From Candidatus Saccharimonadota bacterium (GTDB lineage: Bacteria > Patescibacteriota > Saccharimonadia > Saccharimonadales > UBA4665), in the NCBI GenBank assembly GCA_029288485.1, contig JARIHC010000006.1, positions 124,001 through 188,000 on the forward strand: DNA of 64,000 nt. Reading direction: 5' to 3'. Made by a program: the position numbers and the translations under genes. The notes beneath the pieces are model-generated. The model worked only from the letters and a program-made list of their open reading frames with translations, was not told where the DNA came from and ran no database searches. Shown here in pieces: positions 1 through 64,000 of the stretch (position 1 is the stretch's first letter; each line of letters opens with the position of its first letter).

Positions 1-65
1 ACTTGCGCAGTTTACCACTATTTTCTAACACACTACCCACACACTTTCCCCAACCAAAATGCAGA

Positions 66-1469
66 TTATACATATAAATGCTCCTTGATTTCCGATATTG
101 CCATTCGCAGATTTGGATCAAGTTTTGATTCTTTCTCGATCTTTTCAACTGAGTGAATGGCTGTCGTGTGATCTTTACGACCCAGTTCCTTAGCTATTTT
201 AGGAAAACTCAGATTGAGTTCGTTGCGCAATATATACATGGCAATTTGACGCGGCACCACAATATCTTTATCGCGCTTAGGGCCAACAATATCTTCGACA
301 GGAATCTGGAAGTGTTTGGCGGTACGTTCAATAATCTGCTTAGCACTTAGGTGTTTAGGCCGGGTTTTATTGGCGCTAAGTAAGCTGGACGCGACCGCTA
401 AAGTTGGGTCTAAACCGCGCATCTCGCAAAAGGCTAATAATTGATTAAGCGCACCCTCTAATTCCCGAATGTTAGTCTGAATATTTTGGGCTAAATACTC
501 GACTATGTCCTGGCCTAAGACTATCTCATGATCCTGGGCTTTAGTTTGAACAATAGCACAACGGGTTTCATAATCCGGAATCTGCATGTCTATACTCATG
601 CCGCCAGCGAACCTGGAGCGCAATCGATCCTCTAAGGTAGGAATATCTTTTGGAGGCTTATCGGAGCTGATAATAATTTGTTTATTGGCTTGATGCAGAG
701 CATTAAAGGTATGGAAAAATTCTTCCTGCATCTTGTCTTTGCCGGCAATGAATTGGACGTCGTCGATGATCAATACGTCAGCTGTACGGTAATAGCTGGC
801 AAAATCCGCTGTTTTCCTAAACCTGAGAGCATCTACGAATTCCTGCACGAACTGCTCAGTGGATATATATAAGACCTTGGCTTTTGGATTGCGTGCCGCC
901 AGGGTGTTGCCAACAGCTTGCAACAAATGAGTTTTACCGATACCAACGCCGCCGTATAAGAATAACGGATTATATTTAGTGCCGGGCTGGCCAACAATAG
1001 CTTGGCAGGCGGCAAAAGCTAGTTCGTTGCTGCCGCCAACTACAAAATTATCAAATGTATAACGCTCGTTTAAGCCTTGCCGATATGAATGTGCCAGACT
1101 ATTTGCGCCGGGTTTGGCTGACTGGCCGGTTTCTTTGGCTAACACCGTGCTTTTACTAGGTGAAGGCTGATCTAGAACCACCACATCGTCAGTCGGCCGG
1201 CTTGTGCTGGCCTGAGATGAAATTTTAAATCTGACCTCGCGTACTGCTATACCGTTTTTTTGCAGCACTTTAGCTACTAAGTCACCATACTTAAGCTCCA
1301 GCTGCTGCTTAATAAAAATATTAGGCACGCCTATTACTGCGATGTCATCGGCCTGTTTAAGCAGGCAAGTGTTCTTGAACCAAGTGACATAATTCCCTCG
1401 GGAAACTGAAAGCTCTATCTCCCCTAGAACAGCCTGCCACAAACTATCTTGTTGTGTTGAAGTTCCCAT
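66..1469 (-). CDS. dnaA: Chromosomal replication initiator protein DnaA
   Basis: DnaA binds DnaA boxes at oriC, melts DNA and loads the replicative helicase. Visible in order are an N-terminal domain with the W-x-x-V pattern, a low-complexity linker, and an AAA+ core with Walker A GGVGIGKTH near residue 170 and Walker B VLIIDDVQF near 235. The C-terminal DnaA-box-binding helix-turn-helix carries the signature GRKDHTTAIHS. About 467 residues is normal for the family. I chose the ATG at 1467-1469. The TTG 15 bases further upstream would overlap a TATATT -10-like hexamer (minus strand, 1488-1483). The gene diverges from rpmH, as at many bacterial origins. dnaN would be expected beyond the left edge and is not in this window. 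Confidence 0.97.
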   Translation of the reverse strand: MGTSTQQDSLWQAVLGEIELSVSRGNYVTWFKNTCLLKQADDIAVIGVPNIFIKQQLELKYGDLVAKVLQKNGIAVREVRFKISSQASTSRPTDDVVVLDQPSPSKSTVLAKETGQSAKPGANSLAHSYRQGLNERYTFDNFVVGGSNELAFAACQAIVGQPGTKYNPLFLYGGVGIGKTHLLQAVGNTLAARNPKAKVLYISTEQFVQEFVDALRFRKTADFASYYRTADVLIIDDVQFIAGKDKMQEEFFHTFNALHQANKQIIISSDKPPKDIPTLEDRLRSRFAGGMSIDMQIPDYETRCAIVQTKAQDHEIVLGQDIVEYLAQNIQTNIRELEGALNQLLAFCEMRGLDPTLAVASSLLSANKTRPKHLSAKQIIERTAKHFQIPVEDIVGPKRDKDIVVPRQIAMYILRNELNLSFPKIAKELGRKDHTTAIHSVEKIEKESKLDPNLRMAISEIKEHLYV

Positions 1470-1692
1470 ATGCGTAACAACCAATATACTCGACTACGAC
1501 CAAGTTTTCCACACCCGTAAAAATTACAATTCGGTGCTTTGGTCAAATTGTACCGACCGAGGTATTTTTATACACACCTATCCATTACCCCTGTAAAATC
1601 TGTGGAAACTTATATTAGTATCGTGGAAAAAGACCAAAAAATAGCGGGCAAACATTGTCAAAAGCACGCCAAATCGATAAAATATATCAGAT
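1470..1692. other. oriC: Putative replication origin (oriC) between dnaA and rpmH
   Basis: This 223-base, A+T-rich gap between divergent dnaA and rpmH holds several DnaA-box-like 9-mers. TTTTCCACA lies at 1505-1513 and TTATACACA at 1568-1576, the latter fitting the TTATNCACA consensus. GTTTCCACA (1601-1609) and TTTTCCACG (1622-1630) read on the minus strand. No coding region fits here. The 65 bases left of dnaA are also rich in CCCACAC-type sequence and could form a second half of a bipartite origin. Function is inferred from position and boxes; a GC-skew plot of the whole genome would test it. Confidence 0.6.
1655..1683 (+). promoter_or_regulatory. Promoter of rpmH-rnpA
   Basis: TTGTCA (1655-1660) and TAAAAT (1678-1683) are separated by 17 bases, close to the sigma-70 consensus. 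The -10 ends only nine bases before the rpmH ATG and no Shine-Dalgarno sequence fits between them, so the mRNA should be nearly leaderless. Confidence 0.7.
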
Positions 1693-1830
1693 ATGCCAAA
1701 AAGAACTTATCAGCCAAAGAAACGCTCTCGCGCAAGAGAACATGGTTTCTTGAAGAGAATGAGCAGCAAAGCCGGCCGCAGCGTACTCAAACGCCGCCGT
1801 AACAAAGGCCGCGCCAGTCTGTCCGCGTAG
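1693..1830 (+). CDS. rpmH: 50S ribosomal protein L34
   Basis: L34 is a 45-residue, strongly basic protein of the large ribosomal subunit. The reading begins [19 protein letters not shown] and ends with a [13 protein letters not shown] tail, the recognisable L34 pattern with its K-R-x-x-x-x-HGFxxRM core. The gene sits between the origin and rnpA, the classical bacterial order. The stop codon is only three bases before the rnpA start, so the two are co-transcribed. There is no ribosome binding site. The -10 of its promoter lies nine bases upstream of the ATG, suggesting a leaderless transcript. Confidence 0.96.
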
Positions 1831-1833
1831 GAT

Positions 1834-2169
1834 ATGATCTCTGTTCGTAATCGCTTTCACGGCCGAGGCGGCCTAAAAAGAGTGTACGAACAGGGGCGTA
1901 CAGTTCGCGCGCCGCTTATTAGTCTCAAATATAACGAGCGCAGAAAGCCAGGTTACCGGGCTGCTGTAGTAGTAAGCCGGAAAGTTCATAAATCAGCCGT
2001 GACACGTAACCGCATACGCCGCCGGATATATGAGATTATTCGCTGTGCCGATCCAGAGCTCACTAGTCAGAAAGATATGATATTCACAGTCTTTAGCGAT
2101 AAGACGGCCGAACTCGAGGCGCCAAAGTTAAAAGTGGCCGTTGAGGAACTGCTTAAGAGAAGTAACTAG
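1834..2169 (+). CDS. rnpA: Ribonuclease P protein component
   Basis: This is the protein cofactor of RNase P, which binds the 5' leader of precursor tRNAs and assists the catalytic RNA. The 111-residue protein has the early R-F-H/G-R pattern and the diagnostic RNR helix, seen as VTRNRIRRRIYE near residues 56-68, preceded by the AAVVVSRKVHKSA strand and loop. Its length is typical. It starts three bases after the rpmH stop and is very likely translated from the same short mRNA. The RNA subunit gene was not found in this window. Confidence 0.94.
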   Translation: MISVRNRFHGRGGLKRVYEQGRTVRAPLISLKYNERRKPGYRAAVVVSRKVHKSAVTRNRIRRRIYEIIRCADPELTSQKDMIFTVFSDKTAELEAPKLKVAVEELLKRSN

Positions 2170-2230
2170 CGAACTGATCAGGATCACGGTATTATAGAAG
2201 CAGAAACTAACCGGGAATAATTCTGAGTAC

Positions 2231-3169
2231 ATGTTTACGACCCTGATCGTACAACCTATCTTTAATCTGCTGGTGTTGGTCTACGCACTTCTGCCCGGCC
2301 ATAATTTCGGCTTGGCGTTAATCATCTTCACTATAATTATCCGTCTGATACTTTGGCCGTTAGTGAAAAAACAGCTTCACCAGGCAAAAGCCATGCGTGA
2401 GATGCAGCCGGAAATCAAACGTATTAAAAAAGCCGCTAAAGGCAACCGCCAAAAAGAATCTCAGCTGCTCATGGAGCTTTATAAAGAACGCGGCATTAAC
2501 CCTATAGGCACCTTCCCAATTCTAATAATCCAGTTTGTTATCTTAATTGGCTTGTATAGCGGTTTGCGGCGCGTTATAGAAAATCCACACGAGCTTATTA
2601 GCTTTGCCTATCCGTCGCTGCAACACATGAGCTGGATGCAGTCTCTGGCTCATGACATACATAGGTTCGACAATACTTTATTCGGAATAGTTGATCTAGG
2701 CAAAGCGGCTCTTAACAGCGGTGGCATATATTGGCCGGCAATGATTATCGTAGCGGCTAGCGCCGTAGCTCAATACTATCAGGCCAAACAACTTATGCCT
2801 GACGATAAAGAACAACGGGGCCTGCGCGACATCCTAAAGGCTGCTAATAACGGCAAACAAGCCGACCAGTCTGAAATCAATGCCGCTGTCGGCCGCAGTA
2901 CTCGATATCTGCTGCCAGGTATGATCTTTCTGTTCACAGTTAATATCCCTTCAGCCCTGAGTCTTTACTGGTTAACCGGCGGCGTGGTGGCATATATCCA
3001 GCAAGCCTATATACTGCGCCAAGACGAAGAAGAAATGGAAGAAATTGCCGATAAGCCTGGCAAAAGCGTAAAAGACATACCGGAAGCTGAAATAGTAGAG
3101 CCAGCCAAGGCCGCCAAAAACCCTAAACAGGGTTCAAAAAAAGCTAAACGGCGAAGGAAGCAACGATGA
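2231..3169 (+). CDS. yidC: YidC/Oxa1-type membrane protein insertase
   Basis: YidC inserts and folds membrane proteins, alone or with SecYEG. The 312-residue protein lacks the large periplasmic domain of Gram-negative YidC and resembles the short Gram-positive/CPR form. Hydrophobic segments lie near the N-terminus, around residues 90-115 (the FPILIIQFVILIGLYSGLR region), 175-190 and 225-260. A positively charged cytoplasmic hairpin (KQLHQAKAMREMQPEIKRIK) sits between TM1 and TM2, as expected. The C-terminal tail is very lysine- and arginine-rich, typical of forms that dock on ribosomes. The stop overlaps the khpB start (ATGA), so translation is coupled. Confidence 0.93.
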   Translation: MFTTLIVQPIFNLLVLVYALLPGHNFGLALIIFTIIIRLILWPLVKKQLHQAKAMREMQPEIKRIKKAAKGNRQKESQLLMELYKERGINPIGTFPILIIQFVILIGLYSGLRRVIENPHELISFAYPSLQHMSWMQSLAHDIHRFDNTLFGIVDLGKAALNSGGIYWPAMIIVAASAVAQYYQAKQLMPDDKEQRGLRDILKAANNGKQADQSEINAAVGRSTRYLLPGMIFLFTVNIPSALSLYWLTGGVVAYIQQAYILRQDEEEMEEIADKPGKSVKDIPEAEIVEPAKAAKNPKQGSKKAKRRRKQR

Positions 3170-3642
3170 GCGACAATATGGAAGAAGCCATAATTTACGC
3201 CAAAAAATATCTCGAAGACTTATTGTCTTTCTTTGGACTTAATACCGACGTTTATGCCACTAGCGACGAAGAAGTCATCCAGCTGAACGTACCCAGCACG
3301 CACCTGAACGGCTTTTTGATCGGCCAGCGCGGCGAAAATATGCGCTCTTTGCAATATCTAACTAGCACAGCGCTCAAGAACAACGGCTACAGCCATACCA
3401 GGGTTAATGTAGACATAGCGGATTACAAGAAACAGCGTGCAGATCGGCTAAAAGGCCAGGCCGAAGAGTGGGTTAAGCAAGTTAAAGACAGCGGCGAGTC
3501 AATGGACCTCAAACCCATGAATGCTGCCGACCGGCGGGTGATTCACAAATTAGCAGGCGAGTACGGTATAGACACTGAATCAGTCGGCGAGGGCCGCGAC
3601 AGGCACATTATATTAAAGCCGGGCTCAGACAAAGACAATTAA
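3166..3642 (+). CDS. khpB: KhpB/Jag RNA-binding protein (KH and R3H domains)
   Basis: KhpB (Jag, EloR) is an RNA-binding protein linked to cell elongation and envelope control in Gram-positives, and is usually encoded after yidC. Residues about 25-85 form the KH-like domain with the GFLIGQRGENM loop (I-G-x-x-G). Residues about 115-150 form the R3H domain with the R-x-x-x-H motif in ADRRVIHKLA. The N-terminal Jag-N domain of larger homologues is reduced or absent. The start overlaps the yidC stop. The gene ends two bases before the convergent membrane protein gene, and I see no terminator hairpin there. Confidence 0.9.
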   Translation: MSDNMEEAIIYAKKYLEDLLSFFGLNTDVYATSDEEVIQLNVPSTHLNGFLIGQRGENMRSLQYLTSTALKNNGYSHTRVNVDIADYKKQRADRLKGQAEEWVKQVKDSGESMDLKPMNAADRRVIHKLAGEYGIDTESVGEGRDRHIILKPGSDKDN

Positions 3643-3644
3643 TC

Positions 3645-5159
3645 TTAACCAAAACTTTTCACAGGCTTTTTAGCAATAATAAACGGCCTGATTACCTTTT
3701 GAGCGCTTCGGTTAAGGCTAATCACAGTGCGGTTAGGCCAATACCAGTGACTGTCGCTGACGACTATATAGGTTAGAGCGCCGCCGCCTTGCAAGAAGAG
3801 TATTAGCACAACTGCCAGCACACCTATTTTTAAATGATGTTTTTGAGCCAAAGCCTGGCGATAAGCTAGCGCAACCAACAGCATGGCGGGCAAGATAACG
3901 GGGAACAAATAGCGGCCGTTAATGGCAATTTTTTGGCCGACATGCAGAAAGTCCGCATAGTTGCGCACTAACAATAAACCAGCGTAAAGCAAACAAATAA
4001 ATAGCAAAAATCCAATATAGTGGTAGCGTCTAAAAATTACCTGGTGATAGCGCACAAACAGTAACACGCCAACCAAAAACACTATTAGCGCCGCCCCAAA
4101 AACGATTGGCAAAGGGTTAATGCTTAAATAATAAGCCTGCGGACTAGCGCCGCCGCTGGAGGTATAAAACGATGCCACGAACATCCGGTAAGTCCAACTA
4201 GCGGTATAGAGCAGCGGGTTGGTGTTCACGGGAACTTTATGAGCTAAAGCAATCTGGTTGCGTTGCCAGGCGCCATAACCGGCGCATTCACGGGCGCTTA
4301 GCACTTGATCGCAGCTCGGTGTGGGGTTATGATAAATCGCCAGGTTAACTCCGTACATCTCCGTAAACATAACTAGCGCTATAATCAGCGGCAGTCCAAC
4401 TGCTAGTTTGCGTTGCCAACTGCTAGATTGCCAATTAGCTTTAACGTCATGCACAAACTTTAAAGACTTCTGCTTGTTACGGCGCCAAATCTGCCAGCCC
4501 AGCCAAAGCACGATGCCCATAAAAATCGGTAAAAACTCAAACTGTACCAAGCTGCCAAACATACAAAGGGTTAATAATTGCAGCATCTGACCCAAACGCA
4601 ACGGTTTGTCCCGCGCTAAACGGTTACTTACCGAAAGTGTCAGTAAAAGCGCCCAGGCGGCCAGTGGCATCACTAAATTGTCATAATTAATCTGTCCTGC
4701 CAGCAATGGAACCACTGGCGTAAGGATAAAAAATAATAAAACACCGTTAGCCATCGCTCGCGAAACCTTAGTTTTAAGAAGCAAGCGGCGAAATAGTATC
4801 AGCCCCATACCGAATAAAGCAATGTTAATGAAGCGTAAAAAGATAATCTGCACCATTTGGCTACCGGTAAGCGCGGAAATTAACCGATAAGGAAAGCTCA
4901 TCAGGTACTGGTACAGGTATGACGGCTCGCGGGCTAAGGGTCCGGCCCAGGCCGCATCCGGCGGCTGGCTCCAGAAGATTGGACTCCAGCGGTGGGCGTA
5001 AAGCTGGATAACGCCAAAATGCGTGTTTTCGTCGAATACCATAGGGTAGGCGGCCGAAACAGCAATCCACGCGGATTCCAAAACAAACAAGGCCAAAACG
5101 GCTTTAAAGAAGCGCTCGGAGCGCAGTACCCTCAGGATATTTGTTTGCAATTCCCCCAT
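3645..5159 (-). CDS. Multi-pass membrane protein, GT-C glycosyltransferase-like
   Basis: A 504-residue polytopic protein with roughly 10-12 hydrophobic segments. After the first segment comes an acidic pair in MVFDENTHFGVIQLYA, where GT-C transferases of the PMT/ArnT/DUF2142 type carry their catalytic Asp-Glu motif in the first extracytoplasmic loop. The likely role is transfer of a sugar from a polyprenyl-phosphate donor outside the membrane, or a related step in envelope glycan assembly. It lies beside two more glycosyltransferase genes on the same strand. The exact family, donor and acceptor cannot be read from sequence alone. A non-enzymatic membrane protein is the main alternative. Confidence 0.6.
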   Translation of the reverse strand: MGELQTNILRVLRSERFFKAVLALFVLESAWIAVSAAYPMVFDENTHFGVIQLYAHRWSPIFWSQPPDAAWAGPLAREPSYLYQYLMSFPYRLISALTGSQMVQIIFLRFINIALFGMGLILFRRLLLKTKVSRAMANGVLLFFILTPVVPLLAGQINYDNLVMPLAAWALLLTLSVSNRLARDKPLRLGQMLQLLTLCMFGSLVQFEFLPIFMGIVLWLGWQIWRRNKQKSLKFVHDVKANWQSSSWQRKLAVGLPLIIALVMFTEMYGVNLAIYHNPTPSCDQVLSARECAGYGAWQRNQIALAHKVPVNTNPLLYTASWTYRMFVASFYTSSGGASPQAYYLSINPLPIVFGAALIVFLVGVLLFVRYHQVIFRRYHYIGFLLFICLLYAGLLLVRNYADFLHVGQKIAINGRYLFPVILPAMLLVALAYRQALAQKHHLKIGVLAVVLILFLQGGGALTYIVVSDSHWYWPNRTVISLNRSAQKVIRPFIIAKKPVKSFG

Positions 5160-5205
5160 TGCCTGAACTTATTATATAGCTAACCACAAGCATAAGCGGA
5201 GATAT

Positions 5206-6303
5206 TTAAGACTTTAAAACTTTTTCGTAAACGGCCAAAGTTTGTTTAGCCATGCGCTGCCAAGAGTATTTTCTAACCTGGTCTCTCCCGCGCTTTATAA
5301 GCTTGCCGCGCAGCTTTTTGTCGGTAAGAACTTGCTCAATAGCACCTGCCATGTCGGCAACGTCAAGCGGATCAAAGTAGTGGGCCGCGTCGCCGCAGAC
5401 TTCCGGGATGCAAGTAGCGTTGCTGGCAACTACCGGGGCGCCGTTTAACATTGCTTCCAGCGGCGGCAGACCAAAACCTTCGCTCAAAGACGGATAAACA
5501 TAGGCCTTAGTATTCTCCATGGCCCATTTCAGCTGTCCGTCGCTTATCCAATCGGTCAGAATTACCCGATCGGCTACTTTTAGCTGCTCAGCCAAGGTTT
5601 CATAGGTGGCATGCGACCTGTCTTTTTTGCCGGCGATCATCAAGTATAAATCGGGATGTTTAGCATGCAGCCGGGCAAAGGCTTGAATCAAGCGCTCCAG
5701 GTTTTTGTGCGGCAGGGGGCGGCCGTTGAACATAATAAATTGCTTGCCTTTAAAAGCCGGAATCGGTTCAGACGGCTCATCAAAAACATCAGCGGCTTCC
5801 GGTGTAACGATAATTTTATCGGGATTAACAGCGGTGTAGTGCACCACATCACCTTTTACAAACTCCGTAGCAGTAATAATAGCTGCTGATTTACTAGCCA
5901 CCCGGCGCACCACAGACTTATAAACAACCTGCTTAAATTTAAAGACAAGAAAATTCTTGTTAGGATTGCGGAAGCGGGCAGTGGTTAGGTCATGCATGGT
6001 TGTAATAACTTTGCCGCGGTAAAGTATGGGCTGATGGTCTTTGCCAAAATGTACCAGATCTGGCCCCAGACTTTTAATACGTTTTTTAAAGCCAAGCTGC
6101 TCGGCAAAGGTGAATTCTTTGTAATCCGCCTCTACAACGTTAAAGCTCGGCGCCACTTTTTTTAAGTAGCCCATACGGTGGGACTTGGCCAGGACGATTA
6201 TTTCGTGCCCGGGATTTAGTTTGTCTAAATGCTCAACTAATTTGTCTATGTAGCGGCCGGTGCTGGTGCCGGATTCTCGGGCATCTATAACTATTCTAGC
6301 CAC
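5206..6303 (-). CDS. GT-B glycosyltransferase, family 4-like
   Basis: A 365-residue cytoplasmic glycosyltransferase. The N-terminal half opens with RIVIDARESGTSTGRYIDKL, the strand and glycine-containing loop typical of GT4 mannosyl-transferase-like proteins. The C-terminal donor-binding half has FNGRPLPHKNLERLIQAF, then YPSLSEGFGLPPLEAMLNG carrying the E-x7-E motif. It overlaps the upstream GT2 gene by eight bases, so both are probably made from one mRNA and act in the same glycan. The sugar donor is unknown; by similarity of style it could be a GDP- or UDP-linked hexose. Confidence 0.85.
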   Translation of the reverse strand: MARIVIDARESGTSTGRYIDKLVEHLDKLNPGHEIIVLAKSHRMGYLKKVAPSFNVVEADYKEFTFAEQLGFKKRIKSLGPDLVHFGKDHQPILYRGKVITTMHDLTTARFRNPNKNFLVFKFKQVVYKSVVRRVASKSAAIITATEFVKGDVVHYTAVNPDKIIVTPEAADVFDEPSEPIPAFKGKQFIMFNGRPLPHKNLERLIQAFARLHAKHPDLYLMIAGKKDRSHATYETLAEQLKVADRVILTDWISDGQLKWAMENTKAYVYPSLSEGFGLPPLEAMLNGAPVVASNATCIPEVCGDAAHYFDPLDVADMAGAIEQVLTDKKLRGKLIKRGRDQVRKYSWQRMAKQTLAVYEKVLKS

Positions 6304-7318
6304 GCCTGCCTCTTAGCTTCCAAGCTAGGCCGCGTAGCCGACGCAGATTGCGGGCATTGGGCGGAAGATCATGCACCATCATGCCCCAAATATATTCATC
6401 GGAGACTTTTTTGCCGGCCTGAATGCGCTTTCGCTCAAAATGTTTGGCAAAGATTAGCCCTGTGCCTTTTAAGTCGCCCTTAAGGGCTGCCCAACCATGT
6501 CCGCGGCCAATAGCCCGCAGGAAAAATAGCGTGTGCGCTAACGTAAAACGCCAGCCCACAGTCCACCAATACTGCCCGGGCAAATTTTTATAAAGCAGTA
6601 GCGGCTGGTTTTTCATGGTTTGGTAAGCAGTGAAGCCTTTAATTTTTCCAGACGTTACACCAATGGAGTGGCGTACGGTAGCGGCCGGCACATAGCGCAC
6701 CTTCCAGCCGGCCAGCTGGGCGCGGAAGCTCAAGTCTACATCTTCGTAGTAAGCAAAAAATTCTTCATCGAATAGACCGATTTCTTGCAACATTTTCACT
6801 CGGTATAAACTAGCGCCGCCGCTGGCGCCGAAAACCTCGGTCTGATCGTCGTACTGGCCGTTGTCTGTTTCGCCACGGCCACGCGGGTAGGGCAATCCCC
6901 AATTAGTCAGATAATCACCGGTACTATCTAGCTTTTTGCCTTTGGCGTCCAAGATCTTCGAGGTGGCAATACCAGTCCGAGGGTTTTTATCTAACGCAGC
7001 CACTAGCTCGCTCAGCCAATCTTTATCGGCAACAGCGTCGTTATTCAGCGTAGCCACGTATTTTAGGCCGTCGTCAATAGCCCGGCGAAAACCAGGGTTT
7101 ACGCCGCCGGCAAAACCTTTGTTTTTGTCGTGCAATATTACTTCCAGGCCGGAGTATTTTTCTAGTAGCTGCAGCGAGCCGTCTACCGAACCGTTGTCTA
7201 CTACGATCACGCGGCACGGTAACGACTGTTTTAGCAGAGAATCCAAACAAGCAGCCAAATGGTCGGCACCGTTCCAGTTCGGCACTACTACGGCTACATT
7301 TGAAGAATTCTTAACCAT
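6296..7318 (-). CDS. GT-A glycosyltransferase, family 2 (rhamnosyltransferase-like)
   Basis: A 340-residue GT2 protein. The N-terminus has VVVPNWNGADHLAACLDSLL and VIVVDNGSVDGS, the nucleotide-binding start of the GT-A fold. The acidic metal site is ATLNNDAVADKDW. Later, FFAYYEDVDLSFRAQLAGW is the acceptor/base region typical of WbbL-like rhamnosyltransferases. A complete dTDP-rhamnose pathway lies 19 kb away, so rhamnose is a reasonable but unproven donor. The C-terminal 90 residues are basic and aromatic and may sit on the membrane. The gene diverges from the exporter permease gene, leaving a 44-base promoter gap. Confidence 0.85.
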   Translation of the reverse strand: MVKNSSNVAVVVPNWNGADHLAACLDSLLKQSLPCRVIVVDNGSVDGSLQLLEKYSGLEVILHDKNKGFAGGVNPGFRRAIDDGLKYVATLNNDAVADKDWLSELVAALDKNPRTGIATSKILDAKGKKLDSTGDYLTNWGLPYPRGRGETDNGQYDDQTEVFGASGGASLYRVKMLQEIGLFDEEFFAYYEDVDLSFRAQLAGWKVRYVPAATVRHSIGVTSGKIKGFTAYQTMKNQPLLLYKNLPGQYWWTVGWRFTLAHTLFFLRAIGRGHGWAALKGDLKGTGLIFAKHFERKRIQAGKKVSDEYIWGMMVHDLPPNARNLRRLRGLAWKLRGRRG

Positions 7319-7362
7319 CGACGTTAGCCTTCATTTACTCTATAATAACCCATAACTTACGT

Positions 7363-8163
7363 ATGAAACGCTTATTTTCTAAGCAGAACCGCGCCCTGCT
7401 ATCCGAGTTGGTACGCACCGACTTCAAGCTGCGCTACCAAGGCTCCGTACTGGGCTACGCCTGGTCGCTGCTTAGACCGCTGCTGCTGTTCGTAATTCTG
7501 TATGCGGTTTTCGTTGTAGTGCTGAAATCAGGCGGCGGAATTCCTCACTTTCCAGTTTATTTATTGCTAGGTATCGTTATTTGGAACTTTTTCCTGGAAA
7601 TGACTTCACAAAGCCTTGGTTCTATCGTTGAGAGAGGTGAACTTATCCGTAAAATTCGTATACCGCGTTGGATCATTGTACTCAGCAGCAGCATATCGGC
7701 ACTTATAAACCTACTTCTAAATCTGATAGTAGTAGCAGTCTTCATGTTGCTTAATCATGTTGATCTATTGGAAACTAGCTTATGGTTGCCGCTGATTCTA
7801 CTAGAGGTGTACTTGTTGGCGCTAGGATTTTCCTTGTTTCTGTCAGCCGCTTTTGTAAAATACAGAGATATAAATTACATTTGGGAAGTAGTACTTCAGG
7901 CGGGCTTTTATATGACACCGATCCTGTACTCAATAACAATTATTCCTAACCTCACAGCACAGAAGCTAATCCTGCTTAATCCTCTCGCTCAAGCCATCCA
8001 GGATGCTCGTTACAGCATTATTACCCACCAGACGCAGACAATCTACAAGACTTTTGAACGAGGTCCATACTCGTTAATACCATTTGCTATAACGTCATTA
8101 GTAATTATCTGCGGAACCGTTTACTTTCGAAAGCAATCTAGGTATTTTGCGGAGAATATATAG
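7363..8163 (+). CDS. wzm: Polysaccharide ABC exporter permease (Wzm/TagG type)
   Basis: The membrane subunit of an ABC-2 type exporter that moves lipid-linked polysaccharide or teichoic-acid-like polymer across the cytoplasmic membrane. The 266-residue protein has an amphipathic start, the family's TDFKLRYQGSVLGYAWSLLRPL region, and about six hydrophobic segments. A conserved stretch near YIWEVVLQAGFYMTPILYS ends in the typical LNPL. Its ATPase partner starts five bases after the stop. A TATAAT at 7341-7346 lies 16 bases before the ATG. Gene symbol is by family resemblance; tagG or kpsM would be equivalent labels. Confidence 0.9.
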   Translation: MKRLFSKQNRALLSELVRTDFKLRYQGSVLGYAWSLLRPLLLFVILYAVFVVVLKSGGGIPHFPVYLLLGIVIWNFFLEMTSQSLGSIVERGELIRKIRIPRWIIVLSSSISALINLLLNLIVVAVFMLLNHVDLLETSLWLPLILLEVYLLALGFSLFLSAAFVKYRDINYIWEVVLQAGFYMTPILYSITIIPNLTAQKLILLNPLAQAIQDARYSIITHQTQTIYKTFERGPYSLIPFAITSLVIICGTVYFRKQSRYFAENI

Positions 8164-8168
8164 CAAGT

Positions 8169-9383
8169 ATGAGTGTTGATGATCAGCTGGCTGTAAAAGT
8201 TGAAAACGTTAGCAAAGTATTTAAACTGCCGCGCGAAAAATCGTCTTCAGTGAAAGATAAGATAATCAGTATTCCCCGGAGAAATAAAGGATACGAAGTC
8301 CAGCGCGCTTTGCACGATATATCCTTTGAAGTTCGCAAAGGAGAGTTCTATGGCATAGTAGGCAAAAACGGGGGCGGCAAAAGCACCCTATTAAAGGTAA
8401 TATCTGGAATTTATGAGCCATCGCACGGTAACGTCCAGGTGAACGGCAAATTAACACCTTTCATTGAATTGGGAGTAGGGTTCAATCCTGAACTTACCGG
8501 AAGAGAAAACATCTTCTTAAACGGCGCCTTGCTGGGCTTCAACCGCAAGGAAATGAGCAAAATGTACAAAGATATCGTAGCTTTCGCCGAGCTAGAGCGC
8601 TTCATGGACCAAAAATTAAAAAATTATTCGTCTGGCATGCAGGTTCGATTAGCGTTCTCTATTGCTATTCGCGCCAAAAGCGACATATTGGTTATGGACG
8701 AAGTGCTGGCTGTTGGCGACGCTGCTTTCCAAAAAAAATGTTTCGAGATTTTTCGCGACCTAAAGAAGCAAGGCCGGACCATAATTTTAGTAACGCATGA
8801 TATGGGGAATGTCGAACGCTTTTGCGACCGTGTGCTGGTCATTAATGAAGGCGAACAGATGGCCGTAACTACACCAGGAGAGGCATCATCCATGTACGCT
8901 CGACTGAACATAAGCGAAGCTCAGCAAGAGTCAACAGATAAAAAGTACCAAGTTAGCAAAAATCGTCTCGGGTCCGGCAAGATAAAAGTGGTGAAAGCAA
9001 AAACGTTTTTACGCGGTAAGCCTGCAAATGTCTTCAATATGGGTGACGACTTTGGTCTTGAGTTGGACTTAAAGCGCTCCGCCGGTTATGAAACAGCCCC
9101 CCTTACATGCGGCCTGGCTTTTTTCAATGAGGACGAAGTGAACGTTATCGGGCCAAATAGCGAGGCCGTTACGCTGCAAGAAGGTGCTACAAAAGTAACC
9201 TTTACTTTGCCAAATCTGACCCTGACTCCCGGAGAGTACGGCATAACCATAGCGCTTTACGACAAAGATGCACCGGAAAATTACTATGACTTACTCGATA
9301 AATGGGTACACTTTTCCGTGGTTACCGACCACATAACTCACGGACTGGTTGAAATAAATGGAACATGGGAGTCCGACAAGTAA
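8169..9383 (+). CDS. wzt: Polysaccharide ABC exporter ATPase with C-terminal cargo-binding-like domain (Wzt/TagH type)
   Basis: The ATP-binding subunit paired with the permease just upstream. Residues about 60-70 hold Walker A VGKNGGGKST, with G in place of the commoner A or S before GKS. The signature is YSSGMQVRLAFS and Walker B is ILVMDEVLAVGD, followed by a switch histidine in LVTHDMG. Residues about 250-404 form a beta-rich extension resembling the Wzt C-terminal domain that recognises the glycan's terminal modification. Such a domain implies a capped or terminally modified polymer. The stop is two bases before the proposed start of the giant glycosyltransferase gene. Confidence 0.92.
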   Translation: MSVDDQLAVKVENVSKVFKLPREKSSSVKDKIISIPRRNKGYEVQRALHDISFEVRKGEFYGIVGKNGGGKSTLLKVISGIYEPSHGNVQVNGKLTPFIELGVGFNPELTGRENIFLNGALLGFNRKEMSKMYKDIVAFAELERFMDQKLKNYSSGMQVRLAFSIAIRAKSDILVMDEVLAVGDAAFQKKCFEIFRDLKKQGRTIILVTHDMGNVERFCDRVLVINEGEQMAVTTPGEASSMYARLNISEAQQESTDKKYQVSKNRLGSGKIKVVKAKTFLRGKPANVFNMGDDFGLELDLKRSAGYETAPLTCGLAFFNEDEVNVIGPNSEAVTLQEGATKVTFTLPNLTLTPGEYGITIALYDKDAPENYYDLLDKWVHFSVVTDHITHGLVEINGTWESDK

Positions 9384-9385
9384 TA

Positions 9386-12300
9386 ATGGAAGAAAAAAGT
9401 AGCAAGCAAAAGATCGAACAAGCCGAGTATCGCAGCAAATTGATTAGCGCCGAACTGGAAGCTATTAAAAGCTCAAAAGCTTACCGGCTATCAAAAGCCG
9501 TTGGGATTATTAAGGCTCAAATTATGTCTGACCCGGTTGGTTTGCCCAAAAAAGCGGCTCGAATTTTATTAAACGACCCAAAAAAACTCCGTCATATATT
9601 CCGAACTGCGAGTAGAGGCGCGTTCATAGCCCAAAGTATTGCCGAACAAACGGCGAAATACCAAGAGTGGATACTGTTGAACGAACCTGACGAAGCCCAA
9701 TTAGAGACTCAGCGCCAAAAAAGCGACACGTTCAAGCAGAGGCCGCTCATCAGCATTATTACGCCGGTTTTCAATCCTCCCGTAGACGTCCTTGAAGAGC
9801 TAATTGAGTCAGTACTTGAACAAACTTATGCTAATTTCGAGCTGTGCCTTGGCGATTTCGGAGACGATAAAGAAGTACAAGCTCTGATTCAAAAATGCGC
9901 CGATATTGATCCCCGTATAAAAAATATGAGGTTCAAGGACAATCGAGGAATTGCCTATAATTCCAATCAGATACTTAAAAAAGTCACTGGTGATTTTATC
10001 GCGTTACTCGACCATGACGATACACTGTCGCCGGACGCATTGTATGAAAACGTCCAGCTTATAAATCAGCAAGAAGTAGATTTCATATATTCAGACAAGG
10101 ATAAAATCGACGAAAAAGGAAATCGCTTCGACCCCTTCTTTAAGCCGAAGCTGTCTCCAGAAACTCTCCTCAATATTAACTATCTGACCCACTTAAACGT
10201 CATGCGAACTAAGCTGGTTAAAGAAGTGGGGGGCTGGGACTCGAACACCGACGGCGCACAAGACTGGGATTTATTTCTTAAGCTCATGGCAAAAACCGGT
10301 AAAGTAGCGCATATACCGAAAGTTCTTTACCACTGGAGAGTGATAGCTACCTCTACAGCCCACTCTATCGAGACCAAGCCGTACGCGCTGGCTGGCCAAC
10401 GCAAAGCGGTAGATAAATATCTCCAAACAGAAAGTATTCCGGCGACGTCTTATCACAAAAAAACTGAACTATTTCTACGGTGGAATGAAGGAGCGGTTGA
10501 CTCCAATCCCATGGTTTTTATAGATTTTAGCAGCATTGCTAACTTACGAAGAACGGTACGACATCTAAAAAGAGTAACTAATAAACCTAGATTTGCCGTC
10601 TTGGTTTCCAGTAAACTAGCTGCAAGTAAACAAAAAATTACTAAAAACTTCTCAGCTGACGTAATTGTCTATGGGGACGATGAACTCGCCGCGCAAATTG
10701 GCGCCTATATTAAGAAGTCGGACATTGCCTCCAAATATAAGACGTCGCTAGTTGTGCATGATAAAGTTAAATTTTCTAAGAAGCACAATTGGTATCAAGA
10801 CCTAAGCGGCTGGCTGTTAATTCAAGACGTTGCTGCCGTAAGCGGAAGGCTTGTCAACAGAAGAGATCTTATAGTTGATAGCGGGGGAGTGATTACACCC
10901 GACTTTCAGTATGCTCCTCTATTCCAAGGCTTCCCGCGTTACTACCAAAGCTATTTAGGGAATGCGGAATGGGTCCGCAACCTGAGCATTTTGTCATCGT
11001 CTTTGTGCGCCACTAGAACCTCACTGCTTGTAGATTTTACATCTGACCCGGCGCGGCCGGCTGACAGCATGGATGCCTATTTTATATGGCTTTCTATGGC
11101 AAAAGCACACCGGCTGGTAATGACGCCTCACGTCACAGCCACAATATCCGGTGATAGGGAAGTTGATCCGCCACGTAAGATTAGTGCCGGCAAACAGATG
11201 TTTAAAAAAGGAAAACTATTCCAAGATCCCTACAGCAATCCAAACATGAGCGTGGATGACCCGCTGAGACTGTTTGATGACGAGCCGCTAGTAGGCTTGA
11301 ACGAACCAGTATCTAATGAGCCGATTGATAAGTACCAGCACGACGCGGTTATTTTAGCAGGCACATTTGATTTAAACATAGCAGAGCTAGAAGAAAACAT
11401 GCGCGTGACGACTTCACAAGAGGAACTTAAAAATCCAAAGTCCGTTGCTTGGTTTTTACCTGCTTTCGATTCTGTCTACGCTGGGCTTATGAACATTTTT
11501 AGCTTTGCCTGCTATATATCCGAAGAGAAGAAGCTAAATACAACCATATATATCCTCAAAAACGAGAAAGATGTATCAACAGAAAGAAAATTGATAGTTG
11601 ATGCTTTCCCTGCATTGAAAAATGCAACGTTTGTATCTACTGCCCCCAATAACGTTAGCCACATCAAGCAGCACGACATAGGGATTGCTACGCAGTGGGC
11701 TACAGCCTTTTTGCTTGCAAAAGCGAACAGGTTTCAACGAAAATGCTACTTTATCCAAGACAATGAAGCTAACTTTTATCCTAAGGGATCTATATCTGCG
11801 CTGGTAGAACTAACTTATAAACTTGGCTTCACCGCTATAGCAAATACTGCGGGCTTGCTCGAACTCTACAAACGAAAATATGGAGGCAGCGGTGTTGTAA
11901 CTAAGTCCCTTGTCAAGTTAGACTCCTACCACCCAAGACAAAACAAGTTTTATGCAACAAAAAAACCATACAAAGTATTTTTCTATGCGCGGCCAAATAT
12001 GCCACGCAACGCCTTCGAGCTCGGAGTGGCGGGTCTTAAGAAGTTAAAACAAGAGTTAGGCGATGACGTAGAAATAATCACCGCCGGAGCCGCATGGGAG
12101 CCTTCCGATTACGAAGTCGAGGGCCTATTCACAAACCTGGGAAAGGTTACCTACGACGCAGTGCCGAAGCTGTATCGCTCTGTGGATGCCGGTCTCATGT
12201 TTATGTTCAGCGGACATCCCGGTGTCACCGCGTCAGAGTTGATGGCTAGCGGTTGTCCTGTAGTTGTGAACGAATACGATGACGTCACTTGGAAAGAGTT

Positions 12301-12502
12301 GTATCAGCACGAAAAGACCTGCCTCGTAAGCTTGCCGACAGCTTCTGAAATTGCTCGCAACGTTCGACGCTGCCTGGAGGAGCCTACATTAAGAAAGAAA
12401 CTGATAAAAGGCGGTCTTGATAAGGCTGCCGACTTCTATAAGGGTTACGAAAAATCGCTCGATGAAGCGTGCAAGGTAATAATTAGCGGGAAGGCAAGCT
12501 AG
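9386..12502 (+). CDS. Large bifunctional glycosyltransferase (GT2 plus GT-B domains)
   Basis: A 1038-residue protein. Residues about 110-360 are a GT2 domain: ISIITPVFNPPVDVLEELIE, then the metal-site region ALLDHDDTLSPDA, and WRVIATSTAHS near its end. Residues about 640-1035 resemble a GT-B glycosyltransferase, with ANTAGLLELYKRKYGG in the N-half and MFSGHPGVTASELMASGCPVVV as the donor-site E-x-x-A-G-type region. The middle is unassigned. The N-terminus carries an SSKAYRLSKAVG element, similar to the SSKSWQATKPLR tail of the neighbouring methyltransferase. I place the start at the ATG at 9386 just after the wzt stop; the ATG at 9365 would force an 19-base overlap. It probably extends or builds the exported glycan. 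Confidence 0.85.
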   Translation: MEEKSSKQKIEQAEYRSKLISAELEAIKSSKAYRLSKAVGIIKAQIMSDPVGLPKKAARILLNDPKKLRHIFRTASRGAFIAQSIAEQTAKYQEWILLNEPDEAQLETQRQKSDTFKQRPLISIITPVFNPPVDVLEELIESVLEQTYANFELCLGDFGDDKEVQALIQKCADIDPRIKNMRFKDNRGIAYNSNQILKKVTGDFIALLDHDDTLSPDALYENVQLINQQEVDFIYSDKDKIDEKGNRFDPFFKPKLSPETLLNINYLTHLNVMRTKLVKEVGGWDSNTDGAQDWDLFLKLMAKTGKVAHIPKVLYHWRVIATSTAHSIETKPYALAGQRKAVDKYLQTESIPATSYHKKTELFLRWNEGAVDSNPMVFIDFSSIANLRRTVRHLKRVTNKPRFAVLVSSKLAASKQKITKNFSADVIVYGDDELAAQIGAYIKKSDIASKYKTSLVVHDKVKFSKKHNWYQDLSGWLLIQDVAAVSGRLVNRRDLIVDSGGVITPDFQYAPLFQGFPRYYQSYLGNAEWVRNLSILSSSLCATRTSLLVDFTSDPARPADSMDAYFIWLSMAKAHRLVMTPHVTATISGDREVDPPRKISAGKQMFKKGKLFQDPYSNPNMSVDDPLRLFDDEPLVGLNEPVSNEPIDKYQHDAVILAGTFDLNIAELEENMRVTTSQEELKNPKSVAWFLPAFDSVYAGLMNIFSFACYISEEKKLNTTIYILKNEKDVSTERKLIVDAFPALKNATFVSTAPNNVSHIKQHDIGIATQWATAFLLAKANRFQRKCYFIQDNEANFYPKGSISALVELTYKLGFTAIANTAGLLELYKRKYGGSGVVTKSLVKLDSYHPRQNKFYATKKPYKVFFYARPNMPRNAFELGVAGLKKLKQELGDDVEIITAGAAWEPSDYEVEGLFTNLGKVTYDAVPKLYRSVDAGLMFMFSGHPGVTASELMASGCPVVVNEYDDVTWKELYQHEKTCLVSLPTASEIARNVRRCLEEPTLRKKLIKGGLDKAADFYKGYEKSLDEACKVIISGKAS

Positions 12503-13478
12503 ATAAATACTTTTTAGCGCGACGTGACGTTTTTATAATTAACCGCAATGGCTTTGTAGCTTGCCATGACTTAGAGCTAAGCACGTTCTTGATCTCGGCT
12601 TCCAACAGATGTATTATCTGTTGCTGATCGTCATATTGAGATTTTAATTCTCGCCACGATGGTGGATGCTTGACTGAGGGAAACGAAGACAGTTGTCGAC
12701 CCAACGCACCCTGGCCGCCAACTTTTTCTAAACTTACAAAAAATTCATACTCACCATTCCTCGTTTCGTAAAAAGAGGCAACCCTGAAGTCGAGAAGCCG
12801 CAGGTTAACGAGTGTTTTCAGTATATTTATGAAAGATGATGGCGTGAAGACATGACAATGGGTGTCTATGTATTCATTTGTGTCGCGGTTTTTCAGGCTG
12901 TAGCTGAGTGCGTCAGATAGTGAGTAGCGGTGCGGCCCAGCCCCTTCAGTGTTATACAGTTGTCCGTTCCAGACTTGCTTAGGGTCTACCTTAAGCCGGT
13001 AGTTAGCCATATAGTCAAATACCATACCTGGCGCTGGTTTTGACCTTTTATCTAAGTAGGCGCCAACGATATCCGCCGGCCGAGAATCATCACGATCGAT
13101 GTCAAAAGTATAGCGCTTGTCGGGAATGGCAAGTGATAGGACACCGCTTGGTTTTAAACAACTAGCCATGTCTTTTAGCCAAGTAACCATGTCCGGCACA
13201 TGCTCTATAACGTGCGAAGCGATAATATAATCGAATTTTCTATTATCAACTGCCTGACGTAAAGTCCTTCCGTGTAACGGAAAGTCCACCTCAACTATTT
13301 GATCGGATGGAACGTTTTCATCGTTCTTATATAGCGCTTTTATTTCCTCGGTAGATACATGGTCAACGTATTGGATGTTGGACTCAGATTTAGCTACTAC
13401 AGGCCAACACAGTGGACCAATCTCAAGTCCCTTACCCATGAGATCAATTTTTTTTAAGAGCTTGGACCTTCTTTTCAC
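12483..13478 (-). CDS. Class I SAM-dependent methyltransferase
   Basis: A 331-residue methyltransferase. The SAM-binding motif I is KGLEIGPLCWPV, an acidic residue after the next strand is in IQYVDHVS, and the post-I region is YIIASHVIEHVPDMVTWL, typical of glycan-linked methyltransferases. The C-terminal 50 residues include a predicted coiled coil (YDDQQQIIHLLEAEIKNVL) and the SSKSWQATKPLRLI tail common in O-antigen and rhamnan enzymes. The start is GTG at 13476-13478 with GGAG eight bases upstream. It converges on the giant glycosyltransferase gene with a 20-base overlap. It could methylate the terminal sugar that a Wzt-type C-domain would recognise; that link is inference. Confidence 0.85.
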   Translation of the reverse strand: MKRRSKLLKKIDLMGKGLEIGPLCWPVVAKSESNIQYVDHVSTEEIKALYKNDENVPSDQIVEVDFPLHGRTLRQAVDNRKFDYIIASHVIEHVPDMVTWLKDMASCLKPSGVLSLAIPDKRYTFDIDRDDSRPADIVGAYLDKRSKPAPGMVFDYMANYRLKVDPKQVWNGQLYNTEGAGPHRYSLSDALSYSLKNRDTNEYIDTHCHVFTPSSFINILKTLVNLRLLDFRVASFYETRNGEYEFFVSLEKVGGQGALGRQLSSFPSVKHPPSWRELKSQYDDQQQIIHLLEAEIKNVLSSKSWQATKPLRLIIKTSRRAKKYLSSLPSR

Positions 13479-13606
13479 GAACCTGTCTCCGAACAGCTTA
13501 AATGTCTTAGCATAATTATGAGTAGTATCAACTTTATCACATACTTATATGCTTCGGGCAAAGCGGCGGGGGAACATCACTTGCTAGAGTTTGGCGTATC
13601 AACGGG

Positions 13607-16387
13607 TTAATTGATGGGAGTGCCTTGAGGTATAAGCGCCATGGTTGTGCCGTATAAATAAGTTATAGGTATATTCGCATAAGGTTGCATAGCAGCCCAG
13701 TTGGTGACCCAGCGACGCTGACCTGAATCCATGTAATACAGTTTGCCAGCGTCATCTTTTATGATTCTAGAAGTCGAGCCGGCGAGGGAGAAAGAATCAA
13801 AAGTAGCATCGTCAACAACTAATATAGGGTTTGAGGCGCTAATGGTGTTGGTAAGTGTAGCTCCGTCGGGGAAGCCGAGCGCCTGCCCAAAATTGAGGAA
13901 CTTGATGCCAGAACCAGTCTTTTGTATCAGTAACGATCCTTGCCGACCATCGTTCGTAATGGTTCCTAGTGTAGTTGGTGTGAGCTTAGCTGGCTGCACG
14001 CCGTGGCTGAGATAACCGTATGAAACTGCTTGTTCGAAGGATAACTGTATTTTTTTGCCTCCGACCATGAGCCATGTTCGGGAATCGCCGCCGTCTGTTG
14101 ACTGGACAAGATAAGAAGCTTCGCTGGCGCTTGGGAAATAATCACTCGGTAAAGTTACAGGACTATGCGAAGCGGGCTGGTAAGCATCCACGAACCTACT
14201 AATTGGTATTTTATTGCCCCCGGACATTATATAAGAAGTTGAGCCGATTTTTATGAAAGCTTGCAAAGTGCTGCCGGACGTTGAATAACGATCCAGGGTC
14301 GAGTCAGATAGCACCGGCGTAGCAGAGTTTACTCCCCATGCGTCATTATAGGTGGGGTCTATAGTGTATTTAACATTATTCATCGCCAGGTAAGCTTGTC
14401 CAGCGCCATCTTTAGCTAGGTAGTTAACGAAAGCACCTTCAGGAATTTTGTTAACTAACTGGCTGGACGTGGACATAATGCTTCCTCCCCATGCGCTTTT
14501 AGCGGCCGATGACATGAGATAGTGCTTGGTGCCTTCATCCATGGTGTAGGTGTATGGAGAGCCTGCGGCATTGATTGTCGTAGTGGCATCGGCTCCGCGG
14601 GTTAGCAGGTCCAAGCTTTGATTGGAGTAAACCGGCGGCGAAGCCCCATGCGCTAGCCATGCCTGGGCCACAGGTGAAGTAGCTATATAGTGTTTAGCGC
14701 CATCGACAACCCAATATTGCGAAGGACTGGCAGTCTGAACAACATATGCAAGATTACCTCTATCGGTTAAGTTGGACAAGAAAGCCGGACTCAAGCCCGA
14801 CAACGGAGTAGAAGCAGCTTTACCCCATAATTGAGCAAGATCCGCTGAACTAATATAGTGTTTGTTGCCTCCTTCAAGCATGAACCATTGGCCGTTTGTA
14901 GAGTTTACGCCAAATACAGTTGCAGCGTTTGTGGGCAAAAAAGCAAGAGTACTTGAGTCGTAGGAGACCGAAGAACTTGACCCATAGTAGGCGTTCTGGA
15001 CATCGCTATTGCTAAAGAATAATTTTCTACCTGAGTCTACAACATACTTAGTAGACCCGGTTGCTGCGTATTGAGTCACGCTACTACCCGTTGCCAAGCT
15101 GCTTAGGTAACTGGTTGACAGCGTTGTTAGTTGGTCAGAGGTATAGCGCCATTCATATAACATGTTTGCATCCGGAATAGGATGTTTTTGTCCCTTATCT
15201 AATAAATATATCTGCCCATTTGGTTGTGATGAATCCTGCGCGAACCGTCCTAGCCAAGTGCCGCTTGGTATCGCTCTGGTAAGCCCTAACGACTGGACAG
15301 CGTCACTCGCATTTAGATTGAGCAGAGATAAGTAATCACTTTGCCTCACCCAGTGAAGTTTTTGATTCTCCACTACAAACAAGTTGCCCCAGTCATCTGA
15401 CAAAAGATGGCCGACCCAACCATGTGTTGGCAAGCTATTGAAATACGTTTGTGAGACTTGTTGCACAGGCAATGTATCAAGCCCCCAGTCGTGCATGATG
15501 TCGTAAGACGGAAGATAATATTTTCCGGCAGACGTTTGTAAGTAAAGAGCATTAGCGCTGGGATCTTGGATGACAGCGTAATAAAGACTACTGTTAGTTG
15601 TTGGACCGAACCAGCTGGTAAAAATGCTGAAGAAGTGCTGGTTGCCAGAAAAATGTGGTGTGTACCAATACAGCGCTGCTGTGGCGCCGTCGTCCATATG
15701 TACGGCTGTACCGTCAATTGTAGTATATCCATCAAAATAGGTTGCTGCCTGGCCGCAGCCACGGCTTAAAGTCCCTTGAGTCATCGGCCCGCCATAACAA
15801 GTTGGCGGGTCATCTGAATTGTTCCAGCCGCCTTTTATGACGGCCCAGCCGGTATTGCCTTCTGATCGCTGCTCACCGAACTTGAATAGCCATGCCGCAT
15901 GGATAACTTGTTTACTAAAACCGCTCATAGTGGCCGGGTTGGTCGGGCAGCTGCCGCTATCCGGGCACCCGTACCCCATAGCGGTGTTAATGTAGGCGCA
16001 ATGATATGAAGCATCTCCGGAAACTACGGATGATTCTTTTTGTAGCGTAGCTAATAAGACCTGAGGATTTATTCCGTAAGCTTGAGCGGCATCGTAAACT
16101 ACCTGGCCGCCTGATACATTACCGCCGTATAAAAAGCCTTGCGAGGGGTTATAGCCTATTGGATCAGGAGAAGAAAAGCCGTTGTGGGTGCTAATACAAC
16201 TGCTCGGGAAGTTGCTGTTCAGCCAGCTATCAATTTGGCTGGCACTCATAGAATTGGCATTGTCAAATATTGAATCGTCAATGATCCTGTTCTGGTTAAA
16301 TGAATCAGCTGACGCATGACTTACAAACGACAATCCAAACGCGACAACCACTATGAGGATTATGCCAAAGTATAATAAACGTTTCAT
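13607..16387 (-). CDS. Secreted repeat protein with N-terminal lysozyme-like region
   Basis: A 926-residue exported protein. Residues 1-28 are a signal peptide (MKRLLYFGIILIVVVAFGL, then SHASA/D). Residues about 30-270 contain YGINPQVLLATLQKESSVV, resembling the helix and catalytic glutamate of lysozyme-like transglycosylases, and several cysteines. From about 275 to the end run roughly nine or ten degenerate units of 60-70 residues built around Y-x(4-5)-G-x-K-H-x-I and a W-G position. These look like a beta-propeller or cell-wall-binding array. The start overlaps the stop of the upstream anchored protein (ATGA). Its likely site is the cell surface, acting on or binding wall glycan; enzymatic activity is uncertain. 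Confidence 0.75.
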   Translation of the reverse strand: MKRLLYFGIILIVVVAFGLSFVSHASADSFNQNRIIDDSIFDNANSMSASQIDSWLNSNFPSSCISTHNGFSSPDPIGYNPSQGFLYGGNVSGGQVVYDAAQAYGINPQVLLATLQKESSVVSGDASYHCAYINTAMGYGCPDSGSCPTNPATMSGFSKQVIHAAWLFKFGEQRSEGNTGWAVIKGGWNNSDDPPTCYGGPMTQGTLSRGCGQAATYFDGYTTIDGTAVHMDDGATAALYWYTPHFSGNQHFFSIFTSWFGPTTNSSLYYAVIQDPSANALYLQTSAGKYYLPSYDIMHDWGLDTLPVQQVSQTYFNSLPTHGWVGHLLSDDWGNLFVVENQKLHWVRQSDYLSLLNLNASDAVQSLGLTRAIPSGTWLGRFAQDSSQPNGQIYLLDKGQKHPIPDANMLYEWRYTSDQLTTLSTSYLSSLATGSSVTQYAATGSTKYVVDSGRKLFFSNSDVQNAYYGSSSSVSYDSSTLAFLPTNAATVFGVNSTNGQWFMLEGGNKHYISSADLAQLWGKAASTPLSGLSPAFLSNLTDRGNLAYVVQTASPSQYWVVDGAKHYIATSPVAQAWLAHGASPPVYSNQSLDLLTRGADATTTINAAGSPYTYTMDEGTKHYLMSSAAKSAWGGSIMSTSSQLVNKIPEGAFVNYLAKDGAGQAYLAMNNVKYTIDPTYNDAWGVNSATPVLSDSTLDRYSTSGSTLQAFIKIGSTSYIMSGGNKIPISRFVDAYQPASHSPVTLPSDYFPSASEASYLVQSTDGGDSRTWLMVGGKKIQLSFEQAVSYGYLSHGVQPAKLTPTTLGTITNDGRQGSLLIQKTGSGIKFLNFGQALGFPDGATLTNTISASNPILVVDDATFDSFSLAGSTSRIIKDDAGKLYYMDSGQRRWVTNWAAMQPYANIPITYLYGTTMALIPQGTPIN

Positions 16388-16956
16388 TGGGCGACCACCA
16401 GATCCATTGTGTCTGAAGCGTCTTTAGTTTGCCCGCTCAAGCTGGCAATTGCCTGAATTTTCCACGATCCTACAGTAAGACCAATGTCTTGGAGTTTCCA
16501 TGTCCAATAGGCTGTACCATTATCATCAGTAGTTTTAGACGGTAGCTCTCTAGTCGCTCCGTCTTTTGTGAAAACAATTTTACAGCTTGCTCCTGGAGTA
16601 GTATTACATACCGAAGAAATAACATTAGGGGCTGGCGAGCTGCTAAGATTCGGGTGATGGTTGCTCACAAAATTACCGAAAGGAACATACACAGTCAAAG
16701 ACGAGGATTGAGGCGAAGAGGCGGTATTGTTATTTGAGCCACTTTGCTTATTACTTGGAGACTTGCCGGAAGACTTTTTCTCTCCTTTGGTGGCAAAAGA
16801 AGAGCTCGAGGCCACAAGAGACTCTTTTTTATGATGAAAGAAGTGGGTTGTGTTGGTGAGCTCTAGCGCTGTGATAGTGCCGGCAACTAACACGACGCAA
16901 ATCAGTGCGACCGCACGCTTATTTAATCTTCTTCGCCTTATTAACTTGAATGCCAT
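16384..16956 (-). CDS. Membrane-anchored protein with Ig-like domain
   Basis: A 190-residue protein with a basic N-terminus (FKLIRRRRLNKRA), a single hydrophobic segment at about residues 15-33, a Ser/Asn/Lys-rich linker to about 85, and a C-terminal beta-rich domain of about 95 residues. That domain has one cysteine pair (SSVCNTTPGASCKIVF) and the DDNGTAYWTWKL pattern of bacterial Ig-like folds such as invasin/intimin-type units. It is the first gene of a two-gene unit with the 926-residue surface protein. A scaffold or adhesin role at the surface is inferred. I do not recognise a named family. Confidence 0.65.
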   Translation of the reverse strand: MAFKLIRRRRLNKRAVALICVVLVAGTITALELTNTTHFFHHKKESLVASSSSFATKGEKKSSGKSPSNKQSGSNNNTASSPQSSSLTVYVPFGNFVSNHHPNLSSSPAPNVISSVCNTTPGASCKIVFTKDGATRELPSKTTDDNGTAYWTWKLQDIGLTVGSWKIQAIASLSGQTKDASDTMDLVVAQ

Positions 16957-17095
16957 GTTTTTATTTTAATAGTTATTGTCATATTTTAACATTAAAAATC
17001 AAACATTAACAGGTTTAGCGAACAAAAAAAGGGTTAAATGAATGCTGTATAATAGCAAAAGTTCTGCCAGCTAAAAGCAAGAAACTTTTTCATTC

Positions 17096-18565
17096 ATGTC
17101 AACAGCGCAAACTAGCACAACTCAGCCAAAGGTAACTACCGAGGCGGATGCTCAAACTTTTTTTAAGAAATATATAGTGCCAATACTTGAAAAACCCGAG
17201 AAGGTATTTGTAATCCTCTCCCTTATTTTTGGCGTGGCTATGATTATTGCTATGCCGCTTTTTATGGTGCCTGACGAAGGTGTGCATTTTGACCGTGCAT
17301 ATCAAGTAGGGGAGGGTCATCTTACTAGCCAGACGGTAAGAGGTATAACTGGCGGCAGAGTCCCAAACTTTCCTGGTTCAAGCGTTGTAAATGGTGTAGG
17401 TATACCTCCAATTCCAAGAAGCCACTACTTCACAACTATACCCAAGTCGCAAACAAAGTTTATACCGTTTCCGTCGTCGGCACTGTATAGTCCGGCCGGC
17501 TATATGCCACAAGCAGTTGGTATAGACATTGGCAAGATAGTCCGCCATTCGGCTGGCACCATGATACTGGGCGGACGGCTCTGCAATCTTATCGCATATG
17601 TATTCTTGGTCTGGTTAGCAATCCGGATTGCCCGTCATGGTAAATGGGTATATGCCGTTATTGGTCTTTTCCCGGTGGCCATTCAAGAAGCAGCCTCTTT
17701 GTCGACTGATGTGATGACCATTGGTTTGGCGTTTATTACGATAGCTTTAACACACAATTTGTTTACCCAAAAGAAGCTCATAAGCAGAAACCAATGCATA
17801 GCGCTTATTGGTCTAGCAATCGGGCTTGGATTAACAAAACAGACCAACATAGTTTTGTTATCGCCCCTTATCTTCTTGCCGAAACGGATCTTCCCGAAGC
17901 CAAGCTATAAACTTTTAATAGTTGCTGGCGCCCTTGGAGCTAGCCTGCTAGCCGTGTTTACTTGGTACGCGACCATTAAGCTGAATCATTATGAGCTGGA
18001 TTACTCTGCAACCCTGAGTATAGACAAAGTGGATCAAACGGCTCAAATAAAACATGCCATTACACACCCCCTAGACTTTATAAAAACGCTGGCGAAAACG
18101 TATGTATTTGCCGGCTTTAAAGGCATACCTCTTCCTGATTTCTTCTGGGTTTCAATGTATGGAGACTTTTCGCTTCTTGTATACACCCTTCCGATTCCGT
18201 TCATCTTTTTGGGATATCTAGCGCTGACGTTAGCTTACTTTTATAGCGGCTCTATCATCCGAGAAGAAAAAAGTATTGTTGCTCGTCTAGCCTGGACACA
18301 GACAACAACCTTTATTATTTCTATCATTGTGATCGCGGCGGCTCTTTATGCGGTGTGGACGCCAGTAGGCGCACAACAGGTTGCTGGCCTGCAGGGCAGG
18401 TACTTTATTCCGATTCTGCCATTGCTCATTCCCTTCTTTATAGTCTTAAGCCGATGGGTAAAGGTAACTCTAGATAAACCTTACAGAATGGGAATGATAG
18501 TGTCGGCAGTCGCAAGCGTGAATTTACTAGCCATGCTAGTGCTTACCTTGAAATATTATTGGTAA
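17096..18565 (+). CDS. DUF2142-family multi-pass membrane protein
   Basis: A 489-residue membrane protein with about 11 hydrophobic segments. After TM1 it has FMVPDEGVHFDRAYQVGEG, the D-E-x-x-H-F pattern of DUF2142 proteins, which sit in glycan clusters and resemble GT-C glycosyltransferases. Further family-like parts are LSTDVMTIGLAF, GLGLTKQTNIVLL and LQGRYFIPILPLL near the C-terminus. The role is probably transfer of a sugar at the outer face of the membrane; donor and acceptor are unknown. TATAAT at 17047-17052 lies 43 bases before the ATG. The gene diverges from the anchored Ig-like protein gene. Confidence 0.75.
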   Translation: MSTAQTSTTQPKVTTEADAQTFFKKYIVPILEKPEKVFVILSLIFGVAMIIAMPLFMVPDEGVHFDRAYQVGEGHLTSQTVRGITGGRVPNFPGSSVVNGVGIPPIPRSHYFTTIPKSQTKFIPFPSSALYSPAGYMPQAVGIDIGKIVRHSAGTMILGGRLCNLIAYVFLVWLAIRIARHGKWVYAVIGLFPVAIQEAASLSTDVMTIGLAFITIALTHNLFTQKKLISRNQCIALIGLAIGLGLTKQTNIVLLSPLIFLPKRIFPKPSYKLLIVAGALGASLLAVFTWYATIKLNHYELDYSATLSIDKVDQTAQIKHAITHPLDFIKTLAKTYVFAGFKGIPLPDFFWVSMYGDFSLLVYTLPIPFIFLGYLALTLAYFYSGSIIREEKSIVARLAWTQTTTFIISIIVIAAALYAVWTPVGAQQVAGLQGRYFIPILPLLIPFFIVLSRWVKVTLDKPYRMGMIVSAVASVNLLAMLVLTLKYYW

Positions 18566-18617
18566 TAATCGTTAAACTTTATTTAACCGGCATAACGACC
18601 TATGTATAAGCTATGCC

Positions 18618-18647
18618 TTGAGTAGACGCCGCACCAGTTGTTATAGT
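18618..18647 (+). promoter_or_regulatory. Promoter of the aminosugar-like operon
   Basis: TTGAGT (18618-18623), an 18-base spacer and TATAGT (18642-18647) precede the TTG-initiated aminotransferase gene. Unlike most first genes here, a Shine-Dalgarno sequence (AGGAG at 18665-18669) lies in the short leader. Confidence 0.55.
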
Positions 18648-18674
18648 ATTTAAGAAGAAATAACAGGAGACACC

Positions 18675-19778
18675 TTGATACATATAGCTTCGCCTGACAT
18701 TGGGCCGGAAGAAACCGCAGCCGTAAATGATGTTCTAAAGTCCGGAATGTTGGCACAAGGCCCTAAAGTTGCGGAGCTAGAAAAGTCTTTTGCAGAGTAC
18801 TGCGGTACCAAATACGCTGCTGCTGTCAGCAGCGGTACTGCGGCTATCCACGCTGCCTTATATGCCGCTGGAGTTGGTCCGGGCGATGAAGTCATAACCA
18901 CCCCTTTTAGTTTCATTGCCACTATAAACCCAATTTTATTTATTGGGGCTAAGCCAGTATTAGTTGATATTGACCCAGCAACATTTAATATCAATACTTC
19001 TCAGCTAGAGGCAGCCATAACATCTAAAACAAAAGCCATAGTACCGATACATTTATATGGCCAAGCATGTGACTTCGACGAACTGGCCGAAACAGCCAAT
19101 AAACACAATTTAAAAGTTATTGAAGATGCATGCCAAGCAATTGGCGCGGAGTACAAAGGCAAAAAAATTGGCGGTCTAGGAGATCTTGGTTGCTTCTCGC
19201 TGTATGCCACCAAGAATATTATGTCCGGCGAGGGCGGCATGGTTACCACCAGCAATGAAGATTACATAAAAGTTATTAAGCAGTTTCGCCAGCACGGCAT
19301 GACTGGTCCATATGAGTATGCAGACATTGGCTATAACTACCGTATGACTGACCTGCAAGCTGCTATAGCCATTGAACAGCTTAAAAAAGCTGACAATTTT
19401 AACTCCGCACGACAAAAAAATGCTGAGCTGCTGAACGATAAATTAGCTGATGTAATCGGAATAGAGTTACCGCAAATCGCGGATAACCGCACCCATGTCT
19501 TTCATCAATTTACAGTTAGGCTTACAGAAGAATTTCCGCTAAGTCGAGACGAATTTATAGAAAAGCTAAAGGAGAATGGCATAATGGCCGGTGCATATTA
19601 TCCCAAAGCTCTGCACGAATATTCGCATATCGCTAAACTTGGCTTTAAGACGGGTGACTTTCCGGAAGCGGAAAAGGCCGCAAAACAAGTTGTATCGTTG
19701 CCAGTTCATCCTAAAGTCAGCAAAGACGATATAGAAACCATTGTCTCTGCCATAAAGGAGCTTGCTAATGGCAGCTAA
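18675..19778 (+). CDS. DegT/DnrJ/EryC1-family PLP-dependent sugar aminotransferase
   Basis: A 367-residue enzyme that moves an amino group to a keto-sugar nucleotide using PLP. It shows the opening IHIASPDIGPEETAAVNDVL, the S-G-T-A-A-I-H phosphate-binding stretch and VIEDACQAIGAEYKGKKIG. The PLP lysine lies in CFSLYATKNIMSGEGG, and the N-Y-R-M-T-D-L-Q-A motif is also present. The start is TTG at 18675, supported by AGGAG five bases upstream. It heads a five-gene unit that continues with a Gfo/Idh dehydrogenase, a pairing known from acetamido-sugar pathways such as WlbA/WlbE. The product sugar is not determinable from sequence. Confidence 0.92.
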   Translation: MIHIASPDIGPEETAAVNDVLKSGMLAQGPKVAELEKSFAEYCGTKYAAAVSSGTAAIHAALYAAGVGPGDEVITTPFSFIATINPILFIGAKPVLVDIDPATFNINTSQLEAAITSKTKAIVPIHLYGQACDFDELAETANKHNLKVIEDACQAIGAEYKGKKIGGLGDLGCFSLYATKNIMSGEGGMVTTSNEDYIKVIKQFRQHGMTGPYEYADIGYNYRMTDLQAAIAIEQLKKADNFNSARQKNAELLNDKLADVIGIELPQIADNRTHVFHQFTVRLTEEFPLSRDEFIEKLKENGIMAGAYYPKALHEYSHIAKLGFKTGDFPEAEKAAKQVVSLPVHPKVSKDDIETIVSAIKELANGS

Positions 19779-20745
19779 AAAAATACGTGTGGCTGTAATT
19801 GGTGCTGGCAATATGGGGCGCAATCATTTGCGTAACTACTCTGCTTTACCGGAAGCAGATCTAGTGGGCTTAGCAGATATAAATTCTGCCACTAAAGAGC
19901 TAGCTGATGAATACAAGACCAAACACTTCACTGATTATAAAAAGATGCTGGACAAGCTAAAGCCAGATGCAGTTTCAATAGTGGTACCGACACCGTTTCA
20001 CGCCGAGGTTGCTTCAGAAGCTCTAGAGCGGGGCATTCATTGTTTATTAGAAAAACCTATTGCCAGCACTGTCCAAGAGGCTGACAAGCTAATAAAGCTC
20101 GCAAAACAGCATAAAGTTGTTTTTACTGTCGGACACATAGAACACTACAGCCCGCTGATTAAAAAACTAAAGTCTATGGTAGACGAAGGTAAGGTTGGTA
20201 AGGTAACGTCCGTAGTTTGTAAACGGGTTGGCGGTTTTCCGACTGTGGAGCCCAAAACTGATGTCATAATTGATCTGGCTGTACACGATATAGATATAAT
20301 TAGCCATTTATTAAATAAACAGCCGAAAAAAATTTATAGTCACGGTTCCAGGACTCATCATTCCAAAGAAATAGATTCGGCCGAAATCTTAATGGACTAC
20401 GGCGATGCTTCCGGTTTTGTGCAGGCCAACTGGCTTACGCCAGTGAAGATACGTACCGTAGCTATCACCGGTTCCCAGGGCTATCTGGAAGGCAACTATA
20501 TTACTCAGGAGCTTGAATATTACAAACACAATATGGAGAAAATAGAAGACGGTTTTTCAAATTTTGTGATTAAAATGGGCGAACCGGAGAAACAAGTTAT
20601 AAAGGTAGATTTCGAGGAGCCGCTAGCGGTTGAGCTAAGATCATTCTTGGCAAAGATTAATGGCCAAGACGTGCACCTGGTTGATCCGCAAGCTGGCCGT
20701 GAAGCACTTCGCTTAGCGCTAGAAGCTGTCGAGAGTTATAAGTAA
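19768..20745 (+). CDS. Gfo/Idh/MocA-family sugar-nucleotide dehydrogenase
   Basis: A 325-residue NAD(P)-dependent oxidoreductase. The Rossmann motif is VAVIGAGNMGRNHLRNY, followed by the EKPIAST loop with the family's catalytic lysine. The C-terminal substrate domain contains GHIEHYSP and DLAVHDIDI. These are usual for UDP-sugar 3-dehydrogenases of the WlbA type. I chose ATG 19768, with AAGGAG at 19755-19760, over the upstream TTG at 19762. The gene overlaps the aminotransferase stop by 11 bases. Together the two probably oxidise and then aminate a hexose or hexuronate ring carbon. Confidence 0.9.
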   Translation: MAAKKIRVAVIGAGNMGRNHLRNYSALPEADLVGLADINSATKELADEYKTKHFTDYKKMLDKLKPDAVSIVVPTPFHAEVASEALERGIHCLLEKPIASTVQEADKLIKLAKQHKVVFTVGHIEHYSPLIKKLKSMVDEGKVGKVTSVVCKRVGGFPTVEPKTDVIIDLAVHDIDIISHLLNKQPKKIYSHGSRTHHSKEIDSAEILMDYGDASGFVQANWLTPVKIRTVAITGSQGYLEGNYITQELEYYKHNMEKIEDGFSNFVIKMGEPEKQVIKVDFEEPLAVELRSFLAKINGQDVHLVDPQAGREALRLALEAVESYK

Positions 20746-20758
20746 TGAAGGGAGAGGC

Positions 20759-21832
20759 ATGAAACGTATATTAGTGACAGGTGCAGGCGGCTCACCAGCA
20801 GTTAATTTTACGCGGTCGCTACGAGAAGCTCCCGAAGACTTCTATTTAGTTGGCACAGACGCTAGTAAATACTATCTAACAAGGGCCGAAGTGGACGCAC
20901 GCTATCTTGTGCCAACAGTCGACGATCCGCAATACCTCGATGTCATTAACCACATTATCGCTAAAGAAAAGATTGAGTTCGTGCATGCTCAAAATGACGC
21001 GGAAGTTAATTTCTTATCGGAGAACCGTGAAAAGATAAATGCTAAGACTCTTTTCCCTGACAAGAAAACTGTAAAAATTTGTCAGGATAAGTTCCAATCT
21101 TTTGAAAAGTGGGAGGCAGCCGGCATAAAAGTACCGAAAACATTCATTATTAAAAATAAGAAAGATTTAGAAAAAGCATTTAAAGAACTCGGCGGCAAGA
21201 TGTGGGTTCGGGCAATTTCTGGCGCTGGCGGCCGCGGCTCGCTGCCAGTTTACGATATACCCACAGCCGAAAAGTGGCTGGATTTTCAAAAAGGTTGGGA
21301 TGGCAACTTCAGCGCGTCTGAATTATTAAAACCGGAAACCATCACCTGGATGTCGATATGGCACGACGGAGAGCTAGTAGTGGCCCAAGGGCGTCGTAGA
21401 CTATTTTGGGAGCTAAGCAAAATATCGCCTTCAGGTGTAACCGGGGCAACTGGTGGTGGCGAAACGGTATCGGATCCAAAATTGGACGAAATAGCTCGCC
21501 AAACAGTCATGGCTATAGATAAAAAACCCGAGGGTTTATTCGGGGTAGATTTAGCATACGACAGCAAAGGCGTTCCGAACCCAACAGAAATCAATATAGG
21601 CCGATTCTTCACTACCCATCAGTTCTTCACGGAGATAGGACTAAACATGCCGTACATTTTTATTAAGTTAGCTTACGACGAACAGCTGCCTCCTATAGCT
21701 AAAAAACTAAACCCCGCACCTAACCACATGGTCTGGGTTCGCGGAATTGATTTTGAACCAGTGCTTTCTCCAATGGCAGACATTGAGGAAAGCGTAAAGA
21801 AACTCAACGCGCTAAAAAAACAACTCAAATGA
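20759..21832 (+). CDS. ATP-grasp family ligase
   Basis: A 357-residue protein built like the ATP-grasp enzymes related to carbamoyl-phosphate synthase large subunits. It has an N-terminal Rossmann-like preATP-grasp domain (ILVTGAGGSPAVNFTRSL) and a central ATP-binding region around VRAISGAGGRGSLPV. The C-terminal metal-binding stretch is GLFGVDLAYDSKG followed by PTEINIGRFFTTH. Such enzymes join a carboxylate to an amine or thiol. In a sugar operon this suggests adding an amino acid or other acyl group to the amino sugar made by the two upstream enzymes, which is inference. GGGAGAGG precedes the ATG. The stop overlaps the next start (ATGA). Confidence 0.82.
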   Translation: MKRILVTGAGGSPAVNFTRSLREAPEDFYLVGTDASKYYLTRAEVDARYLVPTVDDPQYLDVINHIIAKEKIEFVHAQNDAEVNFLSENREKINAKTLFPDKKTVKICQDKFQSFEKWEAAGIKVPKTFIIKNKKDLEKAFKELGGKMWVRAISGAGGRGSLPVYDIPTAEKWLDFQKGWDGNFSASELLKPETITWMSIWHDGELVVAQGRRRLFWELSKISPSGVTGATGGGETVSDPKLDEIARQTVMAIDKKPEGLFGVDLAYDSKGVPNPTEINIGRFFTTHQFFTEIGLNMPYIFIKLAYDEQLPPIAKKLNPAPNHMVWVRGIDFEPVLSPMADIEESVKKLNALKKQLK

Positions 21833-22728
21833 TACTTATTACTGGCGGCAGCGGTTTTATAGGTAAAGCAATAGCGGAGGCTTTCGATGAAGATGTCGTA
21901 AGTATTGTCAGAAGAGGTGACTCCTCCGGAAAAGGTAAGTGCGTACAGTTTGATTTAACTCAGACAACAAAAAGCAATGAACTTGTCAGCCAGCTTGGAA
22001 CTTATAAAATCACACATATTATACATGCCGCCGCCGTAACACCATGGGCAGCCGAGCCTGACTTTTCTGATGATTTGAAAATGGCAAAAACGATTGCGGC
22101 TTTAACTCGTGAGCTACAAATACGCTGCGTATACTTTGTGTCCGGATGGAATGTGTATGATATGAGTGGTAAACCCCCTTTTAAGGAAGATACACCCCTA
22201 AAACCAATTGGTGAATATGGAAAAAGCAAATACGAAGTCGAACAATATCTAAGTCGTTCGCTGAAGTGCCGCTTGGTCAATTTGCGGCTGGCTTCTGTAT
22301 ACGGACCGGGGCAAACCTCACCTGGGTTAATACCAAACTTAACGAAGACCGCTTTTCAGGAACACGAAATTATAGTCAAGTCGTCCACCACCAAACGCGA
22401 TTATTTGTATATAGGAGACCTAGTTAACGCTGTGTGTAATATTCTGAAACTTGATCTAGGTGATCGAGCGAACGTCAATATGGGTAGTGGCACCTCAGTG
22501 ACGGTTGCGTCGGTTGCTGAAACGATTGCAAATATTTGTGAACAACGGTACGGATTTTCGGTCCGTATCATTGATGAATCGGATCATAATACACAAACTG
22601 TTACGCCGGACAATGAGCTGGACATTACTAAGGCTCAAGAAAAGCAACTTCTACATGCGACACAGACTCCGTTGAGACAGGGGCTGGAATTATATATAGA
22701 ATGGGCGAAAAATGAAAATATTTTTTGA
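21829..22728 (+). CDS. NAD-dependent epimerase/dehydratase (extended SDR)
   Basis: A 299-residue sugar-nucleotide-modifying enzyme. The N-terminal Rossmann motif is ILITGGSGFIGKAIAEAF and the catalytic Y-x-x-x-K is in EYGKSKYEVEQYL. The Ser or Thr of the triad falls near VYFVSGWNVYD, followed by LRLASVYGPGQ. The reaction (epimerase, reductase or dehydratase) cannot be fixed. It is translationally coupled to the ATP-grasp gene by an ATGA overlap and overlaps the HAD gene by 17 bases, so it acts in the same pathway. Confidence 0.88.
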   Translation: MILITGGSGFIGKAIAEAFDEDVVSIVRRGDSSGKGKCVQFDLTQTTKSNELVSQLGTYKITHIIHAAAVTPWAAEPDFSDDLKMAKTIAALTRELQIRCVYFVSGWNVYDMSGKPPFKEDTPLKPIGEYGKSKYEVEQYLSRSLKCRLVNLRLASVYGPGQTSPGLIPNLTKTAFQEHEIIVKSSTTKRDYLYIGDLVNAVCNILKLDLGDRANVNMGSGTSVTVASVAETIANICEQRYGFSVRIIDESDHNTQTVTPDNELDITKAQEKQLLHATQTPLRQGLELYIEWAKNENIF

Positions 22729-23359
22729 TCTAGACGGCACGATATCCGACCCGTCAGCACGCCATTATCGTGTATATAGAGAGGTCGTTAGTGAACTAAA
22801 AGGTAGGCCGCTGGCTCAGAATAAGTACTGGGCTCTTAAGCGCGCCAAAACGTCTTGGGCGCACATCCTAGCTGATAGCGGGCTTTCACTGGATAGTTTA
22901 GATGAGTTTCTAGCACTTTTTAGAGAAAAAATCGAAAATGTGGACTATCTAAAGCTTGATACCCTGTTGCCTGGGGCTGTCGATATAGTTAAATCTCTCT
23001 CGATGCATCAAAGCTGCTATCTAGTAAGTCTCAGACGAAATCGGGAAAACCTAATACAGGAAATCACTTGGCTCGGCCTAGATACTTATTTCAAGAAAGT
23101 TTTAACCGGTCACTCCGAAAGTGATGGATCTGACAAAAAAATAGAAATTATTAGCAATGAGTTGCTGCCGAACGAACGAGCGATAATCATAGGTGACACA
23201 GAAGCAGATATAAAAACAGGCAAGCAGCTAGGCTTGATCACCATAGGGGTCTTGTCGGGTCTGCGAGACAAAACGTTCATAGACGCCCAAAAACCTGACT
23301 TTGTAGTAAATTCTTTAATTGAACTGAATAACGAAGAATTTAAGCAGGTCCTAAACTAG
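22712..23359 (+). CDS. HAD-superfamily phosphatase
   Basis: A 215-residue HAD hydrolase of the phosphoglycolate-phosphatase type. Motif I is IFFDLDGTISDPSA with the nucleophile Asp and the general-acid Asp two residues later. Motif II is in CYLVSLRRNREN, a lysine lies in GSDKKIEI, and motif IV is IIGDTEADIKTG. It is the last gene of the aminosugar-like unit and overlaps the epimerase gene. A sugar-phosphate or other small phosphate ester is the likely substrate. The ORF ends five bases before a convergent gene, and no terminator hairpin is evident. Confidence 0.88.
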   Translation: MKIFFDLDGTISDPSARHYRVYREVVSELKGRPLAQNKYWALKRAKTSWAHILADSGLSLDSLDEFLALFREKIENVDYLKLDTLLPGAVDIVKSLSMHQSCYLVSLRRNRENLIQEITWLGLDTYFKKVLTGHSESDGSDKKIEIISNELLPNERAIIIGDTEADIKTGKQLGLITIGVLSGLRDKTFIDAQKPDFVVNSLIELNNEEFKQVLN

Positions 23360-23364
23360 ACAGT

Positions 23365-24636
23365 CTAGGCTACAAGATTGCTTATAGCTTGGTTGACGTT
23401 GTTTCGTAAAATCTCTTCGCTACTAGGAAGCAACGGTTTTCTGCGAAAGAAAAAGGCTGAAGAACGAGCTGCATAAGCCGCATCCTCATATTCGTGCACT
23501 GGCGGCACATAGCCTTGGTGTTCGTTTGATGTCATCATAGTGACAATCTCCAGCTCGGGGTGTTCTTTTTCAATGGCAGTACCGGTTTCGCTATAAATCT
23601 CTACACCCAAACCAGCAAAAACTGTTTTGCCTATCGCGATGAGAGTTACTGGAACTGAGATAGTTTCCGTCGTGGTGCCGTTAATAATAGGTGCTGCTAT
23701 CTCTAGAAAGTGTCTGAACTGCGCTAGATCGTGATCTTTGGAGAGCTTTCGAGCTTCGCGGTATAACTCTATCTCATGTACGGGTTTCAGCTCAAATGCA
23801 GTGTCCACAGGCAATTCGATTTCGGTTTGGCTCGCATGGAGTGTGTCGTCACCTAAGTTTATGTCGGGGTAGATATCTATAATCTGGTCGCCGATGGCTT
23901 TTCCCAATGCAACGACATCCGCTTGAGTTGTCTTGTTTTTTCGATCTTTGTTAACTGCCGGATCAATATCGCCGGCAGCTCCGGTCGCCCATAATTGATA
24001 GTCAGTTTGCAAACCATCTCTTAAAGTTTGTCGTACTGCTCCAGGATAGTCACTGGAAATTACAGACGAACTGCTGCCGTATATAACAGGATGACAAGCA
24101 AAATGAGCAATTACTGCATTCATTGCCTCGCTGTCAGCACGAATAGCCGTTATTCGTCTGTCAATGGTTTCTGCTCCTGTGCGATTGTAATTAAGTCCTT
24201 CACTGCTGGCTCGTTTAATTCCGATTTCACCATCCGAAATGCTATCTATGGCGCTGACTATGCTTTTCGTTACATTCGGGATCAGAGTTTGCTCTAAATA
24301 GTCGGAATTGTGCTTACCGATCCCAAGAAACCCAGCGTGCCCGCTTGGCCCAGAATGGGTATGAGATGCATTGACGAGTACAGGGCCACCTTCGAGATAA
24401 CCTTCGGAAGCCTCTTCTACTGCTTCGCGTACGCTGTTAACTACATATTTGTCTACAGAATGTATATCTACAGTGCAGAGCACAGCTTTCTGACCACTAT
24501 TGTCTTCGAGCGCCATAGCAGTAGCAACCAGGGGGCTTTCTACACTCTCGCTCTGTCGATGAGGGAAGTAACCATAACCCACTAGCTCAATGGGCTGTCT
24601 AGGAGTAATATCTGTTGAATCTACACCGATACGCAT
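23365..24636 (-). CDS. Neutral/alkaline ceramidase-like protein
   Basis: A 423-residue protein resembling the N-terminal catalytic domain of neutral/alkaline non-lysosomal ceramidases and related amidohydrolases. It opens with MRIGVDSTDITPRQP and has VLCTVDIHSVDK. The likely zinc-site patterns are NASHTHSGPSGHAG and VIAHFACHPVIYG, and later comes MMTSNEHQGYVPP. No signal peptide is visible, so it is probably cytoplasmic. I chose ATG 24634-24636; a longer reading starts 36 bases upstream but crosses the -10. CATAAT sits six bases before this ATG, so the mRNA is probably leaderless. In this glycan context it might remove an N-acyl group from a sugar or lipid; substrate unknown. Confidence 0.7.
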   Translation of the reverse strand: MRIGVDSTDITPRQPIELVGYGYFPHRQSESVESPLVATAMALEDNSGQKAVLCTVDIHSVDKYVVNSVREAVEEASEGYLEGGPVLVNASHTHSGPSGHAGFLGIGKHNSDYLEQTLIPNVTKSIVSAIDSISDGEIGIKRASSEGLNYNRTGAETIDRRITAIRADSEAMNAVIAHFACHPVIYGSSSSVISSDYPGAVRQTLRDGLQTDYQLWATGAAGDIDPAVNKDRKNKTTQADVVALGKAIGDQIIDIYPDINLGDDTLHASQTEIELPVDTAFELKPVHEIELYREARKLSKDHDLAQFRHFLEIAAPIINGTTTETISVPVTLIAIGKTVFAGLGVEIYSETGTAIEKEHPELEIVTMMTSNEHQGYVPPVHEYEDAAYAARSSAFFFRRKPLLPSSEEILRNNVNQAISNLVA

Positions 24637-24642
24637 TTTTAT

Positions 24643-24672
24643 ATTATGACATATATTAGTAATAAAATACAA
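24643..24672 (-). promoter_or_regulatory. Leaderless promoter of the ceramidase-like gene
   Basis: On the minus strand TTGTAT (24672-24667), an 18-base spacer and CATAAT (24648-24643) end six bases before the ATG, leaving no room for a ribosome binding site. Confidence 0.6.
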
Positions 24673-24717
24673 TTAGCAATTGACGAAATAAAGAATTACT
24701 ACTGATAAAAAAGCAGT

Positions 24718-25086
24718 TTATCTAAAAACCAAAAACACGCCGCAAACTATTATAAAAGCTCCAACCATCTGTATAGGCCGTAGATGTTCATGCAAAAAGA
24801 TTGAGTTTGCGGCAATGATTGTAAGAATACTCAGTTGCGTTGCAAGTGCGGCAACGGTCAAATGTGCATCGCTCAGCGCTGGTTGTTTAGAGGCAAGATT
24901 ATTGATTATAACAAAGACAAACCGTGCTCCAAGCGCTAGAAATCCGCCGAATAGAAAACGCCAATCCAAAAGCAATCTCAACAGAGAACCCAGATGAACA
25001 TTCCCCTCAATTGGCTTGCCAATAAATATTATAGAAGCGGCAACCACAATAGCGTAAATTACCATCCAGGCAACAATCAATAGCAT
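24718..25086 (-). CDS. Small EamA/SMR-like membrane transporter subunit
   Basis: A 122-residue protein with four hydrophobic segments, roughly residues 1-20, 45-65, 80-100 and 105-121. Half-length members of the DMT superfamily look like this, including the ArnE/ArnF-type flippase subunits of lipid-linked aminosugars. The last two segments contain LHEHLRPIQMVGAFIIVCGV, the family's duplicated EamA signature. The start codon follows directly on the stop of the GT2 gene (TAG-ATG), so the two are translated together. Together they suggest making a polyprenyl-phosphate sugar and flipping it across the membrane. A partner subunit or homodimer would be needed. Confidence 0.75.
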   Translation of the reverse strand: MLLIVAWMVIYAIVVAASIIFIGKPIEGNVHLGSLLRLLLDWRFLFGGFLALGARFVFVIINNLASKQPALSDAHLTVAALATQLSILTIIAANSIFLHEHLRPIQMVGAFIIVCGVFLVFR

Positions 25087-26031
25087 CTAACTTTTCCCCT
25101 CATTGTTCATATCCATTGTAATAGCACTAAGGATCATCTGAAAACCTAAAATTATAGGCAGGACTGCAAGCATAACGCTGCCGCTTGAAGGTGTAGCATC
25201 ACTCAGTACCTTCGCTACAATCAAATAAGCTCCAAACAGAAATCCTAATCCGCCCAGCGTAAGTCCGCCCAACAGAAACAAGGCAATAGGGTGGAAATTA
25301 TACACCACATACTTATAATATATGCGTCGCCAAAACCCTTGCCATACCACTTTAAGGGCGCGCATAGTAGTCTTAAATACAGGAATAGTACTCACTTCCT
25401 CGCCGTAAATTGCAGGTACAGGCTCGTCTTTAATCCGAGCGCTCATAATCGCAAGTGCGATCAGCAGAGTATTTTCGTAATCGTAGCGTCGTCCTATATG
25501 CTCAAAAGGCAGGTTTTCAAGAGTTTTTTGTCTAAAAACCCCGTACCCGTTCTGAGAATCGAAAATGCTGTAATAACCAGAAGCAAACTTTGTCAGAATA
25601 GTGATGACAGTGTTTCCCACCCTTCGAAAGGGGGGCATTTTTTTAAGATCTTCCAAATGGGCAAAGCGATTGGCTTTTACGTAATCCAGATTTTTGTCAA
25701 TCAGCGTATCCGCCATGATTGACATGTAGTCTGGGTTGCATTGGGCGTCTCCAGCCATGGTAAAAATAAGATCAACTTTATGCTTTAATGTCCACTCAAA
25801 GCCATGGATATATGCTCCGCCGATGCCCTCATTCGGATCTAGGTGTATAGGTATGACGCGTTGGTTATGTTTGGACTGGTCTTTGATAATTTCCAGTGTT
25901 TTATCGGTGCTGTTGTCATCGACAGCTATTATATAATCTACGAAATCAGGCAGTGTCTCAATAGTTTTAGCAATGAGCTTTTCTTCGTTGTAGCACGGCA
26001 ATATGGCAGCGACGCGTAAATCGCGGTACAT
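25087..26031 (-). CDS. GT2 polyprenyl-phosphate glycosyltransferase (GtrB/DPM-like)
   Basis: A 314-residue enzyme. The GT-A domain starts VAAILPCYNEEKLIAKTIETL and continues with IIAVDDNSTDKTLEI. The metal-binding acidic motif is FTMAGDAQCNPDYM. After about residue 225 come two hydrophobic C-terminal segments (about 235-262 and 280-300), as in dolichyl- and undecaprenyl-phosphate hexosyltransferases. It would load a hexose onto undecaprenyl phosphate for outer-leaflet GT-C enzymes such as the DUF2142 protein here. It lies directly between rmlA and the flippase-like gene. Confidence 0.88.
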   Translation of the reverse strand: MYRDLRVAAILPCYNEEKLIAKTIETLPDFVDYIIAVDDNSTDKTLEIIKDQSKHNQRVIPIHLDPNEGIGGAYIHGFEWTLKHKVDLIFTMAGDAQCNPDYMSIMADTLIDKNLDYVKANRFAHLEDLKKMPPFRRVGNTVITILTKFASGYYSIFDSQNGYGVFRQKTLENLPFEHIGRRYDYENTLLIALAIMSARIKDEPVPAIYGEEVSTIPVFKTTMRALKVVWQGFWRRIYYKYVVYNFHPIALFLLGGLTLGGLGFLFGAYLIVAKVLSDATPSSGSVMLAVLPIILGFQMILSAITMDMNNEGKS

Positions 26032-26033
26032 AA

Positions 26034-26894
26034 TTATCCTAGTAGTCCCATGAGATATTTACCGTAACCACTTTTTACTAGCGGTTCGGCAATTTTCTTG
26101 AGCTGGTCTGCATTAATAAAACCCTGTCGATAGGCTACTTCTTCTATGCAACCTACCTTAATGCCGGTGCGCTTTTCCATGACCCTTATATACTCGGAAG
26201 CATCATTCATAGAGTCGAAGGTGCCGGTATCGAGCCAGGCAGAGCCGCGGCCCATGACCTGAACCTTTAGCTTGTCGCGCTTTAAGTATTCTTCGTTAAC
26301 ACTGGTAATTTCCAATTCACCTCGGTCGCTGGGTTGAATATTTTTGGCAATCTCTATGACGTCGTTATCGTAGAAATAAAGACCTGTAACACAGTAATTG
26401 GACTTCGGCTGAGCCGGTTTTTCTTCTATGGATATAGCTTTCATGTTATCGTCGAACTCTACCACTCCGTAGCGTTCCGGGTCAGACACCTCGTAAGCAA
26501 ATACAACACCACCTTCGGGATTAACACATTCCCGCAGGCTGTCGCCGAAGGCTTCACCATAAAATATATTATCGCCGAGAATCAAAGAAACGCTATCGTC
26601 GCCAATAAAATCCTCGCCAATTATGAAAGCCTGAGCCAGACCTTCCGGCTTAGGCTGGACGGCGTATTCCAGGTTGATGCCAATGTCGTCTCCGTCGCCA
26701 AGCAGGCGCTGGAACTGGGCCTGGTCTTCTGGCGTGGTGATGATCAGAATGTCCTGAATGCCCGCCTGCATCAATGTGCCCAGAGGGTAGTAGACCATCG
26801 GCTTGTCATAAATAGGCATGATCTGTTTGGAAATGCCTTTAGTGATAGGGTAGAGACGGGTGCCTGATCCGCCTGCTAAAATGATTCCTTTCAA
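26034..26894 (-). CDS. rmlA: Glucose-1-phosphate thymidylyltransferase
   Basis: RmlA makes dTDP-glucose from glucose-1-phosphate and dTTP, the first step to dTDP-rhamnose. The protein begins [17 protein letters not shown], the nucleotide-binding signature. It contains [19 protein letters not shown], the [10 protein letters not shown] metal site and [14 protein letters not shown] place the start at TTG 26894, which has a strong AGGAGG seven bases upstream and gives 286 residues, the normal length. A longer reading from ATG 26993 would add 33 residues not found in typical RmlA. It lies downstream of rmlB-rmlC-rmlD on the same strand, in one operon. Confidence 0.93.
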
Positions 26895-26996
26895 CGCGAC
26901 CTCCTCATCATTTATGCATATCTCCTGTTTAGTCTCAACCTCGCTGTTTGCTATCAGCTCCCCACCCATGGCTTCGGGAGCTAAGGCTTCCATGGT

Positions 26997-27851
26997 TCAG
27001 GCTAACTCCTTTTCTACATACTTTCTCAAATCTTCTTGCCAGTCACGCGGCTTAAAACCGGTTGCTTCTATTTTATCAAGCGCCAGCGTACTTTCTAGAG
27101 GGCGTTTGGCCGCCTGCGGCTTATCGGCGAAGTATTCTCCGGTTGTGGTGTCCGTAACTTTCAAATCGTCAAAGCCGGCGTCTTTGAAAATAGCGCGGGT
27201 AATATCTGCCCAACTAGCTAACTCGCCGCCGTTACTTACGTTATAAGTGCCATAAGGCACTTCGCGGCTTAGCAGATGATCAATTGCGCGGACTAATTCG
27301 CTAGTAAAGGTTAATCTGCCTATCTGGTCGGCAACTACCACAGGGCTAATGCCTTTTTTGCCCACTGCCAGCATGGTCCGGACGAAGTTTTTGCCGTCAC
27401 CAATTACCCAGCTGGTGCGGATAATGTAGTGTTTTGGAACTCTGCCGGCCTGTTCGTCGCCGGCGGCTTTGCTTTTGCCGTACTCAGACAGTGGAGATAT
27501 CGGCTCGTCTTCGTTATGCGGCGATTTTGTTCCGTCAAAGACATATTCCGTAGAAATGTGAACGAGAGTTATATCATGCGCGGTAGCAATTTCCGCTAGA
27601 TTCTTAACCCCGTTTCGGTTTACATCCCAGGCAGTTGTTTTGCCGCCATCGCTTTCGGCTCCATCTACGTTAGTATAGGCAGCGGCGTTGAAAATGACTT
27701 TAACGTTGCTCCAGTCAAAATTATTAACTGCTTCGGCATTAGTTATATCAAGCTTGTCGCTATCTACACCTACGGCGTTCGGATATTTTTGCTGCAGCGC
27801 ACGGCCCAGTTGGCCGTTGGAGCCAATAATTACAAAAGTTCTATCGTCCAT
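26997..27851 (-). CDS. rmlD: dTDP-4-dehydrorhamnose reductase
   Basis: RmlD performs the last step, reducing dTDP-4-keto-rhamnose with NAD(P)H. The 284-residue protein has the Rossmann start FVIIGSNGQLGRALQ, the substrate-site stretch STEYVFDGTKSPHNE and the catalytic Y-x-x-x-K in EYGKSKAAGDE. YIIRTSWVIGDGKNFV follows. Its start lies two bases after the rmlC stop. The rmlD-to-rmlA gap of about 100 bases holds only the rmlA ribosome binding site. Confidence 0.95.
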   Translation of the reverse strand: MDDRTFVIIGSNGQLGRALQQKYPNAVGVDSDKLDITNAEAVNNFDWSNVKVIFNAAAYTNVDGAESDGGKTTAWDVNRNGVKNLAEIATAHDITLVHISTEYVFDGTKSPHNEDEPISPLSEYGKSKAAGDEQAGRVPKHYIIRTSWVIGDGKNFVRTMLAVGKKGISPVVVADQIGRLTFTSELVRAIDHLLSREVPYGTYNVSNGGELASWADITRAIFKDAGFDDLKVTDTTTGEYFADKPQAAKRPLESTLALDKIEATGFKPRDWQEDLRKYVEKELA

Positions 27852-27853
27852 AG

Positions 27854-28405
27854 TTAAAACTCCATTGGCGTTACGTCCTTGAACAGAGGATTGTTAGTAT
27901 CTTTCTCGGATACGATTGCCTCGTCTTGGCCGATCGGCCAGTCAATCTTAAGAGCAGGATCAAACAAGTTAACGGCAGCGTACTTGGCGTCCGCAGACCA
28001 ATGTGCGTTCACAAGGTATGTATAGGTAACGTTATTTTCTAGGGCCTGGTAGCCGTTGGCCACGCCGCGCGGCACGAACACGGCTTTTTCGGGCGTTAGC
28101 TCCATGGTGTGAACTTTGCCGAAGCTGTCGCCCTTGCGAAGATCCACCCAAGCGCAAAAAACCTTGCCGTAAGCCATCGATATAAATTTTTCCCACGGCT
28201 CAGCGTGCAGGCCGCGGGTAGCACCTTTTTGAGCGTTAAACGAAAAGTTGTTCTGGACAATCTCGAACTTTGGCAGGCCGAGTGCCTCGAGCTTCTCTTT
28301 CTGGTAGTTTTCTTTGAACCAACCGCGGCTGTCGCCGTGGAGCACCAGGTCTATTTCGTAAAAGCCAGGAATGTCGGTCGGGCGCACAGATAGATCGTCA
28401 GCCAC
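27854..28405 (-). CDS. rmlC: dTDP-4-dehydrorhamnose 3,5-epimerase
   Basis: RmlC epimerises C3 and C5 of the 4-keto-6-deoxy-glucose intermediate. The cupin-type protein shows DIPGFYEIDLVLHGDSRGWF, the NNFSFNAQKGATRGLHAEP stretch with the catalytic histidine, and FVPRGVANGYQAL. I start at GTG 28403-28405, which follows the rmlB stop by two bases and has GGAG five bases upstream, giving 183 residues. A longer reading from 28492 would overlap rmlB by 85 bases and is unlikely. Confidence 0.94.
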   Translation of the reverse strand: MADDLSVRPTDIPGFYEIDLVLHGDSRGWFKENYQKEKLEALGLPKFEIVQNNFSFNAQKGATRGLHAEPWEKFISMAYGKVFCAWVDLRKGDSFGKVHTMELTPEKAVFVPRGVANGYQALENNVTYTYLVNAHWSADAKYAAVNLFDPALKIDWPIGQDEAIVSEKDTNNPLFKDVTPMEF

Positions 28406-28407
28406 TT

Positions 28408-29415
28408 CTACTCCACATCCTTTTTCATAAACTCGGGCACATAAAAATCTTTCATATATGGTTGCCACCAAGCTTCGTTGTTCTTGTACCATTCAATGGT
28501 TTGGCGCACGCCTTCTTCGAAAGTGACGCTGGGTTCGTAGCCTAACTCACGGGACAACTTAGAGTGGTCAATAGCGTAGCGGCGATCATGGCCGGGCCGG
28601 TCAGTTACAAACTTTTTCAGACTCTCTGGCTTGCCAAGGATGGACAGCACTGTGTCGGCAATTTGGATACCGTTTTGTTCCTGGCCGCCCCCCACGCAGT
28701 ACGTTTCGCCGGCTTTGCCTTTATGGAGAATTAAGTCGATCGCTCGGCAGTGGTCTAGCACATACAAATAGTCGCGGACACTTTTGCCATCGCCGTAAAT
28801 GGTTACCGGCTTATCGTTCATGGCCATCAATGTAAATACCGGTACGATATTTTCCGGCACCTGGTAAGGGCCGTAGTTGTTAGAACAATTGCTAATAGTT
28901 ACGTCCAGGCCGTAAGTATGGAAATAAGATCGCACCAAATGATCGCTGCCAGCTTTAGTGGCCGAGTAAGGGCTGCGCGGGTCGTAAGGCGTTTGTTCGC
29001 TAAATTTGTCATTTGATTCAAGCTCCAAGCTACCGAATACCTCGTCAGTTGAAACATGGTGGAAGCGCTTAACGCCATGATCACGGCTTAGGCGCAGCAA
29101 TATGTTTGTGGCTAGTACATTGCTGTTTACGAAGGTGTCAGGATTTTCAATTGAGCGGTCTACATTGGTTTCGGCGGCAAAGTGGGCTACGTAATCAAAG
29201 CCCTTTTCAAATAGCGGAGCAAGTTTAGATTCTTCTATCAGATCGAACTCATGAAACTCTATATCGTTTCTAACACTGGCAAGGTTTTCAATATTGCCTT
29301 GCTGATTAAGCTTATCTACCACAGTTATCTGATAATCGGGGTAGTGTTCCCGCAAATAATGAACGAAGTTTGAGCCAATAAAACCAGCGCCGCCGGTAAC
29401 GAGAATTTTCTTCAT
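28408..29415 (-). CDS. rmlB: dTDP-glucose 4,6-dehydratase
   Basis: RmlB converts dTDP-glucose to dTDP-4-keto-6-deoxyglucose using tightly bound NAD. The 335-residue extended SDR has ILVTGGAGFIGSNFVHYL, HFAAETNVDRSIENP and VSTDEVFGSLE with the catalytic Asp-Glu pair. The Y-x-x-x-K follows in PYSATKAGSDHLV. It is the first gene of the rmlB-rmlC-rmlD-rmlA unit. It diverges from the nucleotidyltransferase gene across a 41-base gap. Confidence 0.96.
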   Translation of the reverse strand: MKKILVTGGAGFIGSNFVHYLREHYPDYQITVVDKLNQQGNIENLASVRNDIEFHEFDLIEESKLAPLFEKGFDYVAHFAAETNVDRSIENPDTFVNSNVLATNILLRLSRDHGVKRFHHVSTDEVFGSLELESNDKFSEQTPYDPRSPYSATKAGSDHLVRSYFHTYGLDVTISNCSNNYGPYQVPENIVPVFTLMAMNDKPVTIYGDGKSVRDYLYVLDHCRAIDLILHKGKAGETYCVGGGQEQNGIQIADTVLSILGKPESLKKFVTDRPGHDRRYAIDHSKLSRELGYEPSVTFEEGVRQTIEWYKNNEAWWQPYMKDFYVPEFMKKDVE

Positions 29416-29444
29416 ATTTCCGAACCATTATACCGCACGTTTGA

Positions 29445-29450
29445 TATAAT
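29445..29450 (+). promoter_or_regulatory. -10 element giving a leaderless start at GTG 29457
   Basis: A perfect TATAAT ends six bases before the GTG start codon. No -35 match is obvious and no ribosome binding site can fit, so transcription would begin at or next to the GTG. Confidence 0.6.
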
Positions 29451-29456
29451 TCCGAC

Positions 29457-29954
29457 GTGAATAAAGAAGAATGGGGCGCTAGAATTGTGTCTCTTGACGA
29501 ATTTGAAGAGCTAAGGCCAAAGCTAGGCAAAATTGTTGCTACCAGTGGCGGCTTTGATCCTATTCACCCGGGCCATATCAGCTGCATCATCGACAGCAAA
29601 AAATACGGCGATACTTTAGTAGTAATAGTTAACGGGGATGCGTTCTTAACTGCCAAAAAAGGGCACCCCTTTCAAGATCTCCAAACCCGCAGCCTGATAG
29701 TGAGCGGTATCGTCGGCGTAGACTATGTAATTCCGTTTGAAATCGAGGACGATCAAACTGTTTCCAGGGCCCTAGAGGCTATTAAGCCAAACATTTTTAC
29801 CAAAGGCGGCGATCGTAAAGACAAAGAAAGTCTACCTGAGTGGGAAACTTGCCAGAAAAATAATATTGAAGTGGTTTTCAACGTTGGCGAGAAGAAGAAA
29901 TGGTCCAGCAGTTGGTTTCTGAATCGATGGAATAAACGTAGTAAGAAAGTATAA
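29457..29954 (+). CDS. Cytidylyltransferase-like nucleotidyltransferase (HldE-C/RfaE type)
   Basis: A 165-residue nucleotidyltransferase with the H-x-G-H-type motif in TSGGFDPIHPGHISCI, the turn VVIVNGDAFLTAKKG and TKGGDRKDKESLPEWE near the end of the fold. This resembles the adenylyltransferase domain of HldE/RfaE and glycerol-3-phosphate cytidylyltransferases. It would activate a sugar- or polyol-phosphate. It is followed 11 bases later by a HAD phosphatase gene, as in heptose-type pathways, but no kinase or isomerase is beside it. Substrate is unresolved. It starts with GTG, and the mRNA looks leaderless. Confidence 0.8.
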   Translation: MNKEEWGARIVSLDEFEELRPKLGKIVATSGGFDPIHPGHISCIIDSKKYGDTLVVIVNGDAFLTAKKGHPFQDLQTRSLIVSGIVGVDYVIPFEIEDDQTVSRALEAIKPNIFTKGGDRKDKESLPEWETCQKNNIEVVFNVGEKKKWSSSWFLNRWNKRSKKV

Positions 29955-29965
29955 TAGAGGGTAGC

Positions 29966-30745
29966 GTGAAAAAACTTATAGCTTTTGATCTAGACGGAAC
30001 CTTAGCGCCCAGCAAATCTACACTGCCAAAACGCATGGCCGAACTTTTGAATAAACTGCTCGAGAATTTTGAAGTCTGTATTATATCAGGCGGCAAATAC
30101 CAGCTTTTCCAGAAACAAGTGTTGACCCAAATAACTGATGATCCTCAGCTTCTCAAGCGGTTACATCTTATGCCGACAAGCGGCACGCGTTACTACAGTT
30201 ACGACATGAAAAACCGCGAGTGGAAGTTAGAATATGCTGAGGATTTTACGCCTGAGCAGAGAAAGAAAATCATTAAGGCGCTAGAGGAAGGTTTGGAGCA
30301 TGCGGGCCTGAAGCAATCCAAAACATACGGCGATATTATCGAGGACCGCGGCAGCCAAATTACGGTGAGTGTTTTTGGCCAGGAAATAATCGACGCGCTA
30401 GGCGACGAGGGTTTACGGATAAAAGAAGAGTGGGATCCAGACAACTCCAAAAAGCACAAGTTGCGCGAGACGGTAGCACCCAAGATCCCAGAATTCCAAG
30501 TTCGTGTGGGCGGTCTGACTGGCGTTGACGTAACCAAACCGGGTATTGATAAAGCCTACGGCATGGAAAAACTCATGGCGACAACAGGTCTGGAGAAAAA
30601 AGACATTCTATATATAGGCGACCGTATTGTGGAAGGTGGCAACGACTACGCCGTTTATAAAATGGGTATTGAATGTATCTCAGTCAGAAACTGGGAAGAC
30701 ACTGCTTACGCTACAGAAGGCATTGTCAAAGCTATTCAACAGTAA
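29966..30745 (+). CDS. HAD-IIB phosphatase/phosphomannomutase-like protein
   Basis: A 259-residue HAD protein with motif I LIAFDLDGTLAPSKSTL, motif II VCIISGGKYQLF, a C2 cap of the IIB type, and motif IV LYIGDRIVEGGNDYAVYKMG. The last motif and the cap are reminiscent of eukaryotic-type phosphomannomutases and sucrose-phosphate phosphatases. It could be a mutase or a sugar phosphatase. The start is GTG with GAGGG upstream. It forms a unit with the nucleotidyltransferase gene and overlaps the 3' end of convergent glmS by 14 bases. Confidence 0.8.
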   Translation: MKKLIAFDLDGTLAPSKSTLPKRMAELLNKLLENFEVCIISGGKYQLFQKQVLTQITDDPQLLKRLHLMPTSGTRYYSYDMKNREWKLEYAEDFTPEQRKKIIKALEEGLEHAGLKQSKTYGDIIEDRGSQITVSVFGQEIIDALGDEGLRIKEEWDPDNSKKHKLRETVAPKIPEFQVRVGGLTGVDVTKPGIDKAYGMEKLMATTGLEKKDILYIGDRIVEGGNDYAVYKMGIECISVRNWEDTAYATEGIVKAIQQ

Positions 30746-32561
30746 CCGACTTAGCCAGGTTGCGCGGTTGGTCAACATTCAGGCCTTTTTCTACGGCTAC
30801 GTGGTAAGCGAAAAGCTGCAGGGCAATAGAATTTAGTATCGGTTGAGTTTGTTCTAGGCTGGCCGGTACGTAAATGACGTCGTCGGCTGTTTGCTCGACT
30901 TCTTTATTCCCAGCTGTTGCTAATGCCAGAACAGGTCCGCGCCGGGCGCGGATTTCTTCTATATTAGACATAGTTTTTTCGAGCTGCGGGTTGTCGGTAG
31001 CAAGAGCGACTGTAGGGAAGTCTTCGTCGATCATAGCCAGCGGCCCATGCTTCATTTCGCCAGCACCATAGCCCTCGGCATGTATATAACTTACTTCCTT
31101 GAGCTTAAGAGCGCCCTCTAAGGCAACCGGGTAATTATAGCCCCTGCCAATAAATAAGAAATTTTTATAATCAGCGTACTTTTTGGCGGCAGCTTGGATA
31201 GCTGACGTATCAGCCAGCATAGCTTCGATTTTCTCAGGCAAAGCAACCAGCTCTTCCATAAGCGGCTTGTTGAGTGTGTTGCTTTTTTCCGCTAGAGCCA
31301 TAGCTACCTCTGTTAACACAGTGACCTGAGAGGTAAATGCTTTAGTGCTGGCGACGGCTATTTCTGGCCCGGCGTGACAGTAAACACCGGCGTCAGTATT
31401 GCGGTAGATTCGCGAGCCCAAGCTATTTACAATACCGAGCTTGAGCATAGCAAGTTCATCAGCTTTCTTTAGAGCGCCGATGGTATCAGCCGTTTCGCCC
31501 GACTGTGAAATAGCTATCACGGTAGTATTTTTGTCAAACGGCTCGTTTCTGTACACAAACTCGGAAGCTTGTTGGACTTCTACTGGAATACCGGCGATTT
31601 CTTCAATCAATTGTTCGCCGATAAGACCGGCATAATATGAGGTGCCGCAGGCTACAATAACAATACGGCTAGTATCTTTTATCCGTTCTTCTACGGACTC
31701 CAGCCCTCCAAGCTTCACCAAGTTGTCTTCTGGATGGATACGGCCGCGGGTGGCATCACGGACGGTTTCGGCCGACTCAAATATTTCCTTTAGCATGTAA
31801 TGTTCAAATTCGCCCTTGCCGACTTTCTTTTCGATATCCTCGATATCTTCCGGCACGCGGACTACGCTGCCTGAGTCTTTCACGCTAGTTATTCGCGGCG
31901 GTTCATCGGCGATTAAGCGGACCATATCATGGTCCTCAAGGAAAGTAGCCTGCTTAGTAGTGCCGGCAAAGACTACCGTGTCAGAGGCAGCAATATGTTC
32001 ATGGCCGTTTACGCCTAGCACAAGCGGACTGCTGAATTTAGCCGCATATAAAGCACCTGGGTCTTGGTCTGTCAGCGCTAGAACCGCATAAGCGCCGACT
32101 AGGCGGCCGAGCGCCTGGCGAAAAGCATTTTCTGGTTCGGCTCCCTCGGCTAGATAGTAATCAAACAGGTGAGGGATAACTTCGGTGTCAGTTTGAGAAG
32201 AAAAACTGTAGCCATTGTATGTCAGCTCGGCTCTAAGTTGTTTGTAGTTTTCTATGGTGCCGTTGCAAACGGAAGCGATAGTTCCGGTTTCGTTAGTATG
32301 TGGATGTGCGTTTGGCATGTTAACTGGACCGTGCGTGGCCCAGCGATTATGCCCAATAGCCGTTTCTGCTATCGTCGCGTTAACATCGAATTGTTTACGA
32401 AGATTACCCGGCGCGCCTATAGTCTTAACGACTTCCAGCTGTCCATCGTTCTGCATAGCAATACCAGCCGAATCGTATCCTCGGTATTGCAACGTCTCCA
32501 GGCCTTCAACTACCAGGCCTGGCGTATTAACATGACCAACACAACCGGCAATGCCGCACAC
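30732..32561 (-). CDS. glmS: Glutamine-fructose-6-phosphate aminotransferase (isomerising)
   Basis: GlmS makes glucosamine-6-phosphate, the entry to UDP-GlcNAc for wall and surface glycans. The 609-residue protein begins MCGIAGCVG, with the N-terminal Cys nucleophile of the class II glutaminase. It has GHNRWATHGPVN and CNGTIENYKQL. Two SIS domains follow, with GCGTSYYAGL replaced here by ACGTSYYAG, SQSGETADTIGALK, and the C-terminal LAKSVTVE. Its length matches the E. coli enzyme. It starts six bases after the preceding glycosyltransferase gene and ends in a short convergent overlap. Confidence 0.97.
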   Translation of the reverse strand: MCGIAGCVGHVNTPGLVVEGLETLQYRGYDSAGIAMQNDGQLEVVKTIGAPGNLRKQFDVNATIAETAIGHNRWATHGPVNMPNAHPHTNETGTIASVCNGTIENYKQLRAELTYNGYSFSSQTDTEVIPHLFDYYLAEGAEPENAFRQALGRLVGAYAVLALTDQDPGALYAAKFSSPLVLGVNGHEHIAASDTVVFAGTTKQATFLEDHDMVRLIADEPPRITSVKDSGSVVRVPEDIEDIEKKVGKGEFEHYMLKEIFESAETVRDATRGRIHPEDNLVKLGGLESVEERIKDTSRIVIVACGTSYYAGLIGEQLIEEIAGIPVEVQQASEFVYRNEPFDKNTTVIAISQSGETADTIGALKKADELAMLKLGIVNSLGSRIYRNTDAGVYCHAGPEIAVASTKAFTSQVTVLTEVAMALAEKSNTLNKPLMEELVALPEKIEAMLADTSAIQAAAKKYADYKNFLFIGRGYNYPVALEGALKLKEVSYIHAEGYGAGEMKHGPLAMIDEDFPTVALATDNPQLEKTMSNIEEIRARRGPVLALATAGNKEVEQTADDVIYVPASLEQTQPILNSIALQLFAYHVAVEKGLNVDQPRNLAKSVTVE

Positions 32562-32567
32562 GGTTAG

Positions 32568-33701
32568 TTACTCCCTGTCTCCCACCAACCGTTTGATTGT
32601 ATTTTGCAAGTTTTTACGGAAATTGTCAACCGAAAACTGCTCGGCATGTTTAGCTATGGCCTCGTGGTCAAAATCTTTCTTCATGGCTGCTTCCAGAGTA
32701 TTGCGCAGGTTGCCTACAGTTTGCTGATCAAAAAACATGCCTGTTTTGCCTGGTATCACATAATCCAATGCGCCGCCTTTCTTGTAGGCGATGACCGGCG
32801 TGCCTGCTGCCATAGCTTCTACGGCTACAATGCCAAAATCGTCCATGTTGGGCATTATAAAACCTAATGCGGATTGGAAGTGCTCGATGATATCGTGGTC
32901 GTTTACATCAGTTAAGAAGGTTACGCCGCGGCCAGCTAGTTTTCGGAGGCGACCGTTATCAGGGCCGTCGCCAATTACTATTAGCGGGACTTTGAGTTGA
33001 TTGCAAGCCTCGATTGCTAGATCAAAGCGTTTATAAGGCGACTGCCGGCCGGCAATTATAAAGCCGTGCCTAAGCGGCTGTTCACCTTTAACCTTAAAGC
33101 GCTCTGTTTCCACCGGCGGATGCACGACTACAGCATCACGCTTATAGAATCGTTTAATCATTTCTTTAGTGTGATTAGAGTTGGTTATGTAATGGTCTGG
33201 CCGTTTGGCGGCTTTTAAGTCCCAGCGTCTAAGCGGCCCAACTAGCGTTTTTAAGCCAAGCCTAGCTAACCAGTTGAAGCCGCGCGGAAATCCTGGACGC
33301 TCAAGATATTCTTCGTGCCGCACCCAATAGTAGTGAGTGGGTGAATGGCAGTAACATATATGAACAGCATCTTTGCGCCGCTTAACGTCTTTGGCTTCGG
33401 CACCGCTGCTAGACAGTATTAAATCGTATTCGCTTAGGTCCATATGGCTAAAAGTCCAAGCCCTGAGCATTGGTAAGAACTTCTTGAGGCTCTTGGGTAG
33501 TTTTTGCAGCCAGCTGGCGCGGATGTCTAGGTCCTCGACACCTTTAAACTTAAACAAGTCTAAGGCGTCTGGGTCATACTGAGAAGTATATATAGGTGCC
33601 TTAGGGTATAGCCGATGCATTTCTAGTACTACCCGTTCGGCGCCGCCAATTCCAACCAGCCAATCGCATACAATAGCCACCTTCGGTTTCTTTGCTGCCA
33701 C
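32568..33701 (-). CDS. GT-B glycosyltransferase, family 4
   Basis: A 377-residue transferase. It begins VAAKKPKVAIVCDWLVGIGGAERV, the GT4 glycine loop. It has HICYCHSPTHYYWVRHEEY, YITNSNHTKEMIKRFY and the donor-site FIMPNMDDFGIVAVEAMAAG carrying the acidic pair. This style is close to mannosyl- or galactosyltransferases that follow the priming enzyme in capsule loci. I start at GTG 33699-33701, which shares one base with the upstream stop and has AGAGGAG seven bases upstream. A longer ATG reading at 33734 has no such site. It is coupled to the priming transferase gene and probably adds the second sugar. Confidence 0.88.
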   Translation of the reverse strand: MAAKKPKVAIVCDWLVGIGGAERVVLEMHRLYPKAPIYTSQYDPDALDLFKFKGVEDLDIRASWLQKLPKSLKKFLPMLRAWTFSHMDLSEYDLILSSSGAEAKDVKRRKDAVHICYCHSPTHYYWVRHEEYLERPGFPRGFNWLARLGLKTLVGPLRRWDLKAAKRPDHYITNSNHTKEMIKRFYKRDAVVVHPPVETERFKVKGEQPLRHGFIIAGRQSPYKRFDLAIEACNQLKVPLIVIGDGPDNGRLRKLAGRGVTFLTDVNDHDIIEHFQSALGFIMPNMDDFGIVAVEAMAAGTPVIAYKKGGALDYVIPGKTGMFFDQQTVGNLRNTLEAAMKKDFDHEAIAKHAEQFSVDNFRKNLQNTIKRLVGDRE

Positions 33702-35140
33702 TAAACGGCTCCTCTGTGGAACAATACTATCCAAATAGTTTTAATAAATATCACCAGATCGCCTAGCACGCTCCAGTTCTGGGCGTAGTATATGTCTAAT
33801 TTGCGGCGCTCATCATAACTTATGTTGCGGCGGCCTGATACTTGCGCTAGGCCCGTCAAGCCGGATTTAACGCTCAAAATAGTGTGGCGTTTATCGTACA
33901 TATCCAACTCTTGGGGGATTAATGCCCGCGGCCCGACCAAGCTGATATCGCCGCGGACGACGTTAATAAGCTGCGGCAGCTCGTCCAGACTGGCGCGTCT
34001 TAAGAAACTCCCTAGTGTGGTCACTCTGGGATCATCTGGCATCTGGTCGCCATTAGCCCGGTAAGCCTTGATAAGTTCCGGCCGGCCCATTTTCTCAAAG
34101 GCTTGCTCTGGAGTAAGGCCGTTATATTCCATTTTATTGGAACGGAATTTAAAAACTTTGAACTTATGGTTAAAGCGCGTTAACCGCGTTTGCCGGAAAA
34201 AAACAGGACCGCCATCGTTTACTTTTACAGCCGCTGCGATTAACAGCATGAATGGAGAGGCAAGAAGCAGCAAAAAGCCGCCTACAGCCAGATCAGTCAG
34301 ACGCTTAGCAACCCGACCCCAACCGACTAAAGCTGTTTGGTGGACAGCAATCACTGGTACCGACTGGAACAAATCTACCTCTATATTGCCTACGAATAGC
34401 TCGCTATTGCCGGGAACGAATCTATAAGCAACATGGTGTTCCTGAGCGTAAGTTAGTATTTCGTCGTTGTTAGCGCTGTCAGCGAATAGCTCGGTTTGAA
34501 TAATAGTGTGCAATTGTTTTTTGGCGAGGTATTTTTTAGCTTCTTGAAAACTGGCAAAAACAGGAAAACCGTTTTGGTCTTTGTGCGGATGCTTGGTGCC
34601 GCCAATCACGCCTATTACTTTATATCCTGTAACAGCTGTGTTAGCCAAACTATTGACGAGTTCGTGAGTAATAGCTGTGTCGCCAACGATTAAAACGTTA
34701 TTAATGCCAATGCCGTAGCTAAAAAGCTGTCGGCGCATGCCCCGTGCGAGGGTGCGAAAAATAAGTACAAAAATAAAGGCTAAGCCGAAGCCGTATACCG
34801 TCACTAGACGGGCCGGAAAAATAGATATATTAAATATATAACTGTAGCTAATAACCAACAAAATGCCGATAAAGCTGCCCACTAGTAGCCGGCCTAGCTC
34901 GCTGAAACGGTGGTCATAAATCCGCGAATGATATAAGCCTAACAATGCAAATATTAAAATCCAGAACGGTAATAGACTAATTAAAGCGAAAATATATGTG
35001 TGGGCCTGGACATCAGCGCTAAGTGGAGTATGGTTGAGCGAAACGCGCAAAATGTAAGCAACGCTAAACGCGACAGTGATAGCTATAGCGTCGCCAATGA
35101 CGAGCGCGAAGTTGTAAAGAAGGGAAGCATTATTTTTCAT
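33701..35140 (-). CDS. Polyprenyl glycosylphosphotransferase (WbaP/WcaJ type)
   Basis: The priming enzyme of glycan assembly, moving a sugar-1-phosphate onto undecaprenyl phosphate. The 479-residue protein has four N-terminal transmembrane segments, a CoA-binding-like Rossmann region (NVLIVGDTAITHEL), a fifth hydrophobic segment near 290, and the catalytic C-terminal domain. That domain shows VFKFRSNKMEYNG, LRRASLDELPQLINVVRGD with the Asp-Glu pair, VGPRALIPQELD and KSGLTGLAQVSGR. I choose ATG 35138-35140; an 18-residue extension would cross a TATACC -10 nine bases upstream. It is the first gene of the 35.1-30.7 kb minus-strand unit. Confidence 0.93.
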   Translation of the reverse strand: MKNNASLLYNFALVIGDAIAITVAFSVAYILRVSLNHTPLSADVQAHTYIFALISLLPFWILIFALLGLYHSRIYDHRFSELGRLLVGSFIGILLVISYSYIFNISIFPARLVTVYGFGLAFIFVLIFRTLARGMRRQLFSYGIGINNVLIVGDTAITHELVNSLANTAVTGYKVIGVIGGTKHPHKDQNGFPVFASFQEAKKYLAKKQLHTIIQTELFADSANNDEILTYAQEHHVAYRFVPGNSELFVGNIEVDLFQSVPVIAVHQTALVGWGRVAKRLTDLAVGGFLLLLASPFMLLIAAAVKVNDGGPVFFRQTRLTRFNHKFKVFKFRSNKMEYNGLTPEQAFEKMGRPELIKAYRANGDQMPDDPRVTTLGSFLRRASLDELPQLINVVRGDISLVGPRALIPQELDMYDKRHTILSVKSGLTGLAQVSGRRNISYDERRKLDIYYAQNWSVLGDLVIFIKTIWIVLFHRGAV

Positions 35141-35196
35141 TGCGAGAAAGGTATACCGGATGAAGACACATCCAGGTATACTAAATTGTAGCATTT

Positions 35197-36504
35197 ATGA
35201 GAGCGTCCGCGTTTAAGTACCGCATTTTATCGCTGGTAACTACCCTTACCATGCTAATTATTTTGCTGGTGCCGTTTCATGCTTTCTTAACAGTCTGGGG
35301 CTCTAGCCTAATAGGCCATTACACGGCGCTTCGCCTCTGGAAAGAAGCTTTACTGCTACTTTGTGTCATCGGCACTCTGTATCTGGTAGTGACTGACGGT
35401 AAGATCCGTAGCCACACGTTAACTCGGCGTTTAGTTTGGCTAATTTTTGCATATGTAGCGATAAACATTATTTGGGGTCTGCTTGCTTTGCATCAACATA
35501 CGCTGACAGCCAAGGCTCTTGGTTACGGCTTAATAGTTAACCTTCGTTTTCTAATATTTTTCTTGATTACTTGGTCGATAGCGCTCAGAACATCGCGGCT
35601 CAAAAAGAACTGGCAATGGATGGTGTTGGTCCCTGCGGCTATAGTGGTAGTTTTTGGGGTTTTGCAGGTATTATTACTTCCGCACGACTTTTTAAAGCAT
35701 TTTGGCTACGGGCCTAACACTATCTCGCCGTTCGATACTATTAACCACAATGTTCATTACATACGGATCGCTTCTATGCTGCGCGGCGCTAACCCGCTTG
35801 GCGCGTATATGTTGCTTCCTATCAGCATCATTACCGTACTGATTATCAAAGGCAAGCGGAGCTGGCCAATAATCGCCTTGCTGGCAGGCAGCCTCTTTAC
35901 GCTTTTCTTCACTTTTTCGCGCAGTGCATGGGTCGGAGCAGCTATCACGCTGATTGTGATAGCCATTCATTATCTCGACAAAAAATATTTACGCCCTGCA
36001 TTAATCATTGCTTCCGGTCTAGTTCTGTTGGTGCTAGTAGGCACGGCTACAATGGCATGGCATCGCACCGAGCGGCTTGAAAATATATTTTTGCATACCC
36101 AAACTAACTCGGCTATTAAATCAACTTCTGACCAAGGCCACGTAATTGCGCTGAAATCCGGGATAAAAGATATGGTTCACCAGCCCCTGGGTCGTGGACC
36201 CGGCTCAGCCGGACCGGCCAGCATTTATAATAATCAGCCAAGGATTGCCGAAAACTACTATATTCAAATCGGCCAGGAAACTGGTTGGATTGGCCTAACG
36301 TTGTTCTTATTAATTAATATTGGGACTGGCTATATTCTATGGCTGAGGCGTAATAATAAACTAGCCCTGGTGCTGGTGGCGAGCTTGATAGGCATTAGCT
36401 TTATATGTCTTTTCTCTCACGCCTGGACAGACGACACATTGGCATATATATGGTGGGGACTAGCTGGCTTGGCCATGGTGCCGCTTAAAAAGGATGAAGC
36501 GTAG
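35197..36504 (+). CDS. O-antigen ligase/polymerase-like membrane protein (Wzy_C type)
   Basis: A 435-residue protein with about 11 hydrophobic segments and one large extracytoplasmic loop near residues 290-370. The loop holds DQGHVIALKSGIKDMVHQPLGRGPGS and an R-x-x-E-N-Y-Y-I-Q-I-G-Q-E-T-G-W stretch that match the Wzy_C/WaaL pattern. LFFTFSRSAWVGA is the family's typical pre-loop helix. It would polymerise or ligate lipid-linked oligosaccharide outside the membrane. It diverges from the priming transferase gene and overlaps the gtrA-like gene by 11 bases. Confidence 0.88.
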   Translation: MRASAFKYRILSLVTTLTMLIILLVPFHAFLTVWGSSLIGHYTALRLWKEALLLLCVIGTLYLVVTDGKIRSHTLTRRLVWLIFAYVAINIIWGLLALHQHTLTAKALGYGLIVNLRFLIFFLITWSIALRTSRLKKNWQWMVLVPAAIVVVFGVLQVLLLPHDFLKHFGYGPNTISPFDTINHNVHYIRIASMLRGANPLGAYMLLPISIITVLIIKGKRSWPIIALLAGSLFTLFFTFSRSAWVGAAITLIVIAIHYLDKKYLRPALIIASGLVLLVLVGTATMAWHRTERLENIFLHTQTNSAIKSTSDQGHVIALKSGIKDMVHQPLGRGPGSAGPASIYNNQPRIAENYYIQIGQETGWIGLTLFLLINIGTGYILWLRRNNKLALVLVASLIGISFICLFSHAWTDDTLAYIWWGLAGLAMVPLKKDEA

Positions 36505-36892
36505 CGAGGTTAACCGGTTTGTTAAATACATGGCCGGCGGCGGCCTGTATTTTTGGGTTGGCTACGCGGTTTTCGCCATCTGTTACTCGTGGCTTAAATG
36601 GGATTGGCTGCCTTCGAAAATAGCTGCCGACGCTATCGGCTGGACGCTAAATTATCTAGTTCAAAGATTATGGGCATTCAGCGATAGGGTTTCATTGAGC
36701 GAAATGCAGCATGCTGGGCGTTACATATTTATTGAAAGCGTGGGTTTTGTACTGGACTATCTGATCATTTGGGGTCTTAAAGCCATCGGCATAACCCCGT
36801 ACATTGGTTTTTTTATATCAGCTGGATTCTTCACGGTATGGAGCTGGCTTTGGTACAAGCACTGGGTATTTCCAGAAAAGCAAAAACACTAG
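36494..36892 (+). CDS. GtrA-family membrane protein
   Basis: A 132-residue protein with four hydrophobic segments (about 13-32, 42-58, 78-98 and 104-124). The family pattern is FVKYMAGGGLYFWVGYAVF at the start and WTLNYLVQRLWAF between TM2 and TM3. It ends in WSWLWYKHWVFP, the usual close. GtrA proteins help move or handle polyprenyl-linked sugars. It overlaps the Wzy-like gene, so the two are co-translated. Confidence 0.88.
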   Translation: MKRSEVNRFVKYMAGGGLYFWVGYAVFAICYSWLKWDWLPSKIAADAIGWTLNYLVQRLWAFSDRVSLSEMQHAGRYIFIESVGFVLDYLIIWGLKAIGITPYIGFFISAGFFTVWSWLWYKHWVFPEKQKH

Positions 36893-36894
36893 AA

Positions 36895-36923
36895 TTTACA
36901 CATCAAGTTGTCAAAAGTATAAT
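36895..36923 (+). promoter_or_regulatory. Strong leaderless promoter of the 75-residue gene
   Basis: TTTACA (36895-36900), a 17-base spacer and perfect TATAAT (36918-36923) end six bases before the ATG at 36930. This is the clearest leaderless promoter in the window. Confidence 0.75.
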
Positions 36924-36929
36924 TTATGT

Positions 36930-37157
36930 ATGATTCGATATATTAAAGAATACCTGTCCGATCCGTCCGATTTTGTTAACGGTCGGGACATTGCTCTAGG
37001 CTATACGGGTATGGCATTAATACTTGCCAGCGAAATACCTGGCCGCCGCGAAGAGCATGTAAAAGCCTTCAAGATTTTCTGTGTTGGTGCGGCTTGTGTT
37101 GCGCCCGTTGCATATCGTGCTTTAACACTCGAATCGTCCGATCAAGCTAGAGATTAA
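36930..37157 (+). CDS. Small hypothetical protein
   Basis: A 75-residue protein of unknown function: MIRYIKEYLSDPSDFVNGRD, then a moderately hydrophobic region (GYTGMALILASEIPG, then FKIFCVGAACVAPVAYRAL) that could form one or two weak membrane segments. I do not recognise a family. The start is set by the consensus promoter whose -10 ends six bases upstream. A longer in-frame reading beginning at 36804 runs inside the gtrA-like gene and is rejected. It precedes the LexA-like regulator gene by five bases, so the two probably share an mRNA. Confidence 0.6.
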   Translation: MIRYIKEYLSDPSDFVNGRDIALGYTGMALILASEIPGRREEHVKAFKIFCVGAACVAPVAYRALTLESSDQARD

Positions 37158-37162
37158 AACAC

Positions 37163-37627
37163 ATGAACGATAAGCAAACAAAAACGGTCCGGCCAACCAA
37201 AAAACAAAAAGAACTGCTAACATTTATCGAACAATTTATAGCTGAACATGGCTATAGTCCGAGCTACCGCGAGATAATGAGCGGCCTGAGCTACACTTCT
37301 GTTGCTACTGTATCGCTGCACGTCAACAACTTGATTAAGCGTGGCCACTTGCTCAAGCGCGATCATTCAGCCCGTTCGCTGGAATTAGCGGACTCTACTG
37401 ATCGTAAAAAAATTACTTCAAACGAAGTCGCACCAGCCGAGGAGAAATGGCTTGTAGAAAAGGTGGAGCATGCCTTCCAGCAAGCTGAGCAAGCCGGTGG
37501 GGAGATAGCTCAAGCTAGCCTAGATAACTTATATGTGTTGGTCGGCGCGCTGAAAGTGCTGGGTTTAGAAGGAGCATCCCAAAGTTTTGTGTCGCGCCTA
37601 AGTGTCCTTAAGCAAAAATCGAGGTAA
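37163..37627 (+). CDS. LexA-type winged-helix DNA-binding protein without peptidase domain
   Basis: A 154-residue protein whose residues about 10-75 match the LexA N-terminal DNA-binding domain: PTKKQKELLTFIEQFIAEHG, SPSYREIMSGL, TVSLHVNNLIKRGHL and DHSARSLEL. The C-terminal half is helical and rich in Glu, Gln and Ala. It lacks the Ala-Gly cleavage site and the Ser-Lys S24 peptidase dyad, so it cannot be a self-cleaving SOS repressor. It is more likely a stand-alone regulator with an oligomerisation or partner-binding tail. Its target is unknown. It ends 213 bases before the riboswitch-controlled gene. Confidence 0.8.
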   Translation: MNDKQTKTVRPTKKQKELLTFIEQFIAEHGYSPSYREIMSGLSYTSVATVSLHVNNLIKRGHLLKRDHSARSLELADSTDRKKITSNEVAPAEEKWLVEKVEHAFQQAEQAGGEIAQASLDNLYVLVGALKVLGLEGASQSFVSRLSVLKQKSR

Positions 37628-37659
37628 TAAATACTATATCTAGCGTAGCGCGGGAGTGG

Positions 37660-37665
37660 TACACT
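37660..37665 (+). promoter_or_regulatory. Extended -10 of the riboswitch transcript
   Basis: TGGTACACT places a TG-extended TACACT hexamer at 37660-37665. Transcription would start near 37672, about 18 bases before the first conserved aptamer helix. Confidence 0.45.
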
Positions 37666-37688
37666 ACTAAATGTTAAAAATTAATAAA

Positions 37689-37768
37689 AAGCTGGAATCT
37701 CGTGCAAATCGAGAACTGTGCCGCAACTGTGATTCGCGCCTTAGCGTGATAAGTCAGATACAGCCTAA
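37689..37768 (+). promoter_or_regulatory. Cobalamin-riboswitch-like aptamer (compact class)
   Basis: Conserved cobalamin aptamer blocks occur in the right order. GGAAT is followed by helix P4, TCTCG (37698-37702) pairing with CGAGA (37710-37714) around TGCAAA. Then comes the invariant-looking GCCGCAACTGT (37720-37730). A short CGC/GCG hairpin (37735-37737 with 37744-37746) replaces the long peripheral region. The B12-box-like AAGTCAGATACAGCC lies at 37751-37765. P3 can form between GCTG (37691-37694) and CAGC (37761-37764). The lack of the P8-P10 extension suggests a compact class. The B12 box deviates from the usual AGTCAGGAxACC, so the ligand could be a variant corrinoid. Confidence 0.78.
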
Positions 37769-37808
37769 TTAAGCCTCTCGAGCAAGAGCAAAGTACTAGG
37801 GATTTTGG

Positions 37809-37840
37809 CCCTCGCTCGCATGAGAGCAGAGGGTATTTTT
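37809..37840 (+). terminator. Riboswitch expression-platform hairpin sequestering the SD
   Basis: CCCTCGCTC pairs with GAGAGCAGAGGG (one bulged A), followed by TATTTTT, which looks like an intrinsic terminator. The 3' arm also holds the AGAGGG Shine-Dalgarno sequence, seven bases before the ATG at 37841. The upstream segment 37775-37790 (CTCTCGAGCAAGAGC) can pair with either arm, giving an alternative antiterminator fold. Control could be at transcription, translation or both. Confidence 0.65.
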
Positions 37841-39256
37841 ATGGCCGCAGCAGCCGAAACTGCAATACAAACAGAGCCGTGGATTGAGCAAGAAGAGTAC
37901 GCCCACTCTTTGATGACCATTAAAAGAATGGGAGGCTTGGCCGTAGAGGGCGTGGTCGAGCATGTGCCGGCTCGAGAGCTAGCTTTGGCAGACTTTACCA
38001 CCGCTGTTACCGAAATGTTAAAAACCGACAGCGAATTCAGAGAATGCCTGGATATTGATAACAGGCGCAAGCACTACGTTATCGACGGCAAAGCTTGTGC
38101 GGCCGACGGCACGCCAATGGTGTCTATTCTTGAAACTGGCCGCGAAAGCTCACGTCACCAAGCTCAGGAAAATGAAGCGCTAGAGGCGCAAGTAATACGC
38201 GATTCAGCTGACGTTTTTATTGCTAATAGAGTCGATGCTCTCCTACCTGACAAAACTCTTTTAACTCTCAGCATGGAGCCCAAAAAAGAGCTCAAAAAGT
38301 ACCATAAAGAATATCGTCAGCTTGGGTACAGGGAAGGTTTGGCGTATATCCAAACCTACTCTAAATCGGAAGATGGCCAGGTGGTTGAGTCTGGATCGTA
38401 TTCGGTAGATATGAGTGACGAATCTGTCTGGCGTGAATTATTTGCTGAACTTGGAGTAGCGATACCAGACGGCGAATCATCAAATATCTGGATCAAAAAT
38501 TATGCCGAGCTTGATATGGATGCTCAGCAAGCTGATAAGTTTGCCAAGGCACTTCGTGAGGAGGCTTACAAAAAAGCCGGTATCGAAAAGCAACGCTTTT
38601 CTGCGACCGAATATGTGGTGCGCAACGCTCAAATTGTTGAAGATATTTTCGACACCTACTATCCATATCTTTCTGAAGCTCTCAACACTGGACAGAATAA
38701 TGAAAGATTACAATCCTTAGCATTAGCCACCTTACAAAAAGACCCGCCTAACTTGAAGGCATCAGTCAAGCATCAGCTGACAAAGATTGCTAGCTCGGCA
38801 CACTTTGACAGCGAAGCTGGCAAAATCAAGGATTCCATCATAAGGTACGCTACAGTTGAAGAACTTAGAAAAGGTCTAAAAGTCTTTGTGCGGATAGATA
38901 GAGCAGAGAGGGACCACGTTGATTATGCTAATACTCCAGCTATGTTTATGCCAGCTATGCACCCGGAGGCTATGTCTCAACGGCTGGCTGGTAACGTCGA
39001 ATGCGGCGTTCGGGCTGGACGTTCGTATGGCGGTTGCGCCGGACAAATAGAACTTAATCTGAATCCGGAAGAAGAATCTAATAATCCGCAAGAGGCTTAC
39101 GGCGGCAAGGACTGTCCTGAAATAAAAGATGGTCAACGTGTAAGGTGTCCACATTGCCGAAAAGAAGTTAGAGCTATTGTTCCAGACAAAGAAAGTATTT
39201 ACTGCAGCAACAAAGAATGCAAACTGGCTGCGCCTGACTTAGCACATAAAGATTAA
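37841..39256 (+). CDS. Unknown protein with C-terminal zinc ribbon, under riboswitch-like leader
   Basis: A 471-residue protein I do not recognise. It is mostly charged and helical, without signal peptide or membrane segments. It has EPKKELKKYHKEYRQLGYRE near residue 150 and IRYATVEELRKGLKVFVR near 340. A Gly/Cys-containing stretch lies at ECGVRAGRSYGGCAG. The C-terminus has a zinc-ribbon-like RCPHCRKEVRAIV followed by YCSNKEC. The start at ATG 37841 is favoured by AGAGGG seven bases upstream; an in-frame ATG at 37820 lies inside the hairpin. A link to corrinoid uptake, salvage or B12-replacing metabolism is suggested only by the leader. Confidence 0.75.
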   Translation: MAAAAETAIQTEPWIEQEEYAHSLMTIKRMGGLAVEGVVEHVPARELALADFTTAVTEMLKTDSEFRECLDIDNRRKHYVIDGKACAADGTPMVSILETGRESSRHQAQENEALEAQVIRDSADVFIANRVDALLPDKTLLTLSMEPKKELKKYHKEYRQLGYREGLAYIQTYSKSEDGQVVESGSYSVDMSDESVWRELFAELGVAIPDGESSNIWIKNYAELDMDAQQADKFAKALREEAYKKAGIEKQRFSATEYVVRNAQIVEDIFDTYYPYLSEALNTGQNNERLQSLALATLQKDPPNLKASVKHQLTKIASSAHFDSEAGKIKDSIIRYATVEELRKGLKVFVRIDRAERDHVDYANTPAMFMPAMHPEAMSQRLAGNVECGVRAGRSYGGCAGQIELNLNPEEESNNPQEAYGGKDCPEIKDGQRVRCPHCRKEVRAIVPDKESIYCSNKECKLAAPDLAHKD

Positions 39257-39261
39257 GCAAC

Positions 39262-39912
39262 TTATTGTTTTTGCTTTTGGGCTATAGCGTCGTTAATAAC
39301 TTTTTCTACTGCGCTCGCGCCGCTAGTGTATGGTAAGTCAATTTTTTTGCCGTCAAGGAAGAAGGTGGGTGTGCCTTGAACCCCCAATTTGTTGCCCTCC
39401 GCCATGTCAGCGTTAATCAAGTTATTAACCTTGTTAGATTCATAGTCTTTTTCAAACTGCGGCACATTTAGGCCAAGTTGCTTAGCGTATTTATTAAAGA
39501 AAGAGGTCGGGTCGTTCGATTCGGACCACTGGCTTTGACTTTCGTAGAGCAGATCGTGCATCTGCCAGAATTCATTCTGGAGCGCAGCCGCTTCGGCAGC
39601 CCGGGCGCCGGCAAAAGCGTTGGGGTGCGCGTTGGTTAGCGGAAAGTTACGAAACTGAAAGTAAATTTGATCATTCAAATCAGCTACGGCTTGCTTTACG
39701 GCAGGATAGGCTTGACCGCAGTATGGGCACTGGTAGTCTCCATACTCCACTAATTTAACTCCAGATTTACCGTTTCCCTCGACATGGTTAGTTAAAGTTC
39801 CGGGAGAAGCTTTGCTGTTTTTGTCACTTGATGATTTATTGCCGCTCAATGCAAAATAGCCGACAAAAGCTAAGATGACTACTACAATAACTGCTAAAAA
39901 GCCTTTTGACAT
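39262..39912 (-). CDS. Membrane-anchored DsbA-like thiol oxidoreductase
   Basis: A 216-residue protein with an N-terminal hydrophobic anchor (GFLAVIVVVILAFVGYFAL) and a Ser/Lys linker. It then has a thioredoxin fold of the DsbA/BdbD type with the redox motif CPYCGQAYPAV in VEYGDYQCPYC. The helical insertion starts at LTNAHPNAFAGARAAEAA, and the cis-proline loop is GVQGTPTFFLDG. It would form or isomerise disulfides outside the membrane, relevant to the cysteine-containing surface proteins here. ATG 39910-39912 lies seven bases after a TATACT (39925-39920), so the mRNA is likely leaderless. Confidence 0.9.
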   Translation of the reverse strand: MSKGFLAVIVVVILAFVGYFALSGNKSSSDKNSKASPGTLTNHVEGNGKSGVKLVEYGDYQCPYCGQAYPAVKQAVADLNDQIYFQFRNFPLTNAHPNAFAGARAAEAAALQNEFWQMHDLLYESQSQWSESNDPTSFFNKYAKQLGLNVPQFEKDYESNKVNNLINADMAEGNKLGVQGTPTFFLDGKKIDLPYTSGASAVEKVINDAIAQKQKQ

Positions 39913-39971
39913 CACAATAAGTATACAACAAAACTTCCCAAAATAAGCTGATAATTATAAGCTAAAAAGGT

Positions 39972-41072
39972 ATGAACGATTTTGTCTTAGCACTAATTTT
40001 TCTGTTGTTGGCAGTCGGCGGCATAGTGATTCGCAAAACTTATTACCATTTACCCGTTCACGAACTTAAGCGCCGTGCCGAACATAGCGAGCCGCTGGCT
40101 ACGCGTTTGTACCCGGCAGTTGCATATGGCGGGAGTCTGCGGGTATTGCTGTGGTTGTATATTGGCCTAACCAGCGCTGCCAGTATTATTCTGCTGGCGC
40201 GGCTACTGCCGATATGGGCTAGTTTATTCATAGTAGGCCCGCTACTTTGGATAACCTTTTCTTGGTTGCCTGCCAGTAAAATTACCAGCGCCGGCGCCCG
40301 TCTGACTCTAATCGTCACACCGCTTATAGTATGGTTTCTAAACTATCTCCACCCTATACTGGGCCGCAGTTCTGAGATAGTACAAAAACGCGCTACCACT
40401 AACTGGCACACGGGACTGTTTGAACGAGAGGACCTGGTGGAGCTAATAGAGCAGCAACAACGCCAGACAGACTCACGGTTTTCTGATGAAGAGCTGGAGG
40501 TAACTCGGCGAGCACTTAACTTTAACGAATATAAAGTCAGTGATGTCTTGATCCCGCGCAAAATCGTTAAAACAGTATTGGCTAGCGACACCGTCGGCCC
40601 AGTGCTAATAGACGAGCTGCACAAAAATGATCATGGCTATGCTCTGGTCCGCGATGCCCCTAAAGGTGATTTCGTAGGAATTTTGGCTTTCAAACAGCTA
40701 GGCTTGCATAGCAAAGGCCAGGTGCGAGGGGTGATGAGTAAGGATATTTTTTATGTACATGAAAACGATTCGTTGTCTCAAGCATTACACGTCTATTTTG
40801 CTACGCATCAACCTCTGCTTGTGGTGGTTAACAGTTTTGAAGAGTACGTAGGTGTTGTTACTATCGAAGGAATACTCAGACAACTACTTGGCCATGTGCC
40901 AGGCGATGATTTTGAAGAGCACAAAAACGCTACTTCAGTTGCCAACCGGCACCCCAAACCAGAAAAGCCCAAAAAAGCCGACAAGACTAAAAAGAAGGCC
41001 GCAAAAGAACCCAAAAAGACCGACGAAGAAGCATCTGCCCCTGACAAAACAGATGAAAAAGTGGTAGAATAA
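39972..41072 (+). CDS. CBS-domain membrane protein (CorC/CNNM-like)
   Basis: A 366-residue protein with about three or four hydrophobic segments in the first 130 residues. A linker follows, then a CBS pair at about 180-305. The pair shows YKVSDVLIPRKIVKTVLAS and RGVMSKDIFYVHENDSLSQAL, a pattern close to the CorC/HlyC/CNNM family. The last 55 residues are Lys- and Glu-rich and disordered (PKKADKTKKKAAKEPKKTD). CBS pairs bind adenine nucleotides and often gate ion transport; the N-terminal domain fits DUF21 only loosely. AAAAGG lies just before the ATG. It ends nine bases before aspS. Confidence 0.72.
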   Translation: MNDFVLALIFLLLAVGGIVIRKTYYHLPVHELKRRAEHSEPLATRLYPAVAYGGSLRVLLWLYIGLTSAASIILLARLLPIWASLFIVGPLLWITFSWLPASKITSAGARLTLIVTPLIVWFLNYLHPILGRSSEIVQKRATTNWHTGLFEREDLVELIEQQQRQTDSRFSDEELEVTRRALNFNEYKVSDVLIPRKIVKTVLASDTVGPVLIDELHKNDHGYALVRDAPKGDFVGILAFKQLGLHSKGQVRGVMSKDIFYVHENDSLSQALHVYFATHQPLLVVVNSFEEYVGVVTIEGILRQLLGHVPGDDFEEHKNATSVANRHPKPEKPKKADKTKKKAAKEPKKTDEEASAPDKTDEKVVE

Positions 41073-41081
41073 CAGATATTC

Positions 41082-42392
41082 ATGAGAACACTGACAGATG
41101 ACGTTAAAAACTACGTCGGCAAAACTGCGCGAGTGGAAGGTTGGCTGCACAAAAAACGGCTGCTGGGCGGGCTGACGTTTATAAATGTTCGAGACCGCCG
41201 CGGCCTTGTTCAAATTGTGCTACAAGATAAAGATGAAGTCGAAAAGTTACGCGGCATGCAGATAGGCACTGTACTCGCAGTGGAGGGCAAAGTAGTGGAA
41301 GAACCGCGTGCGCCAGGCGGCGCCGAGCTCCATGATGCCAAACTTGAAGTATTAGTACCGGTTACCGATGAGCCGCCAATTGAAATCGATAAACCGCTTA
41401 GCCACAAACCAGATAACCTCGATACGCTGTTTGAATACCGTGCCTTAGGCCTACGCAACCTACAAGAGCAGAAAGTTTTTAAAATACGAGCCGGTCTACT
41501 CAAAAACATTCGTGAATATCTAACTGAGCACGATTTCGTCGAGATCCAAACCCCCAAGCTACTAGCTGGCGCGACGGAAGGCGGGGCAGAGGTTTTCAAG
41601 CTGGATTATTTTGGGCAGGAAGCTACCTTGGCTCAGAGCCCGCAGCTTTATAAACAAATGATGGTCGGCGCTTTCGAACGTGTTTTTGAAATTGCTCCGG
41701 CTTTTCGAGCCGAACTTAGCGCCACCACCCGCCATATGAGCGAAGTCATGATGCTTGATATTGAAATGGGCTTCGTTAAAGACCATGATGAGGTGCTTGA
41801 TCTTGTTGGCAACATGACAACCGATGTCCTAAAGAAAATCTACGATCAATACGCAGCTGAACTAAAGTCGCTCAACGCACCTGAACTGATTGTGGCTGAT
41901 AAGGTGCCAAAAATTACCGTGGCCGAAATCCATGAACTCTACACTAAAGCGACCGGCACAGATACAACCGCCGAAAAAGATCTCACTCCCGACGAGGAAA
42001 AGTGGATCTGCGACTACAGCAAAAAGAAATTTGGCTCCGAGTTGGTTTACGCTACCAATTTCCCTATAGAAGCCATGAAGTTCTACCATAAAATTAATCC
42101 AGACGATCCTAAAACCGTTTTGTGGGGCGACCTGCTATTTCGCGGCTTAGAAATCGCCACTGTGCCGCTGCGCGAAAACCATCACGACAAACTAGTCGAG
42201 CAAATGAAAGCCGCCGGTATGAATCCTGATCATCCAGGTTACAAATACTTCTTGCAGGCTATGAGATACGGCTTGCCGCAGCATGGCGGCGCCGGTTATG
42301 GCATAGACCGCTTGGTTGAAAAGACAATTGGCCTGAACAACGTTAAAGAAGCTACGCTCTTTCCGCGCGATATCAACCGGCTAGCGCCGTAA
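41082..42392 (+). CDS. aspS: Aspartyl-tRNA synthetase, archaeal/short type
   Basis: A 436-residue class IIb aminoacyl-tRNA synthetase. It has an N-terminal OB-fold anticodon-binding domain (VEGWLHKKRLLGGLTFINVRD). The catalytic domain has motif 1 near EHDFVEIQTPKLL, motif 2 as FRAELSATTRHMSEVMMLD and motif 3 as GAGYGIDRLVEK. It lacks the large GAD insertion of ordinary bacterial AspRS, so it is the archaeal-like form, which is often non-discriminating and also makes Asp-tRNA(Asn). AsnRS is the main alternative, although the motif 2 region looks AspRS-like. TAGAAT at 41065-41070 is 11 bases before the ATG. Confidence 0.9.
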   Translation: MRTLTDDVKNYVGKTARVEGWLHKKRLLGGLTFINVRDRRGLVQIVLQDKDEVEKLRGMQIGTVLAVEGKVVEEPRAPGGAELHDAKLEVLVPVTDEPPIEIDKPLSHKPDNLDTLFEYRALGLRNLQEQKVFKIRAGLLKNIREYLTEHDFVEIQTPKLLAGATEGGAEVFKLDYFGQEATLAQSPQLYKQMMVGAFERVFEIAPAFRAELSATTRHMSEVMMLDIEMGFVKDHDEVLDLVGNMTTDVLKKIYDQYAAELKSLNAPELIVADKVPKITVAEIHELYTKATGTDTTAEKDLTPDEEKWICDYSKKKFGSELVYATNFPIEAMKFYHKINPDDPKTVLWGDLLFRGLEIATVPLRENHHDKLVEQMKAAGMNPDHPGYKYFLQAMRYGLPQHGGAGYGIDRLVEKTIGLNNVKEATLFPRDINRLAP

Positions 42393-42395
42393 AAA

Positions 42396-43367
42396 ATGGA
42401 TCGCAAACAACTATCTCATAAAATCTATGAGTTAATTGAAGACGTTCATCATGACAAGGTAATTGTCGCGAATAAAACCTATGCCGTTAACGCCTTAACT
42501 TTACTGCGCGACGCTTTGCTGGATTTAGACGCTATGTACTCTATGGCAAAAGATCTTAGCGCCGAACAACTTGTTTTAATGAAGCAGCAGATAGAAAAAG
42601 AAGAGTTTAGCGGACCGCTGCATGCTGAATATCACAAAATTGCCGGCCGATACAGAAGCGCATTAATTGCCTTACACCAGCAAAGTAAGCGGTTTCTTAA
42701 TAGTTCTTCGTATGTGCTCGTCTCGTTTACGCCTCACGGAATTGCTCTTAAAACTGGCTCGTTTGGAAAGCAATATAGTTCTGCTCAAAAAATTGATCTA
42801 AGCAAGCTCGATAATCGTACCAAAAAGCTAATCAAACTTATTATCAAAAGAGGACCTAAGTTGGAGGAGCATAATAATCACCGCGATCAATTTATCGAAC
42901 ACACAGTTCCGGCGCGTAGCCGGAGACAAGTTAGGCCGGCTGTTTCAGCTGAAGGCATGAGCTATCTGCAAGACAAGCAGTCTCCTGGGGGCCCAACACC
43001 GCCATTATTTATTGAGGGCAAATTGATAAAATCAATGCCCGGATGGGCTCAAGTTGAGCAAAAAGACACAGCTGGCAATAAAAATCTTATCTATATCTTG
43101 CATGTGCAAACTATGATGGTTCCTCTGACTCAAAACACGTTTGTTACCGGTTATGTAGTTGTGCCGCCGCCGGAAGATAAGGACCACTTTGCAGATCACG
43201 AGCCCCATACACATCATTTTTTAAGCGAAGGTGAAGGTATAGGCGAGCTATCTCCAGATAATCGTCACGAGATAGTTGTCCAGAAAGCCGTCGAAGAACT
43301 AGTAAGAGATTATTATGGCTACGTCAAAGCGCTTTTAGACATAATAAAAACTAACCCGGTTATATAG
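42396..43367 (+). CDS. Hypothetical protein
   Basis: A 323-residue protein I do not recognise. It starts three bases after the aspS stop, so it is probably co-transcribed. The N-terminal 120 residues are helical with heptad-like leucines. The middle is basic (LDNRTKKLIKLIIKRG, then VPARSRRQVRPAV). Residues about 205-290 look beta-rich (HVQTMMVPLTQNTFVTGYVVVPP). There is no signal peptide, membrane segment or catalytic motif. The last codons lie in an inverted repeat that serves as a terminator on the opposite strand. Confidence 0.65.
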   Translation: MDRKQLSHKIYELIEDVHHDKVIVANKTYAVNALTLLRDALLDLDAMYSMAKDLSAEQLVLMKQQIEKEEFSGPLHAEYHKIAGRYRSALIALHQQSKRFLNSSSYVLVSFTPHGIALKTGSFGKQYSSAQKIDLSKLDNRTKKLIKLIIKRGPKLEEHNNHRDQFIEHTVPARSRRQVRPAVSAEGMSYLQDKQSPGGPTPPLFIEGKLIKSMPGWAQVEQKDTAGNKNLIYILHVQTMMVPLTQNTFVTGYVVVPPPEDKDHFADHEPHTHHFLSEGEGIGELSPDNRHEIVVQKAVEELVRDYYGYVKALLDIIKTNPVI

Positions 43368-43376
43368 CCGGGTTAG
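43346..43376 (-). terminator. Terminator of the 57-residue membrane protein gene
   Basis: A perfect 9-bp stem, CTAACCCGG (43351-43359) with CCGGGTTAG (43368-43376), has an 8-base loop and is followed on the minus strand by five T residues. It lies inside the last codons of the convergent gene. Confidence 0.7.
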
Positions 43377-43391
43377 TTGGTCTCCTAGCTT

Positions 43392-43565
43392 TTAGCCCCA
43401 ACCAAAAGCTTTGGCTAGCAACCAGACACTGAAGGCCAGCGAGACAAAGAAAAGTCCCAGCCCGACCGGTGAACCCCAGCTGAACCATGAGCCCCAGGAG
43501 CGCCAGTGCTTTAGATGCTCTTCGTGCCATTTGGCCTCCTGAGCACTTATGCCTTGGTGTTTCAT
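43392..43565 (-). CDS. 57-residue single-pass membrane protein
   Basis: A short gene with good support. The protein is MKHQGISAQEAKWHEEHLKH followed by a Trp-rich stretch (WRSWGSWFSWG) and a single hydrophobic segment (VGLGLFFVSLAFSVWLLAKAF). The His/Glu/Trp-rich N-terminus is probably cytoplasmic. GGAG lies eight bases before the ATG and an intrinsic terminator follows the stop by 16 bases, so it is a self-contained transcription unit. Its roughly 110-base leader has several short hairpins. I know no named family. Confidence 0.7.
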   Translation of the reverse strand: MKHQGISAQEAKWHEEHLKHWRSWGSWFSWGSPVGLGLFFVSLAFSVWLLAKAFGWG

Positions 43566-43925
43566 AACGAAATCTCCGTTTAGATTAATGAAGACCCGCT
43601 TGCAGGTGGCTCCAATGTCGCTGCCACGTTGTTCGCTAGAGCGGTAAGCGCATGGCTGCTATGGCGACGCCACATTAAAAGTATCTAACCACTTTTGCTT
43701 GTCCGAAGCAAATCAATAAGGTGACCCAGCTCACAGAAACTATTGACACACATTGTTGTCGGAGTTACGATACAAACAGCTTATAATCTAAACAAAGAGC
43801 AAAGGAAACATGCGAATTCACATTGGTCCTAAAAAACGTTTAAATGCCGTTGCTCTTAGTTTGCTTAGACATCTCTCCTGAGCAGCTTGTATATAATAAG
43901 TGATTAGTTAATAGGTGGGCGCTGC
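43566..43925. other. 360-base intergenic region with divergent promoters and a tiny ORF
   Basis: No long coding region. On the minus strand a GATACT-like -10 near 43686 would start an RNA with hairpins GTGGC/GCCAC (43617-43638 region) and CGCT/AGCG before the 57-residue gene. On the plus strand TTGACA (43743-43748) with TACGAT (43766-43771) at 17 bases, and a separate TATAAT (43782-43787), precede a 23-codon ORF at 43810-43881. That ORF has AAAGGA just upstream and a basic start (MRIHIGPKKRLNAVALSLL). A further TATAAT (43893-43898 region) precedes the 224-residue gene. The tiny ORF could be a leader peptide; support is weak. Confidence 0.4.
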
Positions 43926-44600
43926 ATGCCAAAGAAAAAAGACCATCAATCGACCGAAGATAGCGAAGAAGAGGTACTTAATAAACGCGTTGATGCCATA
44001 ATGGATCCCAACGCGCCTGATCCGTCGTCACAAAAAACCAGGGCTGCCCCAGCTATAGATATATTCAAAGATGCGCCCGCAGAAGTGGCTCAAGCAACCA
44101 AAACAGCACCTGAGGTTTCTGGTGAACTGCTCAAAGATGTTGATAAAGACGTTATAGAAAGCCAACAGTCATCTTTGTCTAAACCCAAAAAAGTAAACCC
44201 CGGGCTCAAAAACGAGAAAGGCAGTAAAACTAATACTGTCCATATCAAACCGGTCGCACCGCCCGAATCTCCAACAAAAATTAACCCGCCAGAGTCCAAA
44301 ACGATTGATTTAGATGATCGGGCAACCGCCGAAGCAGTTAAGGACATAGCCTCTAAAGAGTCTGATACCATACTCGCTCTGCAAGATGCCATAGGTCGTA
44401 AAGCCAGCCACTTGGCGGGGGACTTAGCAGAAGGCGACAAGCGTGCCGCCCGCCGTAAAAGACGGGTCTTATTAATGCTTTTAGCAATTGCGGTGTTGTT
44501 ATTTTTGTTAGCAGTGCCGCATATAAGCTATACCTGTCACTGGTCAATTGGTATTCGTTTGAGGTTTACCACCGACATTTTGCCGTCAGTTTGCAAATAG
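43926..44600 (+). CDS. Hypothetical protein, disordered with one C-terminal membrane segment
   Basis: A 224-residue protein. The first 180 residues are highly charged, rich in Lys, Asp, Ser and Pro, and probably disordered. After a basic cluster (RAARRKRR) comes one hydrophobic segment at about 187-203 (VLLMLLAIAVLLFLLAVP). A short tail with two cysteines follows. The topology suggests a large cytoplasmic tail and a short outside end. The last 64 bases overlap the 3' end of the convergent LssY-like gene. No family recognised. Confidence 0.6.
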   Translation: MPKKKDHQSTEDSEEEVLNKRVDAIMDPNAPDPSSQKTRAAPAIDIFKDAPAEVAQATKTAPEVSGELLKDVDKDVIESQQSSLSKPKKVNPGLKNEKGSKTNTVHIKPVAPPESPTKINPPESKTIDLDDRATAEAVKDIASKESDTILALQDAIGRKASHLAGDLAEGDKRAARRKRRVLLMLLAIAVLLFLLAVPHISYTCHWSIGIRLRFTTDILPSVCK

Positions 44601-45385
44601 CCACGCCAGACTCGATTAATGAGCCGGTACGGATTATCTAATTTAATTGTCTCAACTTTGCTTACCAAGCCAGCGTGCTTAAGTTGGTTCACAATTAAAT
44701 CCCGTTCGCTATCGGTGTCAGGGTCTATCATATGAGTCATCTGTAAATTGTGACGAATAACGTTCAGCCCAACATCCAATGACGCTGACCCAACCCATAG
44801 CAAATTATCGCCCATAACATGTTCCCTGCGGTGATGCCAGGCAATGCTGTGAACGCTTAAACGCTTTTTCTTTTCGTACGTGGTCGCCCAGAAGCGAACA
44901 TGGTGGCGGTGTCCGACGGTATTTTCGATGGGAATTTCAAATGCTATATCTTGTCGCCGCCCAAAGAGGTACATATTGCTAACTGGTGCATGGCGATAGA
45001 CCTGACCCACTAAAGGTGCCATGATCATTCTAAATACATTTTGGATACTGTGACGGTCAGCCATATACCATCCGGCTGCCTCCATAGCGGTAATTAGTTC
45101 TCGCCGGGTCGATATGATGCCGACATTAAGCGGATCAGATGCAAAACCGTCCGGTGTCACGCAATAAAGTGGTAAATGATCGCTTCGGATAACTATTCTA
45201 AATAAACGAATTATTGCCGGTATCATCACATAGGCTGCCAGGACATAGGTAATCAAAACAGCTAAACTGAGCGGCAAACGGCGGTTAAAATATGGAAAAA
45301 TGTCGCGGATAGAGAAATAAGCAATAACAAGTCCGGGAATAAGGACCACGAAACGCTTAGCCTGGCGGACTGTATACTGAATCAT
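44537..45385 (-). CDS. LssY C-terminal-domain membrane protein
   Basis: A 282-residue protein with two N-terminal hydrophobic segments (about 12-28 and 38-60). A soluble domain follows, resembling LssY_C: LPLYCVTPDGFASDPLNVG, STRRELITAMEAAGWYMADR, HHVRFWATTYEKKKR and VGSASLDVGLNVI. LssY_C is usually fused to PAP2 or DedA membrane domains in Legionella and other proteobacteria. Here it stands alone behind a short membrane anchor. Its biochemical role is unknown. It overlaps a convergent gene by 64 bases, unusually long for this compact window. Confidence 0.75.
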   Translation of the reverse strand: MIQYTVRQAKRFVVLIPGLVIAYFSIRDIFPYFNRRLPLSLAVLITYVLAAYVMIPAIIRLFRIVIRSDHLPLYCVTPDGFASDPLNVGIISTRRELITAMEAAGWYMADRHSIQNVFRMIMAPLVGQVYRHAPVSNMYLFGRRQDIAFEIPIENTVGHRHHVRFWATTYEKKKRLSVHSIAWHHRREHVMGDNLLWVGSASLDVGLNVIRHNLQMTHMIDPDTDSERDLIVNQLKHAGLVSKVETIKLDNPYRLINRVWRGYLQTDGKMSVVNLKRIPIDQ

Positions 45386-45436
45386 TAACTATCTAATAAT
45401 ACAGCAAACACTTGGCGTGCTAGAATAATATTAACT

Positions 45437-45703
45437 ATGGAGCCTGGGGATACCAAAACCGATAATAAAGTTATGGATGTAATGCCGCTGCCGCCGGATT
45501 CTGCCAGCGACAAACCTGTTTCTAACCCGGCGCCTCAGCCCGCGGCGCAACCTGCTCCTAAGCCAGCGCCTGCGGCTAAGGCCCAAACACCGCCCAAGTC
45601 TCGTGCGGGTTCAGGAGTGGGTATGGCAGTTGGCGCTACCGTTGGTATAGTGCTTGTTTTAGCACTGTTGGCTACCTACGCCTACTTGAAAACCGCAAAA
45701 TAA
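45437..45703 (+). CDS. Small Pro/Ala-rich membrane protein
   Basis: An 88-residue protein with an acidic start, a Pro-Ala-Lys repeat region (about residues 25-55, PAPQPAAQPAPKPAPAAKA) and one C-terminal hydrophobic segment (VGMAVGATVGIVLVLALLATYAY). It looks like a tail-anchored protein with a flexible cytoplasmic domain. TAGAAT (45421-45426) ends ten bases before the ATG and no ribosome binding site is visible. Function unknown. Confidence 0.65.
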   Translation: MEPGDTKTDNKVMDVMPLPPDSASDKPVSNPAPQPAAQPAPKPAPAAKAQTPPKSRAGSGVGMAVGATVGIVLVLALLATYAYLKTAK

Positions 45704-45723
45704 GATAAACTACAATGTGAATT

Positions 45724-46311
45724 ATGCAAAAGTTGATAGACTCAGCGCCACTGCTGCGGCATAATGGTGCGCTTGGCGTTCTGCCTACTGATACCATTTA
45801 CGGCCTAGTTGCTCGCGCAGCTGACAAGGCGGCGGCGGAACGTCTATATGTCGTGAAAAGCCGTGAAAACAAGCCAGGAACCATTATTGCCTCTAGTCTG
45901 GAGCAGCTAGAAGAGCTTGGTTTAAAGCACCGCTATCTGAAGGCGGTTGAGCAATTTTGGCCTGGCGCTCTAAGCGTAATTATCCCTTGCGCCGATCCTA
46001 GCCTTAGCTATTTGCACTGCGGCAAAATGAGCCTAGCTGTGCGTATTCCAGCCGACAAAGAACTGCAGGAACTTCTAAAAACCACCGGTCCCTTGCTAAC
46101 TTCCAGCGTCAATCACCCGGGCGAACCGTCTGCCGAGACGGTCCAGCAGGCTAAAAAATACTTTGGCGGCGAAGTAGATTTTTATATTGATGGCGGCGAC
46201 CTGTCAGGCCGGCAACCATCTACAATCATTCGGATTGTTGACGACGCCATCGAAGTATTGCGCCAAGGAGCTGTTAAAATAGATGAAACAGGGAGGAAAC
46301 ATGAAGTTTGA
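45724..46311 (+). CDS. tsaC: L-threonylcarbamoyladenylate synthase (TsaC/YrdC/Sua5 family)
   Basis: TsaC makes threonylcarbamoyl-AMP from threonine, bicarbonate and ATP for the t6A37 modification of ANN-decoding tRNAs. The 195-residue protein has GVLPTDTIYGLVARA, the YVVKSRENKPG nucleotide/threonine site, FWPGALSVIIPC, LAVRIPADKEL and TSSVNHPGEPS. The KxR and SxN residues of the active site are present. TACAAT (45711-45716) ends seven bases before the ATG, so the mRNA is probably leaderless. It overlaps the next gene by 11 bases. Confidence 0.93.
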   Translation: MQKLIDSAPLLRHNGALGVLPTDTIYGLVARAADKAAAERLYVVKSRENKPGTIIASSLEQLEELGLKHRYLKAVEQFWPGALSVIIPCADPSLSYLHCGKMSLAVRIPADKELQELLKTTGPLLTSSVNHPGEPSAETVQQAKKYFGGEVDFYIDGGDLSGRQPSTIIRIVDDAIEVLRQGAVKIDETGRKHEV

Positions 46312-46633
46312 CGAGTATCAGAGAAAAGCTTTATCAACCGTCTTAACTACCGACGATAGATTTAAGGATTTGCTGCACTGGGTACTGGGTATCAACGGCG
46401 AATCTGGCGAAATCGCCGAAAAAGTTAAAAAAATTATTCGCGATAAAAACGGCCAAGTGTCCGATGAAGATAAAAAAGAACTGGCCAAAGAAATTGGCGA
46501 TGTGCTGTGGTATTTAGCTGTTTTCGCAGAAGACCTCGGCATGACATTAGATGATATAGCCCAACAAAACCTAGACAAACTACAAAGCCGAAAGCAGCGC
46601 GGCGTGCTCGGCGGTTCGGGCGATAACCGGTGA
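46301..46633 (+). CDS. MazG-like nucleotide pyrophosphohydrolase
   Basis: A 110-residue all-alpha NTP pyrophosphatase-like protein. The metal-binding pattern is GINGESGEIAEKVKKII (E-x-x-E) and KKELAKEIGDVLWYLAVF (E-x-x-D). Such single-domain enzymes hydrolyse nucleoside triphosphates, often aberrant ones, to the monophosphate. I start at ATG 46301, preceded by GGGAGGAAAC, rather than the ATG at 46283. It overlaps tsaC and is joined to the NUDIX gene by a GTGA overlap. Confidence 0.88.
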   Translation: MKFDEYQRKALSTVLTTDDRFKDLLHWVLGINGESGEIAEKVKKIIRDKNGQVSDEDKKELAKEIGDVLWYLAVFAEDLGMTLDDIAQQNLDKLQSRKQRGVLGGSGDNR

Positions 46634-47082
46634 AATACGACACTCAGACTCCATTCATAGCCGCTTACCTAATCTTCCGCAAAGGCAACAATGTAGCAAT
46701 GGTGCTGCGGCAAAATACGCCCTGGATGAACAATCACTACGCGTTGCCCGCCGGCAAAGCCGAAAAAGAGGAGGGCTTAATAGCTTGCGCGTTGCGCGAA
46801 GCTAAAGAAGAAACAGGTGCTACAGTACAAGCGAAGGACCTAAAGCCGGTACTAACTGTACACAGACATAATGATGACACAGATTGGATTGACTTAGTAT
46901 TTGAAGTTAGCAAATGGAAGGGTGAGCTATACAATGCGGAACCACATGTCCATGGTGAATTAAAATGGTTCGACATTAGCAAGCTACCCAAAAACGTTGT
47001 TCCGAACAGTCGTTTTATGGTTGAACAGGTTGTCGCTGGCAAAACCTACGCCGAGCTCGGCTGGGAAGAGACAGATGCTTAA
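46630..47082 (+). CDS. NUDIX hydrolase
   Basis: A 150-residue hydrolase with a full Nudix box, G-x5-E-x7-R-E-x-x-E-E-x-G, in GKAEKEEGLIACALREAKEE followed by TG. It would cleave a nucleoside diphosphate linked to another group, such as oxidised dNTPs or a sugar nucleotide. The start is GTG overlapping the upstream stop. The 3' end overlaps the VOC gene start by eight bases. Confidence 0.92.
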   Translation: MKYDTQTPFIAAYLIFRKGNNVAMVLRQNTPWMNNHYALPAGKAEKEEGLIACALREAKEETGATVQAKDLKPVLTVHRHNDDTDWIDLVFEVSKWKGELYNAEPHVHGELKWFDISKLPKNVVPNSRFMVEQVVAGKTYAELGWEETDA

Positions 47083-47455
47083 AAAAGTTCTTCATACAGG
47101 CCTGGCAGTTCCAAACCTTGACGATGCGGTGGCAATGTATGAATCACTTGGCTTTTCGGTCGCTAAAAAGTTTCATAAACCGGATCTCAATGCCGATGTC
47201 GCCATGGTCTCCAAAAATGAAACCACTTTCGAACTTTTCGAATTTCATAGTCCCGAACATCCGCAGGTTGAATTTATTCGTAATCACATAGCCCTCTATT
47301 CTGATGATATCGATAAGGATGTCGAGCGTCTGATAAGTCAGGGCTATAAGCTGACCATTCCCATAAATGAGGGAATGGTCTTTCGTTTTGCTTTCTTGCA
47401 GGACAAAACAGGCACTAATTACGAAATCGCCACAGAGAAAGCAGACAACCGGTGA
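47075..47455 (+). CDS. VOC (glyoxalase/bleomycin resistance) family protein
   Basis: A 126-residue protein of the vicinal-oxygen-chelate fold. It opens with VLHTGLAVPNLDDAVAMYESLGF, the typical beta-alpha start with metal-ligand histidine. FELFEFHSPEHPQVEFIRNHIALYSDD and GTNYEIATE supply further ligand positions (His and Glu). Activity could be lyase, dioxygenase or sequestration. The start was set to ATG 47075, with GGAAGAG upstream. Its stop overlaps the kinase start (GTGA). Confidence 0.85.
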   Translation: MLKKVLHTGLAVPNLDDAVAMYESLGFSVAKKFHKPDLNADVAMVSKNETTFELFEFHSPEHPQVEFIRNHIALYSDDIDKDVERLISQGYKLTIPINEGMVFRFAFLQDKTGTNYEIATEKADNR

Positions 47456-47952
47456 AGGGCATCACGCTCATCGGTATGCCGACGTCAGGCAAGTCTACGG
47501 TCTGCAACTTGTTGGCCAAGAAGCTTGGCTGGCCGGTTTATGATATAGATCGGCTTATAGAAGAAAAAGAGGGTATACCAATCGCTAAGGTCATAAAGCA
47601 AAAAGGTCGAGATTATGTCATTAAGCTTGAGGCCGAATCGGTACTAGAGTTAAATCTAGAGAACACAATTCTGGCGCCCGGTGGCAGCATAATTTATGGC
47701 AAAAACTGCCATGGCCACATAAGCCGGCAAAGCCGTGTAATTTGGCTTGATGTGCCGATTGAAGCCATCCAAGAACGCCTGGCAGACGATCCCAACAACG
47801 AACGCGGTATTATAGGTCTGGAAGATAGTGGTCTGATGAAACTTTTTGTCGAAAGGGTCCCTAAATATAAAGCCCTGGCTGATATTAAAGTTGAAACAGC
47901 GGATAAAACCCCTGAAGTGGTTGCTCAGGAAATACTCGAAAAAGTTAATTAG
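47452..47952 (+). CDS. Shikimate-kinase-like P-loop kinase
   Basis: A 166-residue P-loop kinase of the shikimate/gluconate kinase type. Walker A is LIGMPTSGKSTVCNLL. YDIDRLIEEKEGIPIAKVIK supplies the DxD-like metal/substrate motif, and ILAPGGSIIY replaces the shikimate-kinase G-G-G region. ERLADDPNNERGII is the likely lid. No other shikimate-pathway gene is nearby, and CPR genomes often lack that pathway, so a different small-molecule substrate is possible. It converges with the DNPH1-like gene with a four-base overlap. Confidence 0.82.
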   Translation: MKGITLIGMPTSGKSTVCNLLAKKLGWPVYDIDRLIEEKEGIPIAKVIKQKGRDYVIKLEAESVLELNLENTILAPGGSIIYGKNCHGHISRQSRVIWLDVPIEAIQERLADDPNNERGIIGLEDSGLMKLFVERVPKYKALADIKVETADKTPEVVAQEILEKVN

Positions 47953-48374
47953 CTCATTTTTTTAATGAATTTCTTGATGGCTTTTTTGGCTTCGTCGTGG
48001 TTGGCGTAAGTAAAAGTTTCTATATTGGGATTACCCGATACCATTGGCGAAAACCTATTAACAGCATTTTTATAAAACAGAACAAGCACTGGTTTATCCA
48101 TGCTTTCAGCCAAAGCGATCTCATAACCCACACCTAGTGATGGCTGCGAGGCTTCGGCAATAAAGGCGTCGGACTCGCGCAGCCACCCGATATCCCGCTT
48201 CCAAATAAAGTCAGGCGGATCTTTTGTGCCGACGCCAGCTTTTAGGTTAGGGTCTGCAAACAATTCGCCGTGCACTGTGGCACCGGCGGACTTCATGGCC
48301 CTAACCATGTCTTTATAGACAAACGTATAATCCCGCCCGCCAGACACCGCACAAGCGAAATATACTTTTTTCAT
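47949..48374 (-). CDS. 2'-deoxynucleoside 5'-phosphate N-hydrolase-like protein (DNPH1/RCL)
   Basis: A 141-residue member of the nucleoside 2-deoxyribosyltransferase superfamily. It shows VYFACAVSGGRDYTFVYKDM for phosphate and base binding, the RDIGWLRESDAFIAEASQPS stretch, and LGVGYEIALAESM with the catalytic glutamate. These match the animal DNPH1/RCL pattern closely. It would split the N-glycosidic bond of deoxynucleotide monophosphates, removing modified ones. It sits opposite a run of nucleotide-handling genes (MazG-like, NUDIX). Confidence 0.87.
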   Translation of the reverse strand: MKKVYFACAVSGGRDYTFVYKDMVRAMKSAGATVHGELFADPNLKAGVGTKDPPDFIWKRDIGWLRESDAFIAEASQPSLGVGYEIALAESMDKPVLVLFYKNAVNRFSPMVSGNPNIETFTYANHDEAKKAIKKFIKKMS

Positions 48375-48390
48375 AATATAAGTCCCAATA

Positions 48391-49263
48391 TTAGCGTTTA
48401 GTAAACTTGTAAACGCTTACTAATATAATAACTGAGCCAAGCAGCTTAACCCAACTGTACGGTTCATTTAGCAGCAGTACGCCAGCTATTGGTGTTATCA
48501 TCGGGCTGCTGTTGGCTAAGACGATAGCGTTGTTGGGGCTTAGGTAATGCACAGAGGCGTAAAAGGTCTTTATGGCTGCCCATAATGCAAAGCCGGCAAT
48601 TAAAGGCCACCACCCGGCCGACGAAATTATAATAGCTTTGCCTAATGCTAACCCCAGAACAATAAACAAAACGCCGCCGCTAACTAATCTGACGTCAGCG
48701 ATCGTATCGTTATGGCTATGTTTCATGAGAAGTTTTGAATACGTGTTAGTAAAACCAAGCATAAGCACGGTAATCAAGATCATAAGGTCGCCCTTATTAA
48801 AGTTCAGAAATTGCCAGCCGGCTATAGCTAGATATAAGCCGACAAAAAGCGTGGCTATCCATGGTACTTGCTTGCGCCGTAGCTTTTCTTTAAGGAGCAG
48901 CCAAGCAAATAACGCCGTAGGCAGTGTAGAGGTACTCAAAATAATACTGGCGTTAATAGCAGTTGTGTATCTTTGCCCAAACACCAAGATGCCAACGGCT
49001 ACAGCAGCTATTAAGCCATTTAAAACCATAAATGAAGTCTGTTCCTTATCTTTAGCTAACGATTTGTCGCCTCTTATTATCATGCTCAGCAAGCCGAACA
49101 AACCACCCGAAATCATAAAGGTTGCAGTATAGCTAAAACTATCAACGCCGTATTGGGTGTAGGCATAACGATTAATTAACGTGTACAAGGCAATGCACAA
49201 AGCCGCTAAAAAACCGTACAAAACACCAAGTCGTTTAGTGCTTTGCACTGCTAGCTTATTCAT
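48391..49263 (-). CDS. EamA/DMT-family transporter
   Basis: A 290-residue membrane protein with ten hydrophobic segments in two EamA repeats. Pattern pieces are LCIALYTLINRYAY in TM1, the TALFAWLLLKEKLRRKQ end of repeat 1 and ITPIAGVLLLNEPYSWVKLLG in repeat 2. DMT proteins export metabolites or amino acids. Its start overlaps the murC stop by four bases. The substrate is unknown. Confidence 0.88.
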   Translation of the reverse strand: MNKLAVQSTKRLGVLYGFLAALCIALYTLINRYAYTQYGVDSFSYTATFMISGGLFGLLSMIIRGDKSLAKDKEQTSFMVLNGLIAAVAVGILVFGQRYTTAINASIILSTSTLPTALFAWLLLKEKLRRKQVPWIATLFVGLYLAIAGWQFLNFNKGDLMILITVLMLGFTNTYSKLLMKHSHNDTIADVRLVSGGVLFIVLGLALGKAIIISSAGWWPLIAGFALWAAIKTFYASVHYLSPNNAIVLANSSPMITPIAGVLLLNEPYSWVKLLGSVIILVSVYKFTKR

Positions 49264-50555
49264 TTCTTAAATTCTTCGCGCAGCCAATCGTCAAGACTAC
49301 CGCCTCCGCCGCCAGCCATACACACCACCATGTCGCCATCTTCTAGATGTTTTTTTATAGTGGCTTTCAGATGAGCACCTCGCTCCATGGGTTCGGCTAT
49401 CGACGGATCAGCCAGGTGCGTTACCAGCTCAGAAGGAGGGATTACGCGTTGACCGGGATCTTCGCGCGCTAGATAGCTAGGTATCCAGTACAGCTTACTG
49501 GCGCCATCAAAACAATCTTGATAATCGTCTGCCATGTAGTGCTGGCGGCGATCTGTTAAAGGCTCGTAAACAATTACCACTTTCTGGCTTTTTTCGACAG
49601 CCATTTCGGTGGCAACACTCATAGCGCCGCGGATTTTTTCCGGTGTGTGCGCATAGTCGCTATATAAGTTCGGCACAATACGCTCCATGCGACGCGATAA
49701 ACCAGGGAAATCGTTAATAAGCTTCGTTAGTTTAGTTGCTGTATTGCCGGTGGCACGGTGTGCAGCTGCCATAGCTAAGGCGGCATCCAGGCGGTTATAG
49801 CGGCCCTTCAAATCTATGTCGTCAATGTTTGGGTCGTCACTGGTCATGACCGCCACAGTCTCATTTAGGCCTAAATTAAGATAATCAACATCTTCCTGCC
49901 ACATAAAAGTAAAACGCGATTGTTCAATGAATTCACGAAAGGCATCCTGGTAATCTTCGCGCGTGGGGAAGATTTCATGGTGGTCCCAACTAACGCCGGT
50001 TATAAGGCTCATATCTGGTTCAAATGCTAGGAAATTACGGTCAAATTCATCGCATTCGTAAATAAAATAAGACGACTTTTTGTTAAACTCGCCCATTTCG
50101 GCAAAGCTGGTTTTGGCTGGTAATAGGTAGCTGATCGGCTGTCCAAGTTGTTTGAACAGCCATACAGTCATTGCAGTAGTAGTGGTTTTACCGTGCGTGC
50201 CAGCAATAGCGATTAATTTAAGATTTTGCTCGTCAAGTATCTGGTTTAGTAGTTCGTCACGTTTGGAGACTTTGATATTTTGTTCTCTGCAATAGTTAAG
50301 TTCCGGTGCATCAGGGTTTTCTATAGCTACAGCCGAGGAGTAAACAAACCAGTCAATTGGCCGTCTTTTGTGAATCGCTTCTATAGCATCACGGCTTTGA
50401 CCGATATGTATCTCGCTAATCCCGTGGTTTTTTAAGTATTGAATATACTGGGAGTTCTGTTTATCGGACCCCGAAACATCATAGCCTGCCTGATGGGCTA
50501 TCTGCGCCAAAGGACCAACTCCCGCACCGCCGATTCCGGAGAAGTAAATATGCAT
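49260..50555 (-). CDS. murC: UDP-N-acetylmuramate-L-alanine ligase
   Basis: MurC adds L-alanine to UDP-MurNAc, the first peptide step of peptidoglycan synthesis, in the cytoplasm. The 431-residue protein has the N-terminal Rossmann motif YFSGIGGAGVGPLAQIA and the Mur ligase P-loop IAGTHGKTTTTAM. YECDEFDRNF and GVSWDHHEIFPT give metal-site residues, and the C-terminal domain has YSDYAHTPEKIRG. I choose ATG 50553-50555; a 15-residue extension would cross the TATACT -10, which ends six bases upstream. No other mur gene is adjacent. It is followed by the EamA gene. Confidence 0.93.
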   Translation of the reverse strand: MHIYFSGIGGAGVGPLAQIAHQAGYDVSGSDKQNSQYIQYLKNHGISEIHIGQSRDAIEAIHKRRPIDWFVYSSAVAIENPDAPELNYCREQNIKVSKRDELLNQILDEQNLKLIAIAGTHGKTTTTAMTVWLFKQLGQPISYLLPAKTSFAEMGEFNKKSSYFIYECDEFDRNFLAFEPDMSLITGVSWDHHEIFPTREDYQDAFREFIEQSRFTFMWQEDVDYLNLGLNETVAVMTSDDPNIDDIDLKGRYNRLDAALAMAAAHRATGNTATKLTKLINDFPGLSRRMERIVPNLYSDYAHTPEKIRGAMSVATEMAVEKSQKVVIVYEPLTDRRQHYMADDYQDCFDGASKLYWIPSYLAREDPGQRVIPPSELVTHLADPSIAEPMERGAHLKATIKKHLEDGDMVVCMAGGGGGSLDDWLREEFKK

Positions 50556-50561
50556 AGTTCT

Positions 50562-50569
50562 AGTATACT
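50562..50569. promoter_or_regulatory. Palindromic AGTATACT serving as -10 in both directions
   Basis: The 8-mer reads TATACT on both strands. On the minus strand it ends six bases before murC; on the plus strand it ends ten bases before the ATG at 50580. The two promoters cannot be open at the same time. Confidence 0.55.
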
Positions 50570-50579
50570 CAATAAAAGG

Positions 50580-51176
50580 ATGAAGAACCGCCGCAAACAC
50601 AACTTACTAAGCAAAATACTAGCATTTCAGCCTTGGTATTTCTTGGCTCTGGCCGTCATCTTCACGTTGATTTGCGTTTTTGCGCTTAGGGCTAACAACG
50701 AACATATGGTTAAGCTGCGTAATGACGTGTACATAGCTGATAAAAATAACGGCGATGTAAACAGTGCTTTAAAAAACTTACAAGCATATGTTACCTCACA
50801 TATGAATACTAGCCTTAGTGCTGGTCCGAATGCCGTCTATCCGCCCATACAATTGAAATATACATACGAGCGGTTAGTACAGGCAGAATACCAAAAGGGC
50901 CAAAACAATGAGCTGTATACGGAAGCTCAGCATTATTGCGAACAGCAAGACTCAGTCGACTTTTCCGGGCACAATAGGGTGCCATGTATTGAGCAATACG
51001 TTGGATCTCATGGCGGCGCCCAGCCGGCAACTATTCCCGACGCACTCTATAAATTCGACTTTATTTCGCCCGCATGGTCACCTGACTTAGCAGGTTGGAG
51101 CATGGTTATAGCTATATTAAGCTGGCTATTATTTATAGCCAGCTTAATCGGAAGACGCTTACTTATTGGCCGCTAG
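50580..51176 (+). CDS. Hypothetical two-TM membrane protein
   Basis: A 198-residue protein with a basic N-terminus, a hydrophobic segment at about 16-36 (PWYFLALAVIFTLICVFAL) and a soluble middle containing two cysteines. A second segment lies at about 165-190 (GWSMVIAILSWLLFIASLIG). The central loop is probably extracytoplasmic and helical (ADKNNGDVNSALKNLQAYV). I start at ATG 50580, preceded by AAAAGG; a longer reading from 50439 runs through murC. A perfect 14-base inverted repeat lies inside its last transmembrane segment. Function unknown. Confidence 0.68.
   Translation: MKNRRKHNLLSKILAFQPWYFLALAVIFTLICVFALRANNEHMVKLRNDVYIADKNNGDVNSALKNLQAYVTSHMNTSLSAGPNAVYPPIQLKYTYERLVQAEYQKGQNNELYTEAQHYCEQQDSVDFSGHNRVPCIEQYVGSHGGAQPATIPDALYKFDFISPAWSPDLAGWSMVIAILSWLLFIASLIGRRLLIGR
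51116..51148. repeat. Perfect 14-base inverted repeat inside a coding region
   Basis: ATTAAGCTGGCTAT (51116-51129) and its exact complement (51135-51148) flank TATTT. It is not followed by a T-run on either strand, so it is not an ordinary intrinsic terminator. Confidence 0.85.
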
Positions 51177-51816
51177 CGTTTGAGCTATTGCTACTGCTAT
51201 TGTTGGTGCTAGTACTGCTGCTGTTGGCGTTTTGGGCAGCGTTAGTAGAGTTGGTGCTGGAGCTACTGCTTTGATCGACACACTTCTGGCCGTTAGGGTT
51301 CTGTTTCTGGAATGTAGAGACTGCCTTAGCCACCTGGCCGCCATCTTGGAGGTTCTCCCAGAAAGTAACCTGATCACTGTTTATGACCATTTGATCGTAT
51401 GGCTCATGGAGTTCACAACCTAGCTTTACCAAAGTAACGTTTGAAGATGCGTTTGACGAACCACCGCTACTGTTATTATTTGCAGTTTGCAAGTAGTAGA
51501 TATTTGTCAGGATGAAGTACTTGTTATTTAAGGCTTTTATATTGCCAAAATAAACTTGCCCGGTATTTAAGAAAACAGCCTGAAGTTTATTAGTGTCGAC
51601 GTACTTATCTTCACTCTTAGGTCCGGCTGTGCTAATCGCAACAATCAAGGCCACAAGCAATACAATTACAGCTCCTACCAAAGCGGAGATGATTATTCTA
51701 TTCCACTTGCCTTTATCTTTACTCTTTTTGCTTTTGCTTGCTGATGCTCCCTGTAATGAAGGGCCGGGGCTAGCTGGTGACGGCTGAGATTGCGTGCCGC
51801 GATTAGTAAAATCCAT
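51163..51816 (-). CDS. Membrane-anchored protein with Ser/Asn-rich tail
   Basis: A 217-residue protein. A Pro/Ser-rich and basic cytoplasmic N-terminus of about 40 residues is followed by one hydrophobic segment (IIISALVGAVIVLLVALIVAI). The outside domain is about 85 residues (NKLQAVFLNTGQVYFGNIKA, CELHEPYDQMVINSDQVTFW). It ends in a long Ser/Asn/Thr tail of about 45 residues. The middle looks beta-rich and compact. The tail resembles wall-spanning or glycosylated linkers. It converges with the preceding gene with a 14-base overlap. No family recognised. Confidence 0.65.
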   Translation of the reverse strand: MDFTNRGTQSQPSPASPGPSLQGASASKSKKSKDKGKWNRIIISALVGAVIVLLVALIVAISTAGPKSEDKYVDTNKLQAVFLNTGQVYFGNIKALNNKYFILTNIYYLQTANNNSSGGSSNASSNVTLVKLGCELHEPYDQMVINSDQVTFWENLQDGGQVAKAVSTFQKQNPNGQKCVDQSSSSSTNSTNAAQNANSSSTSTNNSSSNSSNASGQ

Positions 51817-51917
51817 ACCTTGTTCTTCTCCACCTCTTACTTTTTATGGTTACTTGATCCAGTGTAATACAGCCAACAATATAGCGCAACAGAAATCCCT
51901 AAATGCCCTATAAGGGG

Positions 51918-51947
51918 TTGACAAATAAAAACCTAACAGAGTATGTT
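51918..51947 (+). promoter_or_regulatory. Promoter of the 64-residue gene
   Basis: Consensus TTGACA (51918-51923), an 18-base spacer and TATGTT (51942-51947). The transcript has a leader of about 32 bases with GAGGGAGAG before the ATG, so this gene uses a normal ribosome binding site. Confidence 0.6.
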
Positions 51948-51985
51948 AAGTGTACTAATAATGGTAAGAAGAGGGAGAGTCAGCA

Positions 51986-52180
51986 ATGGCATACAAGCAC
52001 ACTAACTCTAAAGGTGTAACCTACTACCTAAACTCCAAGGAAGTAACACTCCGCGGCGGCAAAAAGCAAACTATTTACTACTTCAGCAAGGATGAGCGCC
52101 CTGAAGGCACTGATCTGCCAGCAGGTATGGAAGTAAATGAGAATCCGCGCAACGGTTTCTTGACCGTTAAGCGCAAGTAA
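51986..52180 (+). CDS. Small conserved-looking protein
   Basis: A 64-residue soluble protein with a compact beta-like pattern: KGVTYYLNSKEVTLRGGKKQ, then IYYFSKDERPEG and ENPRNGFLTVKRK. It has no cysteines. It has its own consensus -35, a good Shine-Dalgarno sequence and a strong terminator, which suggests high expression. From memory such proteins recur in Saccharibacteria genomes, but I cannot verify this. It may be a nucleic-acid-binding or structural small protein; function unknown. Confidence 0.75.
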   Translation: MAYKHTNSKGVTYYLNSKEVTLRGGKKQTIYYFSKDERPEGTDLPAGMEVNENPRNGFLTVKRK

Positions 52181-52197
52181 TTCTTGTACTAACCGTT

Positions 52198-52229
52198 AAA
52201 TACCCGCTCTTTGAATAGGGCGGGTATTT
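52198..52229 (+). terminator. Intrinsic terminator after the 64-residue gene
   Basis: A perfect 10-bp stem, AAATACCCGC (52198-52207) with GCGGGTATTT (52220-52229), has a 12-base loop. The A-T end pairs provide T residues in both directions. Confidence 0.8.
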
Positions 52230-52248
52230 GGTATAGTGGGATAAGTCT

Positions 52249-53007
52249 ATGGCAAAAGCTATTTTAAAGGTAAAAGATCTAAAAAAAGTTTACGGCGGCA
52301 AGCCAGCCGTCGATGGTATTTCTTTTGAAGTAAAAAAAGGCGAAGTCTTTGGTATCCTCGGCCCCAACGGCGCGGGTAAAACTACTACGCTCGAAATGAT
52401 CGAGACGATGCGTGAGATAGATGGCGGTACGGCCGTGATTGATGGCGTTGACGTGGCAAAAGACCCCGATGCTATCAAACGCATGATAGGCGTACAGCCG
52501 CAAACTCCAGCTTTTCAAGATAAAACTAAATTATTAGAAATTATTGAATTATTCGCTGCAGCTTACGGCGAAAAGGTTAACGCTCAGGAATTCCTCGATG
52601 AGGTTTCCTTAGGCGAAAAGGCTAGCAGCTTTGCGGAGGATCTATCTGGCGGTCAGCGCCAGCGTCTCAGCATTGCCGCCGCTTTGGTTCACAACCCTAA
52701 AGTTTTCTTTATGGACGAGCCGACTACAGGTCTTGATCCGCAGGCCAGACGCAACCTATGGGATTTAACACGCGAGGTTCGCGACAAAGGTGTCACAGTA
52801 CTTATGACCACTCACTACATGGAAGAAGCTGAAATGCTGTGCGACAGAGTAGCAATTATGGACAACGGTAAAATTATAGCTTTAGATACACCTAAAAACC
52901 TTGTTAAGCAGCTTCTAAAGCGCGGCTTCAAAAAAGAACAACACGTTGAACAAGCTAACCTAGAAGACGTATTTATTGACCTAACCGGAAAGGGGCTCAG
53001 GGAATGA
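52249..53007 (+). CDS. ABC transporter ATP-binding protein (ABC-2 drug/lipid exporter type)
   Basis: A 252-residue ATPase with Walker A LGPNGAGKTTTLEMI, Q-loop in VQPQTPAF, signature DLSGGQRQRLSIAAAL, Walker B VFFMDEPTTGLDP and the H-loop histidine in TTHYMEEAE. This is the DrrA/CcmA-like type that pairs with ABC-2 permeases. TATAGT (52232-52237) lies 11 bases before the ATG. The stop overlaps the permease start (ATGA). The cargo is unknown. Confidence 0.94.
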   Translation: MAKAILKVKDLKKVYGGKPAVDGISFEVKKGEVFGILGPNGAGKTTTLEMIETMREIDGGTAVIDGVDVAKDPDAIKRMIGVQPQTPAFQDKTKLLEIIELFAAAYGEKVNAQEFLDEVSLGEKASSFAEDLSGGQRQRLSIAAALVHNPKVFFMDEPTTGLDPQARRNLWDLTREVRDKGVTVLMTTHYMEEAEMLCDRVAIMDNGKIIALDTPKNLVKQLLKRGFKKEQHVEQANLEDVFIDLTGKGLRE

Positions 53008-54113
53008 AAAAATCACTCTACACAGTAGCTATTTTTTCCAAACTCAACACTCGGCGCTTTTTCCGCGACCGCTTAGCGCTATTTTTTGGAATCCTATTCC
53101 CTCTAATCTTCTTGTTTGTGTTCGGCAGTCTGTCTAAAGGTAGTAATGGCACCAGTTTCCATGTAGCTATTATCAACCAATCAAAAAGTAGTTTTGCTAG
53201 CCAATACGTGCAGCAAATCAACCAAAATAAGGTTTTTAAAGTTGATAAAACTGTCACTACGCTGGCCGCGGCCAAAGACAAGATGAACAAAAACCAGCTT
53301 GACGGCACCATAGAATTGCCGCCGTCATTTGGCGCTGTGCAGCCTGGACAGCCGTATCCGTCCGGCCAGGCAAAAGTGATCTATACCCAAAATAACCAAA
53401 GTGCCGGTCAAACTTTGACGTCAATTTTAGACACCAGCTTCAAATCCGTTAACGCCAAGTTCGTTAAGGCGCCGGCGCCGTTTTCGGTTACCGGCCAGCA
53501 ACTTAATGAAAAAAGCCTTAACTCGTTCGACTACACCTTTGCTGGTCTGCTGGGTTTTTCAATAGTTGGTCTTGGCATCTTCGGGCCTATAAACGTCTTT
53601 CCGGAGCTTAAAAAACAAGGTATTTTACGCCGACTACACACCACGCCGCTTAAAGTTTGGCAATATTTCACGTCAACCATGATATCGCAGGCTATTATTG
53701 GCCTAGTGTCGCTATCTATAATGTTTATTGTTGCCCTAACAGTATTTAATCTGAAGGTAGTTGGCAATTATCTTGAGATCGGTATTTTCCTAGTCCTTAG
53801 CATAATTACTATTTTGGGTATCGGACTGGCTATAGGCGGCTGGGCAAAAAACGAGCGCCAGGCCGCGCCGCTGGGGAATATTGTGGTATTTCCCATGCTA
53901 TTTCTATCTGGAACTTTCTTCCCGCGTTTCTTAATGCCCGACTGGCTGCAAACAGTTTCGAGCTATCTACCGCTAACACCGGTAATCGACGGGGTGCGTA
54001 TGATTGTCACCGAAGGCAAGCATCTAACGCAAATTGGCCCGCAATTGGGAATGATGGCCATCTGGATAGTGGTTATCTACATAATCGCGTTTAGAGTTTT
54101 TCGCTGGGAATAA
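53004..54113 (+). CDS. ABC-2 type exporter permease
   Basis: A 369-residue permease with one N-terminal membrane segment (LALFFGILFPLIFLFVFGSL) and a long extracytoplasmic domain of about 130 residues. Five C-terminal segments start at FAGLLGFSIVGLGIFG, with the LFLSGTFFPRFLMPDWLQ and YLPLTPVIDGVRMI patterns of ABC-2 exporters such as DrrB/YhgE. It is translationally coupled to the ATPase. It may export a drug, lipid or peptide. Confidence 0.9.
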   Translation: MKKSLYTVAIFSKLNTRRFFRDRLALFFGILFPLIFLFVFGSLSKGSNGTSFHVAIINQSKSSFASQYVQQINQNKVFKVDKTVTTLAAAKDKMNKNQLDGTIELPPSFGAVQPGQPYPSGQAKVIYTQNNQSAGQTLTSILDTSFKSVNAKFVKAPAPFSVTGQQLNEKSLNSFDYTFAGLLGFSIVGLGIFGPINVFPELKKQGILRRLHTTPLKVWQYFTSTMISQAIIGLVSLSIMFIVALTVFNLKVVGNYLEIGIFLVLSIITILGIGLAIGGWAKNERQAAPLGNIVVFPMLFLSGTFFPRFLMPDWLQTVSSYLPLTPVIDGVRMIVTEGKHLTQIGPQLGMMAIWIVVIYIIAFRVFRWE

Positions 54114-54128
54114 AACACCTTTCATCTC

Positions 54129-54157
54129 TTGTCAAATTTGCATAAGCGTGATATAAT
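54129..54157 (+). promoter_or_regulatory. Promoter of the 54.2 kb hypothetical gene
   Basis: TTGTCA (54129-54134), a 17-base spacer and TATAAT (54152-54157) end 12 bases before the ATG at 54170, leaving a leader of about five bases at most. Confidence 0.65.
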
Positions 54158-54169
54158 ACTAATTCTATT

Positions 54170-54598
54170 ATGGTAGTTGACTCCACCCCTAATTCAACCT
54201 CGGCCACCCCAAATGAAGAAGTTTGGGCTTCTGGTCCTGAAAATTTATATAACCGAGGAGAAATCAGCGCCAACGAGGCTCGCCAACGCTCTGCTATCCC
54301 TGTGTCGGAACAGCGGCCGAATAAACACGGCGTTTTGCCCGGCCATGTCCACAGCGTCGGCAGCGAGGTAACGGCCCGCGCTGCTGGCCTCGAGTTAGTT
54401 ACAGAGGAACACATACCCCTAGATGGTGCTCGCCGGGAGGCAAAGCTTCGAGAACCTAGACCAGCCCGCACGGCCAAGGAAAAAGCAGCTCGTGATATGT
54501 CAGAAGGACTCAAACATAAAACCCCGCCAGAGTGGCAGCCCTATGTGCGGGTAGTGTCTAGCGGCAAAGACGCTAGCCCAACAATCGAAAGAGAATGA
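54170..54598 (+). CDS. Hypothetical protein
   Basis: A 142-residue hydrophilic protein, rich in Glu, Arg, Ala and Pro, without membrane segments or cysteines. It contains RGEISANEARQRSAIPVSEQ and a basic helix ARREAKLREPRPARTAKEKA. Its composition suggests partial disorder, as in nucleic-acid- or ribosome-associated proteins. No family recognised. It is followed seven bases later by another unknown gene and driven by a near-consensus promoter. Confidence 0.6.
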   Translation: MVVDSTPNSTSATPNEEVWASGPENLYNRGEISANEARQRSAIPVSEQRPNKHGVLPGHVHSVGSEVTARAAGLELVTEEHIPLDGARREAKLREPRPARTAKEKAARDMSEGLKHKTPPEWQPYVRVVSSGKDASPTIERE

Positions 54599-54605
54599 AT
54601 AAGTT

Positions 54606-55115
54606 ATGTCAAAGAGAATGCCTCAGATAAATCCAGCCCAAACTACGCTGGCGATAGAGTTTCCACCGGCTTATGGTTCAGAAGGCAGTTATGTTGACCT
54701 TGAGGTTAGAGCCGAGGAATTACTGGCTGCGTTGGTGGCTCTTGGGCCGAGAAATCAACGGCTGGGCTTTGACACTGCGTCTAACGATCGTAGATATAAT
54801 CGACCTATACGTGAACGTTACCGCGGTGCGTTGCCAGCGGTACAAATGGGGGCGGCTGATAACGTAGAAAAATTTGAAAAGGAAGCAAAACTTTCTCTCT
54901 GGCGAGCAACAGGGTATACAGCACTTAAAAGCATAAAACCTCGTTTGGCTACCAAAGGCGAGGTTAACGGCGGGGCGCGCAAAATGTGGCGTGATTTTGA
55001 ACATGCCTATGGTCATACTTCCACTCGTGGAGCACGCGACCGCTATAAACGCCAATTAAGTCGGACAATCAAACGATTTAAAGATCGGGAAGAGCACCTA
55101 ACAGAGGCAGCTTAG
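54606..55115 (+). CDS. Hypothetical basic protein
   Basis: A 169-residue soluble protein, strongly basic in the second half (ALKSIKPRLATKGEVNGGAR, then TRGARDRYKRQLSRTIKRFK). The first half contains LEVRAEELLAALVALGPRNQ. No known motif, cysteine or membrane segment. It probably shares an mRNA with the 142-residue gene upstream. Nucleic-acid binding would fit the charge but is a guess. Confidence 0.55.
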   Translation: MSKRMPQINPAQTTLAIEFPPAYGSEGSYVDLEVRAEELLAALVALGPRNQRLGFDTASNDRRYNRPIRERYRGALPAVQMGAADNVEKFEKEAKLSLWRATGYTALKSIKPRLATKGEVNGGARKMWRDFEHAYGHTSTRGARDRYKRQLSRTIKRFKDREEHLTEAA

Positions 55116-55131
55116 ATATTTCTGATACGGT

Positions 55132-55170
55132 TTTTCCACTACTTATCCACACACAGCGAAATTACTCACA
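55132..55170 (+). other. DnaA-box-like cluster away from the origin
   Basis: A perfect TTATCCACA (55143-55151) is flanked by TTTTCCACT (55132-55140) and TTACTCACA (55162-55170), all in one orientation within 39 bases of non-coding DNA. Confidence 0.5.
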
Positions 55171-55231
55171 GCTGTCTCGCGGCGGGTTCTGTAAAGTTAA
55201 ATTGCCTATGAGCAAATATAAGGAGAATAAG

Positions 55232-55269
55232 AGCACATATTTGTTTAAAAACCACCTATGTGCTATAGT
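55232..55269 (+). promoter_or_regulatory. Operator-like inverted repeat overlapping a promoter
   Basis: AGCACATA (55232-55239) and TATGTGCT (55257-55264) form a perfect 8-base inverted repeat with 17 bases between. The right arm runs into the TG-extended -10 TATAGT (55264-55269), which ends 11 bases before the next ATG. A repressor or a looped RNA/DNA structure could block this promoter. Confidence 0.5.
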
Positions 55270-55280
55270 TTACGCCGACC

Positions 55281-55667
55281 ATGGAAAGTATTAGACAAAC
55301 TATTGTAAGCCCGCCAGTTGTAGAAAGCGTTCCGGACAGCACTCCAGATGGTGCTGTTGAGCCCGCCGCTACCGAAAATACCCCTGCAGAGAATGCCGGC
55401 GCTAAGCCTGCAGACCAGTCAACTGATGAGCATGAACTACCCACGGAAGAAATTACTCCTAAAATGGTTGATCGTATCACAATAGCTCTGCGTGAACGTG
55501 TGTCTAAGCGGCCAACTGTTGCTGACCGCCGCGCAGAGCAAGCCGTCCGCGCTAAAAACAAAAAACGGCATGGACACCGCAAGAACTTGGGTCGTGTAGC
55601 ATCTGTTATGAGTCAGCAAAGAGACCGGCTCCCAGAAGAAAAACCGAAAAAATCAGGCCGGAACTAA
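55281..55667 (+). CDS. Hypothetical protein
   Basis: A 128-residue protein, acidic and Pro/Ala-rich in the first half (DGAVEPAATENTPAENAGAK) and basic in the second (RERVSKRPTVADRRAEQAVR, KNKKRHGHRKNLGR). It is probably disordered, with a nucleic-acid-binding end. No family recognised. It stands behind a promoter overlapped by an inverted repeat and DnaA-like boxes. It ends 14 bases before dus. Confidence 0.55.
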   Translation: MESIRQTIVSPPVVESVPDSTPDGAVEPAATENTPAENAGAKPADQSTDEHELPTEEITPKMVDRITIALRERVSKRPTVADRRAEQAVRAKNKKRHGHRKNLGRVASVMSQQRDRLPEEKPKKSGRN

Positions 55668-55673
55668 TATAAT
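55668..55673 (+). promoter_or_regulatory. -10 element of the dihydrouridine synthase gene
   Basis: Perfect TATAAT ends eight bases before the GTG start at 55682. Its first bases overlap the stop codon (TAA at 55665-55667) region of the upstream gene, and no ribosome binding site is present. Confidence 0.6.
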
Positions 55674-55681
55674 TAAAGATT

Positions 55682-56668
55682 GTGAACTTAAAAACTCTAC
55701 CTAAGCCTTTTTTCGTATTGGCGCCGCTGGACGATGTTACTGATACGGTATTTCGCCGCATAATTGCAGGCTGTGCGCCGCCGGACTTATATTTCACAGA
55801 ATTTGTGAATGTCGATGGGCTGCAAAGTCCTGGCCGGCCTAATCTAATGAAAAAACTGTTATTTACATCTGCAGAAACACCGCTAGTTGCCCAGATCTGG
55901 GGCAAGCAGCCAGAGAATTTTTATAAAACTGCCCAGCAGCTGGCTGACGGCACTTTCGCGCGCGAACTTGGATTGCCAGAAGGTGTTAATTTCGCAGGTG
56001 TTGATCTGAATATGGGCTGCCCGGCTAAAGACGTAGTTAAAACGGGCGCCTGCAGCGCGCTCATAAAAGACTGGGCGCTGGCTGAGGATATAATTAACGC
56101 CACAAAAGATGGACTAGCGGGGCGGCTGCCTCTTAGCGTTAAAACCCGCACTGGGTTCGACAAAGTGTCTATGGAATGGATAGAATTTCTGCTCGAAAGA
56201 AAACTTAACATGTTAACTATTCACGGTCGTACCCGTAAAGAAATGAGCAAGGTACCCGCCAACTGGGATTTAATCGCTAAGGCTCGTCGTATGCGCGATC
56301 ACTCGGCGCCTGACACTCTAATAGTCGGCAACGGCGACGTAAAAAACAGACAGCACGGCCTGGAACTAGCCGAACGTTACGGCTTGGACGGTATCATGGT
56401 TGGCCGAGGTGTATTTGAAGACCCATTCGCTTTTGCCGAAAAAAGCCCTTGGCTTGACATGCCTAAAGAGCAAAAAATAGAGCTCTATAAAAAGCACGTA
56501 GAACTGTTTGACGGCACATGGAAAGACAGGGAACGTCACATAGCCACACTTAATAAATTCTGCAAAATTTATATTAATAACTTTCACGGCGCTAAAGAGT
56601 TGCGCGAGCAGCTTATGGCTGCGGGTAGCGCTAAAGAACTGATCAAACTGCTTGACGCCGCCGCTTAG
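55682..56668 (+). CDS. dus: tRNA-dihydrouridine synthase
   Basis: Dus reduces specific uridines in tRNA D-loops using FMN and NAD(P)H. The 328-residue TIM-barrel protein has FVLAPLDDVTDTVFRRII at the start and LNMGCPAKDVVKTGACSAL with the catalytic cysteine, here with A-C in place of the usual G-x-G-A run. LSVKTRTGFD, LTIHGRTRKEMSKVPANWD and IVGNGDVKN give the FMN phosphate-binding region. MVGRGVFEDPFAF closes the barrel. It starts with GTG and is probably leaderless. It converges with the 136-residue gene. Confidence 0.92.
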   Translation: MNLKTLPKPFFVLAPLDDVTDTVFRRIIAGCAPPDLYFTEFVNVDGLQSPGRPNLMKKLLFTSAETPLVAQIWGKQPENFYKTAQQLADGTFARELGLPEGVNFAGVDLNMGCPAKDVVKTGACSALIKDWALAEDIINATKDGLAGRLPLSVKTRTGFDKVSMEWIEFLLERKLNMLTIHGRTRKEMSKVPANWDLIAKARRMRDHSAPDTLIVGNGDVKNRQHGLELAERYGLDGIMVGRGVFEDPFAFAEKSPWLDMPKEQKIELYKKHVELFDGTWKDRERHIATLNKFCKIYINNFHGAKELREQLMAAGSAKELIKLLDAAA

Positions 56669-56669
56669 T

Positions 56670-57080
56670 TTAGGCTGCCAGCGATAAAGTGTAGGTGTCG
56701 CCAGCTGGGTCGGGATAAAAACCAACTTTGGGCAGTATGTCTTTGGGCAAAGTCGCTACTTTAGGATTTAAGCTGCCATGTTTAACGCCGCTTCGCTCCA
56801 TAGCCATCGTGATTATCCTATTCATTAAGATAGGGTCTTTTATATCTTTGCCTTCAGGTATTTCGATACCAACTTCGCCTATGCCGTCGTGAATATTTTC
56901 AACTCCGACTGCCATCTCGGTCTTACCCATGCTATCTAGAGCTAATAAAACTTCCAGGTCGCCGTGCGGGTCTGGCAGAATACCTTCGACGGCAGCCGTT
57001 TCTATTACCTGGCCTCCGCCATGTCGAATATTCCCGAGGAGGGCCCCGGGCCTGGCATCTGCTAACTGTGTGAGGGTCAT
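56670..57080 (-). CDS. Hypothetical protein
   Basis: A 136-residue soluble protein with regular alternation of Gly and hydrophobic residues (VEGILPDPHGDLEVLLALDS, IGEVGIEIPEGKDIKDPILM). This suggests a compact beta-containing fold. AAGGAAGG lies just before the ATG. No cysteine, signal or membrane segment. No family recognised; it stands alone between dus and the tRNA genes. Confidence 0.6.
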   Translation of the reverse strand: MTLTQLADARPGALLGNIRHGGGQVIETAAVEGILPDPHGDLEVLLALDSMGKTEMAVGVENIHDGIGEVGIEIPEGKDIKDPILMNRIITMAMERSGVKHGSLNPKVATLPKDILPKVGFYPDPAGDTYTLSLAA

Positions 57081-57180
57081 AAATTCCTTCCTTTGATGTT
57101 TATGTTAATGCTTAGATCTACATTAAGTATATCAATAAGTGTCAAATTTGTTAATTAATAGGTTTTTGATAACAGGGGTG

Positions 57181-57256
57181 TGGTGGGGATGGCTGGGTTC
57201 GAACCAGCGACCAATCGGTTATGAGCCGACTGCTCTAACCACTGAGCTACATCCCC
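57181..57256 (-). tRNA. tRNA with CAU anticodon (elongator Met or Ile2)
   Basis: A complete cloverleaf on the minus strand with acceptor GGGGATG/CATCCCC, a GTTCGAACC T-arm and encoded ACCA. The anticodon CAT is read from 57223-57221. The first base pair is G-C and the anticodon stem is GTCGG/CCGAT, so it is not the initiator. Elongator Met and lysidine-modified Ile2 both carry CAU in the gene; telling them apart needs identity-element comparison. Confidence 0.93.
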
Positions 57257-57331
57257 GCGTAGTTTGCCCGTGTAACAGAGAAGAGTATATCAAACCTTGG
57301 CCATAAGTTATATAATGTTATCTAGAATAGT

Positions 57332-57778
57332 ATGCAAATAAAAAATCAATTCAATAAAGTTACTAATTTTGTTCGACGCCTTGGTGATGTCCGTTTTGCA
57401 GGCCAGGCGCTGTTTGTCGTGATCGTTTTGCTTATAAGCTGGAGCGGTATAAAAACCATCCAAACAAATTATAGTTTGCAAAAACAGATATCAACACTCA
57501 AGCAACAAACTGACATTCAGAAACTCAAGAACAATAATCTGGCTCTGCAAAATAACTACTTTAACAGCCATCAATACCTTGAGCTATCGGCGCGCCAGAA
57601 CTTTGGTTTGGCGGCGCCAGGCGAAAAAGAAATTATTGTGCCGTCTACCGTAGCGCTATCTTACACAGTTACTCCGCCAGCCGACAATACACCCAAAGCC
57701 AGCGACCATCAGCCGGGTTACCAAAAAAACTTCCAATCGTGGGTTGATTTCTTTTTGCATAGGCAGAACAGTAATTGA
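57332..57778 (+). CDS. FtsB/DivIC-like septum protein
   Basis: A 148-residue bitopic protein. A short basic cytoplasmic N-terminus (NFVRRLGDVRFAG) is followed by a membrane segment at about 25-43 (QALFVVIVLLISWSGIKTI). A coiled coil covers about 47-80 (YSLQKQISTLKQQTDIQKLK), and YLELSARQNFGLAAPGEKEI is the typical close of the FtsB/FtsL/DivIC fold. A Pro-rich tail follows. It would help assemble the divisome outside the membrane. Weak sequence conservation means FtsL is an equal alternative. It lies between the two tRNAs. Confidence 0.78.
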   Translation: MQIKNQFNKVTNFVRRLGDVRFAGQALFVVIVLLISWSGIKTIQTNYSLQKQISTLKQQTDIQKLKNNNLALQNNYFNSHQYLELSARQNFGLAAPGEKEIIVPSTVALSYTVTPPADNTPKASDHQPGYQKNFQSWVDFFLHRQNSN

Positions 57779-57847
57779 CAGTTACGACCCCTGTTTGCTA
57801 TACTGCACTTAAAGAAAAGTTAGTTTACGACATCCACCGGATGATAA

Positions 57848-57922
57848 CGCGGGGTGGAGCAGCGGCAGCTCGCGTGGCTCATAACCACGAGGTCGCAGGT
57901 TCGAGTCCTGCCCCCGCAACCA
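57848..57922 (+). tRNA. Initiator tRNA-fMet (CAU)
   Basis: A complete tRNA including CCA. The acceptor CGCGGGG faces CCCCGCA, giving the C1-A72 mismatch that marks bacterial initiators. The D-arm is GAGC/GCTC, the anticodon loop is CTCATAA and the T-arm is GCAGG TTCGAGT CCTGC. The anticodon stem is CGTGG/CCACG, so the three G-C pairs of normal initiators are reduced to two with a U29-A41 pair. Its 3' 44 bases also encode, on the other strand, the C-terminus of the serine recombinase, marking it as the integration target. Confidence 0.93.
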
Positions 57923-59423
57923 AACGAGAATTTTTGACCGATTTTTCGGTCATTTTTTCATTTAACAGATACGCACTTGCTATCTCAACGGTTCCAAAAC
58001 CATCACGACAGTCATACTCAAGCCCATTTGGAAAAATGCTATCTTGAATCCTCTTTCGCAACTCGATATGAGCTTGATTCCAATACGTTGCAGGATCACG
58101 CATGAAAAGTAGTGCGTCATCTATGACCGCCTCTTTATTGACGCTATCTGTCTTTGAGTCAGATAGCTTTAATTTCAGTTTAGTAATTGTAACTTCTAGC
58201 TCTCCTCGCTTTTCTTCGTAGTCATCGTCGTTAATCTTTCCATTAATGTAATAGTCGGTTAATCGAGTCTTAGACGTGAGTGCTGCTTCCAGCTCTGCCG
58301 CAATTCTCCTAGAAGACTCCTGAGCCTCTTTCACTGCATCGTTCCAGCGTCGTAATAGAATCTGCCTATAGAGCTTAATTGTGCCTTCTGAGGGCTTGAT
58401 ACGGTCTAACAATTCGATAAATTCTTGGTGGACTTCTGCACGACTTCTGCTCACAGGAGCCTTAATCTTACTCGCTTTGCAATACATACAGTGGTATCTA
58501 GGGCTTGGTCCATTTCTGCCCCGAGGCGAACTCCCGGTTAATTGTCTACCGCATATAGCATGTCTTAAAAATCCACCACGCAATGCCCAGTCGGACTCTG
58601 CATGCTTACTGAAGTTGTGGTCCACATCTTTTAGTATGGCTAGGATCGTATAATGCGTTTCCAAACTAATTATTGGCTCGTGAAGACCTTTTTGCATTTT
58701 ACCGTTGGTAAACTTAGATTTGATGTAGCCCGCATATAGTGGATTCGCAAGTGTATCTCTCATTGACTGCCATGACTTCTTTCCATTGGACCTAGTTCTA
58801 ATACCTAGCTTAAATGCTAAATCCACGGCTTGTGCAACGCTATAGTTACCGGAAGCGAATAGAGTTAATAGATTCTTCATATTTTCGGACTTTTCATCAT
58901 GCTCTAAGGTTGGAATGCCGGAAGGGGACTTAACCTTTTTAAATCCCGGGGGTGCGTCATGTACCCAGCCACCCTTTTCGGTGCGTTCGATCATTCCGGC
59001 GGTAGTTCGCTCTGTGCGAACACTATTATCGAACTCGGCTAATGCTGCTAACATAACCTCAGTCAACCTACCAACATGTGAATCCGTGATTGGCTCAGTA
59101 ATAGAAACTAAAGTTATTCCGTACTGCTTCAAGACAGCACTAATCATTAGATGATCATTTGCGTTTCGTGCAAGTCTATCCAACTTGTATACGTAGCACT
59201 TAGATATTTCTCCCCGATTCATTTTGCAAAATTCAAGCATTCTCATTAATTCAGGCCGATCAACATACTTTGCTGATTCGCCTTCTTCTCTGAAGATATG
59301 CCCTTTACTTAGGCTTTCGCCATCTGCCGTTGCTCTTTCGAGACAGAACTTCTCTTGAGTAGTTAAACTAGTCTTATTTACTTGCTCGTTTGTAGAAACT
59401 CTAATGTAAGCAATTGAAAACAT
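57879..59423 (-). CDS. Large serine recombinase/integrase
   Basis: A 514-residue site-specific recombinase. The N-terminal resolvase domain begins MFSIAYIRVSTNEQ with the likely nucleophile Ser10. It has YVYKLDRLARNANDHL and EFDNSVRTERTTAGM. The recombinase domain includes RSNGKKSWQSMRDTLANPLY, and the zinc ribbon contains HAICGRQL and YHCMYC (His replaces one usual Cys). A coiled coil follows at about 360-440. The C-terminal 14 residues (LVAGAGLEPATSWL) are encoded antisense to the initiator tRNA. I choose ATG 59421-59423; the TTG 42 bases upstream lacks support. It would integrate and excise the element at the tRNA. Confidence 0.94.
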   Translation of the reverse strand: MFSIAYIRVSTNEQVNKTSLTTQEKFCLERATADGESLSKGHIFREEGESAKYVDRPELMRMLEFCKMNRGEISKCYVYKLDRLARNANDHLMISAVLKQYGITLVSITEPITDSHVGRLTEVMLAALAEFDNSVRTERTTAGMIERTEKGGWVHDAPPGFKKVKSPSGIPTLEHDEKSENMKNLLTLFASGNYSVAQAVDLAFKLGIRTRSNGKKSWQSMRDTLANPLYAGYIKSKFTNGKMQKGLHEPIISLETHYTILAILKDVDHNFSKHAESDWALRGGFLRHAICGRQLTGSSPRGRNGPSPRYHCMYCKASKIKAPVSRSRAEVHQEFIELLDRIKPSEGTIKLYRQILLRRWNDAVKEAQESSRRIAAELEAALTSKTRLTDYYINGKINDDDYEEKRGELEVTITKLKLKLSDSKTDSVNKEAVIDDALLFMRDPATYWNQAHIELRKRIQDSIFPNGLEYDCRDGFGTVEIASAYLLNEKMTEKSVKNSRLVAGAGLEPATSWL

Positions 59424-59468
59424 TGGAACCAAAATCCTTTCACAGAACTGATTAAATAATATCAAAAA

Positions 59469-59615
59469 TTACAAAACTGGAACCATTTTTAATTGAAACT
59501 TAGCAATGTAGTCTAAGTCGTATATTAGTTTTTCAATTTCTGTATCTGTTAAAGTAGTTTTTGTTCCAAGAAGCTTCCTTGCCTCTTTTATTGTGATGAT
59601 AGGTTTATCACTCAC
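59469..59615 (-). CDS. Small ORF upstream of the recombinase
   Basis: A 48-residue protein, MSDKPIITIKEARKLLGTKT followed by LTDTEIEKLIYDLDYIAKFQ, without membrane segments. GTG 59613-59615 with GGGAGG just upstream is a better start than the ATG at 59660. It lies 45 bases before the recombinase start and is probably its operon partner, perhaps a recombination directionality factor or small regulator. The pattern is helix-turn-helix-like but too short to be sure. Confidence 0.55.
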   Translation of the reverse strand: MSDKPIITIKEARKLLGTKTTLTDTEIEKLIYDLDYIAKFQLKMVPVL

Positions 59616-59766
59616 TTGCCTCCCTGTGAGGGGAAATAAAAATCGCCTCACAATTATCATTTATAGATATTTGTGAAGCGGCGAACGTAAGTACTTCATC
59701 AGCCAATAAGGTCTATATTGTACCACACATTTTTTGTATACTAAGATTGAATGATCAAAAAACGTT

Positions 59767-60534
59767 ATGACGCCTGAAAAGAAAAAGTACAGGAATAATT
59801 ACCTGTCTAGAGTGATTTGTCAGATTAAATTTGCGAAAAACACGTCTATAAACGATAAATCTCTTGACGATTATTTGAAAGCTCTTGGCGATGAGTATTC
59901 TGAACTGGCGAACGTAAAACAACAGGGTATTATCATTGAGAGCAGTGGCAGTGACTTAAAAACACAAACTGAAAATACTGACCTATGGGAGATACAAAGC
60001 AGCGATAAAAAACACGCCATAACGATCACACAAGAGTCTTTAGCTATCACTTTTATCGAATATATAAAGTTTAGAGACTATATGGTAATCGTCGATAAAG
60101 CCGTAAAGCTCTTCTTAGAAAAATTTGAAGATATCGAAGGCTTCCAGAGGATAGGCCTACGCTATATCAATCAAGTTACGCCTGACTCTTTAGAGGAAGG
60201 CTGGAGCCACTACATCAACCCTAAGCTAACGGCCATGCTTGACTTTGTGGAATTGGATAAAACACGTCGGTCAATGCATACAACAGTAATTCAACACGAC
60301 GAAGACACAAAAGTTAGCTTTAACTTCGGTATTTTTAACGAGTTCTTTCCGGCCCCTATAAAGAAGAATGAATTTATCCTTGATTTAGACGCCTTTATTG
60401 ATAGTACAACTGAGCTCGACAAATTTAGCGAAATCATAGAGAAATTTAATGCATGCATAGCAATATACTTTGAGCAAAGCATAACCGATGAATTAAGAAA
60501 TAAAATGGGGGTAATAGAAGATGGCACAGACTAA
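59767..60534 (+). CDS. TIGR04255-family protein
   Basis: A 255-residue soluble protein. It has the family-like start YLSRVICQIKF, then ITITQESLAITFIEYIKFRD, the conserved core FQRIGLRYINQVT near residue 140, and a C-terminal helical part. TIGR04255 proteins are sporadically distributed and often sit in mobile or defence-like neighbourhoods; their biochemistry is undefined. It overlaps the next small ORF by 14 bases, followed by the S-Q-x-C-D-L gene. It diverges from the recombinase unit. TATACT at 59737-59742 may be its -10. Confidence 0.75.
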   Translation: MTPEKKKYRNNYLSRVICQIKFAKNTSINDKSLDDYLKALGDEYSELANVKQQGIIIESSGSDLKTQTENTDLWEIQSSDKKHAITITQESLAITFIEYIKFRDYMVIVDKAVKLFLEKFEDIEGFQRIGLRYINQVTPDSLEEGWSHYINPKLTAMLDFVELDKTRRSMHTTVIQHDEDTKVSFNFGIFNEFFPAPIKKNEFILDLDAFIDSTTELDKFSEIIEKFNACIAIYFEQSITDELRNKMGVIEDGTD

Positions 60535-60673
60535 AAAAGATAACAAAAATAATAAGAAATCGGAAAAGAGCGAGAAATATACGGAGAGCTCGTATACGGT
60601 TATAAATAAGACCAGCGTCAAGTTTTATAATCCGAATGTAATTTCTAGAAAGAAGAGGATTATAAGTTCGTAA
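60521..60673 (+). CDS. Small basic ORF between the cassette genes
   Basis: A 50-residue Lys/Asn/Ser-rich reading, MAQTKKDNKNNKKSEKSEKY then TVINKTSVKFYNPNVISRKK, overlapping the end of the TIGR04255-like gene and ending six bases before the next start. GGGGG lies about ten bases upstream. The placement between two co-directional genes and complete filling of the gap support it. Low complexity tempers confidence. Confidence 0.5.
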   Translation: MAQTKKDNKNNKKSEKSEKYTESSYTVINKTSVKFYNPNVISRKKRIISS

Positions 60674-60679
60674 ATTTTT

Positions 60680-61213
60680 ATGTTTGGAAAGGTCTCTAAT
60701 GATAGACCCCATCAAGGCGATATATTACAGAATCTACAGTACAAATATATTACTGACGACGGGGAAACGGGCTCATTCACATTCCCTTTTTGGGTAATAA
60801 TGAGTCAAGAATGTGACCTTGAGCATGATTTCAAAGCCACTAACGGCGAATACAAAGATCAGGACAAGTGCTTAAAAGCCATTCTCGCTTGCCCTGCCTT
60901 TCCATCTGAACAACTTAAAGCGGGAACGCATATGCAAAACCTATCGCTTACCATGAATACGTGGGGGAGTGATTTATGGAAGAAGATACAGGCTAATAAA
61001 GACCCTAGATTTCACACTATTGTAACAACCGAGATTGCCGAGCTTCCTAATATGGTCATAGACTTTAAGTGGTGCTTTACTTTCCCTAGAGAATACATAT
61101 ACTCCGAGCTTAATAATAAAGTGGCATGTCTAGATGTGCCTTACAAAGAACAGCTATCTCAGCGTTTTGCTTACTATTTATCAAGAATTCCTTTACCTGA
61201 AGAACTAGGATAA
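60680..61213 (+). CDS. Unknown protein with S-Q-x-C-D-L motif, partner of the TIGR04255-like gene
   Basis: A 177-residue soluble protein. It opens with DRPHQGDILQNLQYKYITDD and has a beta strand ending in FWVIMSQECDLEHDF. A Cys follows in KAILACPAFPSEQ, then ELPNMVIDFKWCFTFPREYI and QLSQRFAYYLSRIPLPEE. The G-D-I-x(n)-W-V-I-x-S-Q-x-C-D-L layout recurs, to my recollection, in uncharacterised proteins beside TIGR04255 members. It has no known catalytic motif. Cys and Asp of the CDL motif are obvious candidates for a metal or active site. Confidence 0.65.
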   Translation: MFGKVSNDRPHQGDILQNLQYKYITDDGETGSFTFPFWVIMSQECDLEHDFKATNGEYKDQDKCLKAILACPAFPSEQLKAGTHMQNLSLTMNTWGSDLWKKIQANKDPRFHTIVTTEIAELPNMVIDFKWCFTFPREYIYSELNNKVACLDVPYKEQLSQRFAYYLSRIPLPEELG

Positions 61214-61225
61214 CGGAGTCTGTGC

Positions 61226-61489
61226 CTAGTGGCGAAGTAATTTCACAATGCTCATCAGGGCATTAATAATTGCAAATAAGAGAATAATTCCAACCATAGC
61301 GGGCAATATGTAGTAAAGAGCAAAGTTGTGAAAAACAGTGAAGAGCAAGGCAATACAAATAGTGGAAATAAGAAATATAACTCCAAGAACGGCATTAAGC
61401 ACTTTATACTTCCACGCTCCACGCCTGCCACTGTCAGCACGATCACCTAACAAGTAAATACCATCGATTGCTTTCTTAAAGAATCTCAT
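61226..61489 (-). CDS. Small two-TM membrane protein
   Basis: An 87-residue protein starting MRFFKKAIDGIYLLGDRADS, with two hydrophobic segments at about 31-52 (VLNAVLGVIFLISTICIALL) and 57-83. AAGGAG lies five bases before ATG 61487-61489, favouring this start over the GTG six bases upstream. It converges on the cassette. It lies just downstream of the terminator of the hairpin RNA and may be read-through transcribed from it. No family recognised. Confidence 0.65.
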   Translation of the reverse strand: MRFFKKAIDGIYLLGDRADSGRRGAWKYKVLNAVLGVIFLISTICIALLFTVFHNFALYYILPAMVGIILLFAIINALMSIVKLLRH

Positions 61490-61505
61490 ACTCACTCCTT
61501 GATAT

Positions 61506-61627
61506 AAAAAAGGACAGCCATCGCTGGCTGTCTACACCTAAAGAGCGAGTTTCCTCAACTACAAGCAGATGGCTGCCCATTTCCGTTGAGGAAACAAAAA
61601 GCCCGCTCCTTTACTTAAGTGTAGACA
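61506..61627 (-). ncRNA. Structured RNA locus with long hairpin and intrinsic terminator
   Basis: Nested complementary arms are visible: GTCTACAC (61530-61537) with GTGTAGAC (61619-61626), TAAAGAGCG (61539-61547) with CGCTCCTTTA (61604-61613, one bulge), and GTTTCCTCAAC (61549-61559) with GTTGAGGAAAC (61585-61595). On the minus strand the long hairpin is followed by GACAGCCA/TGGCTGTC (61532-61513) and six T residues, a terminator. The 25-base apical loop contains GGCAGCCATC, which can pair with the terminator's 3' arm. TATGTT at about 61643-61638 could be the -10. It may be a small regulatory RNA or an attenuator. Confidence 0.6.
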
Positions 61628-61681
61628 TATCAATATTAACATAGTGAAAAGTAAGTTTTGATCAGCTTATAATTAAAGGCA

Positions 61682-61894
61682 ATGAAGAATTTTAAGTGGC
61701 GTATCGGCAAGTGGTGGAACGGTGAATCCATAACTCATGGCTCATCTATTAGTGAATATACTATTTTAGCGATTAAAAGAGGCTTCAAAGAAAAACCAAA
61801 ACGCCTAGTATCTAGAATTAAGTTATGGGTAAAAGCAAACTGGAAGTGGTTAGTTACTACGGCGATTGCCTTATTTGCTCTGCTTCGATCATAA
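61682..61894 (+). CDS. Small basic tail-anchored protein
   Basis: A 70-residue protein, Lys/Arg/Trp-rich in its first 50 residues (NFKWRIGKWWNGES, then RGFKEKPKRLVSRIKLWVKA), with one C-terminal hydrophobic segment (WKWLVTTAIALFALL). TATAAT (61669-61674) with AAAGG lies just before the ATG. Toxin-like small membrane peptides have similar shape, but nothing here shows toxicity. Function unknown. Confidence 0.6.
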   Translation: MKNFKWRIGKWWNGESITHGSSISEYTILAIKRGFKEKPKRLVSRIKLWVKANWKWLVTTAIALFALLRS

Positions 61895-62397
61895 GGTGTC
61901 ACTACCAGATTGGGGGTGTTGATTTTTGTTGATTCTTCTGTGCAGATCCGACCTCTGTTAGAACATTATCATTCGTTATCATTAAGCCATCTTCTCATGA
62001 TGCTCTCTCGAGCATTTATCTATATACAGGTATAGATGGAACAAACAGTCAAGATACTATGGGGGGGTCAGTGTCAGCTTCAAATCCGTAGAGCGGTGAA
62101 GGTCTGTAAGTATGTTTAATAAAGAGTTGAACGCACTTGCTCCCCGCCGCAAGTCAGTGGTTCAATCCAAGTGCGGTAAGCTGTAAAGGCGATTGCTCTC
62201 TGAAGTCTTTGATAATAGATGCAAAGGCAACCAATTCTTTAAAGATATGATTCCAGTTCGACACTGAGTGGGCAACCAAGTCAAATTGTCAGACATGAAA
62301 CGGTTTCAGAAATTGGAGCCGTTTTTATTTTACTGCTACTAAGAGGCTCCAGTGTTATATGGTCACTTTGTGATCATCCATTGATACAATTAACTTA
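61895..62397. other. 503-base region without a clear gene inside the element
   Basis: No long reading frame. It has short palindromes (TGCTC-x4-GAGCA near 62001-62014 and CTATA-x6-TATAG near 62020-62035). A 27-codon ORF lies at 62036-62119, and three T-loop-like motifs (TTCAAATCC, GGTTCAATCC, AGTTCGACAC) do not close into cloverleaves. GCAACCAA at 62269-62276 resembles the tRNA-fMet end. A terminator-like hairpin is at 62298-62330. TACAAT (62385-62390) ends seven bases before the flavoprotein ATG, with TCAC-ttt-GTGA at 62363-62373 upstream. Confidence 0.45.
62298..62330 (+). terminator. Intrinsic terminator-like hairpin
   Basis: AAACGG (62298-62303) pairs with CCGTTT (62319-62324) around a 15-base loop, followed by TTTATTTT. 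No annotated gene ends directly before it, so an undetected short RNA or ORF may lie upstream. Confidence 0.5.
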
Positions 62398-63744
62398 ATG
62401 AAAAAAATAAAAGTTGCAATTATAGGAGCTGGTCCATCAGGTTTTAGTGTTGCAGAAGTGTTACGAAACAAGAATTATGAAGACTCCTTTGAGGTAACTA
62501 TTTATGAAGGCAACGATCGAGTAGGAGGTAAGTGCTGCACGGTGTTTGCTGACGGTGAAATTTGTAATGGCCAGACTGGTGGGTATGATGTAGGTGCAGC
62601 CATATTAACGCCTGGTGATGGAGAACTTAGGACAATTTTATCTAAAGCCAATGTTACCTTGTCACCTTTTACAGAAACTGCACGTCCACGCTCGGCGTTT
62701 GTTAGTAAGGGCAAGCCTGTAACTGTGCATCCTATTTTTCTAAAGCAATTTTTAAAGCATCCATTAAGTATAACGAGAGCATTAGGTGAGGTATCGGCAT
62801 ATGCAAAAGATTACGTTCGATACTCTCGAAGTCGTCATGCTGGTTATACAAATCGACCTTCTGCGCTTAACGTCACTCTTTCGACTAAGTATCCAAAACG
62901 GGTGAATAGACGGCTAGCCTATCTTATGCAAGGATTCGGGTATGCAGATCTTGATGACAATGGACTTACTCCACCGCTACTTTACTATCATCAATATTAC
63001 GATGCTGGTTTTTTGAACGCGCAAATGGTTAAGGTTGCTGAAGGCACCCAAGGTATATGGGCTAAGTTGGCAGAAACATATCCAACGGATAGCATTCGAC
63101 TTAACGAGCCAGTCGAGAGCGTTAGTAGAGATTCTGACAAAGTTATGGTAAAAACACCACAGGGCCTTGAGGAGTATGATTACATCGTAGTCGGCACACC
63201 CATTAAATCTGCGCTTGCATATCTTGACCTCACTCAAGAGCAACGTATATTTCTGAGGCAAGTTAAACATAACCACTACGCAACAGTGCTGTGCGAAACT
63301 GCTGGGCTAAATGCAAATACCACTTTTAACCTTGATGCTTGTGAGGACAAGAAACAGGTTGGGCGTGTAATGTGCGCCTATAAACGTTACCCGGACTCTG
63401 ATATTGCAAGCTTGTATCTGTTTTTGCCTGACGAGAGCAATGCAAGTGATACTGATATAGTGGGCATGGCAGCTAAAAGTCTAAAAGAAGACTTTAGCGT
63501 TAACATGACGAATGAAGCAAGCGCTAAAGTATTTCACTGGACTGATTATTTCGGACATCTCGACACTGAATCTTTAAACAATGGCTGGTATGATCAATTT
63601 GAGAAAATGTTTCAGGGCAAGAACAGAACTTTATTTGTAAGCAGTGGCCTACATATGGAAACCGTAGGTGCATCAATTCAGTTTGGCACAAGAGAAGCTA
63701 AGAAATATGCTAAACTCTGGCTCCAGCAGCAGACCAAGCAGTAG
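62398..63744 (+). CDS. FAD-dependent amine-oxidase-like oxidoreductase
   Basis: A 448-residue flavoprotein. The dinucleotide-binding motif is KVAIIGAGPSGFSVAEVL, with the adenosine-binding acidic residue and second motif in TIYEGNDRVGGKCCTVF. A TGGYDVGAAILTPGD stretch follows. EEYDYIVVGTPIKSALAYL matches the third FAD region, and LFVSSGLHMETVGASIQFG the C-terminal FAD-closing motif of amine oxidase/phytoene-desaturase-type proteins. The substrate is unknown. TACAAT seven bases before the ATG suggests a leaderless mRNA. It is either cargo of the element or the first flanking chromosomal gene, depending on the right boundary. Confidence 0.85.
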   Translation: MKKIKVAIIGAGPSGFSVAEVLRNKNYEDSFEVTIYEGNDRVGGKCCTVFADGEICNGQTGGYDVGAAILTPGDGELRTILSKANVTLSPFTETARPRSAFVSKGKPVTVHPIFLKQFLKHPLSITRALGEVSAYAKDYVRYSRSRHAGYTNRPSALNVTLSTKYPKRVNRRLAYLMQGFGYADLDDNGLTPPLLYYHQYYDAGFLNAQMVKVAEGTQGIWAKLAETYPTDSIRLNEPVESVSRDSDKVMVKTPQGLEEYDYIVVGTPIKSALAYLDLTQEQRIFLRQVKHNHYATVLCETAGLNANTTFNLDACEDKKQVGRVMCAYKRYPDSDIASLYLFLPDESNASDTDIVGMAAKSLKEDFSVNMTNEASAKVFHWTDYFGHLDTESLNNGWYDQFEKMFQGKNRTLFVSSGLHMETVGASIQFGTREAKKYAKLWLQQQTKQ

Positions 63745-64000
63745 AGTGCCAGCGCAGCAATTCCTTGCTGATTAGGTTTCAATTCGATTCCACGTACTCA
63801 ACCAAACGTAAGCATTATAACCCATTAAGAAGAGCATTTTATATGTCATAATATGAGATTAGGGTAATGTCAAATATAAGCGTATACTTAACAGTACCGA
63901 GACCACTTCAACACTAAACATCGTGCCGGGAGCAAACGAAAAGATTGTCGTAGGCCTAACGGGCGACAGAAAATTTTAACGAAAGGCATTCACATGTCAG
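63745..64000 (+). promoter_or_regulatory. Promoter and leader of a gene starting at the right edge
   Basis: CAACCAAACG at 63799-63808 is the candidate right attachment site. TATACT (63883-63888) would start a leader of about 100 bases. It contains the hairpin TGTCG/CGACA (about 63945-63967) and a GAAAGG Shine-Dalgarno sequence before ATG 63994-63996, whose gene runs off the window. The long leader is unlike the leaderless pattern elsewhere, so it may be regulated. Confidence 0.45.

Follow-up and report, generated by a model that had tools for sequence, protein, structure and literature searches.

The leader of P0001, a gene for a protein of 471 amino acids (37841–39256, + strand), raises the question of whether a member of the Saccharibacteria senses corrinoids through its RNA and, if so, what such sensing would serve. 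The gene lies in the window, by which we mean the whole 64,000-nucleotide stretch of DNA analysed here. Saccharibacteria live on other bacteria, from which most of their metabolites must come; to our knowledge, few details have been established of which compounds they take and by what means. A search of the open-access literature found no report of cobalamin riboswitches from either Saccharibacteria or Patescibacteria.

Scanning of the 64-kb window with covariance models (cmscan, Rfam 15) identifies a single riboswitch, a match to RF00174 at 37659–37779 that scores 33.7 bits against the curated cut-off, or gathering score, of 31.5 bits. Its E-value is 7.8e-5 across 64 kb and 8.5e-7 across 701 bases, and it is the sole such riboswitch in the 912 kb genome, which is 97% complete. 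This significant match bears out the preliminary description, in which a cobalamin aptamer had been proposed from the letters alone. The blocks named there are all present in the expected order, with GGAA(T) at 37694–37698, the P4 strands TCTCG and CGAGA at 37698–37702 and 37710–37714, GCCGCAACTGT at 37720–37730 and the B12-box-like AAGTCAGATACAGCC at 37751–37765. When the whole leader is folded thermodynamically the aptamer is not the minimum, and stability is no better than that of shuffles (z -0.8). A score barely above the cut-off is what a chance match, or a decayed aptamer without function, might give, but such an origin is highly improbable in view of the covariation, the fixed promoter geometry and the presence of the switch in 29 of 29 leaders that were approached from the gene; the comparative data, that is covariation together with gene linkage, rule out the chance match.

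The covariation was measured on 63 distinct leaders, across which the 29 base pairs of the structure are paired in 97% of cells. Double changes fill 333 cells as opposed to 105 after shuffling, and the covariation score is 0.433, compared with 0.139 for shuffled leaders and no more than 0.133 for slid structures. All four helices of the P3–P6 four-way junction contain double changes. P6 co-varies such that ACUG occurs with CAG, ACGG with CCG and ACCG with CGG, and the pair R38–Y89 (alignment numbering) is A–U in 36 sequences and G–C in 27, with no exceptions. Since the RF00174 match is above its cut-off and covariation among the 63 related leaders is strong, the window leader is, judged by its sequence and those of its relatives, a genuine cobalamin-class riboswitch, and we are highly confident that it is a corrinoid riboswitch. 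An RNA model built for the clade gives the window leader 102.5 bits, although the window belongs to the training set of that model.

The aptamer core (37691–37764, + strand), placed by alignment to RF00174, comprises P3 (37691–37694/37761–37764), J3/4 (GAA), P4, P5 (37717–37718/37724–37725), P6 (37727–37729/37755–37757) and J6/3 (ATA, 37758–37760), together with the long-range pairs A37715–T37754 and C37716–G37753. The invariant L5 loop, TGCCG (37719–37723), is predicted to be half of a kissing loop and complements L13 (CGAGCA, 37779–37784) with one bulged A. L13 closes the P13 stem CTCT/AGAG (37775–37788), and two of the four P13 pairs show double changes among the relatives. L5 and L13 are complementary in 63 of 63 rows, the L13 motif having been one basis for choosing the rows, and because the loops are invariant it is this complementarity, rather than covariation, that argues for the kissing interaction. 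The class I P7–P12 arm is replaced by a P7-like hairpin (37731–37750) of variable length in which double changes keep the pairs; in most leaders this site is taken up by one short hairpin, between 0 and about 25 nt long, and no P8–P12 extension was found, so that the compact form without a peripheral arm, as first described, is correct. Long insertions in the P7 hairpin of L089, L115, L123 and L125 share a motif (AAAAAGAGCAGCCGGA...GATGAGAAAAAC) and are possibly an inserted element. P1 and P2 were likewise not found, as bases outside P3 pair near the shuffled level when the leaders are compared. The window aptamer is hence a P3–P6 junction with a P13, and the core of the clade can be written NNCU GGAA-P4-RCUG UGCCG CAACNGU-(hairpin)-AGYCNGAYACRGC, then CUCYCGAGCARGAG.

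Class I aptamers have a P8–P12 extension, whilst class IIb is marked by GGAA at J3/4 and UCU at J6/3 (PMC11260477). The window switch resembles the AdoCbl-binding class I of RF00174 in its P3–P6 core, GGAA, CCGCAACNGU, an AGYC B12 box and a P13 with predicted L5–L13 kissing, but it is without P1/P2 and the P8–P12 arm and measures 121 nt against the 189 positions of the model. At J6/3 it reads AYA(C), where class I has GAGAC and class IIb UCU; the UCU motif is absent from the window switch (AUA), AUCU is found in the leaders of six relatives, and J6/3 is A-N-A-C in 100 classified leaders (93 of the P0001 family and seven of DUF4430). The canonical B12 box, AGCCAGGAGACC, is also absent, the window having AGTCAGATACAGC. 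This altered box, to which the preliminary description had drawn attention, is real and clade-wide, some 100 of the 122 leaders carrying AGYCNGANAC, and is therefore not a product of decay. With GGAA present as in class IIb, the P8–P12 arm absent and A-N-A(C) at J6/3, the switch fits best within the cobalamin class as a class II-like variant that has neither P1 nor P2. The class IIa switch env8HyCbl has a P2 and other junction sequences, unlike the window switch. It is similar in being compact and, on the predictions for the window switch, in being translational and having a bulged kissing loop (for the bulge, see PMC10653944). Class IIb and the ppe2 switch share with the window switch the missing P8–P12 arm and GGAA at J3/4, and ppe2 is also without UCU at J6/3; ppe2, however, has a P1 and an anti-anti-SD in a P6/P7 extension, whereas in the window P1/P2 are absent and the anti-sequester strand would be that of L13/P13 (PMC11260477).

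We infer that the ligand is probably adenosylcobalamin. A cobalamin-class fold could instead bind a corrinoid in some other form, or a molecule of another kind, with AYAC at J6/3 marking a switched or broadened specificity. The uniformity of A-N-A-C, the consistency of which suggests function, and the few relatives that retain AUCU with the UCU motif of class IIb would agree with such a change, which we nevertheless think unlikely, because AYAC and AUCU leaders both precede DUF4430 and family genes, an arrangement that argues for one ligand class, and because the ppe2 switch of Mycobacterium tuberculosis, with GGAA and without UCU, still binds cobalamins (PMC11260477). By lacking P1/P2 and having an altered J6/3, the switch extends the cobalamin class and is useful for asking which elements determine ligand choice.

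The 5' end of the Rfam match, 37659, falls inside a promoter-like extended -10 element (TGGTACACT, 37657–37665, + strand) from which transcription is predicted to start at about 37672; the transcript of the aptamer would hence probably begin just before P3, without P1 or P2. The window promoter is some 25 nt upstream of P3, and of 117 leaders 84 have an extended -10 (TGNTANNNT) 5' of P3, usually 17–36 nt away, compared with 11.5 +/- 3.4 after shuffling. The -35 position is covered by a palindrome resembling an NrdR box (ATACTATATCTAGCGT, 37631–37646, + strand) that matches ACACWATATATWGTGT at 13 of 16 positions. Such boxes, with at least 12 of 16 matches, occur in 69 of 116 leaders versus 6.0 in shuffles, and among the 53 leaders that also have an extended -10, 42 have a distance of 13 nt, and eight one of 14 nt, between the end of the box and the start of the -10. 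An NrdR regulon is recognised by a pair of boxes about 31–32 bp apart and an NrdR in the genome. In the window a second box, over the -10, is weak (10/16) and centred 30 bp from the first, and the genome encodes an NrdR (TIGR00244, 191 bits against 124.65) whose gene adjoins nrdJ; the region upstream of nrdR–nrdJ itself has a best box of 11/16. NrdR control of the riboswitch promoter is fairly probable. The leader of Streptomyces nrdABS combines a B12 riboswitch with NrdR control, as would that of the window, but its target is a class I ribonucleotide reductase (RNR), whereas the target in the window is an uncharacterised protein. Elsewhere in the window's genome, tandem NrdR-like boxes 32 bp apart are found upstream of a glutaredoxin and a thioredoxin reductase (C4:35283, L281), and a second, weak NrdR-like protein (C3:26810–27199, L290) scores 48.8 bits, below the cut-off. 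Directly upstream of the leader is a gene for a protein with a LexA DNA-binding domain (P0002, 154 aa, 37163–37627), and the apparent end of a lexA-like gene in the leaders of many relatives suggests that the order of the lexA-like and riboswitch genes is conserved.

Downstream of the aptamer, a sequestering hairpin (GCCCTCGCTC/GAGCAGAGGGT, 37808–37834, + strand) is predicted, the 3' arm of which contains the Shine–Dalgarno sequence AGAGGG (37828–37833), 7 nt before the ATG at 37841. The strand 37779–37788 (CGAGCaaGAG) can make eight pairs with 37811–37818, in the 5' arm of this hairpin. Across 82 leaders, pairing of the L13/P13 strand with the leader's own downstream sequence has a mean energy of -13.8 kcal/mol, against -9.4 kcal/mol for shuffled sequence; p is 0.02 for the window and at most 0.05 in 46 of the 82, a count that is descriptive only because the leaders are related. 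The Priestia megaterium metE riboswitch, which has a class I aptamer, offers a comparison. In metE, L5–L13 kissing keeps P13 closed and the downstream hairpin forms, and in the corrinoid-free RNA the hairpin's 5' arm is instead paired to the 3' strand of P13, an antiterminator logic shown by mutation (PMC10653944). The same pairing is predicted for the corrinoid-free window leader, although the hairpin of metE is a transcription terminator and that of the window a Shine–Dalgarno hairpin.

It may be envisaged that a bound corrinoid would stabilise the P3–P6 junction, that L5 (UGCCG) would kiss L13 (CGAGCA) and that P13 would stay closed, whereupon the hairpin GCCCUCGCUC/GAGCAGAGGGU would form and bury the Shine–Dalgarno sequence. 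With no corrinoid, CGAGCaaGAG would pair with CUCGCUCG of the 5' arm and the Shine–Dalgarno sequence would be freed. Enough B12, probably as adenosylcobalamin, would in this way turn off translation of the downstream gene, and the NrdR-like box over the -35 would probably add repression when dNTPs are plentiful. Because the Shine–Dalgarno hairpin and the duplex with the L13/P13 strand are alternatives to each other, translational control by this route is likely, and on the same grounds we infer its OFF sign. The hairpin had initially been given a dual purpose, of which the burial of AGAGGG stands and the role as a terminator is not supported: a scan with a terminator consensus found no terminator-like site, as the T run (TATTTTTA) is short and broken, and the hairpin does not qualify as a canonical terminator. 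That it might all the same act as an intrinsic terminator, with transcriptional OFF control instead of or besides hiding of the Shine–Dalgarno sequence, is suggested by the TATTTTTATG that comes after a GC-rich hairpin, both in the window and in many relatives, but the empty scan, the interrupted T run and a 3' arm that is itself the Shine–Dalgarno sequence in the window and many relatives make this improbable.

A search for the same leader in related genomes, which the preliminary description had called for, returned RF00174 matches in 119 of 199, with 50 above the gathering score, and 122 sites were retrieved and compared. The clade model matches 105 of 380 Patescibacteria sampled across the phylum. 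Named relatives were found with a DNA pattern specific to the clade's leader; the records with specific names are Saccharibacteria or Saccharimonadia, except for one labelled Chlamydiae, and a few are labelled just 'bacterium' or 'Patescibacteria group'. Nineteen sites beyond the first set have DUF4430-like, DUF6580 and several other uncharacterised proteins downstream. In other classes of Patescibacteria, the switch in L207 (G348) and L216 (G291) is followed by an uncharacterised protein of about 840 aa and then a P-loop ATPase-like protein, and the targets in L202 and L208 (G203, G328) and in L203 and L205 (G520, G393) are further uncharacterised proteins of about 230–275 aa.

The proteins encoded 3' of 102 of the 122 sites fall into one single-linkage group, a Saccharimonadia family to which P0001 belongs. 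An alignment of 101 of these proteins shows conservation at 86–97% of E58, R120, S144, C399 and C436/C455/C460, and the cysteine motif near the C-terminus of P0001 resembles a zinc ribbon. Of 198 relatives, 140 have matches to a profile of the family, one or two per genome listed and some of them split. The leaders of homologous genes retain the conserved blocks, as the first reading of the locus required: 20 of 20 loci similar to P0001 matched, with three of the matches weak or truncated, and 29 of 29 further family loci, the highest-scoring having been examined, clearly match the clade RNA model, seven of them in genomes without an RF00174 match. P0001 itself has no Pfam family and no PHROG match, and its weak NCBIfam match to pyruvoyl arginine decarboxylase (E 0.0014, 18.7 against 207 bits) is far under the cut-off. 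No solved relative was found. Two AlphaFold (AF2) models are confident (pLDDT 81 and 87); neither has a significant Foldseek match in the PDB, and the second has no significant viral match. A phage or mobile gene was rejected as an identity for P0001, given its lack of a match in phage records and just two isolated weak PHROG matches for the family. In dozens of genomes, among them those of L163, L149 and L077 and not that of the window, a nadD-like nucleotidyltransferase lies 3' of the riboswitch-controlled gene.

The single RNR of the window's genome is of the B12-dependent class II (NF005122, 1357 bits against 859). A BtuR adenosyltransferase is encoded, and neither a PduO-type adenosyltransferase nor a PF02310 protein was found there. 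An organism that senses corrinoids it does not make would fit class II as the sole RNR. Amongst the relatives, the ten genomes with only a class I-type RNR, told apart by score and length, have neither riboswitch nor family, as against 108 with the riboswitch and 129 with the family in about 168 other genomes; the class I-only genomes sit in two families, so that the association is not phylogenetically independent and is suggestive only. No RNR was detected in 11 riboswitch genomes. B12 binders of the transcobalamin type carry DUF4430 as their C-terminal domain (PMC4350170). A DUF4430 protein is the target in 13 leaders, with DUF6580 next in 12 of the 13, and an RNR large subunit is the target in two or three, including class I nrdA/nrdB in G027 and G065. 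Since both DUF4430 with DUF6580 and class I nrdA/nrdB are targets of the kind expected for B12, they support the corrinoid reading. DUF6580 was not found in the window's genome, which leaves the family gene as the one target of the riboswitch there.

Tentatively, the most likely role of the protein is to acquire or handle B12 so that the class II RNR is supplied, and the best reading of its gene is that it is repressed by B12 and probably also by NrdR. The idea of a new adenosyltransferase is weakened by BtuR, which 15 of the 16 genomes tested already have. B12-independent isozymes are often under the control of cobalamin switches, and the protein might accordingly spare B12 as an RNR accessory or alternative made at B12 shortage. 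The class I nrdA/nrdB under the switch in G027 and G065 and the fit of the NrdR-like box to an nrd regulon would be in keeping with sparing, but the family has no RNR homology and is highly variable, and in four genomes (G012, G028, G044 and G056) its gene stands in an operon of riboswitch, DUF4430, DUF6580 and family gene; the DUF4430–DUF6580 loci carry the same kind of NrdR-like box. These points make sparing rather unlikely.

Taken as a whole, the locus is in our judgement likely to be explained by a minimal corrinoid OFF riboswitch with a probable NrdR layer and a target that may acquire or handle B12 for the class II RNR. It offers a testable B12 circuit in Saccharibacteria in which a conserved RNA sensor and an NrdR-like operator are combined with a B12-dependent RNR and with a target protein that is nearly universal, and the riboswitch serves as a pointer to a Saccharimonadia protein without a known fold. 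A group-wide switch before one kind of protein points to an undescribed route of B12 acquisition or handling. More speculatively still, the family may be an undescribed, fast-evolving system of B12 acquisition or retention with a new fold, and in the window's genome the circuit of riboswitch, NrdR-like box, BtuR and class II RNR, with the protein as a part of it, may link host-cell corrinoid to the DNA synthesis of the episymbiont.
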